64,000 nucleotides of DNA, taken from Variovorax paradoxus. GTDB taxonomy: Bacteria > Pseudomonadota > Gammaproteobacteria > Burkholderiales > Burkholderiaceae_C. Location: NCBI RefSeq assembly GCF_000834655.1, contig NZ_JXQQ01000008.1:1-64000 (forward strand), in the 5' to 3' direction. The notes below the pieces were generated by a model. The model saw only the letters and a program-made list of their open reading frames with translations, was not told the origin of the DNA and searched no databases. Shown here piece by piece: positions 1 to 64,000 of the stretch. Within the stretch, counting starts at the first letter, position 1, and every line of letters starts with the position of its first letter. Both the position numbers and the translations under genes were made by a program.

Positions 1-22
1 TGTGTCGGGGTGCGGCAGGCCT

Positions 23-97
23 GCCTGTAGGAGCCGGCCTCCCGCACGCGACAGGCGCAAGGAACGGCACGAAAGAAGGTGGCGCGTTCCTACAGGC
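23..97. repeat. REP-like inverted repeat
   Basis: The 10-base arm GCCTGTAGGA (23-32) recurs as its exact reverse complement at 88-97, enclosing a GC-rich spacer that includes GCGACAGGCGCAAGG. The GTAGGAGC core resembles repetitive extragenic palindromes common in pseudomonads and xanthomonads. It lies just upstream of the first gene and the window begins only 22 bases before it, so its full extent is unknown. I saw no second copy in this window, so membership of a genome-wide family is inference. Confidence 0.5.
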
Positions 98-128
98 GTG
101 GCCGATCCAGCGACGTACAACCAAGTCG

Positions 129-917
129 ATGTCTTCTTCCCCGATTCCCGAAGCGGCGCCCGCGCCTGTGCCGACCTCGCTCAAGGTCATGACGGTGAAC
201 ACCCACAAGGGGTTCACCGCGCTCAATCGCAAGTTCATCCTTCCCGAACTGCGGGACGCCGTGCGCACGGTGGGGGCGGACGTCGTGTTCCTCCAGGAGG
301 TGCTGGGCACGCACTCGCGGCATTCCCGCAAGGTGAGCAACTGGCCGGAGGCGCCGCATTACGAATTCCTCGCCGACACCATGTGGCCGCAGTTCGCCTA
401 CGGCCGCAACGCGGTATATCCGAAGGGGCACCACGGAAACGCGGTGCTGTCGAAGTTTCCGATCGTGCATTTCCGCAACCACGACGTGTCGGTGAGCGGC
501 CCCGAGAAGCGCGGCCTGCTGCACTGCGTGCTGCGCTTGCCGGGCCGCCCGGTCGATGTGCATGTGATCTGTGCGCACCTAGGTCTGGCCGAGGCGCACC
601 GCCAGCAGCAGCTGGAGTTGCTGTGCCACATCGTGCGCGACGAGGTGCCGGCCGATGCGCCGCTGATCGTCGCGGGCGACTTCAACGACTGGCGCGGCCG
701 CGCGCACGAGGTGCTTGAAAAAGGCGCCGCGCTGCGCGAGGTGTTCGTGCATGCCAACGGGCACGCCGCCCGGACCTTTCCGTCGCGCTTCCCGGTGCTG
801 CAGTTGGACCGCATCTATGTGCGCAATGCCGGCGTGCATGCGCCGGTGGTGCTGCCGCGCAGGCCCTGGTCGCACCTCTCGGACCACGCCCCGCTGGTGG
901 CGGACATCGATCTCTGA
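129..917 (+). CDS. ybhP: Endonuclease/exonuclease/phosphatase family protein (YbhP-like)
   Basis: A 262-residue protein of the metal-dependent endonuclease/exonuclease/phosphatase (DNase I-like) fold. Visible family motifs are the N-terminal TVNTHKGF (about 22-29), LQEV with the metal-binding Glu near 57, CAH near 149, GDFND (183-187) and the terminal [10 protein letters not shown] with Asp252/His253. There is no signal peptide, so it is probably cytoplasmic. It is followed after 13 bases by clsB and then ybhN, the same order as the E. coli ybhP-ybhO(clsB)-ybhN operon, which points to a phospholipid-linked role. The substrate is not known to me and cannot be read from sequence. The ATG at 129 is the first in-frame start before the conserved domain; no strong ribosome-binding site is visible. 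Confidence 0.88.
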
Positions 918-930
918 AGCGGGCAGCACC

Positions 931-2214
931 ATGAGCAACGGCAACCATTGGGTCGGCGGGAATCGCATCGAGCTGCTCGAGAACGGCGAGGAGTTCTTTC
1001 CGCGCGTGTTCGAGGCGATCCGCCAGGCGCAGCGCGAAGTGATCGTCGAGACCTTCATCCTGTTCGAGGACAAGGTGGGCCTCGGGCTGCATGCGGCGTT
1101 GCGCGAGGCGGCACAGCGCGGCGCCAAGGTCGACCTGATGATCGACGGCTTCGGCTCGCCCGATCTCTCGCGCGAATTCATCGAGGGGCTCACCTCGGTC
1201 GGTGTGAAGGTGCGGGTGTTCGACCCCGGCCAGCGTTTCATGGGGCAGCGACTCAACGTGTTCCGCCGCATGCACCGCAAGATCGTGGTGGTCGATGGCG
1301 AGCGCGCCTTCGTTGGCGGCATCAACTACTCGGCCGACCACCTGCTCGATTTCGGTCCCAAGGCCAAGCAGGACTACGCGGTGGAGCTTGCCGGTCCGAT
1401 CGTGGCGGAGATCCATCAGTTCGTGCTGCGCGCCATCGCCGTCGGAGGCAAGGGCGCGGGCTGGTTCCGCCGCCGGCTCAAGCAGGCGCCGCCGGTGCGG
1501 CAGACGACGGCCGGCGAGGCCGACGCGATCTTCGTGACGCGCGACAACCGCCGCCACACCAACGACATCGAGCGCCACTACCGCGCCGCGATCCGCTCGG
1601 CGCGCGAGCGCATCGTGATCGCCAATGCGTATTTCTTTCCGGGCTACCGGCTCATCAAGGAACTGCGGCGCGCCGCGCGCCGAGGCGTCGACGTGCGGCT
1701 CATCCTGCAGGGCGAGCCGGACATGCCGATCGTCAAGACGGCCGCGAGCATGCTGTACCACCACCTGCTGCATGCGGGCGTTCGCATCTACGAATACTGC
1801 GACCGCCCGCTGCACGGCAAGGTCGCGCTGATGGACGACCGCTGGAGCACGGTGGGCTCGAGCAACCTCGATCCGCTGAGCCTGTCGCTCAATCTCGAAG
1901 CCAACGTGGTCGTGCGCGACAAGGCCTTCAACGAGGTGCTGTGGGGCCGCATGGAGCACCTCATGCAGCACAGCTGCAAGAAGATCGACACGGCGGACCT
2001 CGCGAGCGAATGGAGCGGGTGGCGCCTGGTGCGAAGCTTCTTCATCTTTCACTTCTTGCGCTGGTACCCGGCGTGGCTGGACCGCCTGCCGCGCCACGTG
2101 CCGCGGCTGACGCCGGCCGAGGCGACCGATCTGGCCGAGAGACAGAGGAACGAGAAGAACAACACCGCCAACGCCACCCACACCGGCGGCGCCACGCCGA
2201 CGGAAGCGGCATGA
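931..2214 (+). CDS. clsB: Cardiolipin synthase B (phospholipase D superfamily)
   Basis: A 427-residue phospholipase D-superfamily enzyme with both HKD motifs complete: HRKIVVVDGERAFVGG (His115, Lys117, Asp122) and LHGKVALMDD (His295, Lys297, Asp302), each followed by the usual GG or GSSN. ClsB enzymes make cardiolipin by phosphatidyl transfer and act at the inner membrane. Like E. coli ClsB it lacks the N-terminal transmembrane pair found in ClsA. The C-terminal tail from about residue 400 is Thr/Ala-rich and likely disordered. The start at 931 (MSNGNHWVGG) gives the family length; a longer in-frame extension would run into ybhP. It lies between ybhP and ybhN in one apparent operon. Confidence 0.93.
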   Translation: MSNGNHWVGGNRIELLENGEEFFPRVFEAIRQAQREVIVETFILFEDKVGLGLHAALREAAQRGAKVDLMIDGFGSPDLSREFIEGLTSVGVKVRVFDPGQRFMGQRLNVFRRMHRKIVVVDGERAFVGGINYSADHLLDFGPKAKQDYAVELAGPIVAEIHQFVLRAIAVGGKGAGWFRRRLKQAPPVRQTTAGEADAIFVTRDNRRHTNDIERHYRAAIRSARERIVIANAYFFPGYRLIKELRRAARRGVDVRLILQGEPDMPIVKTAASMLYHHLLHAGVRIYEYCDRPLHGKVALMDDRWSTVGSSNLDPLSLSLNLEANVVVRDKAFNEVLWGRMEHLMQHSCKKIDTADLASEWSGWRLVRSFFIFHFLRWYPAWLDRLPRHVPRLTPAEATDLAERQRNEKNNTANATHTGGATPTEAA

Positions 2215-2227
2215 GCCCCTCGAGCCC

Positions 2228-3181
2228 ATGAGCACCATGGCCCTTGCTCGACAGTCCTGGTGGCCCTGGGCCCGCCGGGTGGTCGTGTGGGGCTTCTTCG
2301 GGCTCGTCGCCTGGCTGCTGGTGACCCAGGCGCGCGCCATCGACTGGGACGAAGTGCTCCAGGCGATCCGTGCGCTGCCCGCGACCACGCTCCTGGCGGC
2401 CGGCGCGCTGGCCGCATGCAGCTTCGCGCTCTACAGCACCTACGACCTGCTGGGGCGGCACCTGACGAAGCACAAGCTCCCCGCCGGCTCGGTGATGGGC
2501 GTGACCTTCATCAGCTACGCGTTCAACCTGAACTTCGGCTCGCTGGTCGGCGGCGTGGCCTTTCGTTACCGGCTCTATTCGCGCCTCGGCCTGGGCAACG
2601 AGACCATCACGCGCGTGCTGGGCTTCAGCATGCTGACCAACTGGCTCGGCTACCTGGTGGTGGCCGGCGTGGCCTTCTCTTTCTGGCCGATGACGCTGCC
2701 GCCCGAATGGAAGATCGACAGCGGCGGCCTGCGCGTGCTCGGCGCGGCGTTGCTGGCGGTGTCGGTGGGCTACCTGGCGCTGTGCGCTTTTTCGGCCGGG
2801 CGCGTCTGGCGCGTGCGCGGCCACACGTTCAAGACGCCCGGCCTCGCGATGGCGCTGCTGCAGCTGGCGATGTCGTGTCTGAACTGGTCGCTGATGGGCG
2901 GCGTGATCTGGCTGCTGCTGCAGGGCCAGGTCGGCTATCCGCACGTGCTCGCGGTGCTGCTGGTGGCCGCGGTGGCTGGCGTCGTCACGCACGTGCCGGC
3001 GGGGCTGGGCGTGCTCGAAGCGGTGTTCGTCGCGCTGCTCTCCTACCAGGTGCCGGAAGCCACGCTGCTCGGGGCGCTGCTGGCCTATCGCGGCCTGTAT
3101 TACCTGCTGCCGCTGGCCGTGGCGCTGTGCGCTTACCTCGCCATGGAGATGCGCGCGCGCCGCCTGCGGCGCGTGCGCTAG
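2228..3181 (+). CDS. ybhN: YbhN-type integral membrane protein (UPF0104 / LPG synthase TM region)
   Basis: A 317-residue polytopic membrane protein with about eight hydrophobic segments, matching the lysylphosphatidylglycerol-synthetase membrane-region family (YbhN/AglD type). Signature stretches are NLNFGSLVGGVAFRYRLY (about 98-115) and THVPAGLGVLEAV near 258, the conserved polar loops of the family. It has no C-terminal aminoacyl-transferase domain, so it is not itself an MprF synthase; these short homologues are thought to bind or flip lipids. It sits 13 bases after clsB. Its stop is separated by only 3 bases from the stop of the convergent pagL gene. Confidence 0.88.
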   Translation: MSTMALARQSWWPWARRVVVWGFFGLVAWLLVTQARAIDWDEVLQAIRALPATTLLAAGALAACSFALYSTYDLLGRHLTKHKLPAGSVMGVTFISYAFNLNFGSLVGGVAFRYRLYSRLGLGNETITRVLGFSMLTNWLGYLVVAGVAFSFWPMTLPPEWKIDSGGLRVLGAALLAVSVGYLALCAFSAGRVWRVRGHTFKTPGLAMALLQLAMSCLNWSLMGGVIWLLLQGQVGYPHVLAVLLVAAVAGVVTHVPAGLGVLEAVFVALLSYQVPEATLLGALLAYRGLYYLLPLAVALCAYLAMEMRARRLRRVR

Positions 3182-3184
3182 ATC

Positions 3185-3760
3185 CTAGAAGTGATAGGTG
3201 TAGCGAAGGCGCAGGAACGTTTCGCCCGGGTTGGGCTTCTTGATCCCGCCGTTCGAGACGTGCTGCACCCGCAGCGCGACTTCGTGCGCCCCGTTGTCGC
3301 CGAAGCTGCGCCCGACGCCCAGCACCTCGGTGAACTGGAAAGCCGTGCTGAAGCTGCGATCGGGCGTGCGGTAGACGTGGTCCATCAAGGTCGCTCCGAC
3401 GCCGCCTTCGGCGAACCAGGGCGATGCGCCGTCGCCGAAGCGGTAGCGCAAGGTGTAGATCGCGCCGATCTGCACGAAATTGCGCGGGCCGTCGTCCAGC
3501 GGGCGCGCATGCCAGTTGCTGACGAAGAAGTCTAGGTACGAGCTGAGCGGGCTGCCCGGCCGCCTTTCGACGATCGACCACGGCACCGTCATGCCGACGC
3601 TGACCGAGTTGGTGTCGCCCTTCTCGCCATGCCGCGCATGGCCGCCGTCGATGTAGAAGCCGCGGGAGTCGTCCCCAAAAGCGTGGGCCGCCGTGCCCAG
3701 CAGGCCGAAGAGGCCTGCGAACACGGCGGCCCGGAGAGGCGCGCAAAGGTTTGATTTCAT
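3185..3760 (-). CDS. pagL: Lipid A 3-O-deacylase, PagL family
   Basis: A 191-residue outer-membrane protein with a clear signal peptide (1-27, cut after AAHA) and a C-terminus ending in aromatic Phe (YTYHF), as expected for a small beta-barrel. The PagL active-site signature is present: His167 and Ser169 in QHVSNGG and Glu180 in NPGE. PagL removes the 3-linked acyl chain from lipid A, lowering endotoxicity and altering envelope properties. The start MKSNLCAPLRA at 3760 was chosen because the signal peptide begins there; a 38-residue upstream extension has no signal character. The gene is monocistronic and convergent with ybhN. Confidence 0.9.
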   Translation of the reverse strand: MKSNLCAPLRAAVFAGLFGLLGTAAHAFGDDSRGFYIDGGHARHGEKGDTNSVSVGMTVPWSIVERRPGSPLSSYLDFFVSNWHARPLDDGPRNFVQIGAIYTLRYRFGDGASPWFAEGGVGATLMDHVYRTPDRSFSTAFQFTEVLGVGRSFGDNGAHEVALRVQHVSNGGIKKPNPGETFLRLRYTYHF

Positions 3761-3889
3761 GTTGTGAGCGTCCGATGCGGATAATGGAAGAGAACGGGAA
3801 TCTTTACTTTCAAGCACCTCCATTGCCGGCTCGGCACGTAATTTCCACATCCGAAGGTAGGACTTGTTCAACAAGAATGAAGATTGATA

Positions 3890-3929
3890 TTGCTGCGCTG
3901 CAGCAATCCAGACCGTCGAGGCCTATAGT
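3890..3929 (+). promoter_or_regulatory. Candidate PhaR operator and -10 element upstream of the phasin gene
   Basis: A perfect 17-base palindrome TTGCTGCGCTGCAGCAA (890-906 within the 3000s block, i.e. 3890-3906) contains CTGC-N3-GCAG. This matches the CTGCN3-4GCAG consensus I recall for the PHA-responsive repressor PhaR of Paracoccus. TATAGT at 3924-3929 is a good -10 candidate and the phasin ATG follows at 3961. Position and gene content fit PhaR control, but no phaR gene is in the window, so regulation is inferred. Confidence 0.45.
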
Positions 3930-3960
3930 GGGTCTCCTCCCCCCTCGCATCGGCCTCCAC

Positions 3961-4458
3961 ATGTCATCTCTCAGTTCCACCGCCCGTCTGGCCAATCCGC
4001 TCATGCAGTGGCTCGACCTGGCCCTCAAGACCAACGAGATGCTGCTGTCCTCCGGCTCGGTGATCCGCATGCGGACCGAGCGCATCGCTAAGGCCGGGCT
4101 CACGCCCACCGCGGCCGACTTGGCGGAGTTCCAGCTCATGGGGCACGAGAAGCTGGCCGCGGCGAGCGAATCGGGCATCGCGATGGTCAAGCAGTGGCAC
4201 AACAGCCATTTCTCGCTGGCCAACAAGGTGCTGCAACAGTGGCTCCAGGGCACGACGGACTTCTTCTCGATGGCCGGGAGCATCACCCCCGCGCAGGCGG
4301 CCGCGCGCAGCGATGCCTTCGTGCAGACCGCGACCCGCACGGCGACCGCGGCCAGCCAGCTCTCCGGCGTTGCCGCCCGCATCGCGCGCGAAGGCCTCAA
4401 GCCCATTCACGCCGCAGCCACGTCGAACGCGCGGCGGCTGGCCCAGTTGCAACCCTGA
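3961..4458 (+). CDS. Phasin family (PHA granule-associated) protein
   Basis: A 165-residue, mostly helical, Ala/Ser-rich protein without signal peptide or membrane segment. Its pattern (LANPLMQWLDLALKTNEMLL, ALK/TNEM heptads, the repeated amphipathic helices and the C-terminal ARIAREGLKPIHAAAT) matches PHA granule-associated phasins of Comamonadaceae and Burkholderiales. Phasins coat cytoplasmic polyhydroxyalkanoate granules and control their number and size. The assignment is by overall pattern rather than catalytic residues, so confidence is moderate. The upstream palindrome at 3890-3906 supports a PHA link. The ATG at 3961 gives the full family N-terminus; in-frame codons further upstream have no coding character. 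Confidence 0.78.
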   Translation: MSSLSSTARLANPLMQWLDLALKTNEMLLSSGSVIRMRTERIAKAGLTPTAADLAEFQLMGHEKLAAASESGIAMVKQWHNSHFSLANKVLQQWLQGTTDFFSMAGSITPAQAAARSDAFVQTATRTATAASQLSGVAARIAREGLKPIHAAATSNARRLAQLQP

Positions 4459-4479
4459 CGAGCGAAAAGCCCGGCGTCT

Positions 4480-5688
4480 TCAGGGCCGGGCGGGCACCAG
4501 CGTGAGCAGCGTGATTTCCGAAGGCGCGCCGAAGCGCTTCGGCGGTCCCCAGTAGCCGGTGCCCCGGCTCACGTAGATCCACATGTCGTGCAGCCGGTGC
4601 AGGCCCGCCGTGAAGGGCTGCTGCATCGGAACGAACAGGTTCCACGGAAAGAACTGCCCCCCGTGCGTGTGGCCCGACAGCTGCAGCTGGTAGCCCGCCG
4701 CGGCCGCCACCGTCGCGCTGCGCGGCTGGTGCGCCAGCAGCACGCGCGTGTGCACCAGCGGCGGCGCATCGAACAGCGCCAGGTGCGGATCGCTCGCATG
4801 CGCCGCATCGAAATGCCCGGCGGTGAAGTCGGTCACGCCCGCAAGCACCAATGCGCTTTCGAACAGTTCTTCATCGGTCTGCGCGCCGCGCACATTGCGC
4901 GTCTGCAGCACCACATGCTCGTTGAGCAGCACCTTCAGCCCGAGCCGGCGCAGCTCGTCGATCCAGGCATGCGCGCCCGCGTAGTACTCGTGGTTGCCGG
5001 TGACCACGAAGGTGCCGTGCCGCGCGCGCAGCCCGGCCAGCGGCGCGATGTGCTCGCGCAGTTCGGGCACCGTGCCGTCCACGAGGTCGCCGGTGATCGC
5101 GATGGCGTCGGCGCCCAGCCGGTTCACCGCGTCGACGATGCGCTGGATGTACGCGCTCCTGATCGTCGGCCCGACGTGGATGTCGCTCAGTTGCGCGATC
5201 GTGAAGCCCTCGAGCGCCGCCGGCAGTCCGCGGATCGGCACGTCGACCCGCTTCACGCTGGCCGTGCGGCGCGCGTTGATGAAGCCCACGAGCGACGTGC
5301 CCGTGGCCATGGCCAGCACCGCCAGCGCGCTCCATGGCCGCAGCGTGTTCCAGTGCACCTGCGCCACGCCCAGCGCGCTCGCCAGCCAGGTGAGCAGCAG
5401 GCCGGCATCGCGCAGCAGCGTCAGCACGAACATCGAGGAGAACCAGCCCATGCTGATCAGCCCGACCCACTTGAGCGCTTCGCCCACCGAGGCGTTGGAC
5501 GCAATGCGCCGCGAGACGAAAGGCAGAGGGATCGTGAAGGCCGACACCGCCAGCAGCACCAGCGCGAGCGGCCACGCCGGCGTGAGCGTGGCCAACGCGG
5601 GCAGAAGGCGCAGCGCTATGTAGACGTGCAGCAGCGCGGTCAGGGCGCTCAGGGGGCGGATCGGCATCGGGGCAATGGGTTCGGGCAT
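4480..5688 (-). CDS. Membrane-anchored metallophosphoesterase (YkuE/YaeI-like)
   Basis: A protein of about 402 residues with four or so hydrophobic N-terminal segments (roughly residues 5-150) followed by a calcineurin-type phosphoesterase domain. All core metal motifs are visible: QLSDIHVGP, TGDLVDG, TGNHEYY, LLAHQP and SGHTHGGQFFP. Homologues such as E. coli YaeI act on phosphodiester groups, sometimes of lipids, but the substrate here is unknown. The start at 5688 (MPEPIAP) follows AGGTGG by 13 bases; an ATG seven residues later (MPIRPLSAL) is the alternative. The gene stands alone, downstream of the phasin and convergent with it. Confidence 0.85.
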   Translation of the reverse strand: MPEPIAPMPIRPLSALTALLHVYIALRLLPALATLTPAWPLALVLLAVSAFTIPLPFVSRRIASNASVGEALKWVGLISMGWFSSMFVLTLLRDAGLLLTWLASALGVAQVHWNTLRPWSALAVLAMATGTSLVGFINARRTASVKRVDVPIRGLPAALEGFTIAQLSDIHVGPTIRSAYIQRIVDAVNRLGADAIAITGDLVDGTVPELREHIAPLAGLRARHGTFVVTGNHEYYAGAHAWIDELRRLGLKVLLNEHVVLQTRNVRGAQTDEELFESALVLAGVTDFTAGHFDAAHASDPHLALFDAPPLVHTRVLLAHQPRSATVAAAAGYQLQLSGHTHGGQFFPWNLFVPMQQPFTAGLHRLHDMWIYVSRGTGYWGPPKRFGAPSEITLLTLVPARP

Positions 5689-5753
5689 TGCCCGGGATAC
5701 ACCACCTGCAAGGCGCATGCCGCGCATTCAAGACGGCCGAAGACGCCGCCTTC

Positions 5754-5814
5754 GCTATTTTTTCTATAGCGCACGACGCCCGGATAGCGGGCGTTGCGGC
5801 TTGACGGGCGTCAA
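5754..5814. repeat. Comamonadaceae-type intergenic hairpin repeat, copy 1
   Basis: GCTATTTTTTCTATAGC (5754-5770) is followed by the hairpin ACGCCCG-gatag-CGGGCGT (5776-5794) and a small hairpin TTGAC-gggc-GTCAA (5801-5814) running into A residues. The same GCTATTnTTTTnATAGC plus GACGnCCG hairpin order occurs at 7110-7151. I recall repeats starting GCTATT...ATAGC as abundant between genes in Comamonadaceae. It lies between the metallophosphoesterase gene and the secreted-protein pair and may act as a terminator. Confidence 0.6.
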
Positions 5815-5859
5815 AAAATTGGCGCTGCGACGAGCGGCGCCCGCACCGGCGCCGAGTTG

Positions 5860-6351
5860 TTACTGCACCGTGCGCGTGCCGGCCGAGGCCATGTCGGTGC
5901 CCGCCGGCCATTCGAAGACGGCCTTGGCGGCCGCGCCCTGCAGCACGTGCAGCGGCTGCTTGAGCACTTGGCTGCCGATGCGCGCCTCGACTTCGTAGGT
6001 GCCCGGCTCCAGCCGCGCGACCATGAACGGGCCGCCCGAGACCACGTTGTCCAGCAACGCGGTGCCGCTGCTGTCGCGCACCGTGACGTGCACGCCGGCG
6101 GCGAAGTCGGCGCTGCCCTTGTGGTCCTTGACCGCGAATTCGAAGGTCGCGGGCCAGCGCGGCGACACCGTCTCCATCAGCTGCGCTTCATCGCTGCCGA
6201 TGCCGCCGCTCATGTACTCGACGCCGTGCGCCATGTAGATCGGCGGATTCACCGCCGCCTGCGCCGACGACAGCACGCCGAGCAGGACGGCGCCGCACAA
6301 CACCGCAGCCGCCAGCGGCCGCGTGCTCGAAGAAGAAAAACGGGAGGTCAT
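5860..6351 (-). CDS. Secreted protein of unknown function, paralogue A
   Basis: I do not recognise the family by name. The 163-residue product has a Ser-rich n-region and a hydrophobic signal peptide cut near AQA (about residue 33), so it is exported. The mature part looks like a small beta-sandwich of the carboxypeptidase-regulatory type, with an EPGTYEVEA strand pattern. It is clearly a tandem paralogue of the next gene: both share NPPI..A.G(V/I)EYM.GG, ME.V.PRW.AT.E..V.D.KG and a RL.PG.Y.V strand. The start at 6351 has AAGGA at a good distance, in contrast to the longer upstream reading. The two genes are 122 bases apart and probably cotranscribed from 6998. Confidence 0.8.
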   Translation of the reverse strand: MTSRFSSSSTRPLAAAVLCGAVLLGVLSSAQAAVNPPIYMAHGVEYMSGGIGSDEAQLMETVSPRWPATFEFAVKDHKGSADFAAGVHVTVRDSSGTALLDNVVSGGPFMVARLEPGTYEVEARIGSQVLKQPLHVLQGAAAKAVFEWPAGTDMASAGTRTVQ

Positions 6352-6473
6352 GGTCTTGAATCCTTTCCTGGTCGTGATGGCGAGAAGCCACGCCGCCAAT
6401 GTGCGGCGCACGACTTAGAAAAGGCTGACCACAGGCCGCGCACGCGGCGTGGTGCTTGCTGCTGACTGAATGC

Positions 6474-6998
6474 TCAGCGGGCAGCGGAGGTCTGGGCCAG
6501 CGCCTGCGTCTGGGGCATCGGCGGCGTGACCGAAGCCATGTCGAAGTTCGACGGCCAGAGGAACGATGCGCGCGCCGGCGCGCCTGCAATCACGATCAGC
6601 GACTGCGTGAGCGTGAGCCCGCCCAGCGTCACGTTCACGTCGTAGGCACCCGGGTTCAGGCGCGCCAGTATGTAGGGCGCCCGCGTTTCCACGTCCATCA
6701 CCGCCTGGCCGGTGTACTTCTGGCGAATCTGGATCGAGGCCTTTGCCGGAAAGCCGGCCAGTTGCTCGCCCTTGCCGTCGCTCACGCCCAGTTCGATGGT
6801 CGCAGCCCAGCGCGGCGCCACCATTTCCATGAACTCGGCCTCGCCCTTGACGGTGCCGCCGCACATGTATTCGATGCCCTGCGCCACCTGGATGGGCGGG
6901 TTCGTGAACGCGTGGGCCGGCAAAACGGCGCCGAGGAATGCTGCTGTACCGCCCAGTACCAAAGCGGCCAGTGGCCGCCGGAGACGCGTAGGGTTCAT
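6474..6998 (-). CDS. Secreted protein of unknown function, paralogue B
   Basis: A 174-residue exported protein with a signal peptide cut near AHA (about residue 30). It shares with its downstream neighbour the segment NPPIQVAQGIEYMCGGTV, the EFMEMVAPRWAATIELGV block and a PGAYDVNV strand, so the pair arose by tandem duplication. This copy has a lone Cys in EYMCGG where the other has Ser, and a C-terminal Gln/Ala tail. Start ATG 6998 is preceded by GAGGA. The function is unknown; an export role with a small beta-sandwich fold is inferred. The AT-richer island begins some 600 bases upstream. Confidence 0.8.
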   Translation of the reverse strand: MNPTRLRRPLAALVLGGTAAFLGAVLPAHAFTNPPIQVAQGIEYMCGGTVKGEAEFMEMVAPRWAATIELGVSDGKGEQLAGFPAKASIQIRQKYTGQAVMDVETRAPYILARLNPGAYDVNVTLGGLTLTQSLIVIAGAPARASFLWPSNFDMASVTPPMPQTQALAQTSAAR

Positions 6999-7109
6999 TG
7001 CTTGTTGTCCTCGATCTTGCATGACGTGAAATCCGTCGAGGATTTTGCTTAGCAAGAGTCGGGCTAGATATAGCGTTTACGAGGAACGATCCTCGAATCG
7101 AAGTTGAAC

Positions 7110-7151
7110 GCTATTGTTTTAATAGCTGATGACGTCCGTGTGACGGGCGTC
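7110..7151. repeat. Comamonadaceae-type intergenic hairpin repeat, copy 2
   Basis: GCTATTGTTTTAATAGC (7110-7126) followed by GACGTCCG-tgtga-CGGGCGTC (7131-7151) repeats the architecture of 5754-5794, with only scattered substitutions. The two copies bracket the paralogous secreted-protein genes. It lies at the edge of the vsr/methyltransferase island and just upstream of the secreted-protein operon on the minus strand. Confidence 0.6.
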
Positions 7152-7607
7152 GCGGCCAGTTTCGGACGCCGACCTCACGGAAACCCTGAGACGCAACGGT
7201 TTTGGGGCTGGCCCGCATGGGTGCATGGCCCGCGCCGGGGCGCGTGGTGAGGTCTGCGGCGGTGCGTGAGTGTGGCGGTTGTCAATGGGAGGAACACAGG
7301 AGCAGCTCGCGCATGTCAATCCTGCCCAATCAAAAATTTGAGAATGTCGATGTCCATGGGCGTACGCTAGGTGAACACTCGAGCTCGGGGGGCGAGTTTT
7401 CTGTTGCCACTGGCGGCGACCGATCGGCAGCATGGGCTTGAGCCCGCGCTCAAGCCGAATCTTGATCGTCGTGCGCGCGCTTGGTAATGTTGGCGTGGAA
7501 GTAGTGGTGTGCCGTATGCGGACCACAATCGGGGTTAGTTCTCGACGAAGTAGCAGGCAATATGACGCTTCACGAAGTGGTAGAGCAACACGCGCTAAAG
7601 CCAATAC
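7152..7607. other. Intergenic stretch, no gene recognised
   Basis: About 450 bases between the secreted-protein promoter region and vsr. Open frames exist on both strands, but none has a recognisable motif, a ribosome-binding site or the codon bias of its neighbours. Base composition shifts from GC-rich to mixed across this stretch, which fits the left boundary of an acquired segment. I found no tRNA, integrase or flanking direct repeat by eye. Confidence 0.5.
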
Positions 7608-8102
7608 ATGGTTGACATCGTCGACGCGACCACACGAAGTCGGATGATGTCCGGGATTCGATCAAAAAGCACCCAGCCAGAGCTTGCTGTGCGCCGCGCG
7701 CTTCATGCGAGAGGTTTTCGCTTTGTGCTTCACGCCTCAGGACTGCCTGGATGTCCTGATATCGTTCTTCCGAAGTGGCGCGTTGCGATCTTCGTACACG
7801 GATGTTTTTGGCATTCGCACGGGTGTCGCCTCTCAAAGATGCCAAGTAGCAACACGGCCTTCTGGTCGGCAAAGCTGGAAGACAATGAGCGACGCGATGC
7901 GCTTGCGCACATGACCCTGATTTCTGCTGGCTGGCGAACCGCCGTCGTGTGGGAATGTGCTCTGAAAACTGCTCAGTCGCGTGAACAATGGCCCGATTTA
8001 ATCCTGCAGCTCGATCACTGGATCAGGTTTCAACCGAGCTCGATTAGCTTCGAGACCGGTGGCGATTCGGCTACCCCTTTAATTTCTGACTGCAATTCCT
8101 AG
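7608..8102 (+). CDS. vsr: Very short patch repair endonuclease Vsr
   Basis: A 164-residue Vsr-type nuclease. It nicks next to T:G mismatches created when 5-methylcytosine deaminates, starting repair to C:G. Visible hallmarks are the N-terminal DATTRSRMMSGIRSK, GCPDIVL with the metal-binding Asp, FVHGCFWHSHGC (His and zinc-binding Cys/His cluster) and VVWECALK (zinc Cys). E. coli Vsr has Thr63 before the HGCFW motif; here it is Val, as in several homologues. The C-terminus is about 30 residues longer than in E. coli. The stop codon at 8100-8102 directly abuts the ATG of the methyltransferase gene, a tight operon that fits the known Vsr-Dcm partnership. Confidence 0.94.
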   Translation: MVDIVDATTRSRMMSGIRSKSTQPELAVRRALHARGFRFVLHASGLPGCPDIVLPKWRVAIFVHGCFWHSHGCRLSKMPSSNTAFWSAKLEDNERRDALAHMTLISAGWRTAVVWECALKTAQSREQWPDLILQLDHWIRFQPSSISFETGGDSATPLISDCNS

Positions 8103-9719
8103 ATGGCCTACAAGCTAATAGATTTGTTTGCCGGTCCTGGTGGCCTAGGCGAAGGTTTCACTTCGTTCAACGAAGGTAAAACCTTTGAGATCGGTGTTTC
8201 CGCCGAGATGGACGCGAGCGCACATTCCACATTGCTCCTTAGGAGTTTTTTCCGAAAGGCAAAAAAACGCGGAAATGAAAGAGCGATGCTTGCCTACTAC
8301 AGGTTCTGCAACGAGGGAGTGAAGCACCCTCGCGATTTATTTCCGGAGCTGTGGGCGGCGGCGGCGGAAGAAGCTCAGCAGCTTACGTTGGGTAAGCCCG
8401 AAGACAATGAAAAACTCGACAAGCTTATTGCGATCAGGAACTTAAACGGAGAAAAGACGATTGTCATTGGTGGGCCCCCTTGCCAAGCGTATTCGCTCAT
8501 CGGGCGGGCCAAAAACAAGGGCAATGCAAAGTACGTTGCTGAAGATGATCATCGTCACTATCTTTATAAGGAATATCTTCGTATTCTTCATCTGTCGAAG
8601 CCGGTCATGTTTGTGATGGAGAATGTCAAAGGAATTCTTTCTTCTCGGGTGAATGAGCGGCAAGTGTTCCATGACATCTTGAATGATTTGACAGACCCAA
8701 CGCTTGCGGTAACAGGTAATTCAGGCGTCCGATACACAATTCATTCATTGGTCACGGACACACGCTTCGATTACGGCGCAGACCCTACTCAAATTGAGGC
8801 AAACGATTTCATCATTCGAGCGGAGGAATATGGGTTACCTCAAGCACGGCATCGCGTCGTTTTGCTTGGTGTCCGTGAAGACAAAAAATACTCTGGTGAT
8901 CAGTTGCTGAAAAAAGCATCGCCACTGGCGGTTGAGGACGCTATCAAGAAACTACCTGCATTGCGTAGTCAGTTAAGCAAAGACGATAGTGCGAAGAAAT
9001 GGTGCGAAATAGTCAGCGGGCTTGGTCGAGCTTTGAGCAAAAGTGCAAATGCCATCGAAGATCTGGCTGGCTTGTCCAAAACCCTTGCCAAGCAGGCATC
9101 TAAAATTTCCTCAGACTTTGGTACTGGTAGCCTTCGCTACGAGGATCCAGTTATGCGAGAAGCAATAACTGATTTCGAGCGGTGGGTCAGTGATGCGACT
9201 GGAAAGTTAAAGGTGCATCTAAACCATCAGGCCCGCTCGCACATGAATAGTGACTTAGGTCGCTATTTTTACGCAGCAACTTTTGCCGCGCATTATGGAC
9301 GTTCACCAAAGGGGCACGCCGACTTTAACCTGAAGGGACTGGCGCCTGCGCATGCAAACTGGAAAACTGGGAAATTCGCGGATCGATTCAGGGTGCAGCA
9401 ATATGGAGCGCCGAGTACTACCGTCACCAGCCATATCGCAAAAGATGGTCATTACTATATTCATCCCGACCCTTTGCAGTGTCGAAGTTTGACCGTGCGC
9501 GAAGCCGCACGCCTTCAAACTTTTCCGGATAACTATTTTTTTCAGGGAAATCGCACACAGCAATATCATCAAGTTGGAAACGCCGTGCCACCAATGCTGG
9601 CGTTTCAGATTGCAGGCGTTTGTGAGAGTATCCTAAAGAACTCGCCTGGGAAAAAAACAGGGGAAGATTCACACGTGCGAATAGTCAGGAGTTCCAATGC
9701 GACTGAAGAATGTGCCTAG
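8103..9719 (+). CDS. DNA (cytosine-5-)-methyltransferase
   Basis: A 538-residue C5-cytosine methyltransferase. Conserved motifs in order: I DLFAGPGGLGEGF (about 7-19), IV GGPPCQAYSL with catalytic Cys near 126, VI FVMENVKGI, VIII EEYGLPQARHRVVLLG, and X QVGNAVPPM near 490. About 100 extra residues lie between motifs I and IV, and the recognition domain falls between VIII and IX. The recognition sequence cannot be predicted by eye. There is no adjacent classical restriction endonuclease: the partners are vsr immediately upstream and, convergently, the dual-ATPase kinase/receiver pair. Its 3' end overlaps the receiver gene by 51 bases. Codon use is much less GC-biased than in the surrounding housekeeping genes, indicating horizontal acquisition. 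Confidence 0.95.
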   Translation: MAYKLIDLFAGPGGLGEGFTSFNEGKTFEIGVSAEMDASAHSTLLLRSFFRKAKKRGNERAMLAYYRFCNEGVKHPRDLFPELWAAAAEEAQQLTLGKPEDNEKLDKLIAIRNLNGEKTIVIGGPPCQAYSLIGRAKNKGNAKYVAEDDHRHYLYKEYLRILHLSKPVMFVMENVKGILSSRVNERQVFHDILNDLTDPTLAVTGNSGVRYTIHSLVTDTRFDYGADPTQIEANDFIIRAEEYGLPQARHRVVLLGVREDKKYSGDQLLKKASPLAVEDAIKKLPALRSQLSKDDSAKKWCEIVSGLGRALSKSANAIEDLAGLSKTLAKQASKISSDFGTGSLRYEDPVMREAITDFERWVSDATGKLKVHLNHQARSHMNSDLGRYFYAATFAAHYGRSPKGHADFNLKGLAPAHANWKTGKFADRFRVQQYGAPSTTVTSHIAKDGHYYIHPDPLQCRSLTVREAARLQTFPDNYFFQGNRTQQYHQVGNAVPPMLAFQIAGVCESILKNSPGKKTGEDSHVRIVRSSNATEECA

Positions 9720-10841
9720 TCGCTCAACCATTGAGGGGAGAAATTCGCTTGCGACCGAGGCTACACGCGTCTCTTTTTGCAGCATACTTTTCGCATCATC
9801 GCCGTTGACAGGAATTGATCTAATAAGATCAAAACGCACCATGAACGGACCAATGTTCTCGTTCTGCGAGAGCTTCATTGGAGGAAGAAAATGAAGAGAA
9901 CTTTTGCTTCTATGCTGGGTAAACGCGCGTTGCTTGTTCTGCGCTTTTTCTAGATTCTGACGTACTGAGTCAGGAATTTTTTCACCTTTGGAGGTATGGG
10001 CATTCTGTTCAGCGGTGTATTTTTCAATGGCCGAAAGCATTTTTCCCCATTCCAAGCTTTCGTCGTCACAAACAGCTAGCTGAATTGATTCAACTTTCCC
10101 TGTTGCCAGATCGCATCGAGGTGTTATCACGACTTCAAGCGTCCCATTTGCATGCCGGACAATATCACCTGTGCGTAATGTCTCGTGTATTGGTGGGACA
10201 ACGTACCATTCCTCGGGATGCGCGCGTTGTTTGAATTTTTCTAAAAGGGAGGCATAAACATGCGATGTTATATGCCTTGCCATGGCCGTAGCCAAAAAAT
10301 CTTCATTTTGAATGCTGGGCTCTTCGAGCCAATTGCTCCAACGCGGCCAAACTGAGTGAAAAAAGAAACGCGCCATTTCTTTTTTTATTTCTTTTTGAGC
10401 GCGCCGCACGCAAATGATCATTGGAGTTTCCGAAATTAGCCAATTCAAAACGGCGCTGGTCCCTTCATTTTCCTCCCCTCCTTTTGTAAATACTTTTACC
10501 TGCGCTTTCGCATAACTTGGAATGTCGGCGCCACTAGGCTCCCCAGTGAACATCGCGATCGCGGCAAGCTCCGATTGAAGCAAGATATCTAAAACCTCAT
10601 TTCCCGAGCGATCCATTGATTCTTTGCCAGGCGCCGCAAGTCTCAGATCAACAATCCCCGCGTCGAAGTCACACAGTTCGATTTTTGCTCGTGCTTCCTC
10701 TAAAGTCGAAACCACCGTCAGCACATAATTAACATTGGCCTTCAAGCTGGCGCGAACATTTTGGCGCTGAATTGTGTTTTTCCACTCTTCTTGCTCTTGG
10801 GGATTGTCTTCCACCAGTAAAAGGCGAACGATCTCAGTCAT
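9669..10841 (-). CDS. Receiver-domain protein with an unrecognised C-terminal domain
   Basis: A 390-residue protein. Residues 5-135 form a response-regulator receiver domain with all key residues: Glu11/Asp12 in LLVEDN, phospho-acceptor Asp65 in IVDLRL, Thr99 in MFTGEP and Lys120 in VFTKGG. The remaining 250 residues match no DNA-binding output domain I know. They include a charged helical segment (RRAQKEIKKEMARFFF), then TGDIVRHANGTLEVVITPRCDLATGK near 224-249, where the motif TPRCDL stands out, and a Lys/Gln-rich helix. The start at 10841 (MTEIVRLLL) is preceded by AAAGGA. It overlaps the 3' end of the upstream kinase gene by 8 bases, so the two are surely cotranscribed and translationally coupled. 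The phosphorelay partnership is inference; the effector activity is unknown. Confidence 0.85.
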   Translation of the reverse strand: MTEIVRLLLVEDNPQEQEEWKNTIQRQNVRASLKANVNYVLTVVSTLEEARAKIELCDFDAGIVDLRLAAPGKESMDRSGNEVLDILLQSELAAIAMFTGEPSGADIPSYAKAQVKVFTKGGEENEGTSAVLNWLISETPMIICVRRAQKEIKKEMARFFFHSVWPRWSNWLEEPSIQNEDFLATAMARHITSHVYASLLEKFKQRAHPEEWYVVPPIHETLRTGDIVRHANGTLEVVITPRCDLATGKVESIQLAVCDDESLEWGKMLSAIEKYTAEQNAHTSKGEKIPDSVRQNLEKAQNKQRAFTQHRSKSSLHFLPPMKLSQNENIGPFMVRFDLIRSIPVNGDDAKSMLQKETRVASVASEFLPSMVERLGTFFSRIGTPDYSHV

Positions 10842-13047
10842 TTTTTCCTTTCGGTTGCTTTTGAGGGAAGTCAATTATGAATGTCGTATCTGCTGTATCA
10901 GCCATAAAACGCAAATCACCTTTACTGGCTCTGCATGCTTCCCGAGCTATAGCTAGTCCAAGGCCCGTGCCTTCTGAGCGCAGGCTAAACCCGACTTGAA
11001 AGAGTCTTGTCGCGTAGTTGTCCTCTATAGGCGGGCCATTGTTTGCTATGTAGATATGAACATTATCGTCAGACTGGTCGGCACTTATCGCGATGTACTT
11101 GTCCTGTTGTTCTACTGTGTCAAGCCAATGAATAGCATTTTCAAAAATATTCATCACTGCCGCTTGAAGGTCCTCGGGAAAGCCAAAAGCGGAGAGTGAG
11201 GGTATTTCTTCTGTCTTGATCTTAATATTGCCAGATGAGATAGCGTCACCAAAAAGAAGAATTGCTGCTTCAATTGGCTCTTTGAGATTAAATGAGCGCG
11301 GCGCTCCTCTTTTTTTTCCGCCCAAAGGATCTAGGCGTTTAATAAGGCGACTCATTTGTTTAACCCCATCAAGAATTACTAGGAGTTGGCGTGGCAGTTG
11401 CTCTCTAGCTAATATGCCTGCGGCATCGGTGCTAAGCAAGATGTTGCTATCTTCATTTAAATGCCTAGCGGCATTGGTCATCGGATTGAGAATTCGTCGA
11501 CCTTCATGAATGACCTGCGCAACAACTAGGCCAAGCGCTGCGCGAGATTGCAAAATCTTTTGAAAAGCATCAATTTCTTCTAGAGAGGCGGAAAGGGCTG
11601 CTGAGTCTTTTTCCGCGGCGCGCCTTAGAGGTGCTCTATGCGCTTCGGGGGTCTTTTCAATTGCCTTATTTATTGCCGGTAAAGCTGCGAGTTCCTTAGT
11701 GGCATCCAAATCCGCCACAACTCGTCGACTCAGACCAGCTTTTTCCCGAAAGGCAATGCGACGCTCCTCAACATGAAGAAGGACGCCTTGGAGTATTCTC
11801 TTTAGTCTCGCAAACGCCCCGTTGTGCTCCAAACCCTCTCTACTGCTGCGCTCGATTAGTTTTGAGCGATTCTCCGAATCGATGGTAACTCTTCCAGAAA
11901 CTTGGGAAAGCCCGAGTTTTCGAGAGGGGTTTTGAACGCGCTGACGTTCCAGCTCAAGCCAGTCGTTTTCAGGGTCCCCGTAAGGTCGAATCCTGAAACC
12001 CTCTCTAAACATCGCAATACCTGAGCTATCGTTCAAAATTCTGCGTGCAGCGCGAATTCCGATTTCTTCGAAATTTAGCCCCATTCGTCGAAATAGGTCT
12101 GCTACAGCATCTGCTTCGCGGTCGTAAACGTTAAGTTCGACGAAAATTGCGCCGCATGATTCTTCATCCGAATTTAATGGGGGGGCAGCAACATCGATTG
12201 ATTGCTCGACGCTGTCTCCTCTAGATATTTTAAAGGTGCCCTCAAATCTGCCCTCCTCCGTGAACATGCCGACCAGTTGATAGTCGGCATGTTCAGCGAC
12301 ACGAAATGGTCTAATAACCGTTGGGTCTTCGTTTTCATGCTGAGGGGAAATGGCATCGTTATTTAACTCAGCAAGAATTTCTACTCCGTCAAACCCAGAG
12401 GACGACTTGGTAAATCCTGAGAGATTGAGCCGAATTTCAAAAGATGAGAGTTTTTCCTGCGAAGGAGAGGCGACGCGACGGAGCTCTCGTATAAGAGATT
12501 CAACGCGCTTTTTTGTCCATTCATCTCTCAAGTCGGAGATTTTTAGGACTACGCCCGTTGAAATGCCAGAATCGCCGGGAATATTCCGAGTTTCAACAGG
12601 GATTTCGATTAAATCAAGGTAGGTGTCAGCTAAAAAATCTTCCCAATTAACGACGACGCTGGTCTCAACGAGTCGTTCCTCGGCATCAAAAGAAACTGCC
12701 GTTAGGGTCGTTTTTGATCCCAAACGTGATGCAGCGAATCGCCCAATGCCCTTTGCCCCCAGCATCTTTCGACCCTTTGGGCTTTCTGATCGCTTTAATT
12801 TGTCGTCGGTTGCGGGTTCAAACCAGCGATTAGCGACCACTTCCGGTGTCATGCCATGACCTTCATCAATCACGACAATTTCTCCGAGCGAGGAGGGAGG
12901 ATTCCTAGGGGTGATCTCTATCGAAACATAAGGGGAATCCGCGTCATAGGCATTTTTTACTAGCTCAATTACTGCAGCCTCCGGGCCGCTGATCAGCTGG
13001 TCCCCAATAGTACGAATAATGCGGGCGCGTGGCCTTAGCTTTGCCAT
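10834..13047 (-). CDS. Dual-GHKL protein: MutL/Hsp90-type ATPase fused to histidine kinase
   Basis: A 737-residue protein with two separate GHKL ATPase modules. The N-terminal one (about 1-200) is of MutL/MORC/Hsp90 type: ELVKNAYDAD (N-box), VVIDEGHGM (G1) and GAKGIGRFAASRLG (G2). The C-terminal one (about 500-735) is histidine-kinase type: a dimerisation/phospho-acceptor helix with VVAQVIHEGRR (candidate His514), N-box MNIFENAIHW, an IANNGPPI G1 with Asn in place of the usual Asp, and GFSLRSEGTGLGLAIA. A middle region of about 300 residues has no recognised motif. There is no transmembrane segment, so it would sense something cytoplasmic. ATG 13047 follows AGGTG by 7 bases; a GTG nine bases upstream is less likely. 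Base composition is AT-rich relative to gyrB. It is followed directly by the receiver gene. Confidence 0.88.
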   Translation of the reverse strand: MAKLRPRARIIRTIGDQLISGPEAAVIELVKNAYDADSPYVSIEITPRNPPSSLGEIVVIDEGHGMTPEVVANRWFEPATDDKLKRSESPKGRKMLGAKGIGRFAASRLGSKTTLTAVSFDAEERLVETSVVVNWEDFLADTYLDLIEIPVETRNIPGDSGISTGVVLKISDLRDEWTKKRVESLIRELRRVASPSQEKLSSFEIRLNLSGFTKSSSGFDGVEILAELNNDAISPQHENEDPTVIRPFRVAEHADYQLVGMFTEEGRFEGTFKISRGDSVEQSIDVAAPPLNSDEESCGAIFVELNVYDREADAVADLFRRMGLNFEEIGIRAARRILNDSSGIAMFREGFRIRPYGDPENDWLELERQRVQNPSRKLGLSQVSGRVTIDSENRSKLIERSSREGLEHNGAFARLKRILQGVLLHVEERRIAFREKAGLSRRVVADLDATKELAALPAINKAIEKTPEAHRAPLRRAAEKDSAALSASLEEIDAFQKILQSRAALGLVVAQVIHEGRRILNPMTNAARHLNEDSNILLSTDAAGILAREQLPRQLLVILDGVKQMSRLIKRLDPLGGKKRGAPRSFNLKEPIEAAILLFGDAISSGNIKIKTEEIPSLSAFGFPEDLQAAVMNIFENAIHWLDTVEQQDKYIAISADQSDDNVHIYIANNGPPIEDNYATRLFQVGFSLRSEGTGLGLAIAREACRASKGDLRFMADTADTTFIIDFPQKQPKGKND

Positions 13048-13133
13048 AGGAAGCACCTATTAGAGGTCCCCGTCATCGGAGAGGAACAAACACCGCTTAA
13101 ATGTAGAACTATTCGGGCGATGTTTCGTACTTT

Positions 13134-15767
<2,634 letters not shown>

Positions 15768-15839
15768 CTATCTCTCTCACGGCATCGACGTGATTTTTCG
15801 GGCTCTCGAGAACTCAATTCACCGCCTCTTGAAAGCGCA

Positions 15840-15861
15840 AACCCGCGGAGGGCCGCGGGTT
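15840..15861 (-). terminator. Hairpin between dnaN and gyrB
   Basis: AACCCGCGG (15840-15848) pairs perfectly with CCGCGGGTT (15853-15861) across a 4-base loop. Read on the minus strand it follows the dnaN stop by about 30 bases and leads into TGCGCTTTCAAG, a poor T-tract. It may act as a partial terminator or attenuator ahead of gyrB; function is inferred. Confidence 0.5.
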
Positions 15862-15890
15862 GTCTGCGCAAGGCGCTTGTTGTCTGTCTG

Positions 15891-16997
15891 TTAAATCCGC
15901 ATCGGCATCACGACGTACTTGAAGGATGCGTTCTCGGGGATGGTCAGTAACGCCGAGCTGTTGGAGTCGGCAAGGTCCAGCTTGACCATGTCCTGGTCCA
16001 TGTTCGACAGCGCGTCGATCAGGTAGGTGACGTTGAAGCCGATCTCGATGGCGTCGCCGCCGTAGTCGATGTCGAGCTCGTCCTGGGCTTCTTCCTGCTC
16101 GGCGTTGTTCGATGCGATGCGCAGCGTGCCCGGCTCGATGTTCAGGCGCACGCCCTTGAACTTCTCGCTCGTCAGGATGGCGGTGCGCTGCAGGCTGGCC
16201 AAGAGCGGCGCGCGGCCGAGCGTGACGGTGTTCTTGTGGTTCTTCGGAATCACGCGGTTGTAGTCGGGGAACTTGCCCTCGACCAGCTTGGTGACGAACT
16301 CCATGCCGCCGAAGCTGAACTTGGCCTGGTTGTTCGCGAACTGCATCTCGATGGCGCCTTCGGCGTCGGACAGGAGGCGCTGCATTTCGAGCACCGTCTT
16401 GCGCGGCAGGATCACTTCCTGGCGCGGCACTTCGACGTCCAGCATGGCCGAGGAGAACGCCAGGCGGTGGCCGTCGGTGGCCACCAGGCTCAGCTGCTTG
16501 CCTTCGGCCACGAAGAGGATGCCGTTCAGGTAATAGCGGATGTCATGCACGGCCATCGCGAACGAGACCTGCGAGAGCAGGTCCTTCAGCGTCTTTTGCG
16601 GCACGCTGAACACGGGACCGAAATTGGCAGCCTCCTGCACCAGCGGAAAGTCTTCGGCGGGCAGCGACTGCAGCGTGAAGCGGCTCTTGCCGCCCTTGAG
16701 CACCAGCTTGCTCGCGCTGGACTCCAGGCTCACGGTCTGGTCGGCCGGCATGGTGCGCAGGATGTCGATGAGCTTGCGCGCGCCAATGGTGGTGGTGAAG
16801 TTGCCTTCGTCACCGCCCAGCTCGGCCGTGGTGCGGATCTGGATCTCGAGGTCGCTGGTGGTCAGCTGGAGCTGCCCGCCGGTCTTGCGGATCAGCACGT
16901 TCGCCAGGATCGGCAGCGTGTGGCGCCGCTCGACGATGCCCGACACCGACTGCAGCGCTGCAAGAACCTTGTCTTGGGTTGCCTTCAAAACGATCAT
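15891..16997 (-). CDS. dnaN: DNA polymerase III subunit beta (sliding clamp)
   Basis: A 368-residue beta clamp, the processivity ring for DNA polymerase III and a docking site for Hda, MutS, MutL and others. The start MIVLKATQDKVLAALQSVSGIVERRHTLPIL and the end ENASFKYVVMPMRI match the family, and the length is standard (366 in E. coli). It sits between dnaA (89 bases upstream) and gyrB, the canonical origin order. recF, which often follows dnaN in gammaproteobacteria, is absent here, as is usual in Burkholderiales. Confidence 0.98.
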   Translation of the reverse strand: MIVLKATQDKVLAALQSVSGIVERRHTLPILANVLIRKTGGQLQLTTSDLEIQIRTTAELGGDEGNFTTTIGARKLIDILRTMPADQTVSLESSASKLVLKGGKSRFTLQSLPAEDFPLVQEAANFGPVFSVPQKTLKDLLSQVSFAMAVHDIRYYLNGILFVAEGKQLSLVATDGHRLAFSSAMLDVEVPRQEVILPRKTVLEMQRLLSDAEGAIEMQFANNQAKFSFGGMEFVTKLVEGKFPDYNRVIPKNHKNTVTLGRAPLLASLQRTAILTSEKFKGVRLNIEPGTLRIASNNAEQEEAQDELDIDYGGDAIEIGFNVTYLIDALSNMDQDMVKLDLADSNSSALLTIPENASFKYVVMPMRI

Positions 16998-17086
16998 GTC
17001 TTCTTCCTCTTCTCTTATCTCTTTGAATCAGCTTGTAAGACGCCATTCTCCGCTGTCGCGAGGGGCATTCCTGATGACATCCGGCT

Positions 17087-18466
17087 TCAGCCCTTGAGCG
17101 TCTGTTCGAGGACGTGCAGCTGCTGGTTGAGCTCGGTGAGCTGCTGGCGCTCGCCCGAGATCTTGCGCACCGCGTGCAGCACCGTCGTGTGATCGCGCCC
17201 GCCGAACAGCTCGCCGATTTCCGGCAGGCTCTTCTGGGTGAGCTCCTTGGCCAGGTACATCGCGATCTGCCGCGGCCGCGCAATGCTGGCCGGGCGTTTC
17301 TTGCTGTACATGTCGGCGACCTTGATCTTGTAGTAGTCGGCCACCGTCTTCTGGATATTCTCGACCGAGATCTGGCGATTCTGGATCGACAGCAGGTCGC
17401 GCAGCGCCTCGCGCGCCAGGGCGATCGAGATCTCCTTCTGGTTGAAGCGCGAGTAAGCCAGGATCTTGCGCAGCGCCCCTTCGAGCTCGCGCACGTTGGA
17501 GCGCACGTTCTTGGCAACGAAGAAAGCCACCTCTTCAGGCATCTCTGCCGATTCGGCGCGCGCCTTGTTGATAAGAATGGCCACGCGCATCTCGAGCTCG
17601 GGCGGCTCGATGGCCACCGTGAGTCCCGAATCGAAGCGCGACACCAGGCGCTCGTGGATGTCCGCCAAGCCCTTCGGATAGGTGTCGCTGGTCATCACGA
17701 TGTGCGACTTCTTGGCGAGCAGGGCTTCGAACGCGTTGAAGAATTCTTCCTGCGTGCGATCCTTGTTGGCGAAGAACTGCACATCGTCGATCAGCAACAG
17801 ATCCAGCGAGTGGTAGCGCTCCTTGAACTCATCGAAAGTCTTGCGCTGATAGGCTTTGACCACATCCGAGACGAACTGCTCGGCGTGGATGTAGAGAACT
17901 TTGGAATCGGGCCGGTCGGCCAGGAGCCGGTTACCCACAGCGTGCATGAGGTGGGTCTTGCCCAGGCCGACGCCGCCGTAGATGAAAAGCGGGTTGTACA
18001 GATGGCCCGGCATGCCGGCCACGTGCATCGCGGCGGCGCGCGCCATGCGGTTGGCTGTGCCTTCGACCAGCGTGTCGAAGGTGAGACCCGAATTGAGGCG
18101 GTTCTTGAAGCCGGCGGCGGCCGGCTCCTCGCCCGGACCTGCCACGTCGCGCGGCACATCGGTCTCGGTCATCACGGCGACGGGCGCTGAGCGCACGGGC
18201 GCTTCGCGAGGAGCAAGCGCTAACTCGACGGCCACTGGCTGGCCGTACATCTTCTCGGCCATGGCGGCGATCTTGCCGGCGTACTGGGCCCGGATCCAGT
18301 CGAGCTTGAAACGGTTGGCCACGAACACCGTCATGCGCGAGAGGTCGTCGGCGACCTGCGCTGTCAGGGGCTTGATCCAGGTGTTGAACTGCTGCTCGGA
18401 CAGCTCCTGCGCGAGCTGGTCGACGCAGGCCTGCCAGAGGCTTTCGCCGATGCCGTCAGTCGACAT
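17087..18466 (-). CDS. dnaA: Chromosomal replication initiator protein DnaA
   Basis: A 459-residue initiator ATPase that binds DnaA boxes and melts oriC. Domain I begins [25 protein letters not shown]. Domain III has Walker [16 protein letters not shown] (about 161-175) and Walker [11 protein letters not shown] (near 228). Domain IV carries the DnaA signature [15 protein letters not shown] near 424. The gene contains a DnaA-box-like TTACCCACA at 17931-17939 within its own coding sequence. It points away from rpmH, with the putative origin between. Confidence 0.98.
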
Positions 18467-18617
18467 GGGCGCTTTGAAAAGTGGTGAATCCCTCGGGCAT
18501 TTCTTGGTATAGGTATTGTGGATATTCTCTGCTGGAAGGCGCCGGGCATTCTAACTTGTCAAAACCTTATCCACACGCTGTGGACGGCTGCGAAAGGCCC
18601 GCAAATCCGGTCGAAGA
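18467..18617. other. oriC: Putative chromosomal origin of replication (oriC) region
   Basis: The dnaA-rpmH divergent intergenic region is the usual origin site in betaproteobacteria. It contains a perfect DnaA box TTATCCACA at 18567-18575 and an inverted near-perfect one (TGTGGATAT) at 18517-18525, with CCACACGCTGTGG forming a short palindrome next to the first box. Genes point away from this region on both sides, as expected for leading-strand transcription. Only two good boxes are visible and there is no long AT-rich unwinding tract, so the functional origin may extend further or be compact. Confidence 0.65.
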
Positions 18618-18646
18618 TTGTTCCGCGGCCGAATGTTTGCGATAAT
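18618..18646 (+). promoter_or_regulatory. Sigma-70-like promoter for rpmH operon
   Basis: TTGTTC (18618-18623) and GATAAT (18641-18646) are separated by exactly 17 bases. The -10 hexamer matches consensus at five of six positions, the -35 at three. It lies about 108 bases upstream of the rpmH ATG and would drive rpmH-rnpA-yidD-yidC. Confidence 0.6.
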
Positions 18647-18753
18647 TGCGGGTTTCCCTGAAAACCTCATTGCGTCTTTCGGGGGCCATCCGAAACTCGC
18701 TCCCCAGCGCCCGCTGCTTTTCGCATGCGGAAATCAGGGAATCAGGAACCATC

Positions 18754-18888
18754 ATGAAACGCACATACCAAGCATCCAAAGTCCGCCGCGCCCGTACCCA
18801 CGGCTTTCTGGTCCGCATGAAGACCCGCGGCGGCCGTGCCGTCATCAACGCACGCCGCGCCAAGGGCCGCAAGCGCCTGGCCGTCTGA
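18754..18888 (+). CDS. rpmH: 50S ribosomal protein L34
   Basis: A 44-residue, highly basic ribosomal protein ([18 protein letters not shown]...KRLAV), the standard length and sequence for L34, a late-assembling component of the large subunit. Start ATG 18754 is preceded by a GGGAATCAGGA stretch. It is the first gene of the conserved rpmH-rnpA-yidD-yidC block reading away from dnaA. Confidence 0.98.
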
Positions 18889-18989
18889 CGGCAGCCCACC
18901 TGCCGTTGCCAGCAGCCGACCCGCCGGCGCCAGCTTCCTCGGCTAGCGCTCACGGCCCGACCGGAAACGACGGACGCGGCTCGGTTTCC

Positions 18990-19400
18990 ATGCAGCGGCT
19001 CAAGACCCGCGCGCAATTCCAGGCCGTCCTCGCAGGTGCCACCGTGGCGCGCACTGCTCATTTCGCATTGCATCGCTGTGCGCTCGATCTCGGATCGAGC
19101 GCGGCTCCGCTGTTCGCGTCCGACGATGTCTGGCTGGGCGCCATGGTGCCCAAGCGCTGGGCGCGTCGCGCCGTCACGCGCAACGCCATCAAGCGACAGA
19201 TCTATACCGTGAGCGCCGCATCCGACGTCGGCCTGCCCCGTGCTGCGCACGTGGTGCGGCTGCGGGCGGGGTTCGATCGCAAGGAGTTCGTGAGCGCGTC
19301 CTCGGACAAGCTCAAGGGCGCCGTTCGCGCCGAACTCCAGCAATTGCTGGCTCGCGCCGCGCGTTCGCCGGCACCACCTTCTTCCCGCTCCTCCTCATGA
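18990..19400 (+). CDS. rnpA: Ribonuclease P protein component
   Basis: A 136-residue protein subunit of RNase P, which with the M1 RNA trims the 5' ends of tRNA precursors. The N-terminal MQRLKTRAQFQAVL and the RNR-like signature RRAVTRNAIKRQIY (about 64-77) are present, and the sequence is strongly basic. A long in-frame upstream extension overlaps rpmH out of frame and is not coding; ATG 18990 gives the family start. The C-terminal Ser/Pro/Arg tail is non-conserved. Its stop overlaps the yidD start (ATGA), showing translational coupling. Confidence 0.93.
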   Translation: MQRLKTRAQFQAVLAGATVARTAHFALHRCALDLGSSAAPLFASDDVWLGAMVPKRWARRAVTRNAIKRQIYTVSAASDVGLPRAAHVVRLRAGFDRKEFVSASSDKLKGAVRAELQQLLARAARSPAPPSSRSSS

Positions 19401-19684
19401 AACGCCTGCTGATCGGCCTCGTGAAGGGCTACCGCCTGCTGCTGAGCCCCTGGCTCGGCCAGTCATGCCGCTTCACGCCGACCTGCTCGGTGTATTCGAT
19501 CGAGGCGCTGGAGGTGCACGGTGCGCTCAAGGGTAGCTACCTCACCCTGCACCGCATCGCGCGCTGCCAGCCCTGGTGTCAGGGCGGGCACGATCCGGTT
19601 CCACCGAAATCACCGTGTCGCACTGACAAGTCAGGCTCGCTGTTTTCGTCTCTTCTCTCCTCCGACAAGAAGTCTTCGTCATGA
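19397..19684 (+). CDS. yidD: Membrane protein insertion efficiency factor YidD
   Basis: A 95-residue member of the YidD (haemolysin-domain) family with the hallmark KGYRLLLSPWLGQSCRFTPTCSVYSIEAL and the Cys-rich C..C.PW..GG segment (RCQPWCQGGHDPVP). YidD is a peripheral inner-membrane protein that assists YidC/Sec insertion. It overlaps rnpA upstream and yidC downstream through ATGA junctions at both ends. The C-terminal 20 residues (Ser/Lys-rich) are variable. Confidence 0.95.
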   Translation: MKRLLIGLVKGYRLLLSPWLGQSCRFTPTCSVYSIEALEVHGALKGSYLTLHRIARCQPWCQGGHDPVPPKSPCRTDKSGSLFSSLLSSDKKSSS

Positions 19685-21372
19685 ACGATATCCGCCGCAC
19701 GATCCTGTGGGTGATTTTTGGGTTCTCGCTGGTATTGCTGTGGGACCAATGGCAGGTCTTCAACGGCAACAAGCCGACTTTCCTGCCGTCGAGCAAGCCG
19801 GCTGCCGTGGCCACCGCCCCGGCCGGCACCACGCCCGCGGCCATCAACGGCGTGCCGACGGCATCCGGCACCAGCGGCAATGCAGGCGCCGTGCCCACGC
19901 AGCCGGCGGCGGTTGCTCCCCGCGAGCAGGTCACCGTGACCACCGACCTGTTCAAGGCCACGATCAACAGCGAAGGCGGCACGGTCAACCACCTGGAGCT
20001 GCAGAAGTACGACGAGGCCGATCGCACCAAGCGCGTCGTGCTGTTCGAGAACGGCTCGCCGGCCACGCGCTACGTGGCGCAGACGGGCCTGCTGAACACG
20101 ATCGATACCGGTGACCGCTTCCCCAACCACCTGACGCCGATGACGGCGAAGGCCGGCCCGCGCGAAATGGCCGACGGCCAGAACACGCTGGAAGTGAGCT
20201 TCGAGAGCGCCCCCGTCGGCGGCCTGAAGTACACCAAGACCTACGTCTTCCACCGAGGCGACTACACCATCGGCGTGCGCCACGAGATCGCCAACGTGAG
20301 CGACCAGCCGCGCGACGCGCAGCTCTACATGCAGCTCCTGCGCCACGGCACCGTGGCCGCCGGCACGATGTTCGGCACCAACACCTTCACCGGTCCGGCC
20401 GCGTACACCAACGAGAAGAAGTTCCACAAGCTCGACTTCAAGGACATCGCCAAGGGCAAGATCGAACCGCCGCCGCCGGCCAACGACGGCTGGATCGCGA
20501 TGGTGCAGCATTACTTCGTCTCGGCGTGGCTCCTGAAGGGCGACCCGGCCAGCGAGCAGCTGCGCCGCGAGTTCCGCGTGAAGGACCTGGGCGACAACCT
20601 GTTCACCGTCGCCATGGTGGCCACGCTGCCCAAGATCGCCCCGGGCACGACGCAGACCGTGAACAGCGCGCTGTTCGCCGGTCCCGAGGAAGAAAAGAAG
20701 CTCGAAGCCATCGCCCCGGGCCTGGACCTGGTCAAGGACTACGGCATCTTCGCGATCATCTCCAAGCCGCTGTACTGGCTCCTGAACCAGTTGCACGGGA
20801 TCATCGGCAACTGGGGCTGGGCGATCGTGGCGCTGGTGGTGCTGCTGAAGGCCGCCTTCTACTGGCTCAACGCCAAGGCCTACGCCAGCATGGCCAAGAT
20901 GAAGGCCATCAACCCCAAGATCATGGAAATGCGCGAGCGGCTCAAAGACAAGCCGCAAGAGATGCAGCAGGAGATGATGCGAATCTACAAGACCGAGAAG
21001 GTCAATCCGATGGGCGGCTGCTTCCCCATCGTGATCCAGATCCCGGTGTTCATCGCGCTCTATTGGGTGCTGCTGTCGTCGGTCGAAATGCGTCACGCAC
21101 CGTGGATCGGCTGGATCACCGACCTCTCGGCACCGGACCCCTGGTACATCCTGCCGGTCGTGATGACGCTCACCTCGCTGTTCCAGACCTGGCTCAACCC
21201 GACGCCGCCCGATCCGATGCAGGCCAAGCTGATGTGGATCATGCCGCTCGCGTTCAGCGTGATGTTCATCTTCTTCCCGGCCGGCCTCGTGCTGTACTGG
21301 ATCACGAACAACGTGCTGTCGATTGCGCAGCAGTGGTTCATCAACAAGCGGCTTGGCGTGCTGGGCAAGTAA
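19681..21372 (+). CDS. yidC: Membrane protein insertase YidC
   Basis: A 563-residue Oxa1-superfamily insertase: an N-terminal membrane anchor (about 5-22), an Ala/Pro-rich linker, the large periplasmic P1 beta-domain (about 80-345) and a C-terminal core with five membrane segments. Core motifs include [17 protein letters not shown]-like entry ([14 protein letters not shown]), the coiled cytoplasmic hairpin [20 protein letters not shown] and [23 protein letters not shown]. It inserts and folds inner-membrane proteins with or without SecYEG. It ends at a strong terminator. Confidence 0.97.
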
Positions 21373-21404
21373 GCCGCACGCACACTGCGCTTCGGCGCCA
21401 TCGC

Positions 21405-21435
21405 AAAGGGCCGCATCCGCGGCCCTTTTCCTTTT
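21405..21435 (+). terminator. Rho-independent terminator after yidC
   Basis: AAAGGGCCGC (21405-21414) pairs perfectly with GCGGCCCTTT (21419-21428) around a 4-base loop and continues into TTCCTTTTTG. It closes the rpmH-yidC transcription unit 33 bases after the yidC stop. Confidence 0.9.
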
Positions 21436-21457
21436 TGCTGAAAGAATCGCGCCTGCC

Positions 21458-22867
21458 ATGACCTTCGCCCGCACCACCGATCCCATCGTCGCCATCGCCA
21501 CCGCCTCGGGGCGCGGGGCGGTGGGCATCGTGCGGGTGTCCGGCGCCCAGCTCGCGCCTTTGATCGAGGCGCTCTGCGGGCGGGCGCTCAAGCCGCGCGA
21601 GGCGACCTACCTGCCGTTCCGGGATGCCGACGGCGAGCCGGTCGACCACGGGCTGGCGATCCACTTTCCTTCGCCGAACTCCTTCACCGGCGAAGACGTG
21701 CTCGAGCTGCAGGCGCATGGCGGCACGGTCGTGCTGCAGCTCCTTCTCGCGCGCTGCCTCGAAGCGGCCGCCGAGGCCGATCCGGTCACCGGGCGCCCGC
21801 GTCTTGCGGGCCTGCGCGTGGCGGAGCCCGGCGAGTTCAGCCAGCGCGCCTTCCTCAACGGCAAGATCGATCTGGCGCAGGCCGAGGCCATCGCCGACCT
21901 GATCGACGCCAGCACCGAGGCCGCGGCGCGCAGCGCCGGACGTTCGCTCTCGGGCGCGTTCTCGCGCGAGATCCACACGCTGCGCGATGCGCTGATCCAC
22001 CTGCGCATGCTGGTGGAGGCGACGCTCGATTTCCCGGAAGAGGAAATCGACTTCCTGCAGAAAGCCGATGCGACCGGGCAGCTAACGAAGCTGAAGTCGC
22101 AGCTCGCCGCGGTGCAGCAGCGCGCCAAGCAAGGCGCCCTGCTGCGCGAGGGCATCAAGGTCGTCATCGCAGGCCAGCCGAACGCGGGCAAGAGCTCGCT
22201 GCTCAACGCCCTGGCCGGCGCCGAGCTGGCCATCGTGAGCGCGGTCGCGGGCACCACGCGCGACGTGGTCTCGCAGACAATCCAGATCCACGGGGTGCCG
22301 CTGCACGTGGCCGACACCGCGGGCCTGCGCGAAAGCAGCGACGAGGTCGAACAGATCGGCGTGGCGCGCGCCTGGGGGCAGATCGAAAGCGCCGATGCCG
22401 TACTGTTCCTGCACGACCTGACGCGCGCCGACGAGCCGGACTACGCGGCCGCCGACGCCGAGATCCTGCGTGGCCTGCAGGGCAAGCTGCCCGCGAGCGT
22501 GCCGGTGCTCGATGTCTGGAACAAGCAGGACGCCGCGCCGGGCGCCGCACCTAGCCAAGGCATCGCGCTCTCGGCGAAGACGGGCCTGGGCATCGAGGCC
22601 CTGCGCGACCAGCTGCTGGCGATGGCCGGCTGGCAGTCCGTGCCCGAAGGCGTCTACCTCGCGCGGGCGCGCCATGTGCAGGCGCTCGGCCGGGTCGAGA
22701 CGCACCTTGCGCTCGCCGCGAGCCACCTCGCGGCGCAGGCCCAGTTGCTCGACCTGCTGGCCGAGGAGCTGCGCCTCGCGCAGAACGCGCTCAACGAGAT
22801 CACCGGGGAGTTCGGCGCCGACGACCTGCTGGGGGTCATCTTTTCGCGCTTCTGTATCGGGAAATAG
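21458..22867 (+). CDS. mnmE: tRNA modification GTPase MnmE
   Basis: A 469-residue GTPase that with MnmG installs the carboxymethylaminomethyl group on U34 of certain tRNAs. The N-terminal tetrahydrofolate-binding domain starts [22 protein letters not shown]. The G domain has [12 protein letters not shown] (about 238-249), the [13 protein letters not shown] switch and NKQD. The protein ends in FCIGK, the conserved catalytic Cys C-terminus. ATG 21458 gives the family start; an upstream in-frame reading would cross the yidC terminator. Confidence 0.97.
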
Positions 22868-22967
22868 CGACACATGGCGACGCGTCGCCCGGCGAAACGT
22901 AAACACTTGTAGCCGAAACGCGCGCCCTTCGCGATACTTCGACTCACATGCGGGGGCCGAAAAAAAC

Positions 22968-23429
22968 ATGTCCATCCAGAACCTGAGCCGCGCCATCGCG
23001 GAAAACACGAGCACCGACGCGTTTGCGTTGACTTTCACCGTCCAGCAATGGGAAACGGTGGCCGGTTACCTGCAGCCCATCGACACCGGCGTGGGCGACG
23101 TGCTGATCGAGCAGAACACACCCGACCGCTCGGTGTTCTTCGTCGAGAGCGGCGCCATCAGCGTGCATCGCGTCAGCAGCAAGGAACAGATGCGCCTGGC
23201 GGTGCTCACGCCCGGGTCGGTAGTGGGTGAAGGCGCGTTCTTCTCGCGCCAGCCGCACTCTGCCAATGTGGTCGTTACCGGCGCAGGACGGGTCTGGCGC
23301 CTGACCGCGATCCGCTTCGCGGAAATGTCGAACCGCCAGCCCAACATGGCGCTGGAGATCGCGATGGCGCTCGGCGGCGTGATCGCCAAGCGCATGGCGC
23401 ACCGTTCCAAGCGCGTGGCAGTGACCTGA
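22968..23429 (+). CDS. Cyclic nucleotide-binding-fold protein
   Basis: A 153-residue protein consisting mainly of one CNB (CRP-like) domain: LQPIDTGVGDVLIEQNTPDRSVFFVESGAISVHR and GSVVGEGAFFSRQPHSANVV (about 85-105) match the barrel and phosphate-binding cassette. The usual cassette RxA is replaced by SRQPHSANVV, so cAMP binding is uncertain. There is no C-terminal helix-turn-helix; a basic tail (RMAHRSKRVAVT) ends the protein, so it is not a CRP-type regulator. It may be a stand-alone sensor or partner subunit. It is monocistronic. Confidence 0.8.
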   Translation: MSIQNLSRAIAENTSTDAFALTFTVQQWETVAGYLQPIDTGVGDVLIEQNTPDRSVFFVESGAISVHRVSSKEQMRLAVLTPGSVVGEGAFFSRQPHSANVVVTGAGRVWRLTAIRFAEMSNRQPNMALEIAMALGGVIAKRMAHRSKRVAVT

Positions 23430-23528
23430 CCCGAAGCGTCTACGGCGCACAGCCAGACAGATCAGCAGGCCCCACGCGCAGCAAAGTTTCAGTTCTTTTG
23501 GATCCCGAGAGTAGTCAGTAAGTAAGCC

Positions 23529-24473
23529 ATGGCCTCGATCTGCCCGGTCTGCAGCACGGAAAACCGTGACGGCGCGAATTTCTGCAAGAGCTGCGGCACC
23601 ACGCTGTCGGCGACGGCGACCCGTATTCCTGCTCCCCCCAGTCCCCTCAACCTGAACAGCCAGGCCGACCGCGAGTGGGCCACCACCGCGCCTGCCCAGT
23701 TGCGTGCGCCGACGATTCCGGCGCCGCTCTTCGATTTGCCCGAGCCTGCGCCGTCCTCGCGCAGCTTTTTCGGCAGGGCGCCCGCTGCCGCGCCGGGCGA
23801 TGAGCGCACCGTGATCCTGGCGCCCGGCCAGCCGCCCGCGCCAGCCTCGCCCGCCGGCAGCGAGCGGTCCGAGCGCAAGCGCACGCGGGTCAAGGTGCCC
23901 CGCACACCCGAGCCGCCGGAGCCGGCGTTGCGCCAGCGCGGCCTCATGCTGTGGCTGGGCTTGCTCGCGGTCGCGGTGGTGATGGTCGTGGCGGGCTGGT
24001 ACGGCTACGGCACCCGGAAGTCGGCCGAGCCGGTCGAGGCTCCGCCGCCCCCGGTGGCCGCGCCCGCACCGCCGCCGGCACCTGCGCCTGCCGCTGCGCC
24101 GGCAGCCATCGAACCTCCGGCCGCCCAGCCGGAAGCGCCGATCGCTGAAGCCCCGGCCGCAGAAACGGCGCCCGTTGCACCAGCAGCGCCCAAGCCAACC
24201 GCCAAGCAGCGCAAGCAGGCGACGGCCACGCCGCCGGCGCCTGTGCCGGAAGCACCGGCGCCCGCCGCCGCACCTGCACCGCCTCCGCCCGGCCCGGCCG
24301 CCGCGCCCTCCGATCCGCAGTCTCAGTGCGGCGACCGCAACTTCATCGCCAAGGCCCAGTGCATGGCGGCGCAGTGCGTCAAGCCCGAGTTCAAGGCGCA
24401 TGCGCAATGCGAAGCGGTGCGGCGCCAGCAGCGGCTCGAAGAAGAAAAGCGCAATCCCACCCTGATCAATTGA
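23529..24473 (+). CDS. Zinc-ribbon membrane protein with Pro/Ala-rich region
   Basis: A 314-residue protein: a zinc ribbon at 4-24 (CPVC...CKSC, four Cys), a low-complexity linker, a single membrane span near 139-160 (LMLWLGLLAVAVVMVVAGWYG), a 100-residue Pro/Ala stretch that would be periplasmic, and a C-terminal region with three Cys (QCGDRNFIAKAQCMAAQCV). The C-terminal Cys block is conserved in similar Burkholderiales proteins as far as I recall. The function is unknown. The amino-acid bias makes exact homology hard to judge, but the zinc ribbon and TM segment are clear. Confidence 0.78.
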   Translation: MASICPVCSTENRDGANFCKSCGTTLSATATRIPAPPSPLNLNSQADREWATTAPAQLRAPTIPAPLFDLPEPAPSSRSFFGRAPAAAPGDERTVILAPGQPPAPASPAGSERSERKRTRVKVPRTPEPPEPALRQRGLMLWLGLLAVAVVMVVAGWYGYGTRKSAEPVEAPPPPVAAPAPPPAPAPAAAPAAIEPPAAQPEAPIAEAPAAETAPVAPAAPKPTAKQRKQATATPPAPVPEAPAPAAAPAPPPPGPAAAPSDPQSQCGDRNFIAKAQCMAAQCVKPEFKAHAQCEAVRRQQRLEEEKRNPTLIN

Positions 24474-24475
24474 CT

Positions 24476-24567
24476 CGCCCCAGGCTGCGCGGCACTTCGT
24501 GTCCGCTTCGCCTACCCCCTACCCCGGGGGGCAATACCTGAGGCCCGGCAAAGCCGGCTCCTCGGTA
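24476..24567 (+). repeat. Dispersed post-stop repeat, copy A
   Basis: Begins two bases after the zinc-ribbon stop: CCCCAGGCTGCGCGGCACTT, CGTGTCCGCTTCG, then a CCCC...GGGGGG hairpin, GGCAATACCTGAGGCC and the short hairpin GCCCGGC-aaa-GCCGG. The same order of blocks occurs at 53928-54019 and, inverted, at 31338-31421. Hairpin content suggests a terminator or RNA-processing role. Confidence 0.7.
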
Positions 24568-24582
24568 TTCACCAACAAAAAG

Positions 24583-26568
24583 CTAGCCTTTTTGAAGGCG
24601 TTCGATGGCGATGGCCAGGGCGGTGGGTTTGCCTGAGAGCACCAGCGTGTCGCCGTCCGTCAGCACGGTCTCGCCGGTGGGCACGCGGGCCTGGCCGTCC
24701 TGGCGGCGCAGGGTGGCGACGCGCACGCCCAGCGTGTCGAGCGCCAGTTGCTCCAGGGTGTGGCCGATGGCGCGAGCGCCGGGATTCAGGGTGAAGCTGT
24801 TGAGCCGCTCGTGGTCGATCTCGTCGGCGTTGTCGTCGTCGGCGCCGTGGAAGTAGCCGCGCAGCAGGTTGTAGCGTGCGTCGCGCTGGTCCTGCACCAC
24901 GCGGATCACGCGCCGCATCGGCACGCCGACCAGCGCCAGCGCATGGCTCGCGAGCATCAGCGAACCCTCGATGGCCTCGGGCACCACCTCGGTCGCACCG
25001 GCGGCCTGCAGCTTCTCGAGATCGTGGTCGTCCTGCGTGCGCACGATCACCGGCACGTGGGCCGCGTGGGCGCGCGTGTTGGCCAGCACCTTCATCGCGC
25101 CGGGCACGTCCAGGTAGGTCACGACCACCGCGCTGGCGCGCGCGAGGCCTGCGGCCATCAGCGCCTGCAGCCGGGCCGCATCGCCGAACACCACCGAGTC
25201 GCCGGCGGCGGCGGCCTGGCGGACGCGGTCGGGGTCGAGGTCCAGCGCCATGTACGGAATGCCCTCGCGCTCCAGGATGCGCGCCAGGTTCTGCCCGCAG
25301 CGCCCGTAGCCGCAGATGATCACGTGCTTGGCGGTGTTGATGGTCTTGCGCGCGATGCTCGTCATCTGCAGCGACTGCTGCAGCCAGTCGCTGGCCACCA
25401 GCTTTCGCACGATGGCGTTGCTGTACATGATGATGAACGGCGTGGCGAGCATCGACAGCACCATCGAGGCCAGCACCGGGTTCGCGAGCCAGGGCGGCAG
25501 CAGGCTGCGTTCCTGCGCGAGCGTCAGCAGCACGAAGCCGAATTCGCCGGCCTGCGCGAGGTAGAGGCCGGTGCGCAGCGACACACCCGAGGTCGCGCCC
25601 AGCACCCGCGCCAGCACCGTCACCAGCGCCAGCTTGAAGAGCAGCGGCACCAGCAGCAGCACGGCCACCAGCAGCCAGCGGTCGACCACGATGTGCCAGT
25701 CCAGCGACATGCCGACCGTGATGAAGAACAGGCCCAGCAGCACGTCGTGGAAGGGGCGGATGTCGGTCTCGACCTGGTGCTTGTATTCGGTCTCGGACAC
25801 CAGCATGCCAGCAATGAAGGCGCCCAGCGCGAGGCTGAGGCCTGCCAACTCGGTGAGCCACGCGAGCCCCAGCGTGATCAGCAACACGTTCAGGATGAAG
25901 AGCTCTTCGCTGCGCCGCCGCGCGACGATGGTGAGCCACCAGCGCATCACGCGCGGGCCGCCGTAGAGCAGCAGGCCGATGAGAAAGGTTGCCTTCACCA
26001 GCGCGAGGCCCAGCGCCTTGGCCAGCGCTTCGGGCGGCGCGCCGAGCGCGGGAATCAGCACCAGCAGCGGCACCACGGCCAGGTCCTGGAACAGCAGCAC
26101 GCCCATCACGCGCTTGCCGTGCTCGCTCTCCAGTTCGAGCCGCTCGGCCATCAGCTTGACCACGATCGCGGTGCTGCTCATGGTGAGCGCGCCGGAGAGC
26201 GCCAGTGCCGTCTGCCAGCCCAGGCGCCAGGCCGGCGGCAACTGCGTGGCGATGACCAGGGCGCCGGCCGTGGCGATCGCCATCGTGAGCAGCACCTGCA
26301 AGAGGCCGAGCCCGAACACGTGCTTGCGCATCGCCCTCAGCTTGGGCAGGCTGAATTCGAGGCCGATCACGAACATCAGGAACACCACGCCGAACTCGCC
26401 CAGGTGCCGGATGCCCTCGGAGTTCTGCGCCAATGCGAACGCATGCGGCCCGATCAGCACGCCCGCCGAGAGATACCCCAGCATCGGCGGCAGCTTGAGC
26501 GACCGGCAGACGACGACGCCGATCACAGCGGCGAGCAAATACAACAGCGTGAGATCGAACGAAGACAT
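24583..26568 (-). CDS. Monovalent cation:proton antiporter-2 (KefB/KefC-type)
   Basis: A 661-residue CPA2 transporter. The first 390 residues contain about 12 membrane segments with the motifs GYLSAGVLIGPHAF, EFGVVFLMFVIGLEFS, SSTAIVVKLM and FQDLAVVPLL. A RCK/TrkA-N nucleotide-binding domain follows (HVIICGYGRCGQNLA near 414) and a TrkA-C domain occupies about 580-655. This is the layout of glutathione-gated K+ efflux systems and of YbaL. No kefF/kefG ancillary subunit is adjacent, so the ligand control is unclear. Start ATG 26568; no operon partners are on the same strand. Confidence 0.92.
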   Translation of the reverse strand: MSSFDLTLLYLLAAVIGVVVCRSLKLPPMLGYLSAGVLIGPHAFALAQNSEGIRHLGEFGVVFLMFVIGLEFSLPKLRAMRKHVFGLGLLQVLLTMAIATAGALVIATQLPPAWRLGWQTALALSGALTMSSTAIVVKLMAERLELESEHGKRVMGVLLFQDLAVVPLLVLIPALGAPPEALAKALGLALVKATFLIGLLLYGGPRVMRWWLTIVARRRSEELFILNVLLITLGLAWLTELAGLSLALGAFIAGMLVSETEYKHQVETDIRPFHDVLLGLFFITVGMSLDWHIVVDRWLLVAVLLLVPLLFKLALVTVLARVLGATSGVSLRTGLYLAQAGEFGFVLLTLAQERSLLPPWLANPVLASMVLSMLATPFIIMYSNAIVRKLVASDWLQQSLQMTSIARKTINTAKHVIICGYGRCGQNLARILEREGIPYMALDLDPDRVRQAAAAGDSVVFGDAARLQALMAAGLARASAVVVTYLDVPGAMKVLANTRAHAAHVPVIVRTQDDHDLEKLQAAGATEVVPEAIEGSLMLASHALALVGVPMRRVIRVVQDQRDARYNLLRGYFHGADDDNADEIDHERLNSFTLNPGARAIGHTLEQLALDTLGVRVATLRRQDGQARVPTGETVLTDGDTLVLSGKPTALAIAIERLQKG

Positions 26569-26655
26569 GGGTGCGGATGCTAGAGCAATGTCCGTGCCCC
26601 GGGCTTCCCCGGGGCAAGCCGGCTTGCGACATTGGGTGGCCCGTAAAATCCGCGA

Positions 26656-27657
26656 ATGAGTTCCCGCCCCGCCCCGGCCCCCGTGGTCGACCCCGAAGCC
26701 ATCCTCGCTCGGGCACGCCTGACCTTCGACATCGAAGCCGAGGCCGTCCTCGGACTGAAGGACCGCGTCGGCCCCAGCTTCGTCGAGGCCGTGCGCAAGA
26801 TCCTGGAGGTGCGCGGCCGCGTGGTCGTGATGGGCATGGGCAAGAGCGGCCACGTCGGCCGCAAGATCGCCGCCACCCTCGCCTCCACCGGCACGCCGGC
26901 GATGTTCGTGCACCCGGCCGAGGCCAGCCATGGCGACCTGGGCATGATCAAGGCGGTCGACCTGGTGCTGGCCATCTCCAACAGCGGCGAGGTCCAGGAA
27001 CTTACGGTGATCCTCCCCGTGGTCAAGCGCCAGGGCGTGCCGCTGATTGCCATGACCGGACGCGCCGATTCGACGCTCGGGCGCCATGCCGACATCGTGC
27101 TCGACGCGGGCGTCTCCAAGGAAGCCTGCCCCCTCAACCTCGCCCCCACCGCCAGCACCACCGCCCAGATGGCGATGGGCGATGCGCTGGCCGTGGCGCT
27201 GCTCGACGCGCGCGGCTTCGGCTCCGAGGATTTCGCACGCTCGCATCCCGGCGGCGCGCTGGGGCGCAAGCTGCTCACGCATGTGAGCGACGTGATGCGC
27301 TCGGACGCCGAGGTGCCGCGCGTCGCGCCCACCGCCACATTGAGCGAGCTGATGCGCGAGATGAGCTCCAAGGGGCTCGGCGCCACCGCTGTGGTCGATG
27401 CCGAGGGCCGTGCGATCGGCATCTTCACCGACGGCGACCTGCGCCGGAAGGTCGAGACCGGCGCCGACCTGCGCGCCCTGACCGCCGCCGACGTCATGCA
27501 CCCCGGCCCGCGCACGCTGCGCGCCGACGCACTCGCCGTCGAGGCGGCGGAGCTGATGGAAAACCACCGCATCACCAGCGTGCTGGTGGTCGACGCGGCG
27601 GGCCTGCTGATCGGCGCGCTGAGCATCAACGACCTGATGCGCGCGAAAGTCATCTGA
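26656..27657 (+). CDS. kdsD: D-arabinose 5-phosphate isomerase (KpsF/GutQ family)
   Basis: A 333-residue enzyme that interconverts ribulose-5-phosphate and arabinose-5-phosphate, the first step of Kdo synthesis for LPS. It has an N-terminal SIS domain (GMGKSGHVGRKIAATLASTGTPA, AISNSGEVQEL) and two CBS domains (about 210-330) ending SINDLMRAKVI. It overlaps kdsC by one base (TGATG) and starts a Kdo/LPS-transport operon with kdsC and lptC. Confidence 0.96.
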   Translation: MSSRPAPAPVVDPEAILARARLTFDIEAEAVLGLKDRVGPSFVEAVRKILEVRGRVVVMGMGKSGHVGRKIAATLASTGTPAMFVHPAEASHGDLGMIKAVDLVLAISNSGEVQELTVILPVVKRQGVPLIAMTGRADSTLGRHADIVLDAGVSKEACPLNLAPTASTTAQMAMGDALAVALLDARGFGSEDFARSHPGGALGRKLLTHVSDVMRSDAEVPRVAPTATLSELMREMSSKGLGATAVVDAEGRAIGIFTDGDLRRKVETGADLRALTAADVMHPGPRTLRADALAVEAAELMENHRITSVLVVDAAGLLIGALSINDLMRAKVI

Positions 27658-28205
27658 TGCCGCTCGCGTTCCAGGCCGAAACATTGCTCGCCGCGCAGGA
27701 TGTCCGCATCGTCTTCTTCGACATCGACGGCGTGCTGACCGACGGCGGCGTCTACTTCACCGAACACGGCGAAACCCTCAAGCGATTCAGCATCCTGGAT
27801 GGCTACGGCCTCAAGCTGCTGAAGTTGGCAGGCATCGTGCCGGCCGTGATCACCGGACGCGACTCCAAGCCGCTGCGCGTGCGGCTCGAGGCGCTGGGCA
27901 TCGAACACGTGCGCTACGGCACCGAAGACAAGCTCCCTGCCGCCGAAACCATGCTCGAGCAGCTCGGCTTCACCTGGGCGCAGGCCGCGGCCATCGGCGA
28001 CGACTGGCCCGACCTGCCGGTGCTCACGCGCGTGGGCTTTGCCGCGGCGCCGGCCAATGCGCACATCGAAGTGCGCGGCATCGCGCGCTACGTCACCCAG
28101 GCGCGCGGCGGTGAAGGCGCGGCGCGCGAATTCTGCGACCTGCTGCTCACGGCTTGCGGCCAGTACCGGCACCTGCTCGACGCCGCGCGAGGCTCGAAGC
28201 CATGA
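27657..28205 (+). CDS. kdsC: 3-deoxy-D-manno-octulosonate 8-phosphate phosphatase KdsC
   Basis: A 182-residue HAD-family phosphatase that releases Kdo from Kdo-8-phosphate. The nucleophile motif FFDIDGVLTDGG (about 19-30), TGRDSKPLR (motif II Thr) and GDDWPDLPVL (motif IV) are intact, and the length is typical of cap-less KdsC. Its ATG overlaps the kdsD stop and its own stop overlaps the lptC start, so all three are coupled. Confidence 0.96.
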   Translation: MPLAFQAETLLAAQDVRIVFFDIDGVLTDGGVYFTEHGETLKRFSILDGYGLKLLKLAGIVPAVITGRDSKPLRVRLEALGIEHVRYGTEDKLPAAETMLEQLGFTWAQAAAIGDDWPDLPVLTRVGFAAAPANAHIEVRGIARYVTQARGGEGAAREFCDLLLTACGQYRHLLDAARGSKP

Positions 28206-28864
28206 ACAACCTGAAGAGCGCATGGGGCCTGGTGCGCGACGTGCTCGACCGCACGACGATCTACCTGCCGATCATCCTGACGGCGGCTGTGGCGCTGGGC
28301 ACCTACTGGCTGGTGCGCAACGCGCCCAAGCTGCTGGAGCCCACCGCCAAGACGGCGCCCACGCACGAGCCCGACTACTTCATGCGCGACTTCGTGATCA
28401 AGAACTTCCTGCCCAACGGCGACCTGCGCAGCGAGTTGCACGGCAAGGAAGGCCGGCACTACCCGGACACCGACACAGTCGAAGTCGACGATGTGAACAT
28501 GCGTTCCGTATCGCCGCAGGGCTACACGACACGCTCGACGGCCAATCGAGGGATCTCGAATTCGGACGGCAGCGAGATCCAGCTGTTCGGCAACGCGGTC
28601 GTCATTCGCGATCCTTCGGTGGGCGCGAACGGCAAGCCGACGCCGCGCCTGGAGTTCCGCGGCGAATTCCTGCATGCCTTCCTCGACACCGAGCGCGTGA
28701 CCTCGAACAAGCCGGTTACGCTGATCCGCGGCACCGACCAGTTCACCGCCGACAACCTCGACTACGACAACCTGAGCGGCGTGGCCAACCTGACCGGCCG
28801 TGTGCGCGGGCTGCTGGTGCCGTCGGCGGCCGCAGCCGCCGGCAGCGGCAAGAAGCCGCGCTGA
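28202..28864 (+). CDS. lptC: LPS export ABC transporter periplasmic protein LptC
   Basis: A 220-residue protein with one N-terminal membrane anchor (about 20-38, IYLPIILTAAVALGTYWLV) and a periplasmic beta-jellyroll, with the family-typical PDYFMRDFVIKNFLPNGDLRS start of the domain. LptC bridges LptBFG in the inner membrane to LptA. In many Burkholderiales lptA and lptB follow; here an SDR gene follows after 19 bases, so those genes must lie elsewhere. Confidence 0.9.
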   Translation: MNNLKSAWGLVRDVLDRTTIYLPIILTAAVALGTYWLVRNAPKLLEPTAKTAPTHEPDYFMRDFVIKNFLPNGDLRSELHGKEGRHYPDTDTVEVDDVNMRSVSPQGYTTRSTANRGISNSDGSEIQLFGNAVVIRDPSVGANGKPTPRLEFRGEFLHAFLDTERVTSNKPVTLIRGTDQFTADNLDYDNLSGVANLTGRVRGLLVPSAAAAAGSGKKPR

Positions 28865-28883
28865 AGAAGGCACCCATCCACGC

Positions 28884-29669
28884 ATGACCACCACCTCCCC
28901 GCTCGTCTTCATCACCGGTGCGTCGAGCGGCATCGGCCAGGCGCTGGCTTCGAGCTTCTATGACGCGGGCTATCGGCTGGCTTTGGTGGCGCGGCGCACG
29001 GCCGAGATCGAGTCGTGGGCAAACGGACGTCGACTGGACGCGAGCCGCTATCGGATCTTCAGCGCGGACGTGTCCCAGACCGACAGCATCGTCGCGGCCG
29101 GCGCCGCCTGCATCGAGCACCAGGGGCTGCCCGATGTGGTGATCGCCAACGCCGGCATCAGCGTCGGCGTCGATACCGCGGAGCGCGAGGACATCGACGT
29201 GATGGCGCGCGTCTTCGCGACCAACAACGTGGGGCTGATGGCCACCTTCCACCCGTTCGTGGCGGCAATGCGGCAGCGCGGCAGCGGGCGGCTGGTCGGC
29301 ATCGCGAGCGTCGCGGCCATCCGCGGGCTGCCGGGGCACGGCGCCTATTGCGCGAGCAAGGCGGGCGTGGTCGCGTACTGCGAAAGCCTGCGCGGCGAGT
29401 TGCACAAGAGCGGCGTCAAGGTCGTCACGCTCTGCCCAGGTTACATCGACACGCCGCTCACGCATGGCAATCGCTACGGCATGCCTTTTCTCATGAAGGC
29501 CGAGGACTTTGCCGACCAGGCGCTGCGCGACATCGAGGCCGGCACCAGCTATCGGGTGATTCCGTGGCAGATGGGCGTGATCGCCAAGATCATGCGCATG
29601 CTGCCGAACGCGCTGCTCGACCGTGTCGTGCAGGGCCGTGGGCGCAAGAAGCGCAGCGGCGAAAGCTGA
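28884..29669 (+). CDS. Short-chain dehydrogenase/reductase
   Basis: A 261-residue classical SDR: nucleotide-binding TGASSGIGQ (10-18), NAG (about 89-91), catalytic Ser in IASVAA and Tyr/Lys in YCASK (about 155-159), then PGYIDTPLT. The substrate is unknown. The C-terminus is basic (GRGRKKRSGES). It is 19 bases behind lptC and may be part of that operon, although a lipid A role is not established. It ends before a strong bidirectional terminator. Confidence 0.9.
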   Translation: MTTTSPLVFITGASSGIGQALASSFYDAGYRLALVARRTAEIESWANGRRLDASRYRIFSADVSQTDSIVAAGAACIEHQGLPDVVIANAGISVGVDTAEREDIDVMARVFATNNVGLMATFHPFVAAMRQRGSGRLVGIASVAAIRGLPGHGAYCASKAGVVAYCESLRGELHKSGVKVVTLCPGYIDTPLTHGNRYGMPFLMKAEDFADQALRDIEAGTSYRVIPWQMGVIAKIMRMLPNALLDRVVQGRGRKKRSGES

Positions 29670-29693
29670 GCCAGTCCGGCGATCCCCCAATGA

Positions 29694-29720
29694 AAAAGGC
29701 TCCCGAGGGAGCCTTTTGTC
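29694..29720. terminator. Bidirectional rho-independent terminator
   Basis: AAAAGGCTCCC (29694-29704) pairs with GGGAGCCTTTT (29707-29717) as a perfect 11-bp palindrome, with T residues downstream and A residues upstream. It separates the convergent SDR and RRM-protein genes and should stop transcription from both sides. Confidence 0.9.
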
Positions 29721-29746
29721 TTTGTATGCGTTGGGGTTCGCAGGGC

Positions 29747-30295
29747 TCAGTAGCCGCTGTTGCCACCGCCGCCGTAGCCGCCGCCGGAGCGACCACCGCC
29801 GCCACCGCCACGGGGGCCTGCGCCGTAGGGGCTGCGGAAACCGCCATCGCCACCACCGCCGCCGCCACCACTGCGGCCACCGCCGCCGCCGTAGCCGCCA
29901 CCGCCGGAACGGCCACCACCGCCGCTGCGATCGCCGCCACCACCGTAGCCGCCACCACCGCCGCCGCCGTAGCCACCGCCACCACCGCCGCCATAACCAC
30001 CGCCGCCGCCGCCGTAGCCGCCACCACCGCTGCGCGGGGGACGTGCTTCCATGGGACGTGCTTCGTTGACGACGACGCTGCGGCCGCCCAGGGGCTGGCC
30101 GTTCATGCCGTTGATGGCAGCTTGCGCTTCGGCGTCACTGCCCATCTCGACGAAGCCGAAGCCCTTCGAGCGACCGGTGTCGCGTTCCATCATGACCTTG
30201 GCGCTGGTCACTGCGCCGAATTGTCCGAATGCCTGTTCGAGATCACCGTCGCGCACCGAGTAAGGCAGGTTGCCGACGTACAGTTTGTTGCCCAT
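29747..30295 (-). CDS. Glycine-rich RRM RNA-binding protein
   Basis: A 182-residue protein with one RNA-recognition motif at 1-80 (RNP2 KLYVGNLP, RNP1 KGFGFVEM) and a C-terminal half made almost only of Gly, Tyr, Ser and Arg (GGGGYGGGG repeats with RSGG). This resembles the Rbp proteins of cyanobacteria and the cold-inducible Gly-rich RNA-binding proteins seen in many betaproteobacteria. The low-complexity tail may drive condensation or RNA annealing; this is inference. ATG 30295 has AGGAG at 8 bases; a TTG one codon upstream is not needed. Cold induction is plausible but no regulatory element was identified. Confidence 0.93.
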   Translation of the reverse strand: MGNKLYVGNLPYSVRDGDLEQAFGQFGAVTSAKVMMERDTGRSKGFGFVEMGSDAEAQAAINGMNGQPLGGRSVVVNEARPMEARPPRSGGGGYGGGGGGYGGGGGGGYGGGGGGGYGGGGDRSGGGGRSGGGGYGGGGGRSGGGGGGGDGGFRSPYGAGPRGGGGGGRSGGGYGGGGNSGY

Positions 30296-30559
30296 CAAGG
30301 GACTCCTATAAACACATCAAGAAAAGCGATGGAGTCCCGAAAGCATCACTCAAACGAGAGCCGTCGAGTCGCGCGAAACTGACCGATCACCGAACTACCC
30401 CCCGACCAAAATGAAGAGGGAGGCTCGTGCATTATGGGTGAAATATCCAAAAAGCAAGCGGGAAATTGCGTCTTGGAGTAGCACTTGTCAAAACCATGGA
30501 AAGCTAGCGCACGCTTACAGACTCGGAATGAGGCGATTGGCGCTACAGGTAGAATCCGC
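30296..30559. other. Intergenic region between divergent RRM and UPF0016 genes
   Basis: About 260 bases, AT-richer than the flanks, holding the RRM-gene 5' region. On the minus strand TTGACA (30486-30491) and CATAAT (30431-30436) are individually good promoter hexamers, but they are not spaced as a pair. TAGAAT at 30550-30555 on the plus strand is a candidate -10 for the riboswitch transcript. No ORF with coding character was seen. Confidence 0.4.
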
Positions 30560-30676
30560 CCCGTCATTGGGGAGTAGCCGCCTTCCGTTTTCGAGAAGGG
30601 CCCGCGTCAACAGACTTGTCCTGCCCCACACAGGACATGGCGCGTGCAGTAACACACCTGGCGAGACCTTTGACCG
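30560..30676 (+). ncRNA. yybP-ykoY manganese riboswitch
   Basis: The leader contains both invariant blocks of this RNA class: GGGGAGTAGCCG (30569-30580) and GCGAGACCTTTGACC (30661-30675), joined by stem-loops of the right size (AAGGGCCCGCGTCAACAGAC in between). The yybP-ykoY class binds Mn2+ and switches on exporters. The gene downstream is a UPF0016 transporter, a known class of Mn2+-related target. Confidence 0.9.
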
Positions 30677-30714
30677 TGCAACTTCGGGAATATGGCCGAA
30701 GGTGTTGCACGGTC
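30672..30714 (+). promoter_or_regulatory. Long hairpin in the riboswitch expression platform
   Basis: GACCGTGCAAC (30672-30682) is perfectly complementary to GTTGCACGGTC (30704-30714), extended by TTCGG/CCGAA inside. The 5' arm uses the GACC of the conserved riboswitch core, so this hairpin and the Mn-bound aptamer would be mutually exclusive. There is no T-tract, so the switch more probably acts on translation or Rho. Confidence 0.6.
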
Positions 30715-30751
30715 AATTGCGTCCTTCGGCCCAAGGAACCCCACGTTCATC

Positions 30752-31315
30752 ATGGAAGCTTTTCTCGTAGCAACGGGCGTCGTCGCGCTCGCGGAAATGG
30801 GCGACAAGACCCAACTCCTGGCCCTTCTTCTCGCCGCGCGGTTCAGGAAACCCTGGCCCATCGTCCTCGGCATCTTCGCGGCCACCATCGTCAACCACGC
30901 CCTGGCGGGTGCCGTCGGCAACTACATCACGCGCTGGCTCGGCCCCGAGGTGCTGCGCTGGATCCTTGGCGGCTCGTTCATCGCGATGGCCGTCTGGATG
31001 CTGATCCCCGACAAGCTCGACGATGACGATGCCCCCCGCGCCTCGCACTTCGGCGTCTTCGGCACCACGCTGATCGCGTTCTTCCTCGCCGAGATGGGCG
31101 ACAAGACCCAGATCGCCACCGTCATGCTCGCCGCCCGCTTCACGCAAGACTACTTCTGGGTCGTCGCGGGCACCACGCTCGGGATGATGCTGGCCAATGC
31201 GCCGGTGGTGTGGCTCGGCGAGAAGATCGTGCGGCGGGTGCCGATCAAGCTCGTGCACGGTATCTCGGCGGCGATCTTCCTCGTGCTGGGCATCGTGATG
31301 ATCGTCGGCTGGTAA
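30752..31315 (+). CDS. UPF0016/GDT1 (TMEM165-like) cation transporter, probable Mn2+ exporter
   Basis: A 187-residue membrane protein with two homologous halves, each with the family signature EMGDKTQ (about residues 15-21 and 112-118), and six hydrophobic segments. Members such as Vibrio MneA export Mn2+, and human TMEM165 and yeast Gdt1 move Mn2+/Ca2+. The yybP-ykoY riboswitch upstream strongly supports Mn2+ here. ATG 30752 (MEAFLVATG) is chosen because an upstream in-frame start would begin inside the riboswitch hairpin. Confidence 0.93.
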   Translation: MEAFLVATGVVALAEMGDKTQLLALLLAARFRKPWPIVLGIFAATIVNHALAGAVGNYITRWLGPEVLRWILGGSFIAMAVWMLIPDKLDDDDAPRASHFGVFGTTLIAFFLAEMGDKTQIATVMLAARFTQDYFWVVAGTTLGMMLANAPVVWLGEKIVRRVPIKLVHGISAAIFLVLGIVMIVGW

Positions 31316-31337
31316 GAGGAGGACTTCTTCAATAAAC

Positions 31338-31421
31338 GCCGCGGAACCGGCTTCACAGGGCCGAAGGTGTTGCCCCCGAAGGAGGTTGGCGAAGCGACAC
31401 GAAGTGCGCGCCGCCTGGGGG
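31338..31421 (-). repeat. Dispersed repeat, copy C (inverted)
   Basis: Read on the minus strand: CCCCCAGGCGGCGCGCACTT, CGTGTCGCTTCGCCAACC, CTTCGGGGGCAACACCTTCG, then GGCC...GAAGCCGG. It is block-for-block the repeat of 24476-24567 and 53928-54019. It begins 22 bases after the UPF0016 stop and ends just before the SAM-II leader. Confidence 0.7.
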
Positions 31422-31433
31422 ATATACTTTGCT

Positions 31434-31485
31434 CCGCGCCGATTTGCTACAGCTTGCGGGCGCTTTATAAATTCAGCTAAAGACG
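31434..31485 (+). ncRNA. SAM-II (SAM-alpha) riboswitch
   Basis: GCGCC (31436-31440) pairs with GGCGC (31459-31463) as P1. The class-specific bases follow: GATTTGCTAC in loop 1, CTTGCG before the 3' arm of P1, then TTTATAAATTCAGCTAAAG, where TATAAAT and AGCTAAA correspond to the conserved pseudoknot and SAM-binding strand. The spacing matches the known SAM-II structure. It precedes metX, a classic SAM-II target, so high SAM should shut off methionine synthesis. Confidence 0.9.
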
Positions 31486-31492
31486 GCACCGG

Positions 31493-31527
31493 AACCCGGC
31501 TCGTTTTTGGCGAGGCCGGGTTTTTTC
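31493..31527 (+). terminator. Intrinsic terminator between SAM-II riboswitch and metX
   Basis: AACCCGGC-TCG and CGAG-GCCGGGTT form a stem with one bulge around a TTTTTGG loop, followed by TTTTTT. It ends only a few bases before the metX ATG at 31532. It appears to be a transcriptional expression platform, or also a sequester of the ribosome site, because the only GAGG near the start lies within its 3' arm. Confidence 0.85.
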
Positions 31528-31531
31528 ATTC

Positions 31532-32689
31532 ATGTCGTCACCTCCTCTGGTCGTCAGTCCACAGTCGATGCAGTTCGCAGGCCCGCTGGCCCTGCGCAGC
31601 GGCGCATCGATCAGCGACTACACGCTCGCCTACGAAACCTACGGCACCCTCAATGCCGACCGCAGCAACGCGGTGCTGGTTTGCCATGCGCTGAACGCCT
31701 CGCACCACGTGGCGGGCGTCTATGAAGGCCAGGCCCGCTCCGAGGGCTGGTGGGACAACATGGTCGGCCCGGGCAAGCCCGTCGACACCGACCGTTTCTT
31801 CGTGATCGGCGTGAACAACCTAGGCTCCTGCTTCGGCTCGACCGGCCCGATGCACGTGAACCCCGTCACCGGGCGGGTCTACGGCGCCGACTTCCCGGTG
31901 GTCACCGTCGAAGACTGGGTGGATGCGCAGGCCGTGCTGCTCGATGCCCTGGGCATCCGGACGCTCGCGGCCGTGATGGGCGGCAGCCTCGGCGGCATGC
32001 AGGCGCTCTCGTGGACGCTGCAGTACCCCGATCGCGTGCGCCACGCCGTGGTGGTGGCCAGCGCCCCCAACCTCACGGCCGAGAACATCGCCTTCAACGA
32101 GGTGGCGCGCCGCGCCATCGTGACCGACCCCGACTTCCACGGCGGCCACTTCTACGAACACGGCGTGATCCCCAAGCGGGGCCTGCGCATCGCGCGGATG
32201 ATCGGCCACATCACGTACCTGAGCGACGACGTGATGAACGAAAAGTTCGGGCGCATCCTGCGCAGCGCCGTCGAAGGCGAGGCGGCGGGGCTGGACTACC
32301 GCTACTCCACGCAGGACGTCGAATTCCAGATCGAGAGCTACCTGCGCTACCAGGGCGACAAGTTCAGCGAGTACTTCGATGCCAACACCTACCTCCTTAT
32401 CACCCGCGCGCTCGATTACTTCGACCCCGCGCGCAGCCACGGAGGCCAGCTCAGCACGGCGCTCGCGAAGGCGACCGCCAAATTCCTGCTCGTGAGCTTC
32501 AAGACCGATTGGCGCTTCTCCCCCGCGCGCAGCCGCGAGCTGGTGAAGGCGTTGCTCGACAACCGCCGCAACGTGAGCTACGCCGAAATCGATGCGCCGC
32601 ACGGCCACGACGCCTTCCTGCTGGACGACGTGCGCTACATCGGCGTGGTGCGCTCGTACTTCGAACGCGTCGCCAAGGAAATCCAATGA
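31532..32689 (+). CDS. metX: Homoserine O-acyltransferase (MetX)
   Basis: A 385-residue alpha/beta-hydrolase that acylates homoserine in methionine synthesis. The nucleophile elbow [10 protein letters not shown] (Ser152) and the C-terminal triad residues in APHGHDAF are visible, with the oxyanion motif [12 protein letters not shown]. Recent work shows that MetX enzymes can use acetyl- or succinyl-CoA; the choice cannot be read safely here. The SAM-II riboswitch and terminator control it. It overlaps metW by four bases (ATGA). Confidence 0.95.
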
Positions 32690-33273
32690 GCGACCTCGAC
32701 AACCAGAAACTCATTGCCGCGCTCGTGCCCGAAGGCGCGCGCGTGCTCGACCTGGGCTGCGGCGATGGCGCGCTGCTCGACCTCTTGCAGCGCGAGCGCG
32801 GCTGCACCGGCTACGGCGTGGAGATCGCCGACGGCAACGTGCTGCAGTGCATTCGCCGCGGCGTCGACGTGATCCAGCTCAACCTGGACGAAGGCCTCGC
32901 GATGTTCGACGACGCCTCCTTCGACGTCGTGCTGCAGATCGACACCCTGCAGCACCTGCGCAACGCCGAGGTGATGCTGCGCGAGACCGCGCGAGTCGGC
33001 CGCATCGGCATCGTCGCCTTCCCTAATTTCGCGCACTGGCCCAACCGCCTGAGCGTGGCGCGCGGCCGCATGCCGGTGACGCGGCGGCTGCCCTACCAGT
33101 GGTACGACACGCCCAACATCCGCGTGGGCACCTACAAGGACTTCGAGGTGCTTGCCGGCAAGAACAACCTGCGCGTGCTCGATGCCTTCGGCCTGCAGAA
33201 CGGGCGCGATGTGCGCTGGCTGCCCAACGCGCGCGCCAGCACGGCGGTCTTCAAGTTCGAGCGGGGCGGCTGA
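32686..33273 (+). CDS. metW: Methionine biosynthesis protein MetW
   Basis: A 195-residue class I methyltransferase-fold protein with SAM motif [15 protein letters not shown] (about 20-34). MetW is the usual partner of MetX in Proteobacteria and is needed for its activity in several species. It contains the conserved [10 protein letters not shown] segment and YDTPNIR. Coupled to metX by ATGA. Confidence 0.94.
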
Positions 33274-33295
33274 ACACCGCGCGCGAACGCACCGG

Positions 33296-33883
33296 ATGAG
33301 CTTCACGCTGGCGCAGCCGGTTCACAGCGAGCTGGTCATCAAGAAGAGCCGGTTCATCGGCTGCGTGCAGCCGGTGGCAGACCGCGCCGCCGCATTGGCG
33401 GTCGTTGCATCGCTGCGCACGGAGCACCCTCAGGCCGCGCACGTGTGCTGGGCGCTGATGGCGGGCGGGCAATCGGCCGCCAACGACGATGGCGAGCCCG
33501 GCGGCACGGCCGGCCGCCCCATGCTCGAAGTGCTGCGCCATCAACAGATCGAGGGCTCGCTCGCCACCGTGGTGCGCTATTTCGGCGGCGTGAAGCTCGG
33601 CGCCGGCGGCCTCGTGCGCGCCTACACCGATGCCATTGCGCAGGCGCTGCTCGGCGCCACGCTCGTGCCGCTGGTGCGGCAGCGCAGCCTGCGCTGCGCC
33701 GTGCCCTATGCGCTCGAAGGATTGGTGCGGCGCGAGATGGCTGCCGTCGGCGCGGTGCTCGACAGCGTGCAGCACGCCGACGAGGTGCACTTCGCCTTCA
33801 CCCTCCCCGAGCCTGAAGCGAATGCCTTCATCGCGCGCCTCGACGATGCTGCGCAAGGGCGCGTCGTCTGGCAGCCGGCGTGA
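33296..33883 (+). CDS. YigZ/IMPACT family protein
   Basis: A 195-residue IMPACT/YigZ family protein with the signature DDGEPGGTAGRPML (about 63-76) and VVRYFGGVKLGAGGLVRAY (about 91-109). Family members bind nucleic acids or act on translation; the E. coli YigZ role is unclear. The two-domain layout (UPF0029 plus DUF1949) fits the length. Its 3' end overlaps the convergent ion-channel gene by 56 bases, so both C-termini are read from the same DNA. Confidence 0.9.
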   Translation: MSFTLAQPVHSELVIKKSRFIGCVQPVADRAAALAVVASLRTEHPQAAHVCWALMAGGQSAANDDGEPGGTAGRPMLEVLRHQQIEGSLATVVRYFGGVKLGAGGLVRAYTDAIAQALLGATLVPLVRQRSLRCAVPYALEGLVRREMAAVGAVLDSVQHADEVHFAFTLPEPEANAFIARLDDAAQGRVVWQPA

Positions 33884-34754
33884 GCCGCCGCGGCGGCGTG
33901 GCGGGCGGCGGTGTCATCGCGAGGATGCCGCGGCCGGTCAGCGGCACGACCTCGTCGTCGGGGCCGCGCCGTGCCATCTCGGCGGTCACGATGCCCGTGG
34001 GCACGGCCAGCACGCCCCAGCCCAGCAGCATCATCACCGAGGCGATCGCGCGGCCCAGGTCGGTCTTGGGCACGAGGTCGCCGAAGCCCACCGTGGCCAT
34101 CGTCGAGATGGCCCAGTAGATCGCCACCGGAATGCTCGTGAAGCCGTGCACCGGCCCTTCGACCACGTACATCAGCGTGCCCATCACCAGCACCACCAGC
34201 ATCACGAAGCCGACGAACACCGTGATCTTGCGACGGCTCGCCGCCACGGCCGACACCAGCGCGCGGTACTCCACCGAGTAACGCGAAAGCTTGAAGATGC
34301 GGAACACGCGCAGGAGCCGCAGGATGCGCACGTCGATGAGATACGCGAACTCCGGCGCGAGCACCACGAGAAAGGTCGGCAGCAGCGCAAGCAGGTCGAT
34401 CACGCCGTAGAAGCTGGTGGCATAGCGCAAGGGCCGCTTCACGCAGGCCAGGCGCCCGATGTATTCGAGCGTGAAGAGCCCCGTGAAGACCCATTCGAGC
34501 ACGCCGAACACACGGCCCCAGTGCTGGTGGATCGACTGCACGCTGTCCAGGATCACGACCACCACGCTGGTCACGATCACCGCGATGAGGATCAGGTCGA
34601 ACAGGCGGCCCAGCCGCGATTCCGATTCGAAGATCACCGAGAACAACGCGCGCCGCCAGCCGTCTGCCGGCTTGCCGAAGCGGGCGTCGCCCACGGCCGT
34701 TTCGGCCACTGCATGAACGGGGGATGCGGCGGTGCTTTGCAAGGGGGTCGTCAT
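33828..34754 (-). CDS. Voltage-gated K+ channel-like ion transport protein
   Basis: A 308-residue six-TM channel subunit. The S4 voltage sensor LRLLRVFRIFKLSRYSVEYR carries regularly spaced Arg residues, and the pore helix ends in TMATVGFGDLVP, a K+-selective filter. This is the layout of bacterial Kv channels such as KvAP and Kch-like proteins. The C-terminal 45 residues are Arg/Pro-rich. Start ATG 34754 (MTTPLQST); an upstream in-frame extension is possible but poorly supported. It overlaps the YigZ gene tail to tail. Confidence 0.9.
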   Translation of the reverse strand: MTTPLQSTAASPVHAVAETAVGDARFGKPADGWRRALFSVIFESESRLGRLFDLILIAVIVTSVVVVILDSVQSIHQHWGRVFGVLEWVFTGLFTLEYIGRLACVKRPLRYATSFYGVIDLLALLPTFLVVLAPEFAYLIDVRILRLLRVFRIFKLSRYSVEYRALVSAVAASRRKITVFVGFVMLVVLVMGTLMYVVEGPVHGFTSIPVAIYWAISTMATVGFGDLVPKTDLGRAIASVMMLLGWGVLAVPTGIVTAEMARRGPDDEVVPLTGRGILAMTPPPATPPRRLTPAARRRALAQHRRGAR

Positions 34755-34888
34755 CGTCCGTGGATTAGGGTCTACTGTCGTGCCATTGTCGAGGCGCATC
34801 GTCTTATTCGGTTACGCCTCTTGCGCAATGAAGTGCGGCACGCCGTAAGTGCGTTCTTACGATAGTCCCTTTCTTGAGGAGCTCCCCA

Positions 34889-35413
34889 TTGGCTACACAG
34901 TCCCCCTTCTTCGGCAAGCGCGATCGTGACACCGACTCGTTGACATCCCGCCCCGCACCGCTGGTCGGTTCGGGCACCAATCTGTCGGGCACGCCCGTCA
35001 ATCCCTCCTCGTTGACCGCGCAGCAGGGCGGCCTCAATGCCGCCGCAGCGGCAGCACCCGTCGCCAAGGAAGGCGGCAGCAAGCTCACCGTCGGCCCGAA
35101 CATCAAGCTGAAGGGCGTCGAGATCACCGATTGCGACACGCTCGTGGTCGAAGGCCTGGTCGAAGCGACCATGGACTCGCGCCTGATGCAGATCGCCGAG
35201 CAGGGCGAATTCAAGGGCTCGGCCGAAATAGACATCGCAGAAATCCGCGGCGTCTTCGACGGCAACCTCACGGTGCGCGAAAAGCTCGTGATCCACTCGA
35301 CCGGCAAGGTCACCGGCAAGATCCGCTACGGCAAGATCGTGATCGAAGAAGGCGGCCAGCTGTCCGGCGAAATCAGCTTCGGCGCCAAGCCGTCGCTTCA
35401 GGCTGCGGCCTAA
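34889..35413 (+). CDS. Bactofilin
   Basis: A 174-residue bactofilin: a disordered N-terminal tail of about 70 residues (Ser/Pro/Ala-rich) and a beta-helix core (LTVGPNIKLKGVEITDCDTLVVEGLVEA to GQLSGEISFG). Bactofilins polymerise without nucleotide into scaffolds for cell-wall enzymes or polar structures. Here the start codon is TTG at 34889, with GAGGAG seven bases upstream; there is no ATG in the region. The stop overlaps the convergent DUF72 gene by four bases. Confidence 0.9.
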   Translation: MATQSPFFGKRDRDTDSLTSRPAPLVGSGTNLSGTPVNPSSLTAQQGGLNAAAAAAPVAKEGGSKLTVGPNIKLKGVEITDCDTLVVEGLVEATMDSRLMQIAEQGEFKGSAEIDIAEIRGVFDGNLTVREKLVIHSTGKVTGKIRYGKIVIEEGGQLSGEISFGAKPSLQAAA

Positions 35414-36192
35414 GCCTCTTCGGGGGGCTTCCACCCCAGGCGCTCCAACAAGGCACCGGCCGCGGCCGGTGCTCTTTCTTTTGCGCCATTGATGAAGTAG
35501 ACGAACACGTCGCGCTTCTTCGGCGATCCGGTCCAGCCCTGCGCGCGCTCGGCCCAGGCATCGAGCGCTTTCGGTCCATACCCTGTCTTGAGCTTCGCAT
35601 CGGCCATCATGAGCCGCGCATAGGCGACGTCGCCTTCGGGCTCCTCGAACGACGGGAATTTGTCCGCGTCGGTGAACACGGTCGAGACCTTGTGCTTCTT
35701 CGCGAGCGCCTTGTACGCGGGCGTGATGAAGCTCTCGTGCCTCACATCCATCACGTGGCGCAGCACGCGGCTGCCTTCCTTCTTCGGCAGCAGTTCCAGG
35801 AAGGCCTCGAAGTCCTCCGCATCGAACTGCTTGGTCGGCATGAACTGCCACACGATCGGCCCGAGCTTGTCGCCCAGCTCGCTCACGCCGCTGTCGATGA
35901 AGCGCTGGATCGACTCGCCCGCGGTCGCCAGCACCTTGCGGTTGGTGGTGAAGCGCGAGGCCTTCATCGAGAACACGAAGTCCGCCGGCGTGTCGTCGTG
36001 CCATTTGCGGAAGGTCTCGGGCTTGAAGGTGCTGTAGTAGGTGCCGTTGATCTCGATGGCGCTCACGTGGCGACTCGCGTAGTTCAACTCCTTGGCCTGC
36101 GCGAGCCCCTTGGGATAGAAGTTGTCGCGCCAGGGCTCGTAGGTCCAGCCGCCGATGCCTACCTTGATCCGAGTCGATGTTGCCTTGCTCAC
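35410..36192 (-). CDS. DUF72 domain protein
   Basis: A 260-residue DUF72 (YecE-like) TIM-barrel protein: KVGIGGWTYEPWRDNFYP start, VSAIEINGTYYSTFKPET and the C-terminal DVFVYFINGAKERAP. The biochemical role of this widespread family is unknown to me. It is monocistronic and convergent with the bactofilin gene. Confidence 0.9.
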   Translation of the reverse strand: MSKATSTRIKVGIGGWTYEPWRDNFYPKGLAQAKELNYASRHVSAIEINGTYYSTFKPETFRKWHDDTPADFVFSMKASRFTTNRKVLATAGESIQRFIDSGVSELGDKLGPIVWQFMPTKQFDAEDFEAFLELLPKKEGSRVLRHVMDVRHESFITPAYKALAKKHKVSTVFTDADKFPSFEEPEGDVAYARLMMADAKLKTGYGPKALDAWAERAQGWTGSPKKRDVFVYFINGAKERAPAAAGALLERLGWKPPEEA

Positions 36193-36283
36193 ATTGCGCT
36201 CCGGGTTGAGATCGCCCGCACTCTACGCGCGCTCGCCGCGAGGCGCAAAATGCGCTTTTTCGTCCCACGCGGAGAACCCACCG

Positions 36284-37795
<1,512 letters not shown>

Positions 37796-37817
37796 GCGAC
37801 TTGCCAAGAGTGCACCT

Positions 37818-38672
37818 GTGAGAGACGCGCTGCCGCTGCCGCAGCGCGTGCCGCTGTCCACCCCGGACGGCCAGACGCTGGCGCTGCGCCGCTTGCCCGT
37901 CGCCGGGGCGCCTCGCGCCGTGGTGGTCGTGGTGCACGGGCTCGGCGAGCATGCGGGGCGCTATCACGGGCTCGCGAAGCGGCTGCACGAATGGGGCTTC
38001 GCGGTCTGGGCGCACGACCATCACGGACACGGCGAATCGACCGGTGCGCGCGGCGGACTGCCGAGCGAGCTTCGATTGGTCGAAGACCTCGCGCTGGTCA
38101 TCGACGACGCGCGCCGCGAGAACCCCGGCGTGCCGGTCGTGCTGCTGGGGCACAGCCTTGGCGGACTGGTCGCGGCAAGTCTGGTCGCACGCGGCGTGCG
38201 GCCTGTCGACGGCCTGGTGCTCTCGTCGCCGGGGCTCGATCCGGGCTTGAGCGGGTTCCAGAAGGCGCTGCTTGCGGTGCTTCCGCGCATCGCGCCAAAC
38301 CTGCGCGTGGGCAACGGGCTGGACGACAACTTTCTCTCGCACGACCGCGCCGTGGTGCAGGCCTATCGCGACGATCCGCTCACGCACGACCGCATCGGCA
38401 GCCGGCTCGCGCGGTTCCTGGCGTACGAAGGCGCCACGGTGCAGGAGGCGGCGGCGCGCTGGCCGGTGCAGACGCTGCAGATCTATGCGGGCGACGACCG
38501 GCTCGTGAAGCCCGCCGCGAGCCGCGCATTCGCTGCGGCCGCCGCGCCCAGCGGCAGGGTCGAAGCGCATTGCTTCGAGACCCTGTACCACGAGATCTTC
38601 AACGAGCTGGACGCCGAGCCCGTATTCGCCGCGCTGCAGCGCTGGCTCGACAAGCGGTTCCCGCCGCGCTGA
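37818..38672 (+). CDS. Alpha/beta hydrolase (monoacylglycerol lipase-like)
   Basis: A 284-residue hydrolase with HGLGEHAGRY near 38, nucleophile GHSLGG near 112, Asp in YAGDDRLV and His in CFETLYHEIFNE, an intact triad. The pattern HGLGEHAGRY with DHHGHGES is typical of monoglyceride-lipase-like hydrolases. It starts with GTG at 37818, 22 bases after the M20 gene stop, and is probably cotranscribed with it. It is cytoplasmic. Confidence 0.9.
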   Translation: MRDALPLPQRVPLSTPDGQTLALRRLPVAGAPRAVVVVVHGLGEHAGRYHGLAKRLHEWGFAVWAHDHHGHGESTGARGGLPSELRLVEDLALVIDDARRENPGVPVVLLGHSLGGLVAASLVARGVRPVDGLVLSSPGLDPGLSGFQKALLAVLPRIAPNLRVGNGLDDNFLSHDRAVVQAYRDDPLTHDRIGSRLARFLAYEGATVQEAAARWPVQTLQIYAGDDRLVKPAASRAFAAAAAPSGRVEAHCFETLYHEIFNELDAEPVFAALQRWLDKRFPPR

Positions 38673-38682
38673 CCAGACAACG

Positions 38683-39852
38683 TCAGGCAGCGGCCGAGCG
38701 CCGCCGGGTCCGCGCGAGCCACAGCAGTGCCGCGCCGGTCAGCACCACCGGCACCAGCGAGCCGTAGTTCAGCAGTTGCCAGCCCTGGGTCGTGACCAGC
38801 ACGCCCGAGGCGAACGAGGTCAGCGCCAGCGTCGCGAACACGCAGAAATTGAGCGCGCCCTGGGCCCGGTCGCGCTCCTCGGCCGTGTAGGCCGTGAGCG
38901 AGAGCGTCGTGCTGCCGGTGAACAGGAAATTCCAGCCCACGCCCAGCAGGCACAGCGCCACGAGAAAGTGCTGCAGCTCCACGCCCGACAGCGCGACCGC
39001 GATGCAGCCCAGGTTGAGCGCGAGCCCCACGCCCATCACGGGCAGCGCGCCGAAGCGGCGGATCAGGTGGCCGGTGAAAAAGCCCGGCGCGAACATGCCG
39101 ATCACGTGCCATTCGAGCACCAGCGCCGCATCGGAAAACGGCAGGCTGCAGATCTGCATCGCGATCGGCGTGGCGGCCATCAGCAGGTTCATCACACCGA
39201 AGCCCAGGGCGCCCGCGGCCGCGGCGACGATGAACACCGGCTGCCGCACGATTTCTGACAGCGGCCGTCCCCCCATGGCCTGCTGCCGGGTCAGCGGCGC
39301 GGGGAAGTCGATGAAGCGCATCACCGCCATTGAGAGCAGCGCCACCGCCGCGAGCGCGATGTAGGCGCCCGCAAACGGCACGGCGAAGAGTTCGCGCGTG
39401 GCGGATGCGAGGTTCGGGCCCGCCACCGCGCCGATCAGGCCGCCGGCCATCACCAGCGACACCGCCTTCTCGCGCCACTCCGGCGCCGCGAGTTCGGCCG
39501 CTGCAAAACGGTAGAGGTTGGCGTTGGCGTTGTAGTAGCCGGCCACGACCGTCGCGAAGCACAGCAGCCAGAAATTCTTCGAGATTGCCGCGTACACGCA
39601 CAGCAGCGCCGACCCCAGCGCCACCGCCAGCCCGATCTGGAACGACCCGCGGCGGCCGAAGCGCTGCTGCGTGCGCGCCACCAGCCCGGTGGTGAGCGCG
39701 CCGCCCACCACGTAGCCCATCACCGGCAGCGTCGCCATCCAGCCGCGCGGCGCGATGCCAAGGCCCACCAGCCCGTTGATGGCGATGAAGGTGACGTTGT
39801 TGGTCAGGAAGAGGCCCTGGCAGATGGCCAGGAGCCAGAGGTTGCGGTTCAT
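38683..39852 (-). CDS. MFS transporter
   Basis: A 389-residue major facilitator with about 12 membrane segments; MNRNLWLLAICQGLFLTNNVTF begins helix 1 and a GLVARTQQRFGRRGSF loop matches the MFS motif A position. The substrate cannot be told from sequence. The C-terminus is basic. It is convergent with the hydrolase gene, whose stop is 10 bases away. The start at 39852 was preferred over an upstream in-frame codon because helix 1 begins there. Confidence 0.88.
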   Translation of the reverse strand: MNRNLWLLAICQGLFLTNNVTFIAINGLVGLGIAPRGWMATLPVMGYVVGGALTTGLVARTQQRFGRRGSFQIGLAVALGSALLCVYAAISKNFWLLCFATVVAGYYNANANLYRFAAAELAAPEWREKAVSLVMAGGLIGAVAGPNLASATRELFAVPFAGAYIALAAVALLSMAVMRFIDFPAPLTRQQAMGGRPLSEIVRQPVFIVAAAAGALGFGVMNLLMAATPIAMQICSLPFSDAALVLEWHVIGMFAPGFFTGHLIRRFGALPVMGVGLALNLGCIAVALSGVELQHFLVALCLLGVGWNFLFTGSTTLSLTAYTAEERDRAQGALNFCVFATLALTSFASGVLVTTQGWQLLNYGSLVPVVLTGAALLWLARTRRRSAAA

Positions 39853-39913
39853 GGCGAGGGTTCTACGGGATTCGCCTCCCGAGCGCCAGCCGAGCGTCGG
39901 CCAGGTGCCGGCC

Positions 39914-39940
39914 AAAAAAAAGCGCCCTCGCGGGCGCCAG
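39914..39940 (-). terminator. Rho-independent terminator after the DUF937 gene
   Basis: On the minus strand GCGCCC-gcga-GGGCGC is followed by TTTTTTTT (GCGCCC/GGGCGC pairing at 39922-39937, T-tract at 39914-39921). It lies 25 bases past the DUF937 stop and ends that short transcript before the MFS gene. Confidence 0.88.
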
Positions 39941-39963
39941 AATTCTGGTGAGGCGGGACTCGC

Positions 39964-40425
39964 TCAGGGCTGCCTGCCTTGCAGCAAGCCGCTGAGCGAA
40001 CCCAGCAGGTCGTCATGGTTGCCCAGCCCCTGATCCGGTACCTTGCCATGCGGCGTGAGCTGGTCGATGAGGGCCGGCAGCATGGTGGCGAGCATGGGCA
40101 GCAGCGTTTGGGCATTGATGCCGAGCTTGGCCGCTATGTTCGCGATGGTGTCGCCGCCGAGCGCGTTCTGGAGCTGGTCGCCCGACACCGGCTGGTTGTC
40201 CCCCTTGCCGATCCATGAGCCGATGACATCGCCCATGCCGGCCTGCTCGAACTTCGAGACCAGGCCCCCCAGGCCGCCCACGCTTCCGTTGTTGGCGAGC
40301 AGGCCACCCAGTGCGCCGGCCAGGCCGCCGAGATCTCCCAATCCCCCGATGCCTCCGCCTTGCGGTTGCTGCTGTTGGCCAGCGCCTCCGAGCACTTGAC
40401 CGAGTACTGAATCGAGCAATCCCAT
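39964..40425 (-). CDS. DUF937/YidB family protein
   Basis: A 153-residue protein with an N-terminal MGLLDSVLGQVLGG and a Gly/Gln-rich linker, then the YidB-like helical domain ending LINAQTLLPMLATMLPALIDQLTPHGKVP. The family is common and of unknown function. ATG 40425 is preceded by AAGGA at seven bases; the ATG two codons earlier is too close to the ribosome site. The first 45 residues look disordered. It ends in a clear terminator. Confidence 0.85.
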   Translation of the reverse strand: MGLLDSVLGQVLGGAGQQQQPQGGGIGGLGDLGGLAGALGGLLANNGSVGGLGGLVSKFEQAGMGDVIGSWIGKGDNQPVSGDQLQNALGGDTIANIAAKLGINAQTLLPMLATMLPALIDQLTPHGKVPDQGLGNHDDLLGSLSGLLQGRQP

Positions 40426-40524
40426 GGCCATTTCCTTGGTGTGTGACAGAACCGTCGCATTTTCCGTGTGACGGACCGCAAGCCCTGAGCGGAGCGCCCA
40501 CTTTCGAACTTGCAACGTGACAAA

Positions 40525-41871
40525 TTACTTGGTACGTGCCGGGCGTTTGGGCAGCAATGCGGGGGTGACCCCCTGCACGCCCACGAGCCCGAGCACGGTC
40601 ACGAGCGAATTCTGCGCGCCTTTCCAGGCATCTGTCACGTCGATCGACTCGCTCAGCGCATGGGAACCAGAGGCCTTGCCGCCGCCCCCGATGATGATGG
40701 CCGGGATGCCCAGCGAGATCGGCACGTTGGCATCGGTGCTGCCGCCGCGCAGCAGCGTCTTGTGCCCGAAGGCCGTGTTCGAGCGCGTGGCCGCCTCGAC
40801 GATCACCGAGTCCGCCGGGGTGCGTCCGCCGGGCCGGTCGCCGATCAGCTTGTGGCTCGCGCTCAGCGTGGTCACGTTCCAGCGCCTGTTTTCCTCGGCC
40901 ACGGCTTCGTCGATGGCCGCGAGGATTTTTTTCTCGGTCTCCAGCAGCGAGGCCATGTCGTCCGAGCGGATGTCGATGGCCATGCGCGCATCCGGCGAGA
41001 TGGTGTTGACCGAGGTCCCGCCGCCCACGGTGCCGACGGTGAAGGTGGTCTTGGGAAAGCTCGGCGTGCGCACGTCGGCGATCTTGGCGATCGCGCGGCC
41101 CATGCCGTGGATGGCGCTGGGCACCTGGCCGAATGCGCCGAAGCTGTGGCCGCCCGGGCCCTTGAAGTTGACCTCGTAGCGATGGCTCGCGGTGCCCAGG
41201 ACCAGCACGTGGCCGTCCGGCGACGGCTCCAGCCCGACCATGCCGTCGATGTCCAGGTGGTCGCGAAAGATCGCCTTGATGCCGCGCAGGTTGCCCAGTT
41301 CTTCCTCGCCCACGTTGCCGACGATCAGGAGGTCGCCCGCCGTCTGCACCTTGTTGTCGTTGAGCACCTTGAGCCACGACAGCAGCACCGTGAGGCCGCG
41401 CGTGTCGTCGGCGATGCCCGGCGCGTGGAGCCGGCCGTCGCGCTCCTTCACCTTCACGTCGGTGCCGGCGGGGAACACCGTATCGAGGTGCGCGGAGATC
41501 AGGAGCTTCGGGCCGTTGCCCACGCCCTTGCGAAGGCCCACGACGTTGCCTTCGGCATCGATCTTCGCGTCCGCCAGGCCCAAGGCCTTCATTCGCGCGA
41601 GAAACGCTTCGGCGCGCTTCTGCTCCTTGAACGGTGGCGCTTCGATCTCCGTGAGCGTCTTCAACTCCTCGACCGCGCGCTCGTGGTCGGCCTTGACCGC
41701 GTCCAGCAGCTTCTGGATCGCCGGCGAGGCCATCAGCTGGGTGTAGGTCCGCTCGACTTCAGGGCTGACCTGCGCCGGCGTGGGCGCGACCGCGTTGCTC
41801 TGGGCATGGACGCCATGGACGGCGCACAGCGCGGCGAGAAAGAGAGGGGCAAGACGCAGCGAACGGGACAT
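40525..41871 (-). CDS. Exported M20 family peptidase
   Basis: A 448-residue M20 zinc peptidase with a signal peptide (about 1-22, LFLAALCAVHGVHAQ), so it is periplasmic or secreted. Motifs: SAHLDTVFP, GIADDTRGL (bridging Asp), NVGEEELGN (Glu pair), EPSPDGHV and C-terminal GSHALSESID (His). It resembles glutamate carboxypeptidase/ PepT-like enzymes. A long in-frame N-terminal extension was rejected because the signal peptide starts at 41871. Confidence 0.9.
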   Translation of the reverse strand: MSRSLRLAPLFLAALCAVHGVHAQSNAVAPTPAQVSPEVERTYTQLMASPAIQKLLDAVKADHERAVEELKTLTEIEAPPFKEQKRAEAFLARMKALGLADAKIDAEGNVVGLRKGVGNGPKLLISAHLDTVFPAGTDVKVKERDGRLHAPGIADDTRGLTVLLSWLKVLNDNKVQTAGDLLIVGNVGEEELGNLRGIKAIFRDHLDIDGMVGLEPSPDGHVLVLGTASHRYEVNFKGPGGHSFGAFGQVPSAIHGMGRAIAKIADVRTPSFPKTTFTVGTVGGGTSVNTISPDARMAIDIRSDDMASLLETEKKILAAIDEAVAEENRRWNVTTLSASHKLIGDRPGGRTPADSVIVEAATRSNTAFGHKTLLRGGSTDANVPISLGIPAIIIGGGGKASGSHALSESIDVTDAWKGAQNSLVTVLGLVGVQGVTPALLPKRPARTK

Positions 41872-41959
41872 GGGCGGAGGGTCCTTCTTTGTCGTGATGA
41901 AAGGGGGAGGTACCCATTCTTCCGCAGCCTGCCCGCGCGCGCGTCGCGGAAAACACCCC

Positions 41960-42703
41960 CTAGGCGCCGCCGAGCAACACCAGGGCCGCGAGCGCCGCGG
42001 TTTCGGCACGCAGCACGCGCGCGCCGAGCGTGACCGGCGCAAAGCCGCGTGCGATGGCCTCCTGCTCCTCGGCCGCACTGAGGCCGCCCTCGGGGCCGCT
42101 CAGCACGCGCACCTCACGGTTGTCGGGGGCGTGCACCGCAACGGCGGCGGCAATGCTTTGCGTGCCCTCGGCCAGGCTCAGGACGAAGCGCGCTGCTGCG
42201 CCTCCGGTTTCGGCTTGCGCGTCGATGAAGCCCGCGTTGCCCGAGAACGACCGCACCGGGTGAATCACCGGCACGCGATTGCGGCCGCATTGCTCGCATG
42301 CCGCGATGGCGATGGCCTCCCAGTGCCCCCGCTTCTTCTCGGCCCGCTCGCCCGAAAGACGCAGCACGCCGTGCGCCGTGGCCAGCGGCTGGATGCTCGC
42401 GACGCCCAGCTCGGTGGCCTTCTCGACCAGCCAGTCCATGCGCTCGTTGGCCGGCATGCCGACGGCCAGGTGCACCGCGCGCGTCGCCTCGCGCTCGACT
42501 GCGAAGTGGGCACCGACCGTCACCGAGACATCGCTGCGGCCCATGCGCTCGATCGTCGCCTCGTACTCGCCGCCCGCGCCGTCGAACAGGGTCAGCGCGT
42601 CGCCGGGCTGCATGCGCAGCACCTGCACATGGCGTGCGGCCCCGGGCGGCAGCGCCAAAGCGGCGTCGGCGCTCAGCGGCACGGAGCAATGGAAACGGGG
42701 CAT
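41960..42703 (-). CDS. rsmE: 16S rRNA (uracil(1498)-N(3))-methyltransferase
   Basis: A 247-residue SPOUT-fold methyltransferase that methylates U1498 of 16S rRNA. The N-terminal PUA-like region (MPRFHC..HVQVLRMQPGDALTLFDG) and the C-terminal SPOUT knot (LSGPEGGLSAAEEQ and LGARVLRAETAALAAL) are clear. It lies downstream of amgK on the same strand after 69 bases and upstream of the exported peptidase. Confidence 0.95.
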   Translation of the reverse strand: MPRFHCSVPLSADAALALPPGAARHVQVLRMQPGDALTLFDGAGGEYEATIERMGRSDVSVTVGAHFAVEREATRAVHLAVGMPANERMDWLVEKATELGVASIQPLATAHGVLRLSGERAEKKRGHWEAIAIAACEQCGRNRVPVIHPVRSFSGNAGFIDAQAETGGAAARFVLSLAEGTQSIAAAVAVHAPDNREVRVLSGPEGGLSAAEEQEAIARGFAPVTLGARVLRAETAALAALVLLGGA

Positions 42704-42772
42704 GCTATGAAATAAGGAGCGAAAAATGCAGCGGTGGTGCGGGCAACACGGGTGGTTTTCTGCAACCTTGGC

Positions 42773-43951
42773 TCAGACCCGGCCGTAGGCGAAGCCCGTG
42801 AGCGCGGAGGTGCCCTCGACCTCGTCGATCACCCGCAAGAGCGGCGTGAGCTCCATGTAGCGGCTCGCGGTGGCGCGGATGTACGCAATGAAGCGCGGCG
42901 TGTCGGCCAGGTAGCGGGGCTTGCCGTCGCGCAGCGTGAGGCGCGCGAAGATGCCGGCCACTTTGAGGTGGCGCTGCAGGCCCATCCATTCGACGGCGCG
43001 ATAGAAGGCGCCGAAGTCTTCGTCGACCGGCAGCCCGGCCTTGCGCGCGGCCTGCCAGTAGCGCACGGTGACGTCGAGCACGAACTCCTCGTCCCAACTG
43101 AGGAAGGCGTCGCGCATCAGGCTGGCGATGTCGTAGGTGATGGGGCCGTAGACGGCGTCTTGGAAGTCGAGCACGCCCAAGGTGGTGCCCGAGCCGCCGC
43201 CGGGCCGCCCCGAGGCGGCGAGTGCCCCCTCGGGGGGCAGCGAGGACACGCCAGTGCCGAGCGTGGGGGCCACGCTGATCATCAGGTTGCGCGGCATGAA
43301 GTCGCGGTGCACGTAGACGCTGGGCGACGCCAGGTTGCTCTCGACGATCAGCTTGAAGCTGCGCTCGAGCCGCTCCTTCAGCTTGCCTTCGACGGCTACG
43401 CCGCGGTGGCGGCCAATGTACCACTCGGGAAAGAGCGCCAGTTCACGCTCGAGCAGCGCCCGTTCGTAGGGGGGCAGCACGCCCGGTTTGGAAGCCAGCT
43501 GCCAGCGGACGAGCGCGTCGATCGCCTGGTCGTAGAGCGGGCGGCTGGCATCGGGCTTGGCCGGGTCGATCACATCGAGCATGGTCTGGCGGCCCAGGTC
43601 GTCCAGGAGCAGGAAGCCGTTCGGGCGGTCCCACTCGAGCACCTGCGGCGCGGTGACGCCGGCCTCGGCCATGAGCTTGGCCACCTGCACGAAGGGATCG
43701 CTGTTCTCCTTGTCGGGCGGGGCGTCCATCACGATGCGCGTCGGCGTGCCGGGGATGCTGGTGTCGACGCGGAAGTAGCGGCGAAAGCTCGCATCGGCCG
43801 AGGCGAGGCGCACGGTGTCCGGCAGAAGATGCTGTGCGACGGCAATGCCCGAGAGCCAGGCCCGGAACACTTCGGCGCGCTGCGGATCTGTCCAGAGAAG
43901 GGCCTCGGCGGGGCGTGGGGCCAATGAGGCCGGGGGCGGGGGTGCTGTCAT
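42773..43951 (-). CDS. amgK: N-acetylmuramate/N-acetylglucosamine kinase AmgK with repeat-derived insertion
   Basis: A 392-residue aminoglycoside-phosphotransferase-fold sugar kinase. It phosphorylates the anomeric carbon of MurNAc/GlcNAc in peptidoglycan recycling. Catalytic loop VHRDFMPRNLM (about 212-222) and metal motif LDFQDAVYGP (about 258-267) are intact. Between them lies a roughly 30-residue Gly/Pro/Ala insert (LGTGVSSLPPEGALAASGRP...) encoded by DNA that matches the dispersed repeat at 55798-55892; normal AmgK passes directly from the catalytic loop to DFQD. murU, its usual partner, is not next to it. It is divergent from lptD. Confidence 0.88.
   Translation of the reverse strand: MTAPPPPASLAPRPAEALLWTDPQRAEVFRAWLSGIAVAQHLLPDTVRLASADASFRRYFRVDTSIPGTPTRIVMDAPPDKENSDPFVQVAKLMAEAGVTAPQVLEWDRPNGFLLLDDLGRQTMLDVIDPAKPDASRPLYDQAIDALVRWQLASKPGVLPPYERALLERELALFPEWYIGRHRGVAVEGKLKERLERSFKLIVESNLASPSVYVHRDFMPRNLMISVAPTLGTGVSSLPPEGALAASGRPGGGSGTTLGVLDFQDAVYGPITYDIASLMRDAFLSWDEEFVLDVTVRYWQAARKAGLPVDEDFGAFYRAVEWMGLQRHLKVAGIFARLTLRDGKPRYLADTPRFIAYIRATASRYMELTPLLRVIDEVEGTSALTGFAYGRV
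43189..43275 (-). repeat. Dispersed repeat, copy E, inside amgK coding sequence
   Basis: Read on the minus strand, CCCCCCGAGGGGG is followed after a few bases by GCCTCGGGGCGGCCCGGCGG, which is exactly shared with the intergenic copy at 55840-55892. It keeps the amgK frame open and encodes the extra loop between the catalytic and metal-binding motifs. Confidence 0.75.
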
Positions 43952-44188
43952 GGATAATCGATTCTACAAATCCGCCTGGCGCGGCAACCCCCTCCGGTCG
44001 GCCACCGATCGAACAGAGGTTGCTGCCGGCCCCTGCAACCCGCCGGCCTGCCGCGCCGTCTCCCCGACGATCTTTCGTTCCGAACCGATGCCTACGACCC
44101 AAAGCCCTCACGCTTGGCACCTTGTGCGCTCGCTGCTCTCCTCGGGGGAGCCGCGGGCTTTCCTCGGAACGGCCTGCGAGGAGGCTTG
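43952..44188. other. Divergent amgK/lptD intergenic region
   Basis: About 240 bases. CCTCACGCTTGGCACCTTGT and CTCCTCGGGGGAGCCGCGGG at 44107-44160 look like a worn copy of the dispersed repeat (same block order). GAGGAGG at 44178-44184 is the lptD ribosome site. Promoters for both genes must lie here; no clear hexamer pair was found. Confidence 0.4.
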
Positions 44189-46804
44189 ATGAGCCGACGT
44201 GTTGCCCTGCGACGCGCCAGCCCGCCGCTGAAGCTGGCCATGCTGTCGCTGGCGCTGCTCCAGGCGCACGGTGCCTACGCTCAGCCTGCGAACGGCCTGG
44301 ACGGCCCGCTGACGCTCAAGCGCACCCCGCTGTTGACCGAAGTCGTCCCGCCCACCGAGCGCGGCCAGCTGCCCAGCCTGGTGACGGGCGACCGCATGTC
44401 CGGCCGCCCCGACCTGGAAACCGTGGTCGAAGGCAATGCGACGCTCAGGCGCGGCCCGGTCGCCATCACCGCCGACCGGCTCGAGTACTACCAGCCCGAC
44501 GACCGCGCCAAGGCGACGGGCAACGTGCGCGTCAACCAGGCCGGCAACGTGTACGAAGGTCCCGAGCTCGAACTCAAGCTGGAGACCTTCGAGGGCTTCT
44601 TCAACAACGTGCGCTACCGGTTCCTTGCGAACGGCGGCCACGGCGATGCGGAGCGCATCGATTTCGTCGACGCCAACGTGTCGATCGCCCGGCGCGCGAC
44701 CTACACCACCTGCCGCCGCGAAGACTTCCCGGGCTGGATGCCGGCGTGGCTCTTGACCGCGGCCACGATCACCACCGACACCGAGGAGAACGAGGGCGTG
44801 GCCACCAACGCGCGCCTGAGCTTCATGGGCATCAGCACGCCGCCGATTCCGAGCGTGAGCTTTCCGCTGTCGAACGCGCGCAAGAGCGGCCTCCTGCCGC
44901 CCACCATCGGCGTGGACAACACCAACGGCATCGAGATCTCGCAGCCTTACTACTGGAACATCGCGCCCAACCGCGACGCCACGATCACCCCGACGATCAT
45001 GAGCAAGCGCGGCCTCAACCTGGGCACCGAGTTCCGGTACATGGAGAAGGAATACAGCGGCAGCATCCGCCTGGACCTGATGGGCGCCGACCGCCTGGTG
45101 GGCCAGCGCTACAACGAATTGCGTGCCTCGCAGCTCGAGCAACTGGCCAAGGGAGAAATCCAGGCCAAGGACCTGACCGCGGCACCGGGCAGCACCAAGC
45201 GCTGGGGCATCTGGGCGAACCACCACCAGGACTTCGACGCCAAGGCGCTAGGCCTGGATTCGCTGTCGGCCAACATCAACATCAACCGCGTCAGCGACAA
45301 CGACTACTGGCGCGACTTCACGCGCACGCCGACGCTCGCGCAGCGCCAGCTGCCCAACGAGGCCTCGCTCAACTGGACGAAAGACGACTGGAGCGGCCAG
45401 GTCCGCACGCTGCGCTACCAGACGCTGCAGTACAACCTGTCGCCGATCGTGCCGTCGTACGACCGCATGCCGCAGATCACGGCCAACTACAACAAGTACG
45501 ACTGGCACGGCTTCGACGTTTCGCTGAACCTGGACTACACGCGCTTCCGGGTCAACAGCATCCTGAGCGGGCAGCCCGGTTTCGACCTCACGCAGCAGTC
45601 GCAGCCCGATGGCGACCGGGCATTCGCGCTGGCCACGATCAGCCGGCCGTTCATCACGCCGAGTTCGTTCGTCATTCCGAAGCTGCAGCTGAACTCGACC
45701 GCCTACAACTTCTACCGGCCGCAGAACGAAATTCCGACGATCACGGTCAACGGGGTCCAATACGTCAATGGCGTGCCGCGCCAGAACGGCGCGCTCTATT
45801 TCTTCCCGACCTCGGCCAACCGGACGGTGCCGACGTTCAGCCTGGACAGCGGCCTGATCTTCGAGCGCGACGCCACCTACTTCAGCCGCGCCTTCCGCCA
45901 GACGCTGGAGCCGCGCGCCTACTACGTCTACACGCCGTATCGCGACCAGAGCCGGCTGCCGAACTACGACTCGGCCGCCAACGACTTCAGCTTCGCGACC
46001 ATCTACACCGAGAACGCCTTCTCGGGCAACGACCGCATCTCGGACACCAATGCGCTCACGCTGGGCGTGACCTCTCGGCTGATCGATCCCGCCACCGGTG
46101 TCGAGGCGGCCCGCATCGGCATCGCGCAGCGGCTACGCTTCGCCGACCAGAAAGTCACGCTGCCCGGCGGCCTGCCGGTCACCGACCGCGCGAGCGACTT
46201 CCTCGTCGGCGGCCAGATCAACTGGACGCCCAAGTGGAGCACCGACGCGCTCGTCCAGTACAACCCCGACACGCGCCGCTCCACCCGTGCGGCGCTCAGC
46301 GCACGCTACAACCCCGAGCCGTATCACAACCTGAGCGTGGCGTTCCGCTACCAGGCCCCGAGCGCGGCGTACCAGGCCGCGTTGCTGGCCAACCCGAACA
46401 CCACGGCGGTGAACGACGGCAACAAGTCGATCGACGTGGGCTGGCAATGGCCGCTCAACGACCTGTGGGGCGACAAGGGCAAGAACCTGGGCCCCGGCAA
46501 GGGCCAGGGCGGCGGCCGCTGGTATGCGGTGGGCCGTCTCAACTACGACCTGCAGGACAAGAAACTCACGGACGGCGTGCTCGGCTTCGAGTACGACGGC
46601 TGCTGCTGGATCGGGCGCGTGGTACTGCAACGCATCACCACCGGCCAGGTGACGGCCAACACCCGCATCATGTTCCAGCTCGAATTTGTCGGCTTCTCCA
46701 GCATCGGCTCGAGCCCGATGCAGGCGCTGCGGCAGAACATCCAGCGCTACGAACCCCTGCGCCAACCTGGCGAGGCGCCGAGCCGCTTCACCAACTACGA
46801 CTGA
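44189..46804 (+). CDS. lptD: LPS-assembly protein LptD
   Basis: An 871-residue outer-membrane beta-barrel that, with LptE, inserts LPS in the outer leaflet. It has a signal peptide (cut after AYAQ, about 32), the periplasmic OstA/LptA-like domain (VVEGNATLRRGPVAITADRLEYYQPDDRAKATGNV) and the C-terminal barrel. Three Cys are present: 175 (TTCRREDF) and the adjacent pair 805/806 (DGCCW), equivalent to E. coli Cys173, 724 and 725; the N-terminal partner of E. coli Cys31 is missing. ATG 44189 has GAGGAGG at five bases. Followed by surA and rsmA in one direction. Confidence 0.96.
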   Translation: MSRRVALRRASPPLKLAMLSLALLQAHGAYAQPANGLDGPLTLKRTPLLTEVVPPTERGQLPSLVTGDRMSGRPDLETVVEGNATLRRGPVAITADRLEYYQPDDRAKATGNVRVNQAGNVYEGPELELKLETFEGFFNNVRYRFLANGGHGDAERIDFVDANVSIARRATYTTCRREDFPGWMPAWLLTAATITTDTEENEGVATNARLSFMGISTPPIPSVSFPLSNARKSGLLPPTIGVDNTNGIEISQPYYWNIAPNRDATITPTIMSKRGLNLGTEFRYMEKEYSGSIRLDLMGADRLVGQRYNELRASQLEQLAKGEIQAKDLTAAPGSTKRWGIWANHHQDFDAKALGLDSLSANININRVSDNDYWRDFTRTPTLAQRQLPNEASLNWTKDDWSGQVRTLRYQTLQYNLSPIVPSYDRMPQITANYNKYDWHGFDVSLNLDYTRFRVNSILSGQPGFDLTQQSQPDGDRAFALATISRPFITPSSFVIPKLQLNSTAYNFYRPQNEIPTITVNGVQYVNGVPRQNGALYFFPTSANRTVPTFSLDSGLIFERDATYFSRAFRQTLEPRAYYVYTPYRDQSRLPNYDSAANDFSFATIYTENAFSGNDRISDTNALTLGVTSRLIDPATGVEAARIGIAQRLRFADQKVTLPGGLPVTDRASDFLVGGQINWTPKWSTDALVQYNPDTRRSTRAALSARYNPEPYHNLSVAFRYQAPSAAYQAALLANPNTTAVNDGNKSIDVGWQWPLNDLWGDKGKNLGPGKGQGGGRWYAVGRLNYDLQDKKLTDGVLGFEYDGCCWIGRVVLQRITTGQVTANTRIMFQLEFVGFSSIGSSPMQALRQNIQRYEPLRQPGEAPSRFTNYD

Positions 46805-46825
46805 GACGACTGACTGAGCACCGCC

Positions 46826-48235
46826 ATGAAACACATCCGTTCCATCATCACCCTGGGCTGCCTCGCGGCAATGGCCGCAACGTCGGGTGCGCAGGGCTTT
46901 CGCTCTGGCAGCGGCATCACGGACATCATGCGCGCCGGTCCGCGCCTGGGGCCCCCGCCGGTGCAGCGCGCCCCGGCCGCGCCGGCTGCGGCGCCCGTGC
47001 AGCGGGCGGCTGAATTCATCGTCGCGCTGGTCAACTCCGAGCCGATCACCAACACCGACGTGCAGACGCGGGTGACTCGCCTGCTCAAGGAGAACCCCGA
47101 TGCGGAACGCGTGCCGCGCGCCGAACTTGCGCGCCTGGTGCTCGAGCGCCTGATCGTCGAGCGCGCCCAGTTGCAGCTGGCCAAGGAAGGCGGCATCAAG
47201 GTCGACGACGTGGCGATCGACCAGGCCGAGCAGACCGTGGCGCGCCAGAACGAGATCAGCCTGGTCGAGCTGCGCCGCCGCGTGGCCGCCGAAGGCATCG
47301 CGCTGGCTGACTTCCGCAGCGACCTGCGCGACCAGCTCCTGCTCACGCGCCTGCGCGACCGCGAAGTCGAGTCGAAGATCAAGATCAGCGACACCGAAGC
47401 CGACGAGTACCTGCGCGACCAGCGCAACTCGACCACCAAGAATGCGGCCCTGCAGAACCTCAATCTCGCGCAGGTGCTCGTCGCCCTGCCCGAGAACGCC
47501 ACGGACGCCCAGGTGGCTGCCGCGCAGAAGAAGGCGCAAGGCATCGCCGACCGCGCCCGTTCGGGCGAGGACTTCGCCAAGCTGGTGCGCGAGAACTCCG
47601 ACTCGCCCGACCGCGCCAACGGCGGCGCCATCGGCATGCGCACGGCCGACCGCTACCCGCCGCTGTTCGTCGACGCCGTGCAATCGACGGGGCTGAACGG
47701 CATCGCCGGGCCGGTCCGCTCCAGCGCCGGCTTCCATGTGCTCAAGGTGCTGGCCAAGGCGCAGATCGGCTCGCTCGACGCGACCGTCACGCAGACCCAG
47801 GTGCGTCACATCCTGCTGCTGAACGACCCCAAGCGCACCACGGCGCAGGCGGTGGCGCAGCTGGCGGAATTCAAGCGCCGCGTGCAGGCCGGCACGGCCG
47901 ACTTCGCGAGCCTGGCGCGCGACAACTCGCAGGACGCCAGCGCCAAGGAAGGCGGCGACCTCGGCTGGTCGCGCCCCGGCCAGTTCGTGCCCGAGTTCGA
48001 GGAAGCCATGGACCGGCTGTCGCCGGGCCAGATCAGCGACCCCGTCGTGTCCCGCTTCGGCGTGCACCTGATCCAGGTGGTCGGCCGCCGCGATTCCAAG
48101 TTGACCCAGACGGAGCAGCGCGAGGCCGCGCGCAACGTGCTGCGCGAACAGCGCATCGAGGAAGCCTTCACCACCTGGGTGCAGGAAGTGCGCGCACGCG
48201 CGTACGTGGAATACCGCGACCCGCCGCAGTCCTGA
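46826..48235 (+). CDS. surA: Periplasmic chaperone / peptidyl-prolyl isomerase SurA
   Basis: A 469-residue OMP chaperone with signal peptide (1-22, ending TSGAQ) and a Pro/Ala linker, the SurA N-domain (VALVNSEPITNTDVQTRV to LLLTRLRDREVESKIKISDTEADEYL), then two parvulin domains (about 215-315, 328-430; motif GGDLGWSRPGQFVPEFEEAM in the second) and a C-terminal helix. SurA escorts outer-membrane proteins such as LptD, whose gene is immediately upstream. Confidence 0.96.
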   Translation: MKHIRSIITLGCLAAMAATSGAQGFRSGSGITDIMRAGPRLGPPPVQRAPAAPAAAPVQRAAEFIVALVNSEPITNTDVQTRVTRLLKENPDAERVPRAELARLVLERLIVERAQLQLAKEGGIKVDDVAIDQAEQTVARQNEISLVELRRRVAAEGIALADFRSDLRDQLLLTRLRDREVESKIKISDTEADEYLRDQRNSTTKNAALQNLNLAQVLVALPENATDAQVAAAQKKAQGIADRARSGEDFAKLVRENSDSPDRANGGAIGMRTADRYPPLFVDAVQSTGLNGIAGPVRSSAGFHVLKVLAKAQIGSLDATVTQTQVRHILLLNDPKRTTAQAVAQLAEFKRRVQAGTADFASLARDNSQDASAKEGGDLGWSRPGQFVPEFEEAMDRLSPGQISDPVVSRFGVHLIQVVGRRDSKLTQTEQREAARNVLREQRIEEAFTTWVQEVRARAYVEYRDPPQS

Positions 48236-48238
48236 TCG

Positions 48239-49003
48239 ATGGCACACATCGCCAGGAAGCGGTTCGGGCAGCATTTCCTGTCCGACGGCGGGATCATCGA
48301 TGCGATCGTTCACGAGATCGCGCCGCAGCCCGGCGATGCGATGGTCGAGATCGGCCCGGGGCTCGCGGCGCTCACCCAGCCGCTGGTCGAGCGGCTCGGG
48401 CGCCTGACGGTCATCGAGCTCGACCGCGACCTGGCCAAGCGGCTGCGGGAGCATCCGCAGCTGGAGGTCATCGAATCCGACGTGCTGAAGGTGGACTTCG
48501 CCGAGCTCGCGGCCAAGGCAGCGCCCAAACCGCTGCGCGTGGTGGGCAACCTGCCCTACAACATCTCCACGCCGATCCTGTTCCATCTGCTGGGCTTTGC
48601 CCACCTGATCGCGGACCAGCACTTCATGCTGCAAAAGGAAGTGATCGACCGCATGGTGGCCAGGCCCGCCACCTCCGACTACAGCCGCCTGAGCGTGATG
48701 CTGCAGTGGCGCTACGACATGCAGAACGTGCTGTTCGTGCCGCCCGAGAGCTTCGATCCGCCGCCGCGCGTGGACAGCGCCGTGGTGCGCATGGTGCCGC
48801 TGGCGCAGCCGCCGGCGGTGGATGCGGCGCGGCTGGGCGAGATCGTGCAGGTGGCTTTCAGCCAGCGCCGCAAGATTCTGCGGCACACGCTGGGCAAATG
48901 GCTGGAGACGCACGGCTTCGAGGGGGAGTTCGATCCCCAGCGGCGCGCCGAGGAAGTGCCGGTGGCCGAATACGTTGCACTGGCCCAGGCCGTTCCCCCA
49001 TGA
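48239..49003 (+). CDS. rsmA: 16S rRNA (adenine(1518)-N(6)/adenine(1519)-N(6))-dimethyltransferase
   Basis: A 254-residue KsgA-type enzyme that dimethylates two adjacent adenosines in 16S rRNA. Motifs: [28 protein letters not shown] (motif I), ELDRDL and NLPYNIS (motif IV). Unlike E. coli there is no pdxA between surA and rsmA. ATG 48239 is three bases after the surA stop region. Confidence 0.96.
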
Positions 49004-49036
49004 AGAAAGCCCGTCGTCGACGGGCTTTCTTCATTC
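49002..49036 (+). terminator. Rho-independent terminator after rsmA
   Basis: GAAGAAAGCCCGTCG (49002-49016) and CGACGGGCTTTCTTC (49018-49032) are perfect complements, overlapping the rsmA stop codon by two bases. With AAAG on one side and TTTCTTCATT on the other it can work in both directions. Confidence 0.9.
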
Positions 49037-49052
49037 AGGCAGGTTGCTGCGA

Positions 49053-49298
49053 TTACGCGGCGGCCAGCCAGTACCCTGCGTTGAAGGGGCTGCTCATGCG
49101 CAAAGCCAGGGGCGACACGTCGACCAGTTTGTCGGTCGGCATTTTTTCGCCGGCCGGCTCGGTGCTGGCGGCGGCCGTTGCGGCGGCGTTGGGGTTCACT
49201 TCGATGCCATCGAGGGTTTCAGCGGTGGGCTGAGCCTCGTTCGCCCGTTCTGCTTGGCTGGTAGATGCAGAACGGGCTACAGAAAAGAATAGAAGCAC
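49053..49298 (-). CDS. Small ORF downstream of barstar, uncertain
   Basis: An open frame of up to 81 codons reading from inside the barstar C-terminus (GTG start) to 49053. The 3' part (from DGIEVNPNAAATAAAST to SSPFNAGYWLAAA) has strong GC3 codon bias like real genes here, but I recognise no family and see no good ribosome site. The 5' part crosses a perfect hairpin (49243-49277), so the true start, if any, is later, e.g. the ATG of MPTDKLVDVS. Confidence 0.35.
   Translation of the reverse strand: MLLFFSVARSASTSQAERANEAQPTAETLDGIEVNPNAAATAAASTEPAGEKMPTDKLVDVSPLALRMSSPFNAGYWLAAA
49243..49277 (-). terminator. Hairpin after the barstar gene
   Basis: GCCCGTTCTGC (49243-49253) and GCAGAACGGGC (49267-49277) are perfect 11-base complements directly touching the barstar stop codon. 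No T-tract follows, so it may stabilise the mRNA or slow polymerase rather than terminate it. Confidence 0.5.
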
Positions 49299-49756
49299 CG
49301 GAAGGGGACCTTGCGGTCGCCCCAGTAATCCGAAGCGTCCCGGAAGATGTCGAGCAGCTGCTCGCGCGCTTCCTTGTCGAACTTGGCGTTGGCCGGAATC
49401 TGCTCGAGCACGATGACGAAACCTGGCTGCGGGCCCGATTTATGCAACGGGTCGGTCATGCAGTCGTACAGCGCGTCGAAGTTCTTGCCGAAGTGCGCCG
49501 GGAAGGTGAACTGCTGGGCGATCAGGTCGAGCACGTCCTGCTTGGTCTGGGCGTTGCCCAGGTTCGCGTACAGGAAGTGCTGGCCGGCCGCGTTGGCGGC
49601 GTCCTGCAGGTCGTTCACGCGGAACGCGCGGATCGATTGCACGATGTTCGGGCGTACGGCACGAAGGGATAAGGTCATCTCCGCTGGTCTTTCCATAGTC
49701 ATCATCATTTCTTCGGGGCGCTTGGGGGCGCCGCTCAGGTCGTTTTCATCGCTCAT
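49277..49756 (-). CDS. Barstar family ribonuclease inhibitor
   Basis: A 159-residue protein whose C-terminal 90 residues match barstar: LGNAQTKQDVLDLIAQQFTFPAHFGKNFDALYDCMTD (barstar binding-helix region, with the acidic Asp pair) and DYWGDRKVPFRCFYSFL. Barstar plugs the active site of barnase-type RNases in the cytoplasm. A 60-residue N-terminal extension (MMMTMERPAEM...) is non-typical. Its ATG overlaps the stop of the RNase gene, so inhibitor is translated coupled to toxin. Confidence 0.92.
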   Translation of the reverse strand: MSDENDLSGAPKRPEEMMMTMERPAEMTLSLRAVRPNIVQSIRAFRVNDLQDAANAAGQHFLYANLGNAQTKQDVLDLIAQQFTFPAHFGKNFDALYDCMTDPLHKSGPQPGFVIVLEQIPANAKFDKEAREQLLDIFRDASDYWGDRKVPFRCFYSFL

Positions 49757-50166
49757 GGCGCAATCCGTCTGAAACTTGCATAGTGGTCTGCCGTGTACCA
49801 GCAGGCCTCGGGTGTCGTGCGCCGCTCGCCGCCGCAGACGATTCGCTGGGCACCCCGGTTGCGAGCGCCCGGTGTCGTCACCGTGTACTCCCGGTAGTGG
49901 CCGCGCCGTGCCGGCGGCAGGAGACGCTCGCGATTGCCAAATACAGTGCCGTCCTTTTCGTACCGGAAGGGGCCACCGTTCAAGATGGCCTGATAGGTTC
50001 GCTGGCCCTGGACCGGAAGATCGGTCAGTGCAATCGATTCCTCAGCGGACGTTTTTCCTGCGCCGAACCAACCGCGGGCCTCGGCCCCGGTCGTCAACGC
50101 CAACAGCATCAGGCTGGTGAGCGCAAACTTTGAGACTGAGGACGTGAGCGAGGCGTAAGCCGCCAT
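49753..50166 (-). CDS. Secreted barnase-type guanyl ribonuclease
   Basis: A 137-residue ribonuclease of the N1/T1/barnase fold with a signal peptide (1-30, ending GAEARG). Catalytic positions align with barnase: Arg in FGNRERLLP (R59), Glu in HYREYTV (E73), Arg in NRGAQRIV (R83) and His in ADHYASFRRI (H102). ATG 50166 starts the signal peptide; a 15-residue upstream extension is less likely. It is secreted, and the cytosolic barstar gene follows with an ATGA overlap. Confidence 0.9.
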   Translation of the reverse strand: MAAYASLTSSVSKFALTSLMLLALTTGAEARGWFGAGKTSAEESIALTDLPVQGQRTYQAILNGGPFRYEKDGTVFGNRERLLPPARRGHYREYTVTTPGARNRGAQRIVCGGERRTTPEACWYTADHYASFRRIAP

Positions 50167-50261
50167 GGGACACCACAAGAGAAAAGAGCGGGGGGTTCGA
50201 ATTGCGCTCAACCTCGGGGTTAACCCGCAAATTCAAGCCCGCGAGTGTGCACCACGCTGGC

Positions 50262-50299
50262 CAAAATAGCAAGCGACTGCCCAAAGTTTGAGCAGTCGC
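50262..50299 (-). terminator. Hairpin terminator after maeB
   Basis: On the minus strand GCGACTGC...GCAGTCGC (50273-50280 with 50292-50299) is followed by TTGCTATTTT. A second inverted repeat GGCGAAAGTGG/CCACTTTCGCC (50304-50314, 50331-50341) lies between it and the maeB stop at 50349. Confidence 0.6.
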
Positions 50300-50348
50300 A
50301 AAGGGCGAAAGTGGGCCGCTAAGTCAGCGTCCACTTTCGCCGAATGGC

Positions 50349-52697
50349 CTATCTTTCGGCGTTTGCGTCAGCCACCGTCAAGGCTGTCATGTTCACGATG
50401 CGTCGAACAGTCGCGCTGGCCGTGAGAATGTGCACAGGTTTGGCCGCACCGAGCAGGACCGGGCCGATGGCGATGTTGCCGCCTGCTGCCGTCTTGAGCA
50501 GGTTGTACGAAATATTGGCAGCGTCGATGTTTGGAAAAACCAACAGGTTGGCGTCACCCGCCAGCGCGCTGTGGGGCATGACGACCGCGCGCTGCTTGCT
50601 GTCCAGCGCCACGTCACCGTGCATTTCGCCGTCCACTTCGAGCCACGGTGCCTGCACGCGCAGGAGGTCGAGCGTCTTGCGCATCTTGATGGCGCTGGGC
50701 TCGTTGCTGGTGCCGAAGTTCGAATGCGACAGCAGCGCGGCTTTGGGCTTGAGGCCGAAGCGCATCATTTCCTCGGCCGCCATCGTCGTGATCTCGGCCA
50801 GTTCCTCGGGAGAGGGGTCGTAGTTGACGTGCGTATCGACCAGGAACACCTGGCGGTCGGGCAGCAGCAGGCCGTTCATGCAGGCGTACACCGGCACGTC
50901 CTGCGGGGTGCTCTCGCAGCCGCCGGGGCGCTTGCCGATCACCTGGTCGATGTAGTGCAGGTGGATCAGCGTGGTGCCCCAGGTGCCGCAGATCATGCCG
51001 TCGACCTCGTCCTTGTGCAGCAGCATCGCGCCGATCAGCGTGAGGCGGCGGCGCATTTCGATCTTGGCGGTCTGCACCGTCTGGCCCTTGCGCTCGGTCA
51101 TGCGGTGGTAGGTCTGCCAGAAATCGCGGTAGCGGTGGTCCTGCTCGACGTTGACGATGTCGTAGTCGAGCTCTTCCTTGAGGCGCAGGCCAAACTTCTC
51201 GATGCGCTGCGCGATCACGGCCGGGCGGCCGATGAGCGTCGGGCGCGCGATGCCTTCGTCGACCACGATCTGCGCGGCGCGCAGCACGCGCTCTTCCTCG
51301 CCCTCGCAGTACGCCACGCGCTTCTTCGAGGCGCGGCGGGCCGCTTCGAAGATCGGCTTCATCGTCGTGCCCGAGGCGTAGACGAAGTTCTGCAGCTTGT
51401 CGCGGTAGGCGTCCATGTCCTTGATCGGACGCGTTGCCACACCGCTTTCCTCGGCCGCCTTGGCCACCGCCGGCGCGATCTTCATCATGAGACGCGGGTC
51501 GAAGGGCTTCGGAATCAGGTATTCGGGGCCGAAGGACAGCTTTTCACCGACGTACGCGGCAGCGACCCGTTCGCTTTGCTCAGCCTGCGCCAAGTCGGCA
51601 ATCGCGTGCACCGCGGCGATTTCCATCTCGTCGGTGATCGTGGTCGCGCCGGAGTCGAGCGCGCCGCGGAAGATGTACGGGAAGCACAGGACATTGTTGA
51701 CCTGGTTCGGATAGTCGGTGCGGCCCGTGGCCATGATCACGTCGGGGCGCACGGCGTGCGCGTCTTCGGGGGCGATCTCGGGGTTCGGGTTGGCCAGCGC
51801 GAAGATCACCGGCTTGGCCGCCATGCTGGCGACCATCTCGGGCTTGAGCACGCCGCCGGCCGAGAGGCCCAGGAACACGTCGGCGCCGACGATCACTTGC
51901 GAGAGCTTGCGCAACTCGGTCTTCTGCATGTACTGGCGCTTGTCGTCGTCCATCAGCTCTTCGCGGCCTTCGTAGACCACGCCGGCCAGGTCGGTGACGA
52001 ACACGTTCTCGCGCTTGAGGCCCACCTTGAGCAGCAGGTTCAGGCAGGCCAGCGCCGCGGCGCCAGCGCCGGAGGTGACCAGCTTGACGTCGGCGATGTT
52101 CTTCCCGGCCACCTTCAGGCCGTTGACCATGGCTGCCGCCACGGTGATGGCCGTGCCGTGCTGGTCGTCGTGGAACACCGGAATCTTCATGCGCTTGCGC
52201 AGTTCGCGCTCCACGTAGAAGCAGTCCGGGGCCTTGATGTCTTCCAGGTTGATCGCGCCGAAGGTGGGCTCCAGCGAAGCGATGATCTCCACCAGCTTGG
52301 CCGGGTCCTTCTCGTCGATCTCGATGTCGAACACGTCGACGCCGGCAAACTTCTTGAAGAGGACGCCCTTGCCTTCCATCACCGGCTTGGACGCCAGAGC
52401 GCCGATGTCGCCCAGGCCGAGCACCGCGGTGCCGTTGCTGATCACGCCGACGAGATTGCCGCGCGAGGTGTACTTGAAGGCGTTCAGCGGGTCCTTGACG
52501 ATTTCCTCGCAGGGCGCGGCCACGCCGGGCGAGTAGGCCAGCGACAGGTCGCGCTGGTTGACCATCTGCTTGGTCGCCGCGATGGCGATCTTGCCGGGGA
52601 CGGGGAACTCGTGGTACTCGAGGGCGGCACGGCGCAGCTCGGCGCGTTTGTCTTCGGGCGTGGGAGTCGATGAGGTCGAGGGGGTCGAATCTGACAT
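50349..52697 (-). CDS. maeB: NADP-dependent malic enzyme with phosphotransacetylase-like domain
   Basis: A 782-residue MaeB-type fusion. The N-terminal malic enzyme (about 1-430) includes [32 protein letters not shown] and [14 protein letters not shown]. The C-terminal phosphate-acetyltransferase-like domain (about 440-782) has [26 protein letters not shown]; in this class it is regulatory and binds acetyl-CoA. It decarboxylates malate to pyruvate and gives NADPH. ATG 52697 follows a GAGC stretch; a much longer in-frame upstream reading has no coding character. Confidence 0.96.
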
Positions 52698-52868
52698 GTG
52701 CCGTAGCTCCTGGTGGCGCTTCTTCTGGGGGCGCCGATTGTAGACCTCGGTCGTGCAAGCCATACGCCGCATGGCCGGTGCGAGACATGACCAAAAGCAC
52801 GGGGCGTTGTCAAGACGATGTGGCAATATGCACAGTTCGGACAAAACACCTGAAGACGAGGAGCAACC

Positions 52869-53927
52869 ATGGCACTGATGGATTTCATCAAGAAACAGTT
52901 CATCGACATCATCCAGTGGACCGAGACCGGCGATGGCACGCTGGCCTGGCGGTTCCCGATGGCCGAGATGGAAATCCAGAACGGCGCCTCGCTCACCGTT
53001 CGCGAATCGCAGGTGGCCGTCTTCGTCAACGAAGGCAAGGTGGCCGACGTGTTCGGCCCCGGCATGTACAAGCTCACGACGCAGACGCTGCCCGTGCTCA
53101 CGTACCTGAAGAACTGGGACAAGCTCTTCGAGTCCCCCTTCAAGAGCGACGTCTACTTCTTCAGCACCCGCCAGCAGGTCGACCAGAAGTGGGGCACGCC
53201 CCAGCCGATCACCATCCGCGACAAGGACTTCGGCGCCGTGCGCCTCAGGGCCTTCGGCAACTACAGCTTCCGCATCGGCGATGCCAAGCTGTTCCATACC
53301 GAGATCTCCGGCACGCGCGACATCTACAGCGTTGCCGACCTCGACGGCCAGCTGCGCGGCCTGGTGCTGCAGAACATCAGCAACGCCATCGCTTCCAGCG
53401 GCGTGCCTTTCCTGGACCTCGCGGCCAACCAGATCCAGTTCGCGCAGGCGCTCGCCGCGCAGCTCGTGCCCGAGTTCGAGAAGATCGGCATCAAGCTCGA
53501 GAACATCACGGTCCAGAACGTCTCGCTGCCCGAAGAGCTGCAGAAGATCCTCGACCAGAAGATCGGCATGGGCATGGTCGGCAACGACATGGGCAAGTTC
53601 ATGCAGTACCAGACGGCGCAGGCCATCCCCAAGTTCGCCGAAGGCGCAGCCAACGGCGGCGGCATCGCGGGCGACGCGATGGGCCTGGGCGCCGGCGTGG
53701 CGCTCGGCCAGGTGCTGGCGCAGAACCTCGCGCAGGGCCTGAGCCCGAACGCGGCCGCAGCGGCTGCGGCCACGACCACCGCAGCATCCCAGCCCGCCGT
53801 GGCCGTGGTGAGCCCGGCCGACGTGATGACCACGCTCGAGAAGCTCGGCGAGCTCAAGACCAAGGGCATCCTCACGCAAGAAGAGTTCGACGCCAAGAAG
53901 GCAGACCTGCTCAAGAAGCTGGTTTAA
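52869..53927 (+). CDS. SPFH domain protein with C-terminal SHOCT
   Basis: A 352-residue SPFH (virion-core/YdjI-like) protein without membrane anchor: EIQNGASLTVRESQVAVFVNEGKVADVFGPGMYKL at the N-terminus, the long LDQKIGMGMV helical part and a C-terminal SHOCT (LGELKTKGILTQEEFDAKKADLLKKL). Middle Ala/Thr linker near 290-320. SPFH-SHOCT proteins are thought to oligomerise and to be recruited to membranes. Similar proteins neighbour DUF4178 and DUF350 genes elsewhere. A dispersed repeat separates it from the next gene. Confidence 0.9.
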   Translation: MALMDFIKKQFIDIIQWTETGDGTLAWRFPMAEMEIQNGASLTVRESQVAVFVNEGKVADVFGPGMYKLTTQTLPVLTYLKNWDKLFESPFKSDVYFFSTRQQVDQKWGTPQPITIRDKDFGAVRLRAFGNYSFRIGDAKLFHTEISGTRDIYSVADLDGQLRGLVLQNISNAIASSGVPFLDLAANQIQFAQALAAQLVPEFEKIGIKLENITVQNVSLPEELQKILDQKIGMGMVGNDMGKFMQYQTAQAIPKFAEGAANGGGIAGDAMGLGAGVALGQVLAQNLAQGLSPNAAAAAAATTTAASQPAVAVVSPADVMTTLEKLGELKTKGILTQEEFDAKKADLLKKLV

Positions 53928-54019
53928 CCCCCAGGCTTCGCGCACTCCGTGTCGCTTCTCCTCCCCCCTTGCAGGGGGCAATGCCCGTGGCTCGGCAGAG
54001 CCGGTTTCACGGCATTCCT
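53928..54019 (+). repeat. Dispersed post-stop repeat, copy B
   Basis: Starts right at the end of the SPFH stop codon: CCCCCAGGCTTCGCGCACTC, CGTGTCGCTTCTC, CCCCCTTGCAGGGGGCAATG, then GGCTCGGCAGAGCCGG. The blocks and order match 24476-24567. Confidence 0.7.
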
Positions 54020-54045
54020 CATAACTGCATCTGTCGCTGGTTGCC

Positions 54046-55530
54046 ATGGCTGAGGAAACCGGCAACCAACGCTACTACCGCGCGCCCTGCCCCGGCTGTG
54101 GCGCGCCGGTCGAATTCCGCTCGGCGCAATCGACGCACGCGGTCTGTCCCTACTGCCAGAGCACCGTCGTGCGCCAGGGCGAGACGCTCGCGCGCACCGG
54201 CAAGATGGCCGAGCTGTTCGACGACTTCAGCCCACTCCAGCTGTTCGCCACCGGCCGCATCCAGGACAAGCCCTTCACGCTGATCGGCCGGCTGCAATAC
54301 ACCTACCCGGGTGGCCGCTGGACCGAATGGATCGCCGCGCTCGACGACGAGCGCACCGCCATCCTCAGCGAGGACAACGGCGCCTACGTCTTCGCGCTGC
54401 CCTTCGACCTGCAGCGCACCGCGCCGCCGCCGGTCGACCTGCGCGTGGGCGCTACCAGCGCCTTCGCGGGCCAGAGCTACACGGTCACCTCGAACGAGCA
54501 GGTCGCGCTCACCTCCGCGCAGGGCGAGCTGCCGCACCTGCCCGATCTCGGCCGGCCGTTCGCGATGGTCGAGCTGCGCAACGACAAGGGGCTGGTGCTC
54601 AGCATCGACTACGGCACCGCCAAGCCCAGCGCCTACCTCGGCCGCTCGGTGCAGCTGGAAGACCTCCAACTGGCCGGGCTGCGCGAGGAATCGGCGAAGG
54701 ACGAAAAGGGCCGCAGCTTCAACTGCCCCAACTGCGGCTCGCCGGTCACCGTGAACCTGGCCGACAGCAAGAGCATCACATGCCGCTCGTGCAACAGCAT
54801 CATCGACCTGTCGCAGGGCATCGGCGGCGAGCTCAAGCACGCGACGCAGGACGAGCCGGTGCGCCCGCTCATCGCCCTGGGCACCATGGGCCAGCTGCAG
54901 GGCGCGCAGTGGCAGGTGGTGGGCTTCCAGCACCGCATGGGCGTGGAGCCCGGCGACGACGAGCACTTCGGGTGGGACGAGTACCTGCTCTACAACAAGA
55001 AGCGCGGCTTCAGCTTCCTGGTCGATGCCGAGGACGGCTGGAGCATGGTCAAGCCGACCACCGGCGCGCCGGTGATGGCCGAGAACGGCAGCACCGCCAC
55101 CTACCTGAGCAAGCGCTACCAGCAGCAGTACGCCTACAACGCCGAGACCACCTACGTGGCGGGCGAGTTCTACTGGCAGGTCGAGCGCGGGCAGAAGACC
55201 TTCAATCGCGACTTCGCCAGCGGCCCGGCGCTGCTGTCGATGGAGCGCTCGACCAACGAGCTGACGTGGTCGTCGGGCATCAAGCTGGACAGCGGCGTGG
55301 TCGCGACCGCCTTCAAGCTCGATGCCAAGAAGGACATGTTCAAGCGCGGCGACGCGCTGCCGGTGAGCGCCGCCTCGGGCCTGGGCTGCGGCACGATCAT
55401 CATCATCATCGTGGTGATCATCATCCTGCTGATCATCCTGAGCACCTGCACCAACAACACCACCGGCTCGGGCTATCGCAGCTCGGGCGGCTCCTACGGC
55501 GGATATTCGAGTGGCGGCGGCCACAAATGA
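54046..55530 (+). CDS. DUF4178 zinc-ribbon membrane protein
   Basis: A 494-residue protein: zinc ribbon at 15-38 (CPGC...CPYC), a first DUF4178 unit, a second ribbon near 226-246 (CPNC...CRSC), a second DUF4178 unit (about 270-430) and one hydrophobic span (about 448-470, GTIIIIIVVIIILLIILST) near the Ser/Gly-rich C-terminus. I recall DUF4178 proteins with DUF350 and spermidine-synthase-like neighbours in many bacteria; function unknown. Start ATG 54046 follows the repeat. Confidence 0.88.
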   Translation: MAEETGNQRYYRAPCPGCGAPVEFRSAQSTHAVCPYCQSTVVRQGETLARTGKMAELFDDFSPLQLFATGRIQDKPFTLIGRLQYTYPGGRWTEWIAALDDERTAILSEDNGAYVFALPFDLQRTAPPPVDLRVGATSAFAGQSYTVTSNEQVALTSAQGELPHLPDLGRPFAMVELRNDKGLVLSIDYGTAKPSAYLGRSVQLEDLQLAGLREESAKDEKGRSFNCPNCGSPVTVNLADSKSITCRSCNSIIDLSQGIGGELKHATQDEPVRPLIALGTMGQLQGAQWQVVGFQHRMGVEPGDDEHFGWDEYLLYNKKRGFSFLVDAEDGWSMVKPTTGAPVMAENGSTATYLSKRYQQQYAYNAETTYVAGEFYWQVERGQKTFNRDFASGPALLSMERSTNELTWSSGIKLDSGVVATAFKLDAKKDMFKRGDALPVSAASGLGCGTIIIIIVVIIILLIILSTCTNNTTGSGYRSSGGSYGGYSSGGGHK

Positions 55531-55578
55531 CGGCGAAGATCTGCGCGATGTCTCTTACTACTACGACTGGAGGTCCCC

Positions 55579-55797
55579 ATGGGATTTGAATGGCTGAAAC
55601 CGGGCGTGGTCCTCGGATCGCTCGTGTACGCGCTGATCGGCGTGATCATCTTCTGGCTGTGCTTCCTCATCATCGACAAGATCACGCCCTATGACCTGTG
55701 GGGCGAGATCGTCGAGAAGCAGAACGTGGCACTGGGCCTGGTCGTCGCCGCGATGAGCCTGGGCATCTGCATCATCGTCGCCGCCGCAATCCATTAG
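55579..55797 (+). CDS. DUF350 (YjfL-like) membrane protein
   Basis: A 72-residue protein with two membrane segments (LGSLVYALIGVIIFWLCFLII and GLVVAAMSLGICIIVAAAI) linked by a conserved DLWGEIVEKQN loop, the DUF350 pattern. Function unknown. ATG 55579 has GGAGG five bases upstream. It is one of the shortest genes in the operon. Confidence 0.85.
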   Translation: MGFEWLKPGVVLGSLVYALIGVIIFWLCFLIIDKITPYDLWGEIVEKQNVALGLVVAAMSLGICIIVAAAIH

Positions 55798-55892
55798 CCC
55801 CCGGCTTTGCACTTCGCTTCGCTACGTGTCATTCGCCACCCCCCGAGGGGGAGGCGCGGCTCGCCTCGGGGCGGCCCGGCGGCGGCCGCCTG
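55798..55892 (+). repeat. Dispersed post-stop repeat, copy D
   Basis: Begins at the base after the DUF350 stop. The first half (CCCCCGGCTTTGCACTTCGC) resembles copies A-C; the second half, CCCCCCGAGGGGG then GCCTCGGGGCGGCCCGGCGG, is shared with the copy inside amgK. It fills nearly all of the gap to the next gene. Confidence 0.7.
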
Positions 55893-55896
55893 ATCC

Positions 55897-57447
55897 ATGG
55901 ACACGCCTGCCAGCCCGGCGCTGCCGGCCAAGGGGCCGCAGCCCGTCGAGATCGCCCTGCTCGCCAGCGTGTTCGTGGTCGCGGCCTGCGGGCTGGTCTA
56001 CGAACTGAGCGCGGCGGCGCTGAGCTCCTACCTGCTCGGCGATTCGGTGCTGCAGTTCAGCACCATCATCGGCACCTACCTGTTCGCGATGGGCGTGGGC
56101 TCCTGGCTCTCGCGCTATTTCGACCGCCAGCTGCCGGCGCATTTCCTTCGCATCGAACTGCTCGTGGCGCTGATCGGCGGCGCGCTGCCGGCGATCCTGT
56201 TCCTGGCCAACGCCTACGTGCCCAGCGCCTTCCGGCTGCTGCTCTACGGCCTCGTGATGGTCGTCGGCACGCTTGTGGGCCTGGAGATCCCGCTGGTCAT
56301 GCGCATCCTCAAGCGCAACATCGTGCTCAAGAACCTGGTCTCGCAGGTGCTGACCTTCGATTACCTGGGCGCGCTCGCGGTGTCGGTGGCGTTTCCGCTC
56401 ATCCTCGTGCCGCAGCTGGGCATGATCCGCACCGGCCTCCTGTTCGGCTTCATGAACGCCGCGGTGGCGGTGTGGGCGCTGTGGCTCTTTCGCCATGAAC
56501 TGCGGCGCATCGGCGCGCATGCGCTCGCCTGCTTTCTCGCGCTGGCCGCGCTGCTGGCCGCCTTCGTCTGGGCCGACCACATCACCACGCTGGCCGAAGA
56601 CAAGTTCTATCAAGACCGCATCGTCTTCAGCGCCACGTCGCCCTACCAGCGCATCGTGGTCACGCGCGGGCAGCTCGGGCATCGCCTCTTCCTGAACGGC
56701 AACCTGCAGTTCGCCGAGCGCGACGAGTACCGCTACCACGAGGCGCTGGTGCATCCGGTGATGGCCGCGCAGGGCGCGCCCAAGAAGGTCGCCGTGCTCG
56801 GCGGCGGCGACGGCATGGCGGTGCGCGAGATCCTGAAGTACCCCTCGGTCGAATCGATCACGCTCGTGGAGCTCGATCCGAACATGACGAAGCTCTTCAC
56901 CGAGCATGAAACGCTGGCCGCGCTGAACGCGCATTCGCTGTCCTCGCCCAAGGTGAAGATCGTCAACACCGACGCCTTCCAGTGGTTGCAGCAGCCGGGC
57001 GACATGTTCGACGTCATCGTGGTCGACTTTCCCGATCCGACCAATTTCGCGATCGGCAAGCTCTACACCAACAGCTTCTATTCGCTGCTCGAAAAGCGCC
57101 TGTCGGCCAGCGGCTATGCCGTGATCCAGACCACGTCGCCGCTGGTGGCGCGCAAGAGCTACTGGACCGTGGCGACGACCATCGAATCGGTGGGCCTGCG
57201 CGCAACGCCCTACCACGCGCATGTGCCCAGCTTCGGCGAATGGGGCTACATCATCGCGAGCCGCCGGCCCTACCGGATGCCCGATGCGCTGCCCCCGGGT
57301 CTGCGATTTCTCTCGCCTTCGGCGCTGCCGCTGATGTTCGACTTTCCGCTCGACATGGCACGCGTGCCGGCCGAGGTGAACCGCCTGTCGAACCAGACTC
57401 TTGTCACCACCTACGAACAGGAGTGGGGCAAGGTCATGGCCCACTAG
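55897..57447 (+). CDS. Membrane-fused spermidine synthase-like protein
   Basis: A 516-residue protein with six or seven membrane segments in the first 215 residues and a C-terminal aminopropyltransferase-fold domain (about 225-480). The latter shows VAVLGGGDGMAVREIL (decarboxylated-SAM loop, about 300-315), TLVELDPNM, and DVIVVDFPDPTN in place of the usual D(T/S)xDP. These features identify it as a SpeE-like protein with an integral membrane part, but no SAM decarboxylase gene is adjacent, so true polyamine synthesis is not proven. Spaced only ten bases from the FAD oxidoreductase gene. Confidence 0.88.
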   Translation: MDTPASPALPAKGPQPVEIALLASVFVVAACGLVYELSAAALSSYLLGDSVLQFSTIIGTYLFAMGVGSWLSRYFDRQLPAHFLRIELLVALIGGALPAILFLANAYVPSAFRLLLYGLVMVVGTLVGLEIPLVMRILKRNIVLKNLVSQVLTFDYLGALAVSVAFPLILVPQLGMIRTGLLFGFMNAAVAVWALWLFRHELRRIGAHALACFLALAALLAAFVWADHITTLAEDKFYQDRIVFSATSPYQRIVVTRGQLGHRLFLNGNLQFAERDEYRYHEALVHPVMAAQGAPKKVAVLGGGDGMAVREILKYPSVESITLVELDPNMTKLFTEHETLAALNAHSLSSPKVKIVNTDAFQWLQQPGDMFDVIVVDFPDPTNFAIGKLYTNSFYSLLEKRLSASGYAVIQTTSPLVARKSYWTVATTIESVGLRATPYHAHVPSFGEWGYIIASRRPYRMPDALPPGLRFLSPSALPLMFDFPLDMARVPAEVNRLSNQTLVTTYEQEWGKVMAH

Positions 57448-57457
57448 CTTCGAGACC

Positions 57458-59089
57458 ATGCAACGGCGCGACTTCCTCGGCGTGGCGGGTGCGGCGGGCG
57501 CCCTGGCGCTGGCCGGGTGCGAGGTGCCGCCGGCCATCGAAGGCGGATTCACCGGCATCGACGTTGCGCGCGGCCACGCGATGCGCGACGGCACACTCAG
57601 GAGCCAGGCGCCCGCAGCGGTGAAGCGCACGCGCGTGGTGATCGCAGGGGGCGGCGTTGCCGGTCTTGCGGCCGCGCGCGCCTTGCGGCTCGCGGGCATC
57701 GAGGACTTCACCCTGCTCGAACTGGAAGATGCCGCCGGCGGCAATGCGCGCGGCGGCATGGTCAACGGCATCGCCTGCCCGCTGGGCGCGCACTACCTGC
57801 CGGTGCCCGGCGACGATGCGCGCGAGGTGCAGGACCTGCTCGAGGAACTGGGCCTGCGCCAGCGCGTGGCGGGCCGCTGGGAATACGACGAGCGCACCCT
57901 CTGCCACAGCCCGCAGGAGCGCCTGTTCTTCCACGGCGAGTGGCAGGACGGCCTGCTGCCCGTGCACGGCGTGGGCGCCGACACGATCGCGCAATACCGC
58001 AAGTTCGCGCAGCGCATCGACGCGCTGCAGCACGCGGCGCACTTCGCCATTCCGACGCTCAAGGTCGCGGTCACGCCCGAGCTGCTGGCGCTCGATGCCA
58101 TCGCCTTTTCGCGCTGGCTCGACAGCGAAGGCTTCAGCGATGCGCAATTGCGCTGGTACCTCGACTACTGCTGCCGCGACGACTACGGCGCGGGCATCGA
58201 GCAGGTTTCGGCCTGGGCGGGCATTCATTACTTCGCGAGCCGGCATGGCTTCCACGCGCCTGGCGATCCGAGCGGCAGCGCCAACGACGCGAACCCCGAG
58301 CGCGATGGCGTACTCACCTGGCCCGAAGGCAACGGCTGGCTCAGCAAGCAGCTGGCCGCGCCGCTCGGCGAGCGCCTCTGCACAAGCCAGGTCGTCACGC
58401 GCATTGCCGAGCTGCGCGGCGGGGTCGAGGTCGATGCGTGGGACGCCGCGTCGAAATCGCTGGTGCGCTGGCAGGCCGAGCGCTGCATCGTCGCGCTGCC
58501 GGTGTTCATTGCCGCGCGCGTGGTCGAGAACGCACCCGAGGTGCTGAAGCACGCCGCCGCGCACGTGCGCTACGCGCCCTGGCTCGTTGCCAACGTGCAC
58601 CTGCGCGGTCCGCTGGCCGACCGCGTGGGCGCGGCGCCGAGCTGGGACAACGTGATCTACGGCACGCGCGGCCTGGGCTACGTCGATGCGCGCCACCAGA
58701 CGCTCGATCCCACGCCGCGCGGCACAGTGCTGAGCTGGTACCGCCCGCTGGGGCCGAGCAGCTACGACACCGCCGACGGCCGCAAGCTGCTGCTGGAGCG
58801 CCCCTGGACCGGCTGGCGCGACGACCTGCTCACCGAGCTGTCGGTGCCGCACCCGGACCTGCCCTCGCTCGCCACGCGCATCGAGATCACGCGCTACGGC
58901 CACGCCATGTCGATTCCCCGGCCAGGGCTGCTGGCCGAGATCGGCTCGCAGCGCACGGCGCCGGACGATGCGCACCGCGGCAGCGTCGTCGCGGGGCGAC
59001 TGTCGTTCGCGCACGCGGACTGGTCGGGCTATTCGATCTTCGAGGAAGCATTCACGCGCGGCCACGTGGCCGGATCGAGCCTGGCATGA
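57458..59089 (+). CDS. Tat-exported, lipobox-bearing FAD/NAD(P)-binding oxidoreductase
   Basis: A 543-residue flavoprotein. The N-terminus MQRRDFLGVAGAAGALALAG has a Tat-type twin-arginine motif, and LAGC at 18-21 is a good lipobox, so a Tat-exported lipoprotein is likely. FAD-binding GxGxxG is TRVVIAGGGVAGLAAARALR, then GGNARGG, as in amine-oxidase/protoporphyrinogen-oxidase-type enzymes. C-terminal HADWSGYSIFEEAF is the usual flavin-site end. Substrate unknown; a polyamine-like amine is a hypothesis because of the SpeE-like neighbour. Overlaps the next gene by ATGA. Confidence 0.9.
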   Translation: MQRRDFLGVAGAAGALALAGCEVPPAIEGGFTGIDVARGHAMRDGTLRSQAPAAVKRTRVVIAGGGVAGLAAARALRLAGIEDFTLLELEDAAGGNARGGMVNGIACPLGAHYLPVPGDDAREVQDLLEELGLRQRVAGRWEYDERTLCHSPQERLFFHGEWQDGLLPVHGVGADTIAQYRKFAQRIDALQHAAHFAIPTLKVAVTPELLALDAIAFSRWLDSEGFSDAQLRWYLDYCCRDDYGAGIEQVSAWAGIHYFASRHGFHAPGDPSGSANDANPERDGVLTWPEGNGWLSKQLAAPLGERLCTSQVVTRIAELRGGVEVDAWDAASKSLVRWQAERCIVALPVFIAARVVENAPEVLKHAAAHVRYAPWLVANVHLRGPLADRVGAAPSWDNVIYGTRGLGYVDARHQTLDPTPRGTVLSWYRPLGPSSYDTADGRKLLLERPWTGWRDDLLTELSVPHPDLPSLATRIEITRYGHAMSIPRPGLLAEIGSQRTAPDDAHRGSVVAGRLSFAHADWSGYSIFEEAFTRGHVAGSSLA

Positions 59090-60204
59090 AGGCGCTGGTG
59101 CTCGGCGGCTATGGCAATTTCGGCGCGCGCATCTGCCTGGCGTTGGCGGGTGATGCCGGTATCGAGTTGCTGATCGGCGGGCGCGACCTGGAGCGGGCGA
59201 CCGCATTTGCACAATCGCTGGGCAGCGATGCGCGCGGCGTTCGCGTCGATGCAGGGGCGCCCGATCTTGCGCAGGGCCTGGGGTACCTGGGCGTCGATCT
59301 CGTCATCCACACCGCCGGCCCGTTCCAGAACCAGGACTACCGCGTGCCGCAGGCCGTCGCGGCCGCCGGCGCGCACTACATCGACCTGGCCGACGGCCGC
59401 CGCTTCGTCTGCGACTTTCCCGCCGCGATGGACGCCGCCTTCCGCGATGCGCGGCGAACCGCCGTTGCAGGCGCCAGCACCGTGCCGGCGCTCTCGTCGG
59501 CGGTGGTTGACCATCTCGCGGCCGGCTGGCAAGGCATCCACAGCATCGACATCTGCATTGCGCCGGCGCAGGGCGCACCGCGCGGCGAGGCCACGCTCGC
59601 AGGCGTGCTCGCCTACTGCGGCGAGCCGATCCGCGTCTGGCAAAACGGCCAGTGGACCGAACAGCCGGGCTGGGCGAATCCGGTGAAGGTGCAGTTCGCG
59701 CGCATGCGGCCGCGCCGGGGGGCGTTGTGCGACATCCCCGATCTCGAACTCTTTCCGTCGCGCTATGCGGGCGTGCAGTCGGTCATGTTCCGAGCGGCGC
59801 TCGAAGTCGGCATCGCGCAGCAGGCCTTCGCCTTCATGGCATTCATGCACCGCGCGGGCCTTCTGCGCGCGCCGCAGAAGCTGGCGCCGCTGCTGCATTC
59901 GGCAGGCGGCGTCTTCGACGCGCTCGGCACGGCGCTGGGCGGCATGGTGGTGCGCGTCGAAGGCACCGATGCGAAAGGAGCCGCTGCGCGCAGCGCCTGG
60001 CACATCGCCGCCGACGACAACCATGGCCCGGAGATTCCCTGCATGGCCGCGATCCTGCTGGCCCGCCGGCTCGCGCGCGGCGACGCGCTCCCTGTCGGCG
60101 CGCACGCTTGCGCAGGGTTGCTAACGCTGCCCGAATTCGAGCCCGAGTTCGCGCGCTGGGGCATGGTGACCGACGTCATCGACGAGATATCGCCCGTCCA
60201 ATGA
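59086..60204 (+). CDS. Saccharopine dehydrogenase family NAD(P)-binding protein
   Basis: A 372-residue cytoplasmic protein with N-terminal Rossmann GGYGNFGARIC (8-18) and the saccharopine-dehydrogenase-family pattern HTAGPFQNQDYRVPQAVAAAGAHYIDLADGR. This superfamily includes true saccharopine and carboxynorspermidine dehydrogenases, but also many of unknown substrate; the last third is not diagnostic. ATGA overlap on both sides couples it to the flavoprotein and DoxX-like genes. Confidence 0.85.
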   Translation: MKALVLGGYGNFGARICLALAGDAGIELLIGGRDLERATAFAQSLGSDARGVRVDAGAPDLAQGLGYLGVDLVIHTAGPFQNQDYRVPQAVAAAGAHYIDLADGRRFVCDFPAAMDAAFRDARRTAVAGASTVPALSSAVVDHLAAGWQGIHSIDICIAPAQGAPRGEATLAGVLAYCGEPIRVWQNGQWTEQPGWANPVKVQFARMRPRRGALCDIPDLELFPSRYAGVQSVMFRAALEVGIAQQAFAFMAFMHRAGLLRAPQKLAPLLHSAGGVFDALGTALGGMVVRVEGTDAKGAAARSAWHIAADDNHGPEIPCMAAILLARRLARGDALPVGAHACAGLLTLPEFEPEFARWGMVTDVIDEISPVQ

Positions 60205-60578
60205 ACCGGCCGGCCGACGACGACCGCCTGCTGCGCCTGAGCCTTGTCGCGGTCTGGCTGCTCACCGCCTTTGCCAGCATCGTCGAACTCAACGGCCAGA
60301 GCCGCCAGGTGCTGGCCGATGCGGGCATCGCATCGCCGCCTTGGCTGGTGCAGCTGCTGATCGTCGGTGGCGCGGCGGCCGACATTGCCATCGGGCTGGC
60401 GCTCTGGTTGCGGCCCGGCCGCGCCAGCTACCTTGCGGCCCTCGGCCTGATGGTGCTCATGACCGCAGTGGCCACTTTTCTTCAGCCCGCGCTGTGGCTG
60501 CACCCGCTGGGCCCGCTGCTCAAGAACCTGCCCATCGCCGCGCTGCTCTGGCACCTGTACCGGCGCACCTCGCCATGA
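60201..60578 (+). CDS. DoxX-like membrane protein
   Basis: A 125-residue protein with four hydrophobic segments and the DoxX-type loop (AFASIVELNGQSRQVLADAGI, WLVQLLIVGGAAADIAIGLALWL). Function unknown; DoxX-like proteins are often linked to redox or membrane traffic. ATGA overlaps with the genes on both sides. Confidence 0.82.
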   Translation: MNRPADDDRLLRLSLVAVWLLTAFASIVELNGQSRQVLADAGIASPPWLVQLLIVGGAAADIAIGLALWLRPGRASYLAALGLMVLMTAVATFLQPALWLHPLGPLLKNLPIAALLWHLYRRTSP

Positions 60579-61051
60579 ACACCTACCTCGTCCTCAAGTG
60601 GCTGCACATCGTCTCCAGCGTGCTGATGGTCGGCACGGGGCTGGGCTCGGCCTTCTACATGTTCTTTGCGAACCGAAGCGGCAGCGTACCGGCGCAGGCG
60701 GTGGTGAGCCGGCTGGTGGTGCGCGCGGACTGGTGGTTCACCACGCCCACGGTCATCCTGCAACCCGTGACCGGCTTTGCGCTGGCCCACATGGCGGGCT
60801 GGCCGCTCTCGACGCCGTGGCTTGCGGTGTCGCTGGGGCTCTTCGCGTTCGCGGGCCTTTGCTGGTTGCCGGTGGTGTGGTTGCAGATCCGCATGGCCGC
60901 GATGGCCGGGCAGGCGCACGAGGACGCGATGCCGCTGCCGCCGCTGTATGCGCGCTATCAACGCTATTGGGAGTGGCTCGGCTATCCGGCCTTCGTGGCC
61001 ATGGCCGTCGTGTTCTGGTTGATGGTGAACAAGCCCGCCCTTTCCTTTTGA
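60575..61051 (+). CDS. DUF2269 family membrane protein
   Basis: A 158-residue four-TM protein with LKWLHIVSSVLMVGTGLGSAF at the start (conserved His in helix 1) and the family-typical YARYQRYWEWLGYPAFVAM near the end. Members lie beside saccharopine-reductase/DoxX-like genes, as here. Function unknown. It closes the tightly packed part of the operon; 120 bases separate it from the next gene. Confidence 0.85.
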   Translation: MNTYLVLKWLHIVSSVLMVGTGLGSAFYMFFANRSGSVPAQAVVSRLVVRADWWFTTPTVILQPVTGFALAHMAGWPLSTPWLAVSLGLFAFAGLCWLPVVWLQIRMAAMAGQAHEDAMPLPPLYARYQRYWEWLGYPAFVAMAVVFWLMVNKPALSF

Positions 61052-61171
61052 TTCGAACCAGGCCGGTGCGCGGGCCTGTGCAGTTTTCACGCAGACTTCA
61101 TACACAGCGCCGTGGTTTCACAGATCGACCAGAGACTGCCAGGCGCCAACAAAAACATCGGGGGAGCTTCC

Positions 61172-64000
61172 ATGCTTCAAGTTGCCAATCGAAAACTCGC
61201 GTCGCTCAGCGACGTGCTCTTCACCGGCCTCGGCCGTGCACTCGGTTTTCTGCGTCCGCTGGCACGCGGACTCATCGGTTCCTGGCGACCCCCGGGGTGG
61301 CTGCGCATCGTGGGCGCCTTTCTTCTTTTCGGGCTGCAGTGGCTGCAGCAACGGCTGGCCTGGCTGGTCGTGCTGGCGTTGCTGGTGCTGGCCGGCTGGT
61401 TCGCCAGCCCGCATGTCTTGAAGTGGTGGCACGGTCTCACGCCAGACCGCGTCGAGCCGGTCGTTTCGACAGCGCAGATCGTGCCGCCGCCGCGCACGCA
61501 GATCGAAAACGACAAGGGACCGAACCCGGTCGTCATCAATTTCACCGCCTCGGTCGCGCCGATCGCGCGCATCGGCCAGGAGGCGACCGGCGTCACCATC
61601 GAGCCCGCCATTGCCGGGCGCTGGACGTGGAGCAGCCAGAAGAAGCTCGAATTTCTTCCCGCGCAGGACTGGCCGGTCGGCCAGCCGTACAAGGTGCAGC
61701 TCTCGAAGGACGCGCTCGCACCGCACATCGAGATCGAGCAGCGCAAGTACGAGTTCACCTCGCCCGAATTCAACGCGCGCATCGCAGGCGCGGAGTTCTA
61801 TCAAGACCCGGTGCAGGCCAACGTGCGGCGCGCGCTCTTCCAGGTGCGTTTCTCGCACCCGGTCAACACGGCAGAGTTCGAAAAGCGCCTGGTTCTGACC
61901 TATGACCAGGCCTGCGGCACCTCGATCTTCAGCGTGGGCAAGTGCGCGAGCGAGAAGTTCACCGTCAGCTACGACAAGCTGCGCCTGACCGCCACCCTGC
62001 AGTCCGAGCCGCTGCCCATTCCCGAGAAGACGCGCCCTGTGGTGCTCAGCCTCGCTTCCGGCACGGTCGCGCAGAAGGGCGGGCCCGGCCAGCGCAACGA
62101 CATCTCGCGTGCGGTCGACATCCCGGGCCTCTTCAGCCTCGACGTCTCGAGCATCGACCCGACCATCGTCACGGGCGAGAGTGGCGAACCCGAGCACGTG
62201 ATGCACGTCACCGCCTCGATGCCGGTGCACGAGCGCGAAATGGCGCGCGTGGTGCAGGCCTGGCTCCTGCCCGCCACCGAAGAAGCCAAGGGTGACCCCG
62301 AAGAAAAGTTCGACTGGTCCGCCGATCCTTCGAAGGTCACCGACGCCGTTCTGCGCCGCGCGAAGAAGATCAACCTGCAGCCCATTGCCAGCGAGCGCGA
62401 AGTGACCGAGATGGTCAGCTTCCGTCTCCCGCAAGCCGAGGGCGGCCGCTACTTGCTGGTGCGCGTGGCCAAGGGCCTGAAGACGCCGGGCGGCTACCAG
62501 CTCGGCGCGGCGCGGCAGGACGTGCGCCTGCTCAAGACCTTCGCGCCCGAACTCACCATCATGAGCCAGGGCTCGTTGCTCGCCCTTTCGGGCGAGCGCA
62601 AGCTGCCGATCCTCGTGCGCGACCTGCCCGGCATCCGCCTGGAAATCGGCCGCTTGCTGCCGCAGCAGCTGCAGCACCTGGTCACGCAGACCAACGGCGA
62701 CTTCGCGCATCCGCAGTTCAACGGCGGCCTGCAGTCGGACAACCTCGTGGACCGCTTCCAGAAGGAGATTCCGCTCAGCATTCCCGCCGGCAAGGCGCAC
62801 TACGAAACCGTCGACTTCGCCGAGTACCTGCGCAGCGACGTGGCCGACCGCCGCGGCGTGTTCCTGCTCAAGGTGCAGGGCTTCGATCCCAAGGCCAAGA
62901 AGAAGCCGGAGGCGGCCGAGGGTGAGGCCGCACAGGCGCAGCCCGAGGAGGAACAGCAGGAAGAACAGCAGCCGGAAGGTGAAGGCGACCCCGAGAGCGG
63001 CAACCCCGAAGACCAGAAGGACCAGCGCCTGGTGCTCGTCACCGACCTGGGCATCGTCGCCAAGAAGTCGCTCGACGGAACGCGCGACGTGTTCGTGCAG
63101 AGCATCGCCAACGGCCAGCCGGTCGCCGGCGCGCTGGTCGAGGTGTGGGGTCGCAACGGGATGATCGTCGCGTCGCAATCGACAGACGCCACCGGCGCCG
63201 CGAAGCTGCCGAACCTCGCCGGCTACCAGCGCGAGAAGGCACCCGTGGTGCTGGTCGTGCGCAAGGACGGCGACCTGAGCTTCCTGCCTTTCAACCGCAC
63301 CGACCGCACGCTGGACATCTCGCGCTTCGACGTCGGCGGCCTGCGCGCGGCTGGCGTGCCGAACCAGATGACGGCGTACGTGTTCAGCGACCGCGGCATC
63401 TACCGCCCGGGCGACACCATGCACATCGCGATGATGGTGAAGGCGGGCAACTGGGCCACGTCGCTGCGCGACCTGCCGCTCGAGGCCGAGATCATCGACG
63501 CACGCGGCCTCAGCGTGCGCCGCGAAAAGCTCAAGCTCGGTCCCGGCGGCGCGGCGGAAATCGCCCACGCCACGCAGGACACCTCGCCCACCGGCAACTA
63601 CACCGTCAACCTCTACCTGCCGCGCGAGTCGTCGCCGGGCAACCCCGAAGTGCAAGGCCTGCTCATCGGCAGCACCACGGTGAAGGTGCAGGAGTTCCTG
63701 CCCGACCGCACCAAGGTCGTCGCCAAGCTCAGCAGCGAAGTGGCCGAAGGCTGGGTCAAGCCCAAGGACCTGAAGGCGCTCATCGACGTGCAGAACCTCT
63801 TCGGCACGCCCGCGCCCGACCGCAAGGTCGAAGGCACGCTCACGCTGAGCCCGGCCTTCCCGGTGTTCCGCGCGTTCGCCGACTACGCTTTCTTCGATCC
63901 GCAGCGTGCCACCGAGAAGCAGGTGGACGACCTGGGCAGCGTGCAGACCAGCGCCGAAGGCAAGGCCGAGTTCGACCTGCGCCTCTCGCGCTTCGACGCA
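61172..64000 (+). CDS. Alpha-2-macroglobulin family protein, 3'-truncated by window
   Basis: The first 943 codons of a large protein that runs past the window edge. A cytoplasmic N-terminal stretch, a membrane span (about 48-75, FLLFGLQWLQQRLAWLVVLALLVLAGWF) and then macroglobulin-type beta domains are visible, e.g. SHPVNTAEFEKRL (bacterial A2M domain), SDRGIYRPGDTMHIAMMVK (about 750-768, MG domain hallmark) and DVQNLFGTPAPDRKVEG. A Gln/Glu-rich linker lies near 578-615. Bacterial A2Ms are periplasmic protease traps or anchors. ATG 61172 has GGGGGAG upstream. The thioester and bait region are not in the window. Confidence 0.9.
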   Translation, partial: MLQVANRKLASLSDVLFTGLGRALGFLRPLARGLIGSWRPPGWLRIVGAFLLFGLQWLQQRLAWLVVLALLVLAGWFASPHVLKWWHGLTPDRVEPVVSTAQIVPPPRTQIENDKGPNPVVINFTASVAPIARIGQEATGVTIEPAIAGRWTWSSQKKLEFLPAQDWPVGQPYKVQLSKDALAPHIEIEQRKYEFTSPEFNARIAGAEFYQDPVQANVRRALFQVRFSHPVNTAEFEKRLVLTYDQACGTSIFSVGKCASEKFTVSYDKLRLTATLQSEPLPIPEKTRPVVLSLASGTVAQKGGPGQRNDISRAVDIPGLFSLDVSSIDPTIVTGESGEPEHVMHVTASMPVHEREMARVVQAWLLPATEEAKGDPEEKFDWSADPSKVTDAVLRRAKKINLQPIASEREVTEMVSFRLPQAEGGRYLLVRVAKGLKTPGGYQLGAARQDVRLLKTFAPELTIMSQGSLLALSGERKLPILVRDLPGIRLEIGRLLPQQLQHLVTQTNGDFAHPQFNGGLQSDNLVDRFQKEIPLSIPAGKAHYETVDFAEYLRSDVADRRGVFLLKVQGFDPKAKKKPEAAEGEAAQAQPEEEQQEEQQPEGEGDPESGNPEDQKDQRLVLVTDLGIVAKKSLDGTRDVFVQSIANGQPVAGALVEVWGRNGMIVASQSTDATGAAKLPNLAGYQREKAPVVLVVRKDGDLSFLPFNRTDRTLDISRFDVGGLRAAGVPNQMTAYVFSDRGIYRPGDTMHIAMMVKAGNWATSLRDLPLEAEIIDARGLSVRREKLKLGPGGAAEIAHATQDTSPTGNYTVNLYLPRESSPGNPEVQGLLIGSTTVKVQEFLPDRTKVVAKLSSEVAEGWVKPKDLKALIDVQNLFGTPAPDRKVEGTLTLSPAFPVFRAFADYAFFDPQRATEKQVDDLGSVQTSAEGKAEFDLRLSRFDA

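Follow-up and report, generated by a model that had tools for sequence, protein, structure and literature searches.

Gene content of the island

The window, by which we mean the whole 64,000-nucleotide stretch of Variovorax paradoxus DNA that was analysed, contains an acquired block of genes at 7082..13133, between the left flank and the end of gyrB. The left edge of this island lies between 7081 and about 7231 and the right edge at 13134-13138; its GC content is 49.4%, against about 60-72% in the surrounding 1-kb windows. In two of the eight congeners compared the site is nearly empty, the end of gyrB being followed by the left flank after 158 nt (L190) or 79 nt (L191), and the full kinase described below occurs in one of 61 genomes of the genus, the window's own; one other genome has a fragment of it where a contig ends. 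What follows gyrB varies between congeners (L184-L191): besides the two nearly empty genomes, four congeners hold about 6-11 kb of different content there.

The forward strand carries vsr (7608..8102, +), encoding a very short patch repair endonuclease of 164 aa (Pfam PF03852, 9.6e-28; TIGR00632, 132.4 bits against a cut-off of 97.85), and directly behind it a gene for a C5-cytosine DNA methyltransferase of 538 aa (8103..9719, +; PF00145, 1.3e-44; TIGR00675, 133.5 bits against a cut-off of 100.65), whose best match in PADLOC is DrmMII at 285.6 bits. The PCQ, ENV and QxRxR motifs, which we take to be those of C5 methyltransferases, are legible in the sequence. On the reverse strand lie the genes for a dual-GHKL kinase of 737 aa (10834..13047, -) and a receiver protein of 390 aa (9669..10841, -). 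The GC content and the profile matches confirm the first-pass annotation, which had described an AT-richer block with vsr and a C5 methyltransferase gene opposite a kinase and a receiver. The island has a DNA methyltransferase, as a type II restriction-modification system does; Pfam, NCBIfam and PADLOC recognised no cognate restriction endonuclease in it beyond a match of the kinase's GHKL part to REase_II models, and Vsr is the sole nuclease that they recognised there.

The kinase and the receiver

Residues 1-441 of the kinase are predicted to fold into a MORC-like clamp of GHKL and S5 domains, with the GHKL motifs intact as in MORC and paraMORC ATPases; a DHp domain with H514 and a HATPase_c domain at about residues 624-730 follow. 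The N-terminal ATPase, at first read as MutL/MORC-type, is thus MORC-like on its predicted fold, and the histidine-kinase core and the receiver-domain protein named along with it are both present. Both HATPase families were found in all 39 aligned kinases, and the relay and ATPase residues are conserved. The GHKL part (residues 14-232) also resembles restriction enzymes of the BbrUII/HgiDII type (NF050001, 4.3e-16), but the kinase reaches 58.6 bits against a cut-off of 550 and has a histidine-kinase core as its C-terminal half instead. Among the histidine-kinase boxes, H, N and G2 are present, and in G1 the Asp is replaced by Asn: residues 669-673 (ATG numbering) read NNGPP, for a family consensus of DNGPG in which the first position is D and the last G in 34 of 39 aligned kinases each. 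The window kinase is alone among 14 sequences of one alignment (A2) in having this N, and one of five among the 39 of a larger one (A4). Because of this substitution, the histidine-kinase half of the window protein may bind ATP weakly.

The receiver protein consists of a REC domain (about residues 1-137, with D65 as acceptor), long helices (139-202) and a beta-rich C-terminal output domain with conserved HPxE, TGD and PxCD motifs. This output domain is related to that of the Response_reg_2 receivers (hhalign 95.3%, E 2.4e-8), and pairwise profile comparisons between the output domains of window-type receivers, 450-aa receivers and Response_reg_2 gave 97.6%, 95.3% and 92.3%. No nuclease fold was recognised in it when its profile was compared with HNH, metallo-beta-lactamase (MBL) and Vsr sets; on the scores of 0.1-0.2% we reject these three identities. 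A likeness to PemK/MazF (GDI...P.CD) was also rejected (hhalign 0.2%, against only eight PemK rows of which one was plainly wrong). Fold searches with the model of the whole receiver returned matches almost entirely to REC that barely covered the output domain; this model had no match in a viral structure library at E 0.001, and the single sequence nothing credible in the PDB.

An output domain without a recognised fold would suit abortive infection, in which the methyltransferase would serve only to shield the cell against a lethal output, and the relay would lead to arrest or death, for example through an RNase or a nucleotide-acting domain, rather than to cleavage of foreign DNA. Detocs reportedly triggers arrest or death through its response regulator. 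As described in PMC11728103, it provides a precedent for kinase and receiver proteins in defence. However, the linked methyltransferases and the HNH and MBL-fold genes reported below point to DNA as the target, and the comparison with PemK/MazF toxins, a weak test, was negative. We regard abortive infection as an unlikely explanation.

Linkage of kinase and methyltransferase

The searches that yielded the loci other than the window used the kinase or the receiver as query, and in no case the methyltransferase. Among the 27 window-type loci a C5 methyltransferase gene lies within 3 kb of the kinase in 24; where at least 3 kb could be read on both sides it is present in 19 of 20, the exception being L016, and in the two other loci with no visible C5 gene, L060 and L061, the contig is cut short. 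The 146 kb that lie within 3 kb of the kinase contain 27 C5 matches, versus one in 204 kb at 3-8 kb. The gene takes all four possible positions relative to the kinase, on the opposite strand downstream (convergent, 10 loci) or upstream (3), and on the same strand upstream (7) or downstream (4), which shows that the linkage is more than a single fixed gene order. One might suppose from the two gene pairs on opposite strands in the window that a solitary C5 methyltransferase with its Vsr came to lie beside an unrelated kinase and receiver by chance; the neighbourhood counts and the four orientations contradict this, and leave chance linkage with next to no probability. Of the co-occurrence of four genes proposed at the outset, kinase, receiver and methyltransferase are co-conserved, so that the suspicion of chance does not apply to them, while Vsr drops out: 15 of the 27 window-type loci have it within 4.5 kb, and none of the 34 amino methyltransferases described next has it as a neighbour.

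The wider kinase family

Beyond the window-type group, the kinase profile matches another 67 loci that are more distant (59 on viral contigs). With the window included, 94 loci were counted, all scoring 140 bits or more against the profile, and 65 of these are on viral contigs. Short duplicate loci (L021, L029-L034, L059, L126-L135), a locus whose contig ends inside the kinase (L007), L051 and weaker matches such as L012-L015, L022-L028 and L121 were left out; in L121 a C5 gene lies at a distance of 79 nt. The plasmid sample consists of 5 of 283 records with a match. Counted within 3 kb, a C5 methyltransferase accompanies the kinase in 27 of the 67 distant loci, an amino (N6/N4-type) methyltransferase in 34, and neither in six. 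Over all 94 loci, nine lack a methyltransferase within 3 kb, including four (L016, L087, L147 and L120) in which more than 3 kb could be read on both sides. Grouping at 80% identity reduces the 94 loci to 81 groups, and a methyltransferase is present in 18 of 21 and 54 of 60 of these. The C5, amino-methyltransferase, HNH and MBL profiles behind these counts were built from the same loci; four of the C5 calls were confirmed by Pfam and three more by the annotation of the record.

Pfam places upstream genes in the Eco57I, N6_Mtase, N6_N4_Mtase or MethyltransfD12 families (14, 13 and 7 of 30 genes for the first three, with overlap), and 23 of the 30 encode more than 400 aa with an [NS]PP[YF] motif. 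A quick maximum-likelihood tree with 83 kinases requires at least six changes of methyltransferase class. Eight small C5 methyltransferases near the kinase (L138-L140, L064, L078, L079, L082 and L088) are weak matches without the PC dipeptide; the five that were printed read PEC in motif IV and so retain the Cys. Relatives of the kinase are encoded at 66 viral-contig loci (L060-L125). Two upstream genes match CI repressors and one a portal protein, which suggests that the system is carried by prophages.

Vsr is present in 27 of 51 C5 loci, in none of the 34 amino loci and in one of the nine with neither (L011). This bias is strong in Fisher's test when kinship is ignored (p 2.8e-8); a tree-aware test, which had three usable pairs, was not significant, and never pointed in the opposite direction. 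The near confinement of Vsr to C5 loci fits a role in the repair of deaminated 5-methylcytosine. As the only recognised nuclease of the island, Vsr might instead be the restriction nuclease itself, under the control of the kinase and receiver. But Vsr was not found within 4.5 kb of the kinase in 66 of the 94 loci or in 12 of the 27 window-type loci, some of them cut by contig ends, and it never accompanies an amino methyltransferase. On these locus counts we reject this reading as very improbable.

The ORF next to the kinase is short in 15 loci. We set aside L004, which is cut by the contig end, and L011, which by eye is not a receiver; the other 13 are receivers, related to REC by profile (93.0% for the set with MBL-fold genes, 97.7% for that with HNH genes) or, in L010, by a match to PF00072. 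In 12 of these 13 loci the gene after the short receiver matches an HNH (9) or a metallo-beta-lactamase-fold (3) profile. After the longer next ORFs, which were taken as receivers from group profiles (84-96%) and not one by one, there was no such match in 73 loci, with profiles that derive from the short-receiver loci and may miss other nuclease types; six loci had no readable next ORF and stand outside both counts. The absence of a classical restriction enzyme, noted at the start, holds for the window; several of its relatives have an HNH or MBL-fold gene beside a short receiver. Behind the 214-aa receiver of L010 (10090-11342, Campylobacterales) come a 203-aa gene, which has no Pfam match and may be another type of effector, and a C5 methyltransferase. 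In ten further loci (L093, L101, L104, L107, L110, L114, L115, L118, L125 and L146) the gene behind a receiver ORF of about 340-410 aa encodes 240-320 aa and has no HNH or MBL match in Pfam; it is possibly an effector of a further type.

Relation to known systems

The first-pass annotation called the system a candidate undescribed one, which does not hold, as sister systems were described in 2021. Bellieny-Rabelo, Pretorius and Moleleki (PMC8011034) report kinases with HATPase_c_3, HEF_HK and HATPase_c domains that adjoin Response_reg_2 receivers (91.6% linkage, 644 regions), with C5 methyltransferases as dominant neighbours, Vsr widespread, and N6/N4 methylases and nucleases also found, HNH_2 being the best represented. 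The window shares with these systems a kinase of HATPase_c_3, DHp and HATPase_c domains, an adjacent receiver gene and a homologous output domain, and window-type loci share the linked C5 methyltransferase (24/27) and frequently Vsr (15/27). In our data Response_reg_2 (PF19192) occurs in 7 of 200 genomes of the phylum and not in the window's own genome; the seven loci (L158-L164) all have a C5 gene close by, and four have Vsr. The differences are clear: the kinases are about 740 aa long in the window type and about 1000 aa in Response_reg_2 loci, and the window receiver has 390 aa where those loci have ORFs of about 570-720 aa. PF19191 (HEF_HK) does not match the window kinase even at E 10 and matches two of 39 relatives (best E 0.043), and PF19192 matches none of 40 receivers at E 0.01. 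In a quick tree of 83 rows without bootstrap, 20 window-type rows, so labelled partly by kinase score, separate from seven HEF rows with support of 100 for each, which places the window kinase outside the HEF_HK clade. What is new is this separate clade and the counts per kinase, together with the changes of methyltransferase class, the pattern of short receivers and nucleases, and the shared output domain.

The authors of 2021 suggested (PMC8011034) that such elements are signalling cascades that control restriction-modification systems directly or indirectly. A two-component regulator comes close to this proposal: kinase and receiver would sense the state of the cell (nucleotides, DNA damage or modification) and control the expression or activity of the neighbouring methyltransferase or restriction-modification genes, without being restriction machinery themselves. 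The kinase-receiver layout agrees with this. However, no helix-turn-helix family was found in the window receiver or among 40 receivers at E 0.01, where a leucine-zipper-type domain, HALZ, gave one isolated match; moreover, 12 of 13 short receivers have a nuclease-type gene behind them, and the methyltransferase class is exchanged. We consider a regulator possible, but rather doubtful.

Other systems share individual features. Iyer, Abhiman and Aravind (2008; PMC2292703) placed MORC and paraMORC ATPases in restriction-modification operons with cytosine methyltransferases and Vsr-type nucleases, and the window likewise links a GHKL and S5 ATPase to a cytosine methyltransferase and Vsr; unlike in the operons of that account, the ATPase forms one protein with a histidine-kinase core and has a receiver as its partner, and none of the four island proteins is a helicase. 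In VcSduA, a GHKL Shedu, the N-terminal GHKL ATPase is needed for anti-phage activity and has been proposed to control the nuclease (PMC12137116); VcSduA differs in being a single protein with a fused DUF4263 nuclease, and that account describes no relay for it. Detocs, a set of three genes (DtcA/DtcB/DtcC), is described without a methyltransferase in PMC11728103 and on that description is set apart from the window. The island proteins had no Detocs match in PADLOC 2.0.0, which may predate Detocs.

DISARM class 2 combines DrmA, DrmB and DrmC with DrmMII; the window methyltransferase resembles DrmMII, but the other three island proteins match no Drm model in PADLOC. The MZA defence system has a MutL/MORC-like ATPase, in which it resembles the window, and an MZA-like operon lies directly downstream of the cassette on a Hymenobacter plasmid (L017). 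Together with the many loci in viral contigs, this fits the defence context assumed from the start. In PMC13092281 a figure legend on predicted defence systems mentions HATPase and REC domains, so a relative may already be listed there. Among the matches listed in the open-access literature we found no experimental study of this kinase and receiver pair.

Proposed mechanism and implications

The cassette, whose combination of genes is found again in many bacteria and in viral contigs, probably forms a restriction-type defence that is switched on by a phosphate relay. A methyltransferase of changing chemistry is the steady companion of the kinase, and in part of the family a nuclease-type gene comes after a short receiver where other loci have a longer one. 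Restriction would be the simplest function common to the family. Specifically, we propose, with a probability of about one half, that the island is a mobile cassette of the restriction-modification type in which a clamp senses DNA, a phosphorelay triggers the response, and the receiver output domain or a recruited partner is the effector. The methyltransferase would mark self DNA, and the MORC-like half of the kinase would act as an ATP-driven clamp that samples DNA. On meeting unmodified foreign DNA, the clamp would switch on the C-terminal histidine-kinase half; phosphate would pass from H514 of the kinase to D65 of the receiver, and the restriction or toxic step would fall to the receiver's output domain or to a partner recruited by it. 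Vsr would be an accessory that repairs T:G mismatches arising from the deamination of 5-methylcytosine. The analysis observed the genes and their domains, predicted folds, conserved residues and linkage, the exchange of methyltransferase class, and the nuclease-type genes next to receivers without a long tail; that the clamp senses DNA modification, in which direction the relay runs, that the output domain is the effector, and that the cassette defends against phage are what we infer. Against restriction by phosphorelay count the output domain without a recognised fold, the Asn in the G1 box of the window kinase, and the nine loci without a methyltransferase.

We know of no restriction-modification system in which a phosphorelay has been shown to connect DNA recognition with cleavage. 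More tentatively, and with the odds somewhat against it, the family may represent a distinct class of restriction, in which a MORC-like clamp reads self and non-self DNA and passes a His-to-Asp phosphate signal on to interchangeable effectors (HNH nucleases, MBL-fold enzymes and the conserved output domain of the receiver), the self mark being set by an equally exchangeable methyltransferase of any chemistry. Eukaryotic relatives of the bacterial MORC-type ATPases act on chromatin. If the proposal is correct, the bacterial ATPases would have a testable role, and two large bacterial machineries, two-component signalling and restriction-modification, would be joined in one cassette. Through the exchange of methyltransferase classes and the nuclease-type genes that accompany short receivers, the association described in 2021 becomes a concrete mechanism open to simple tests.
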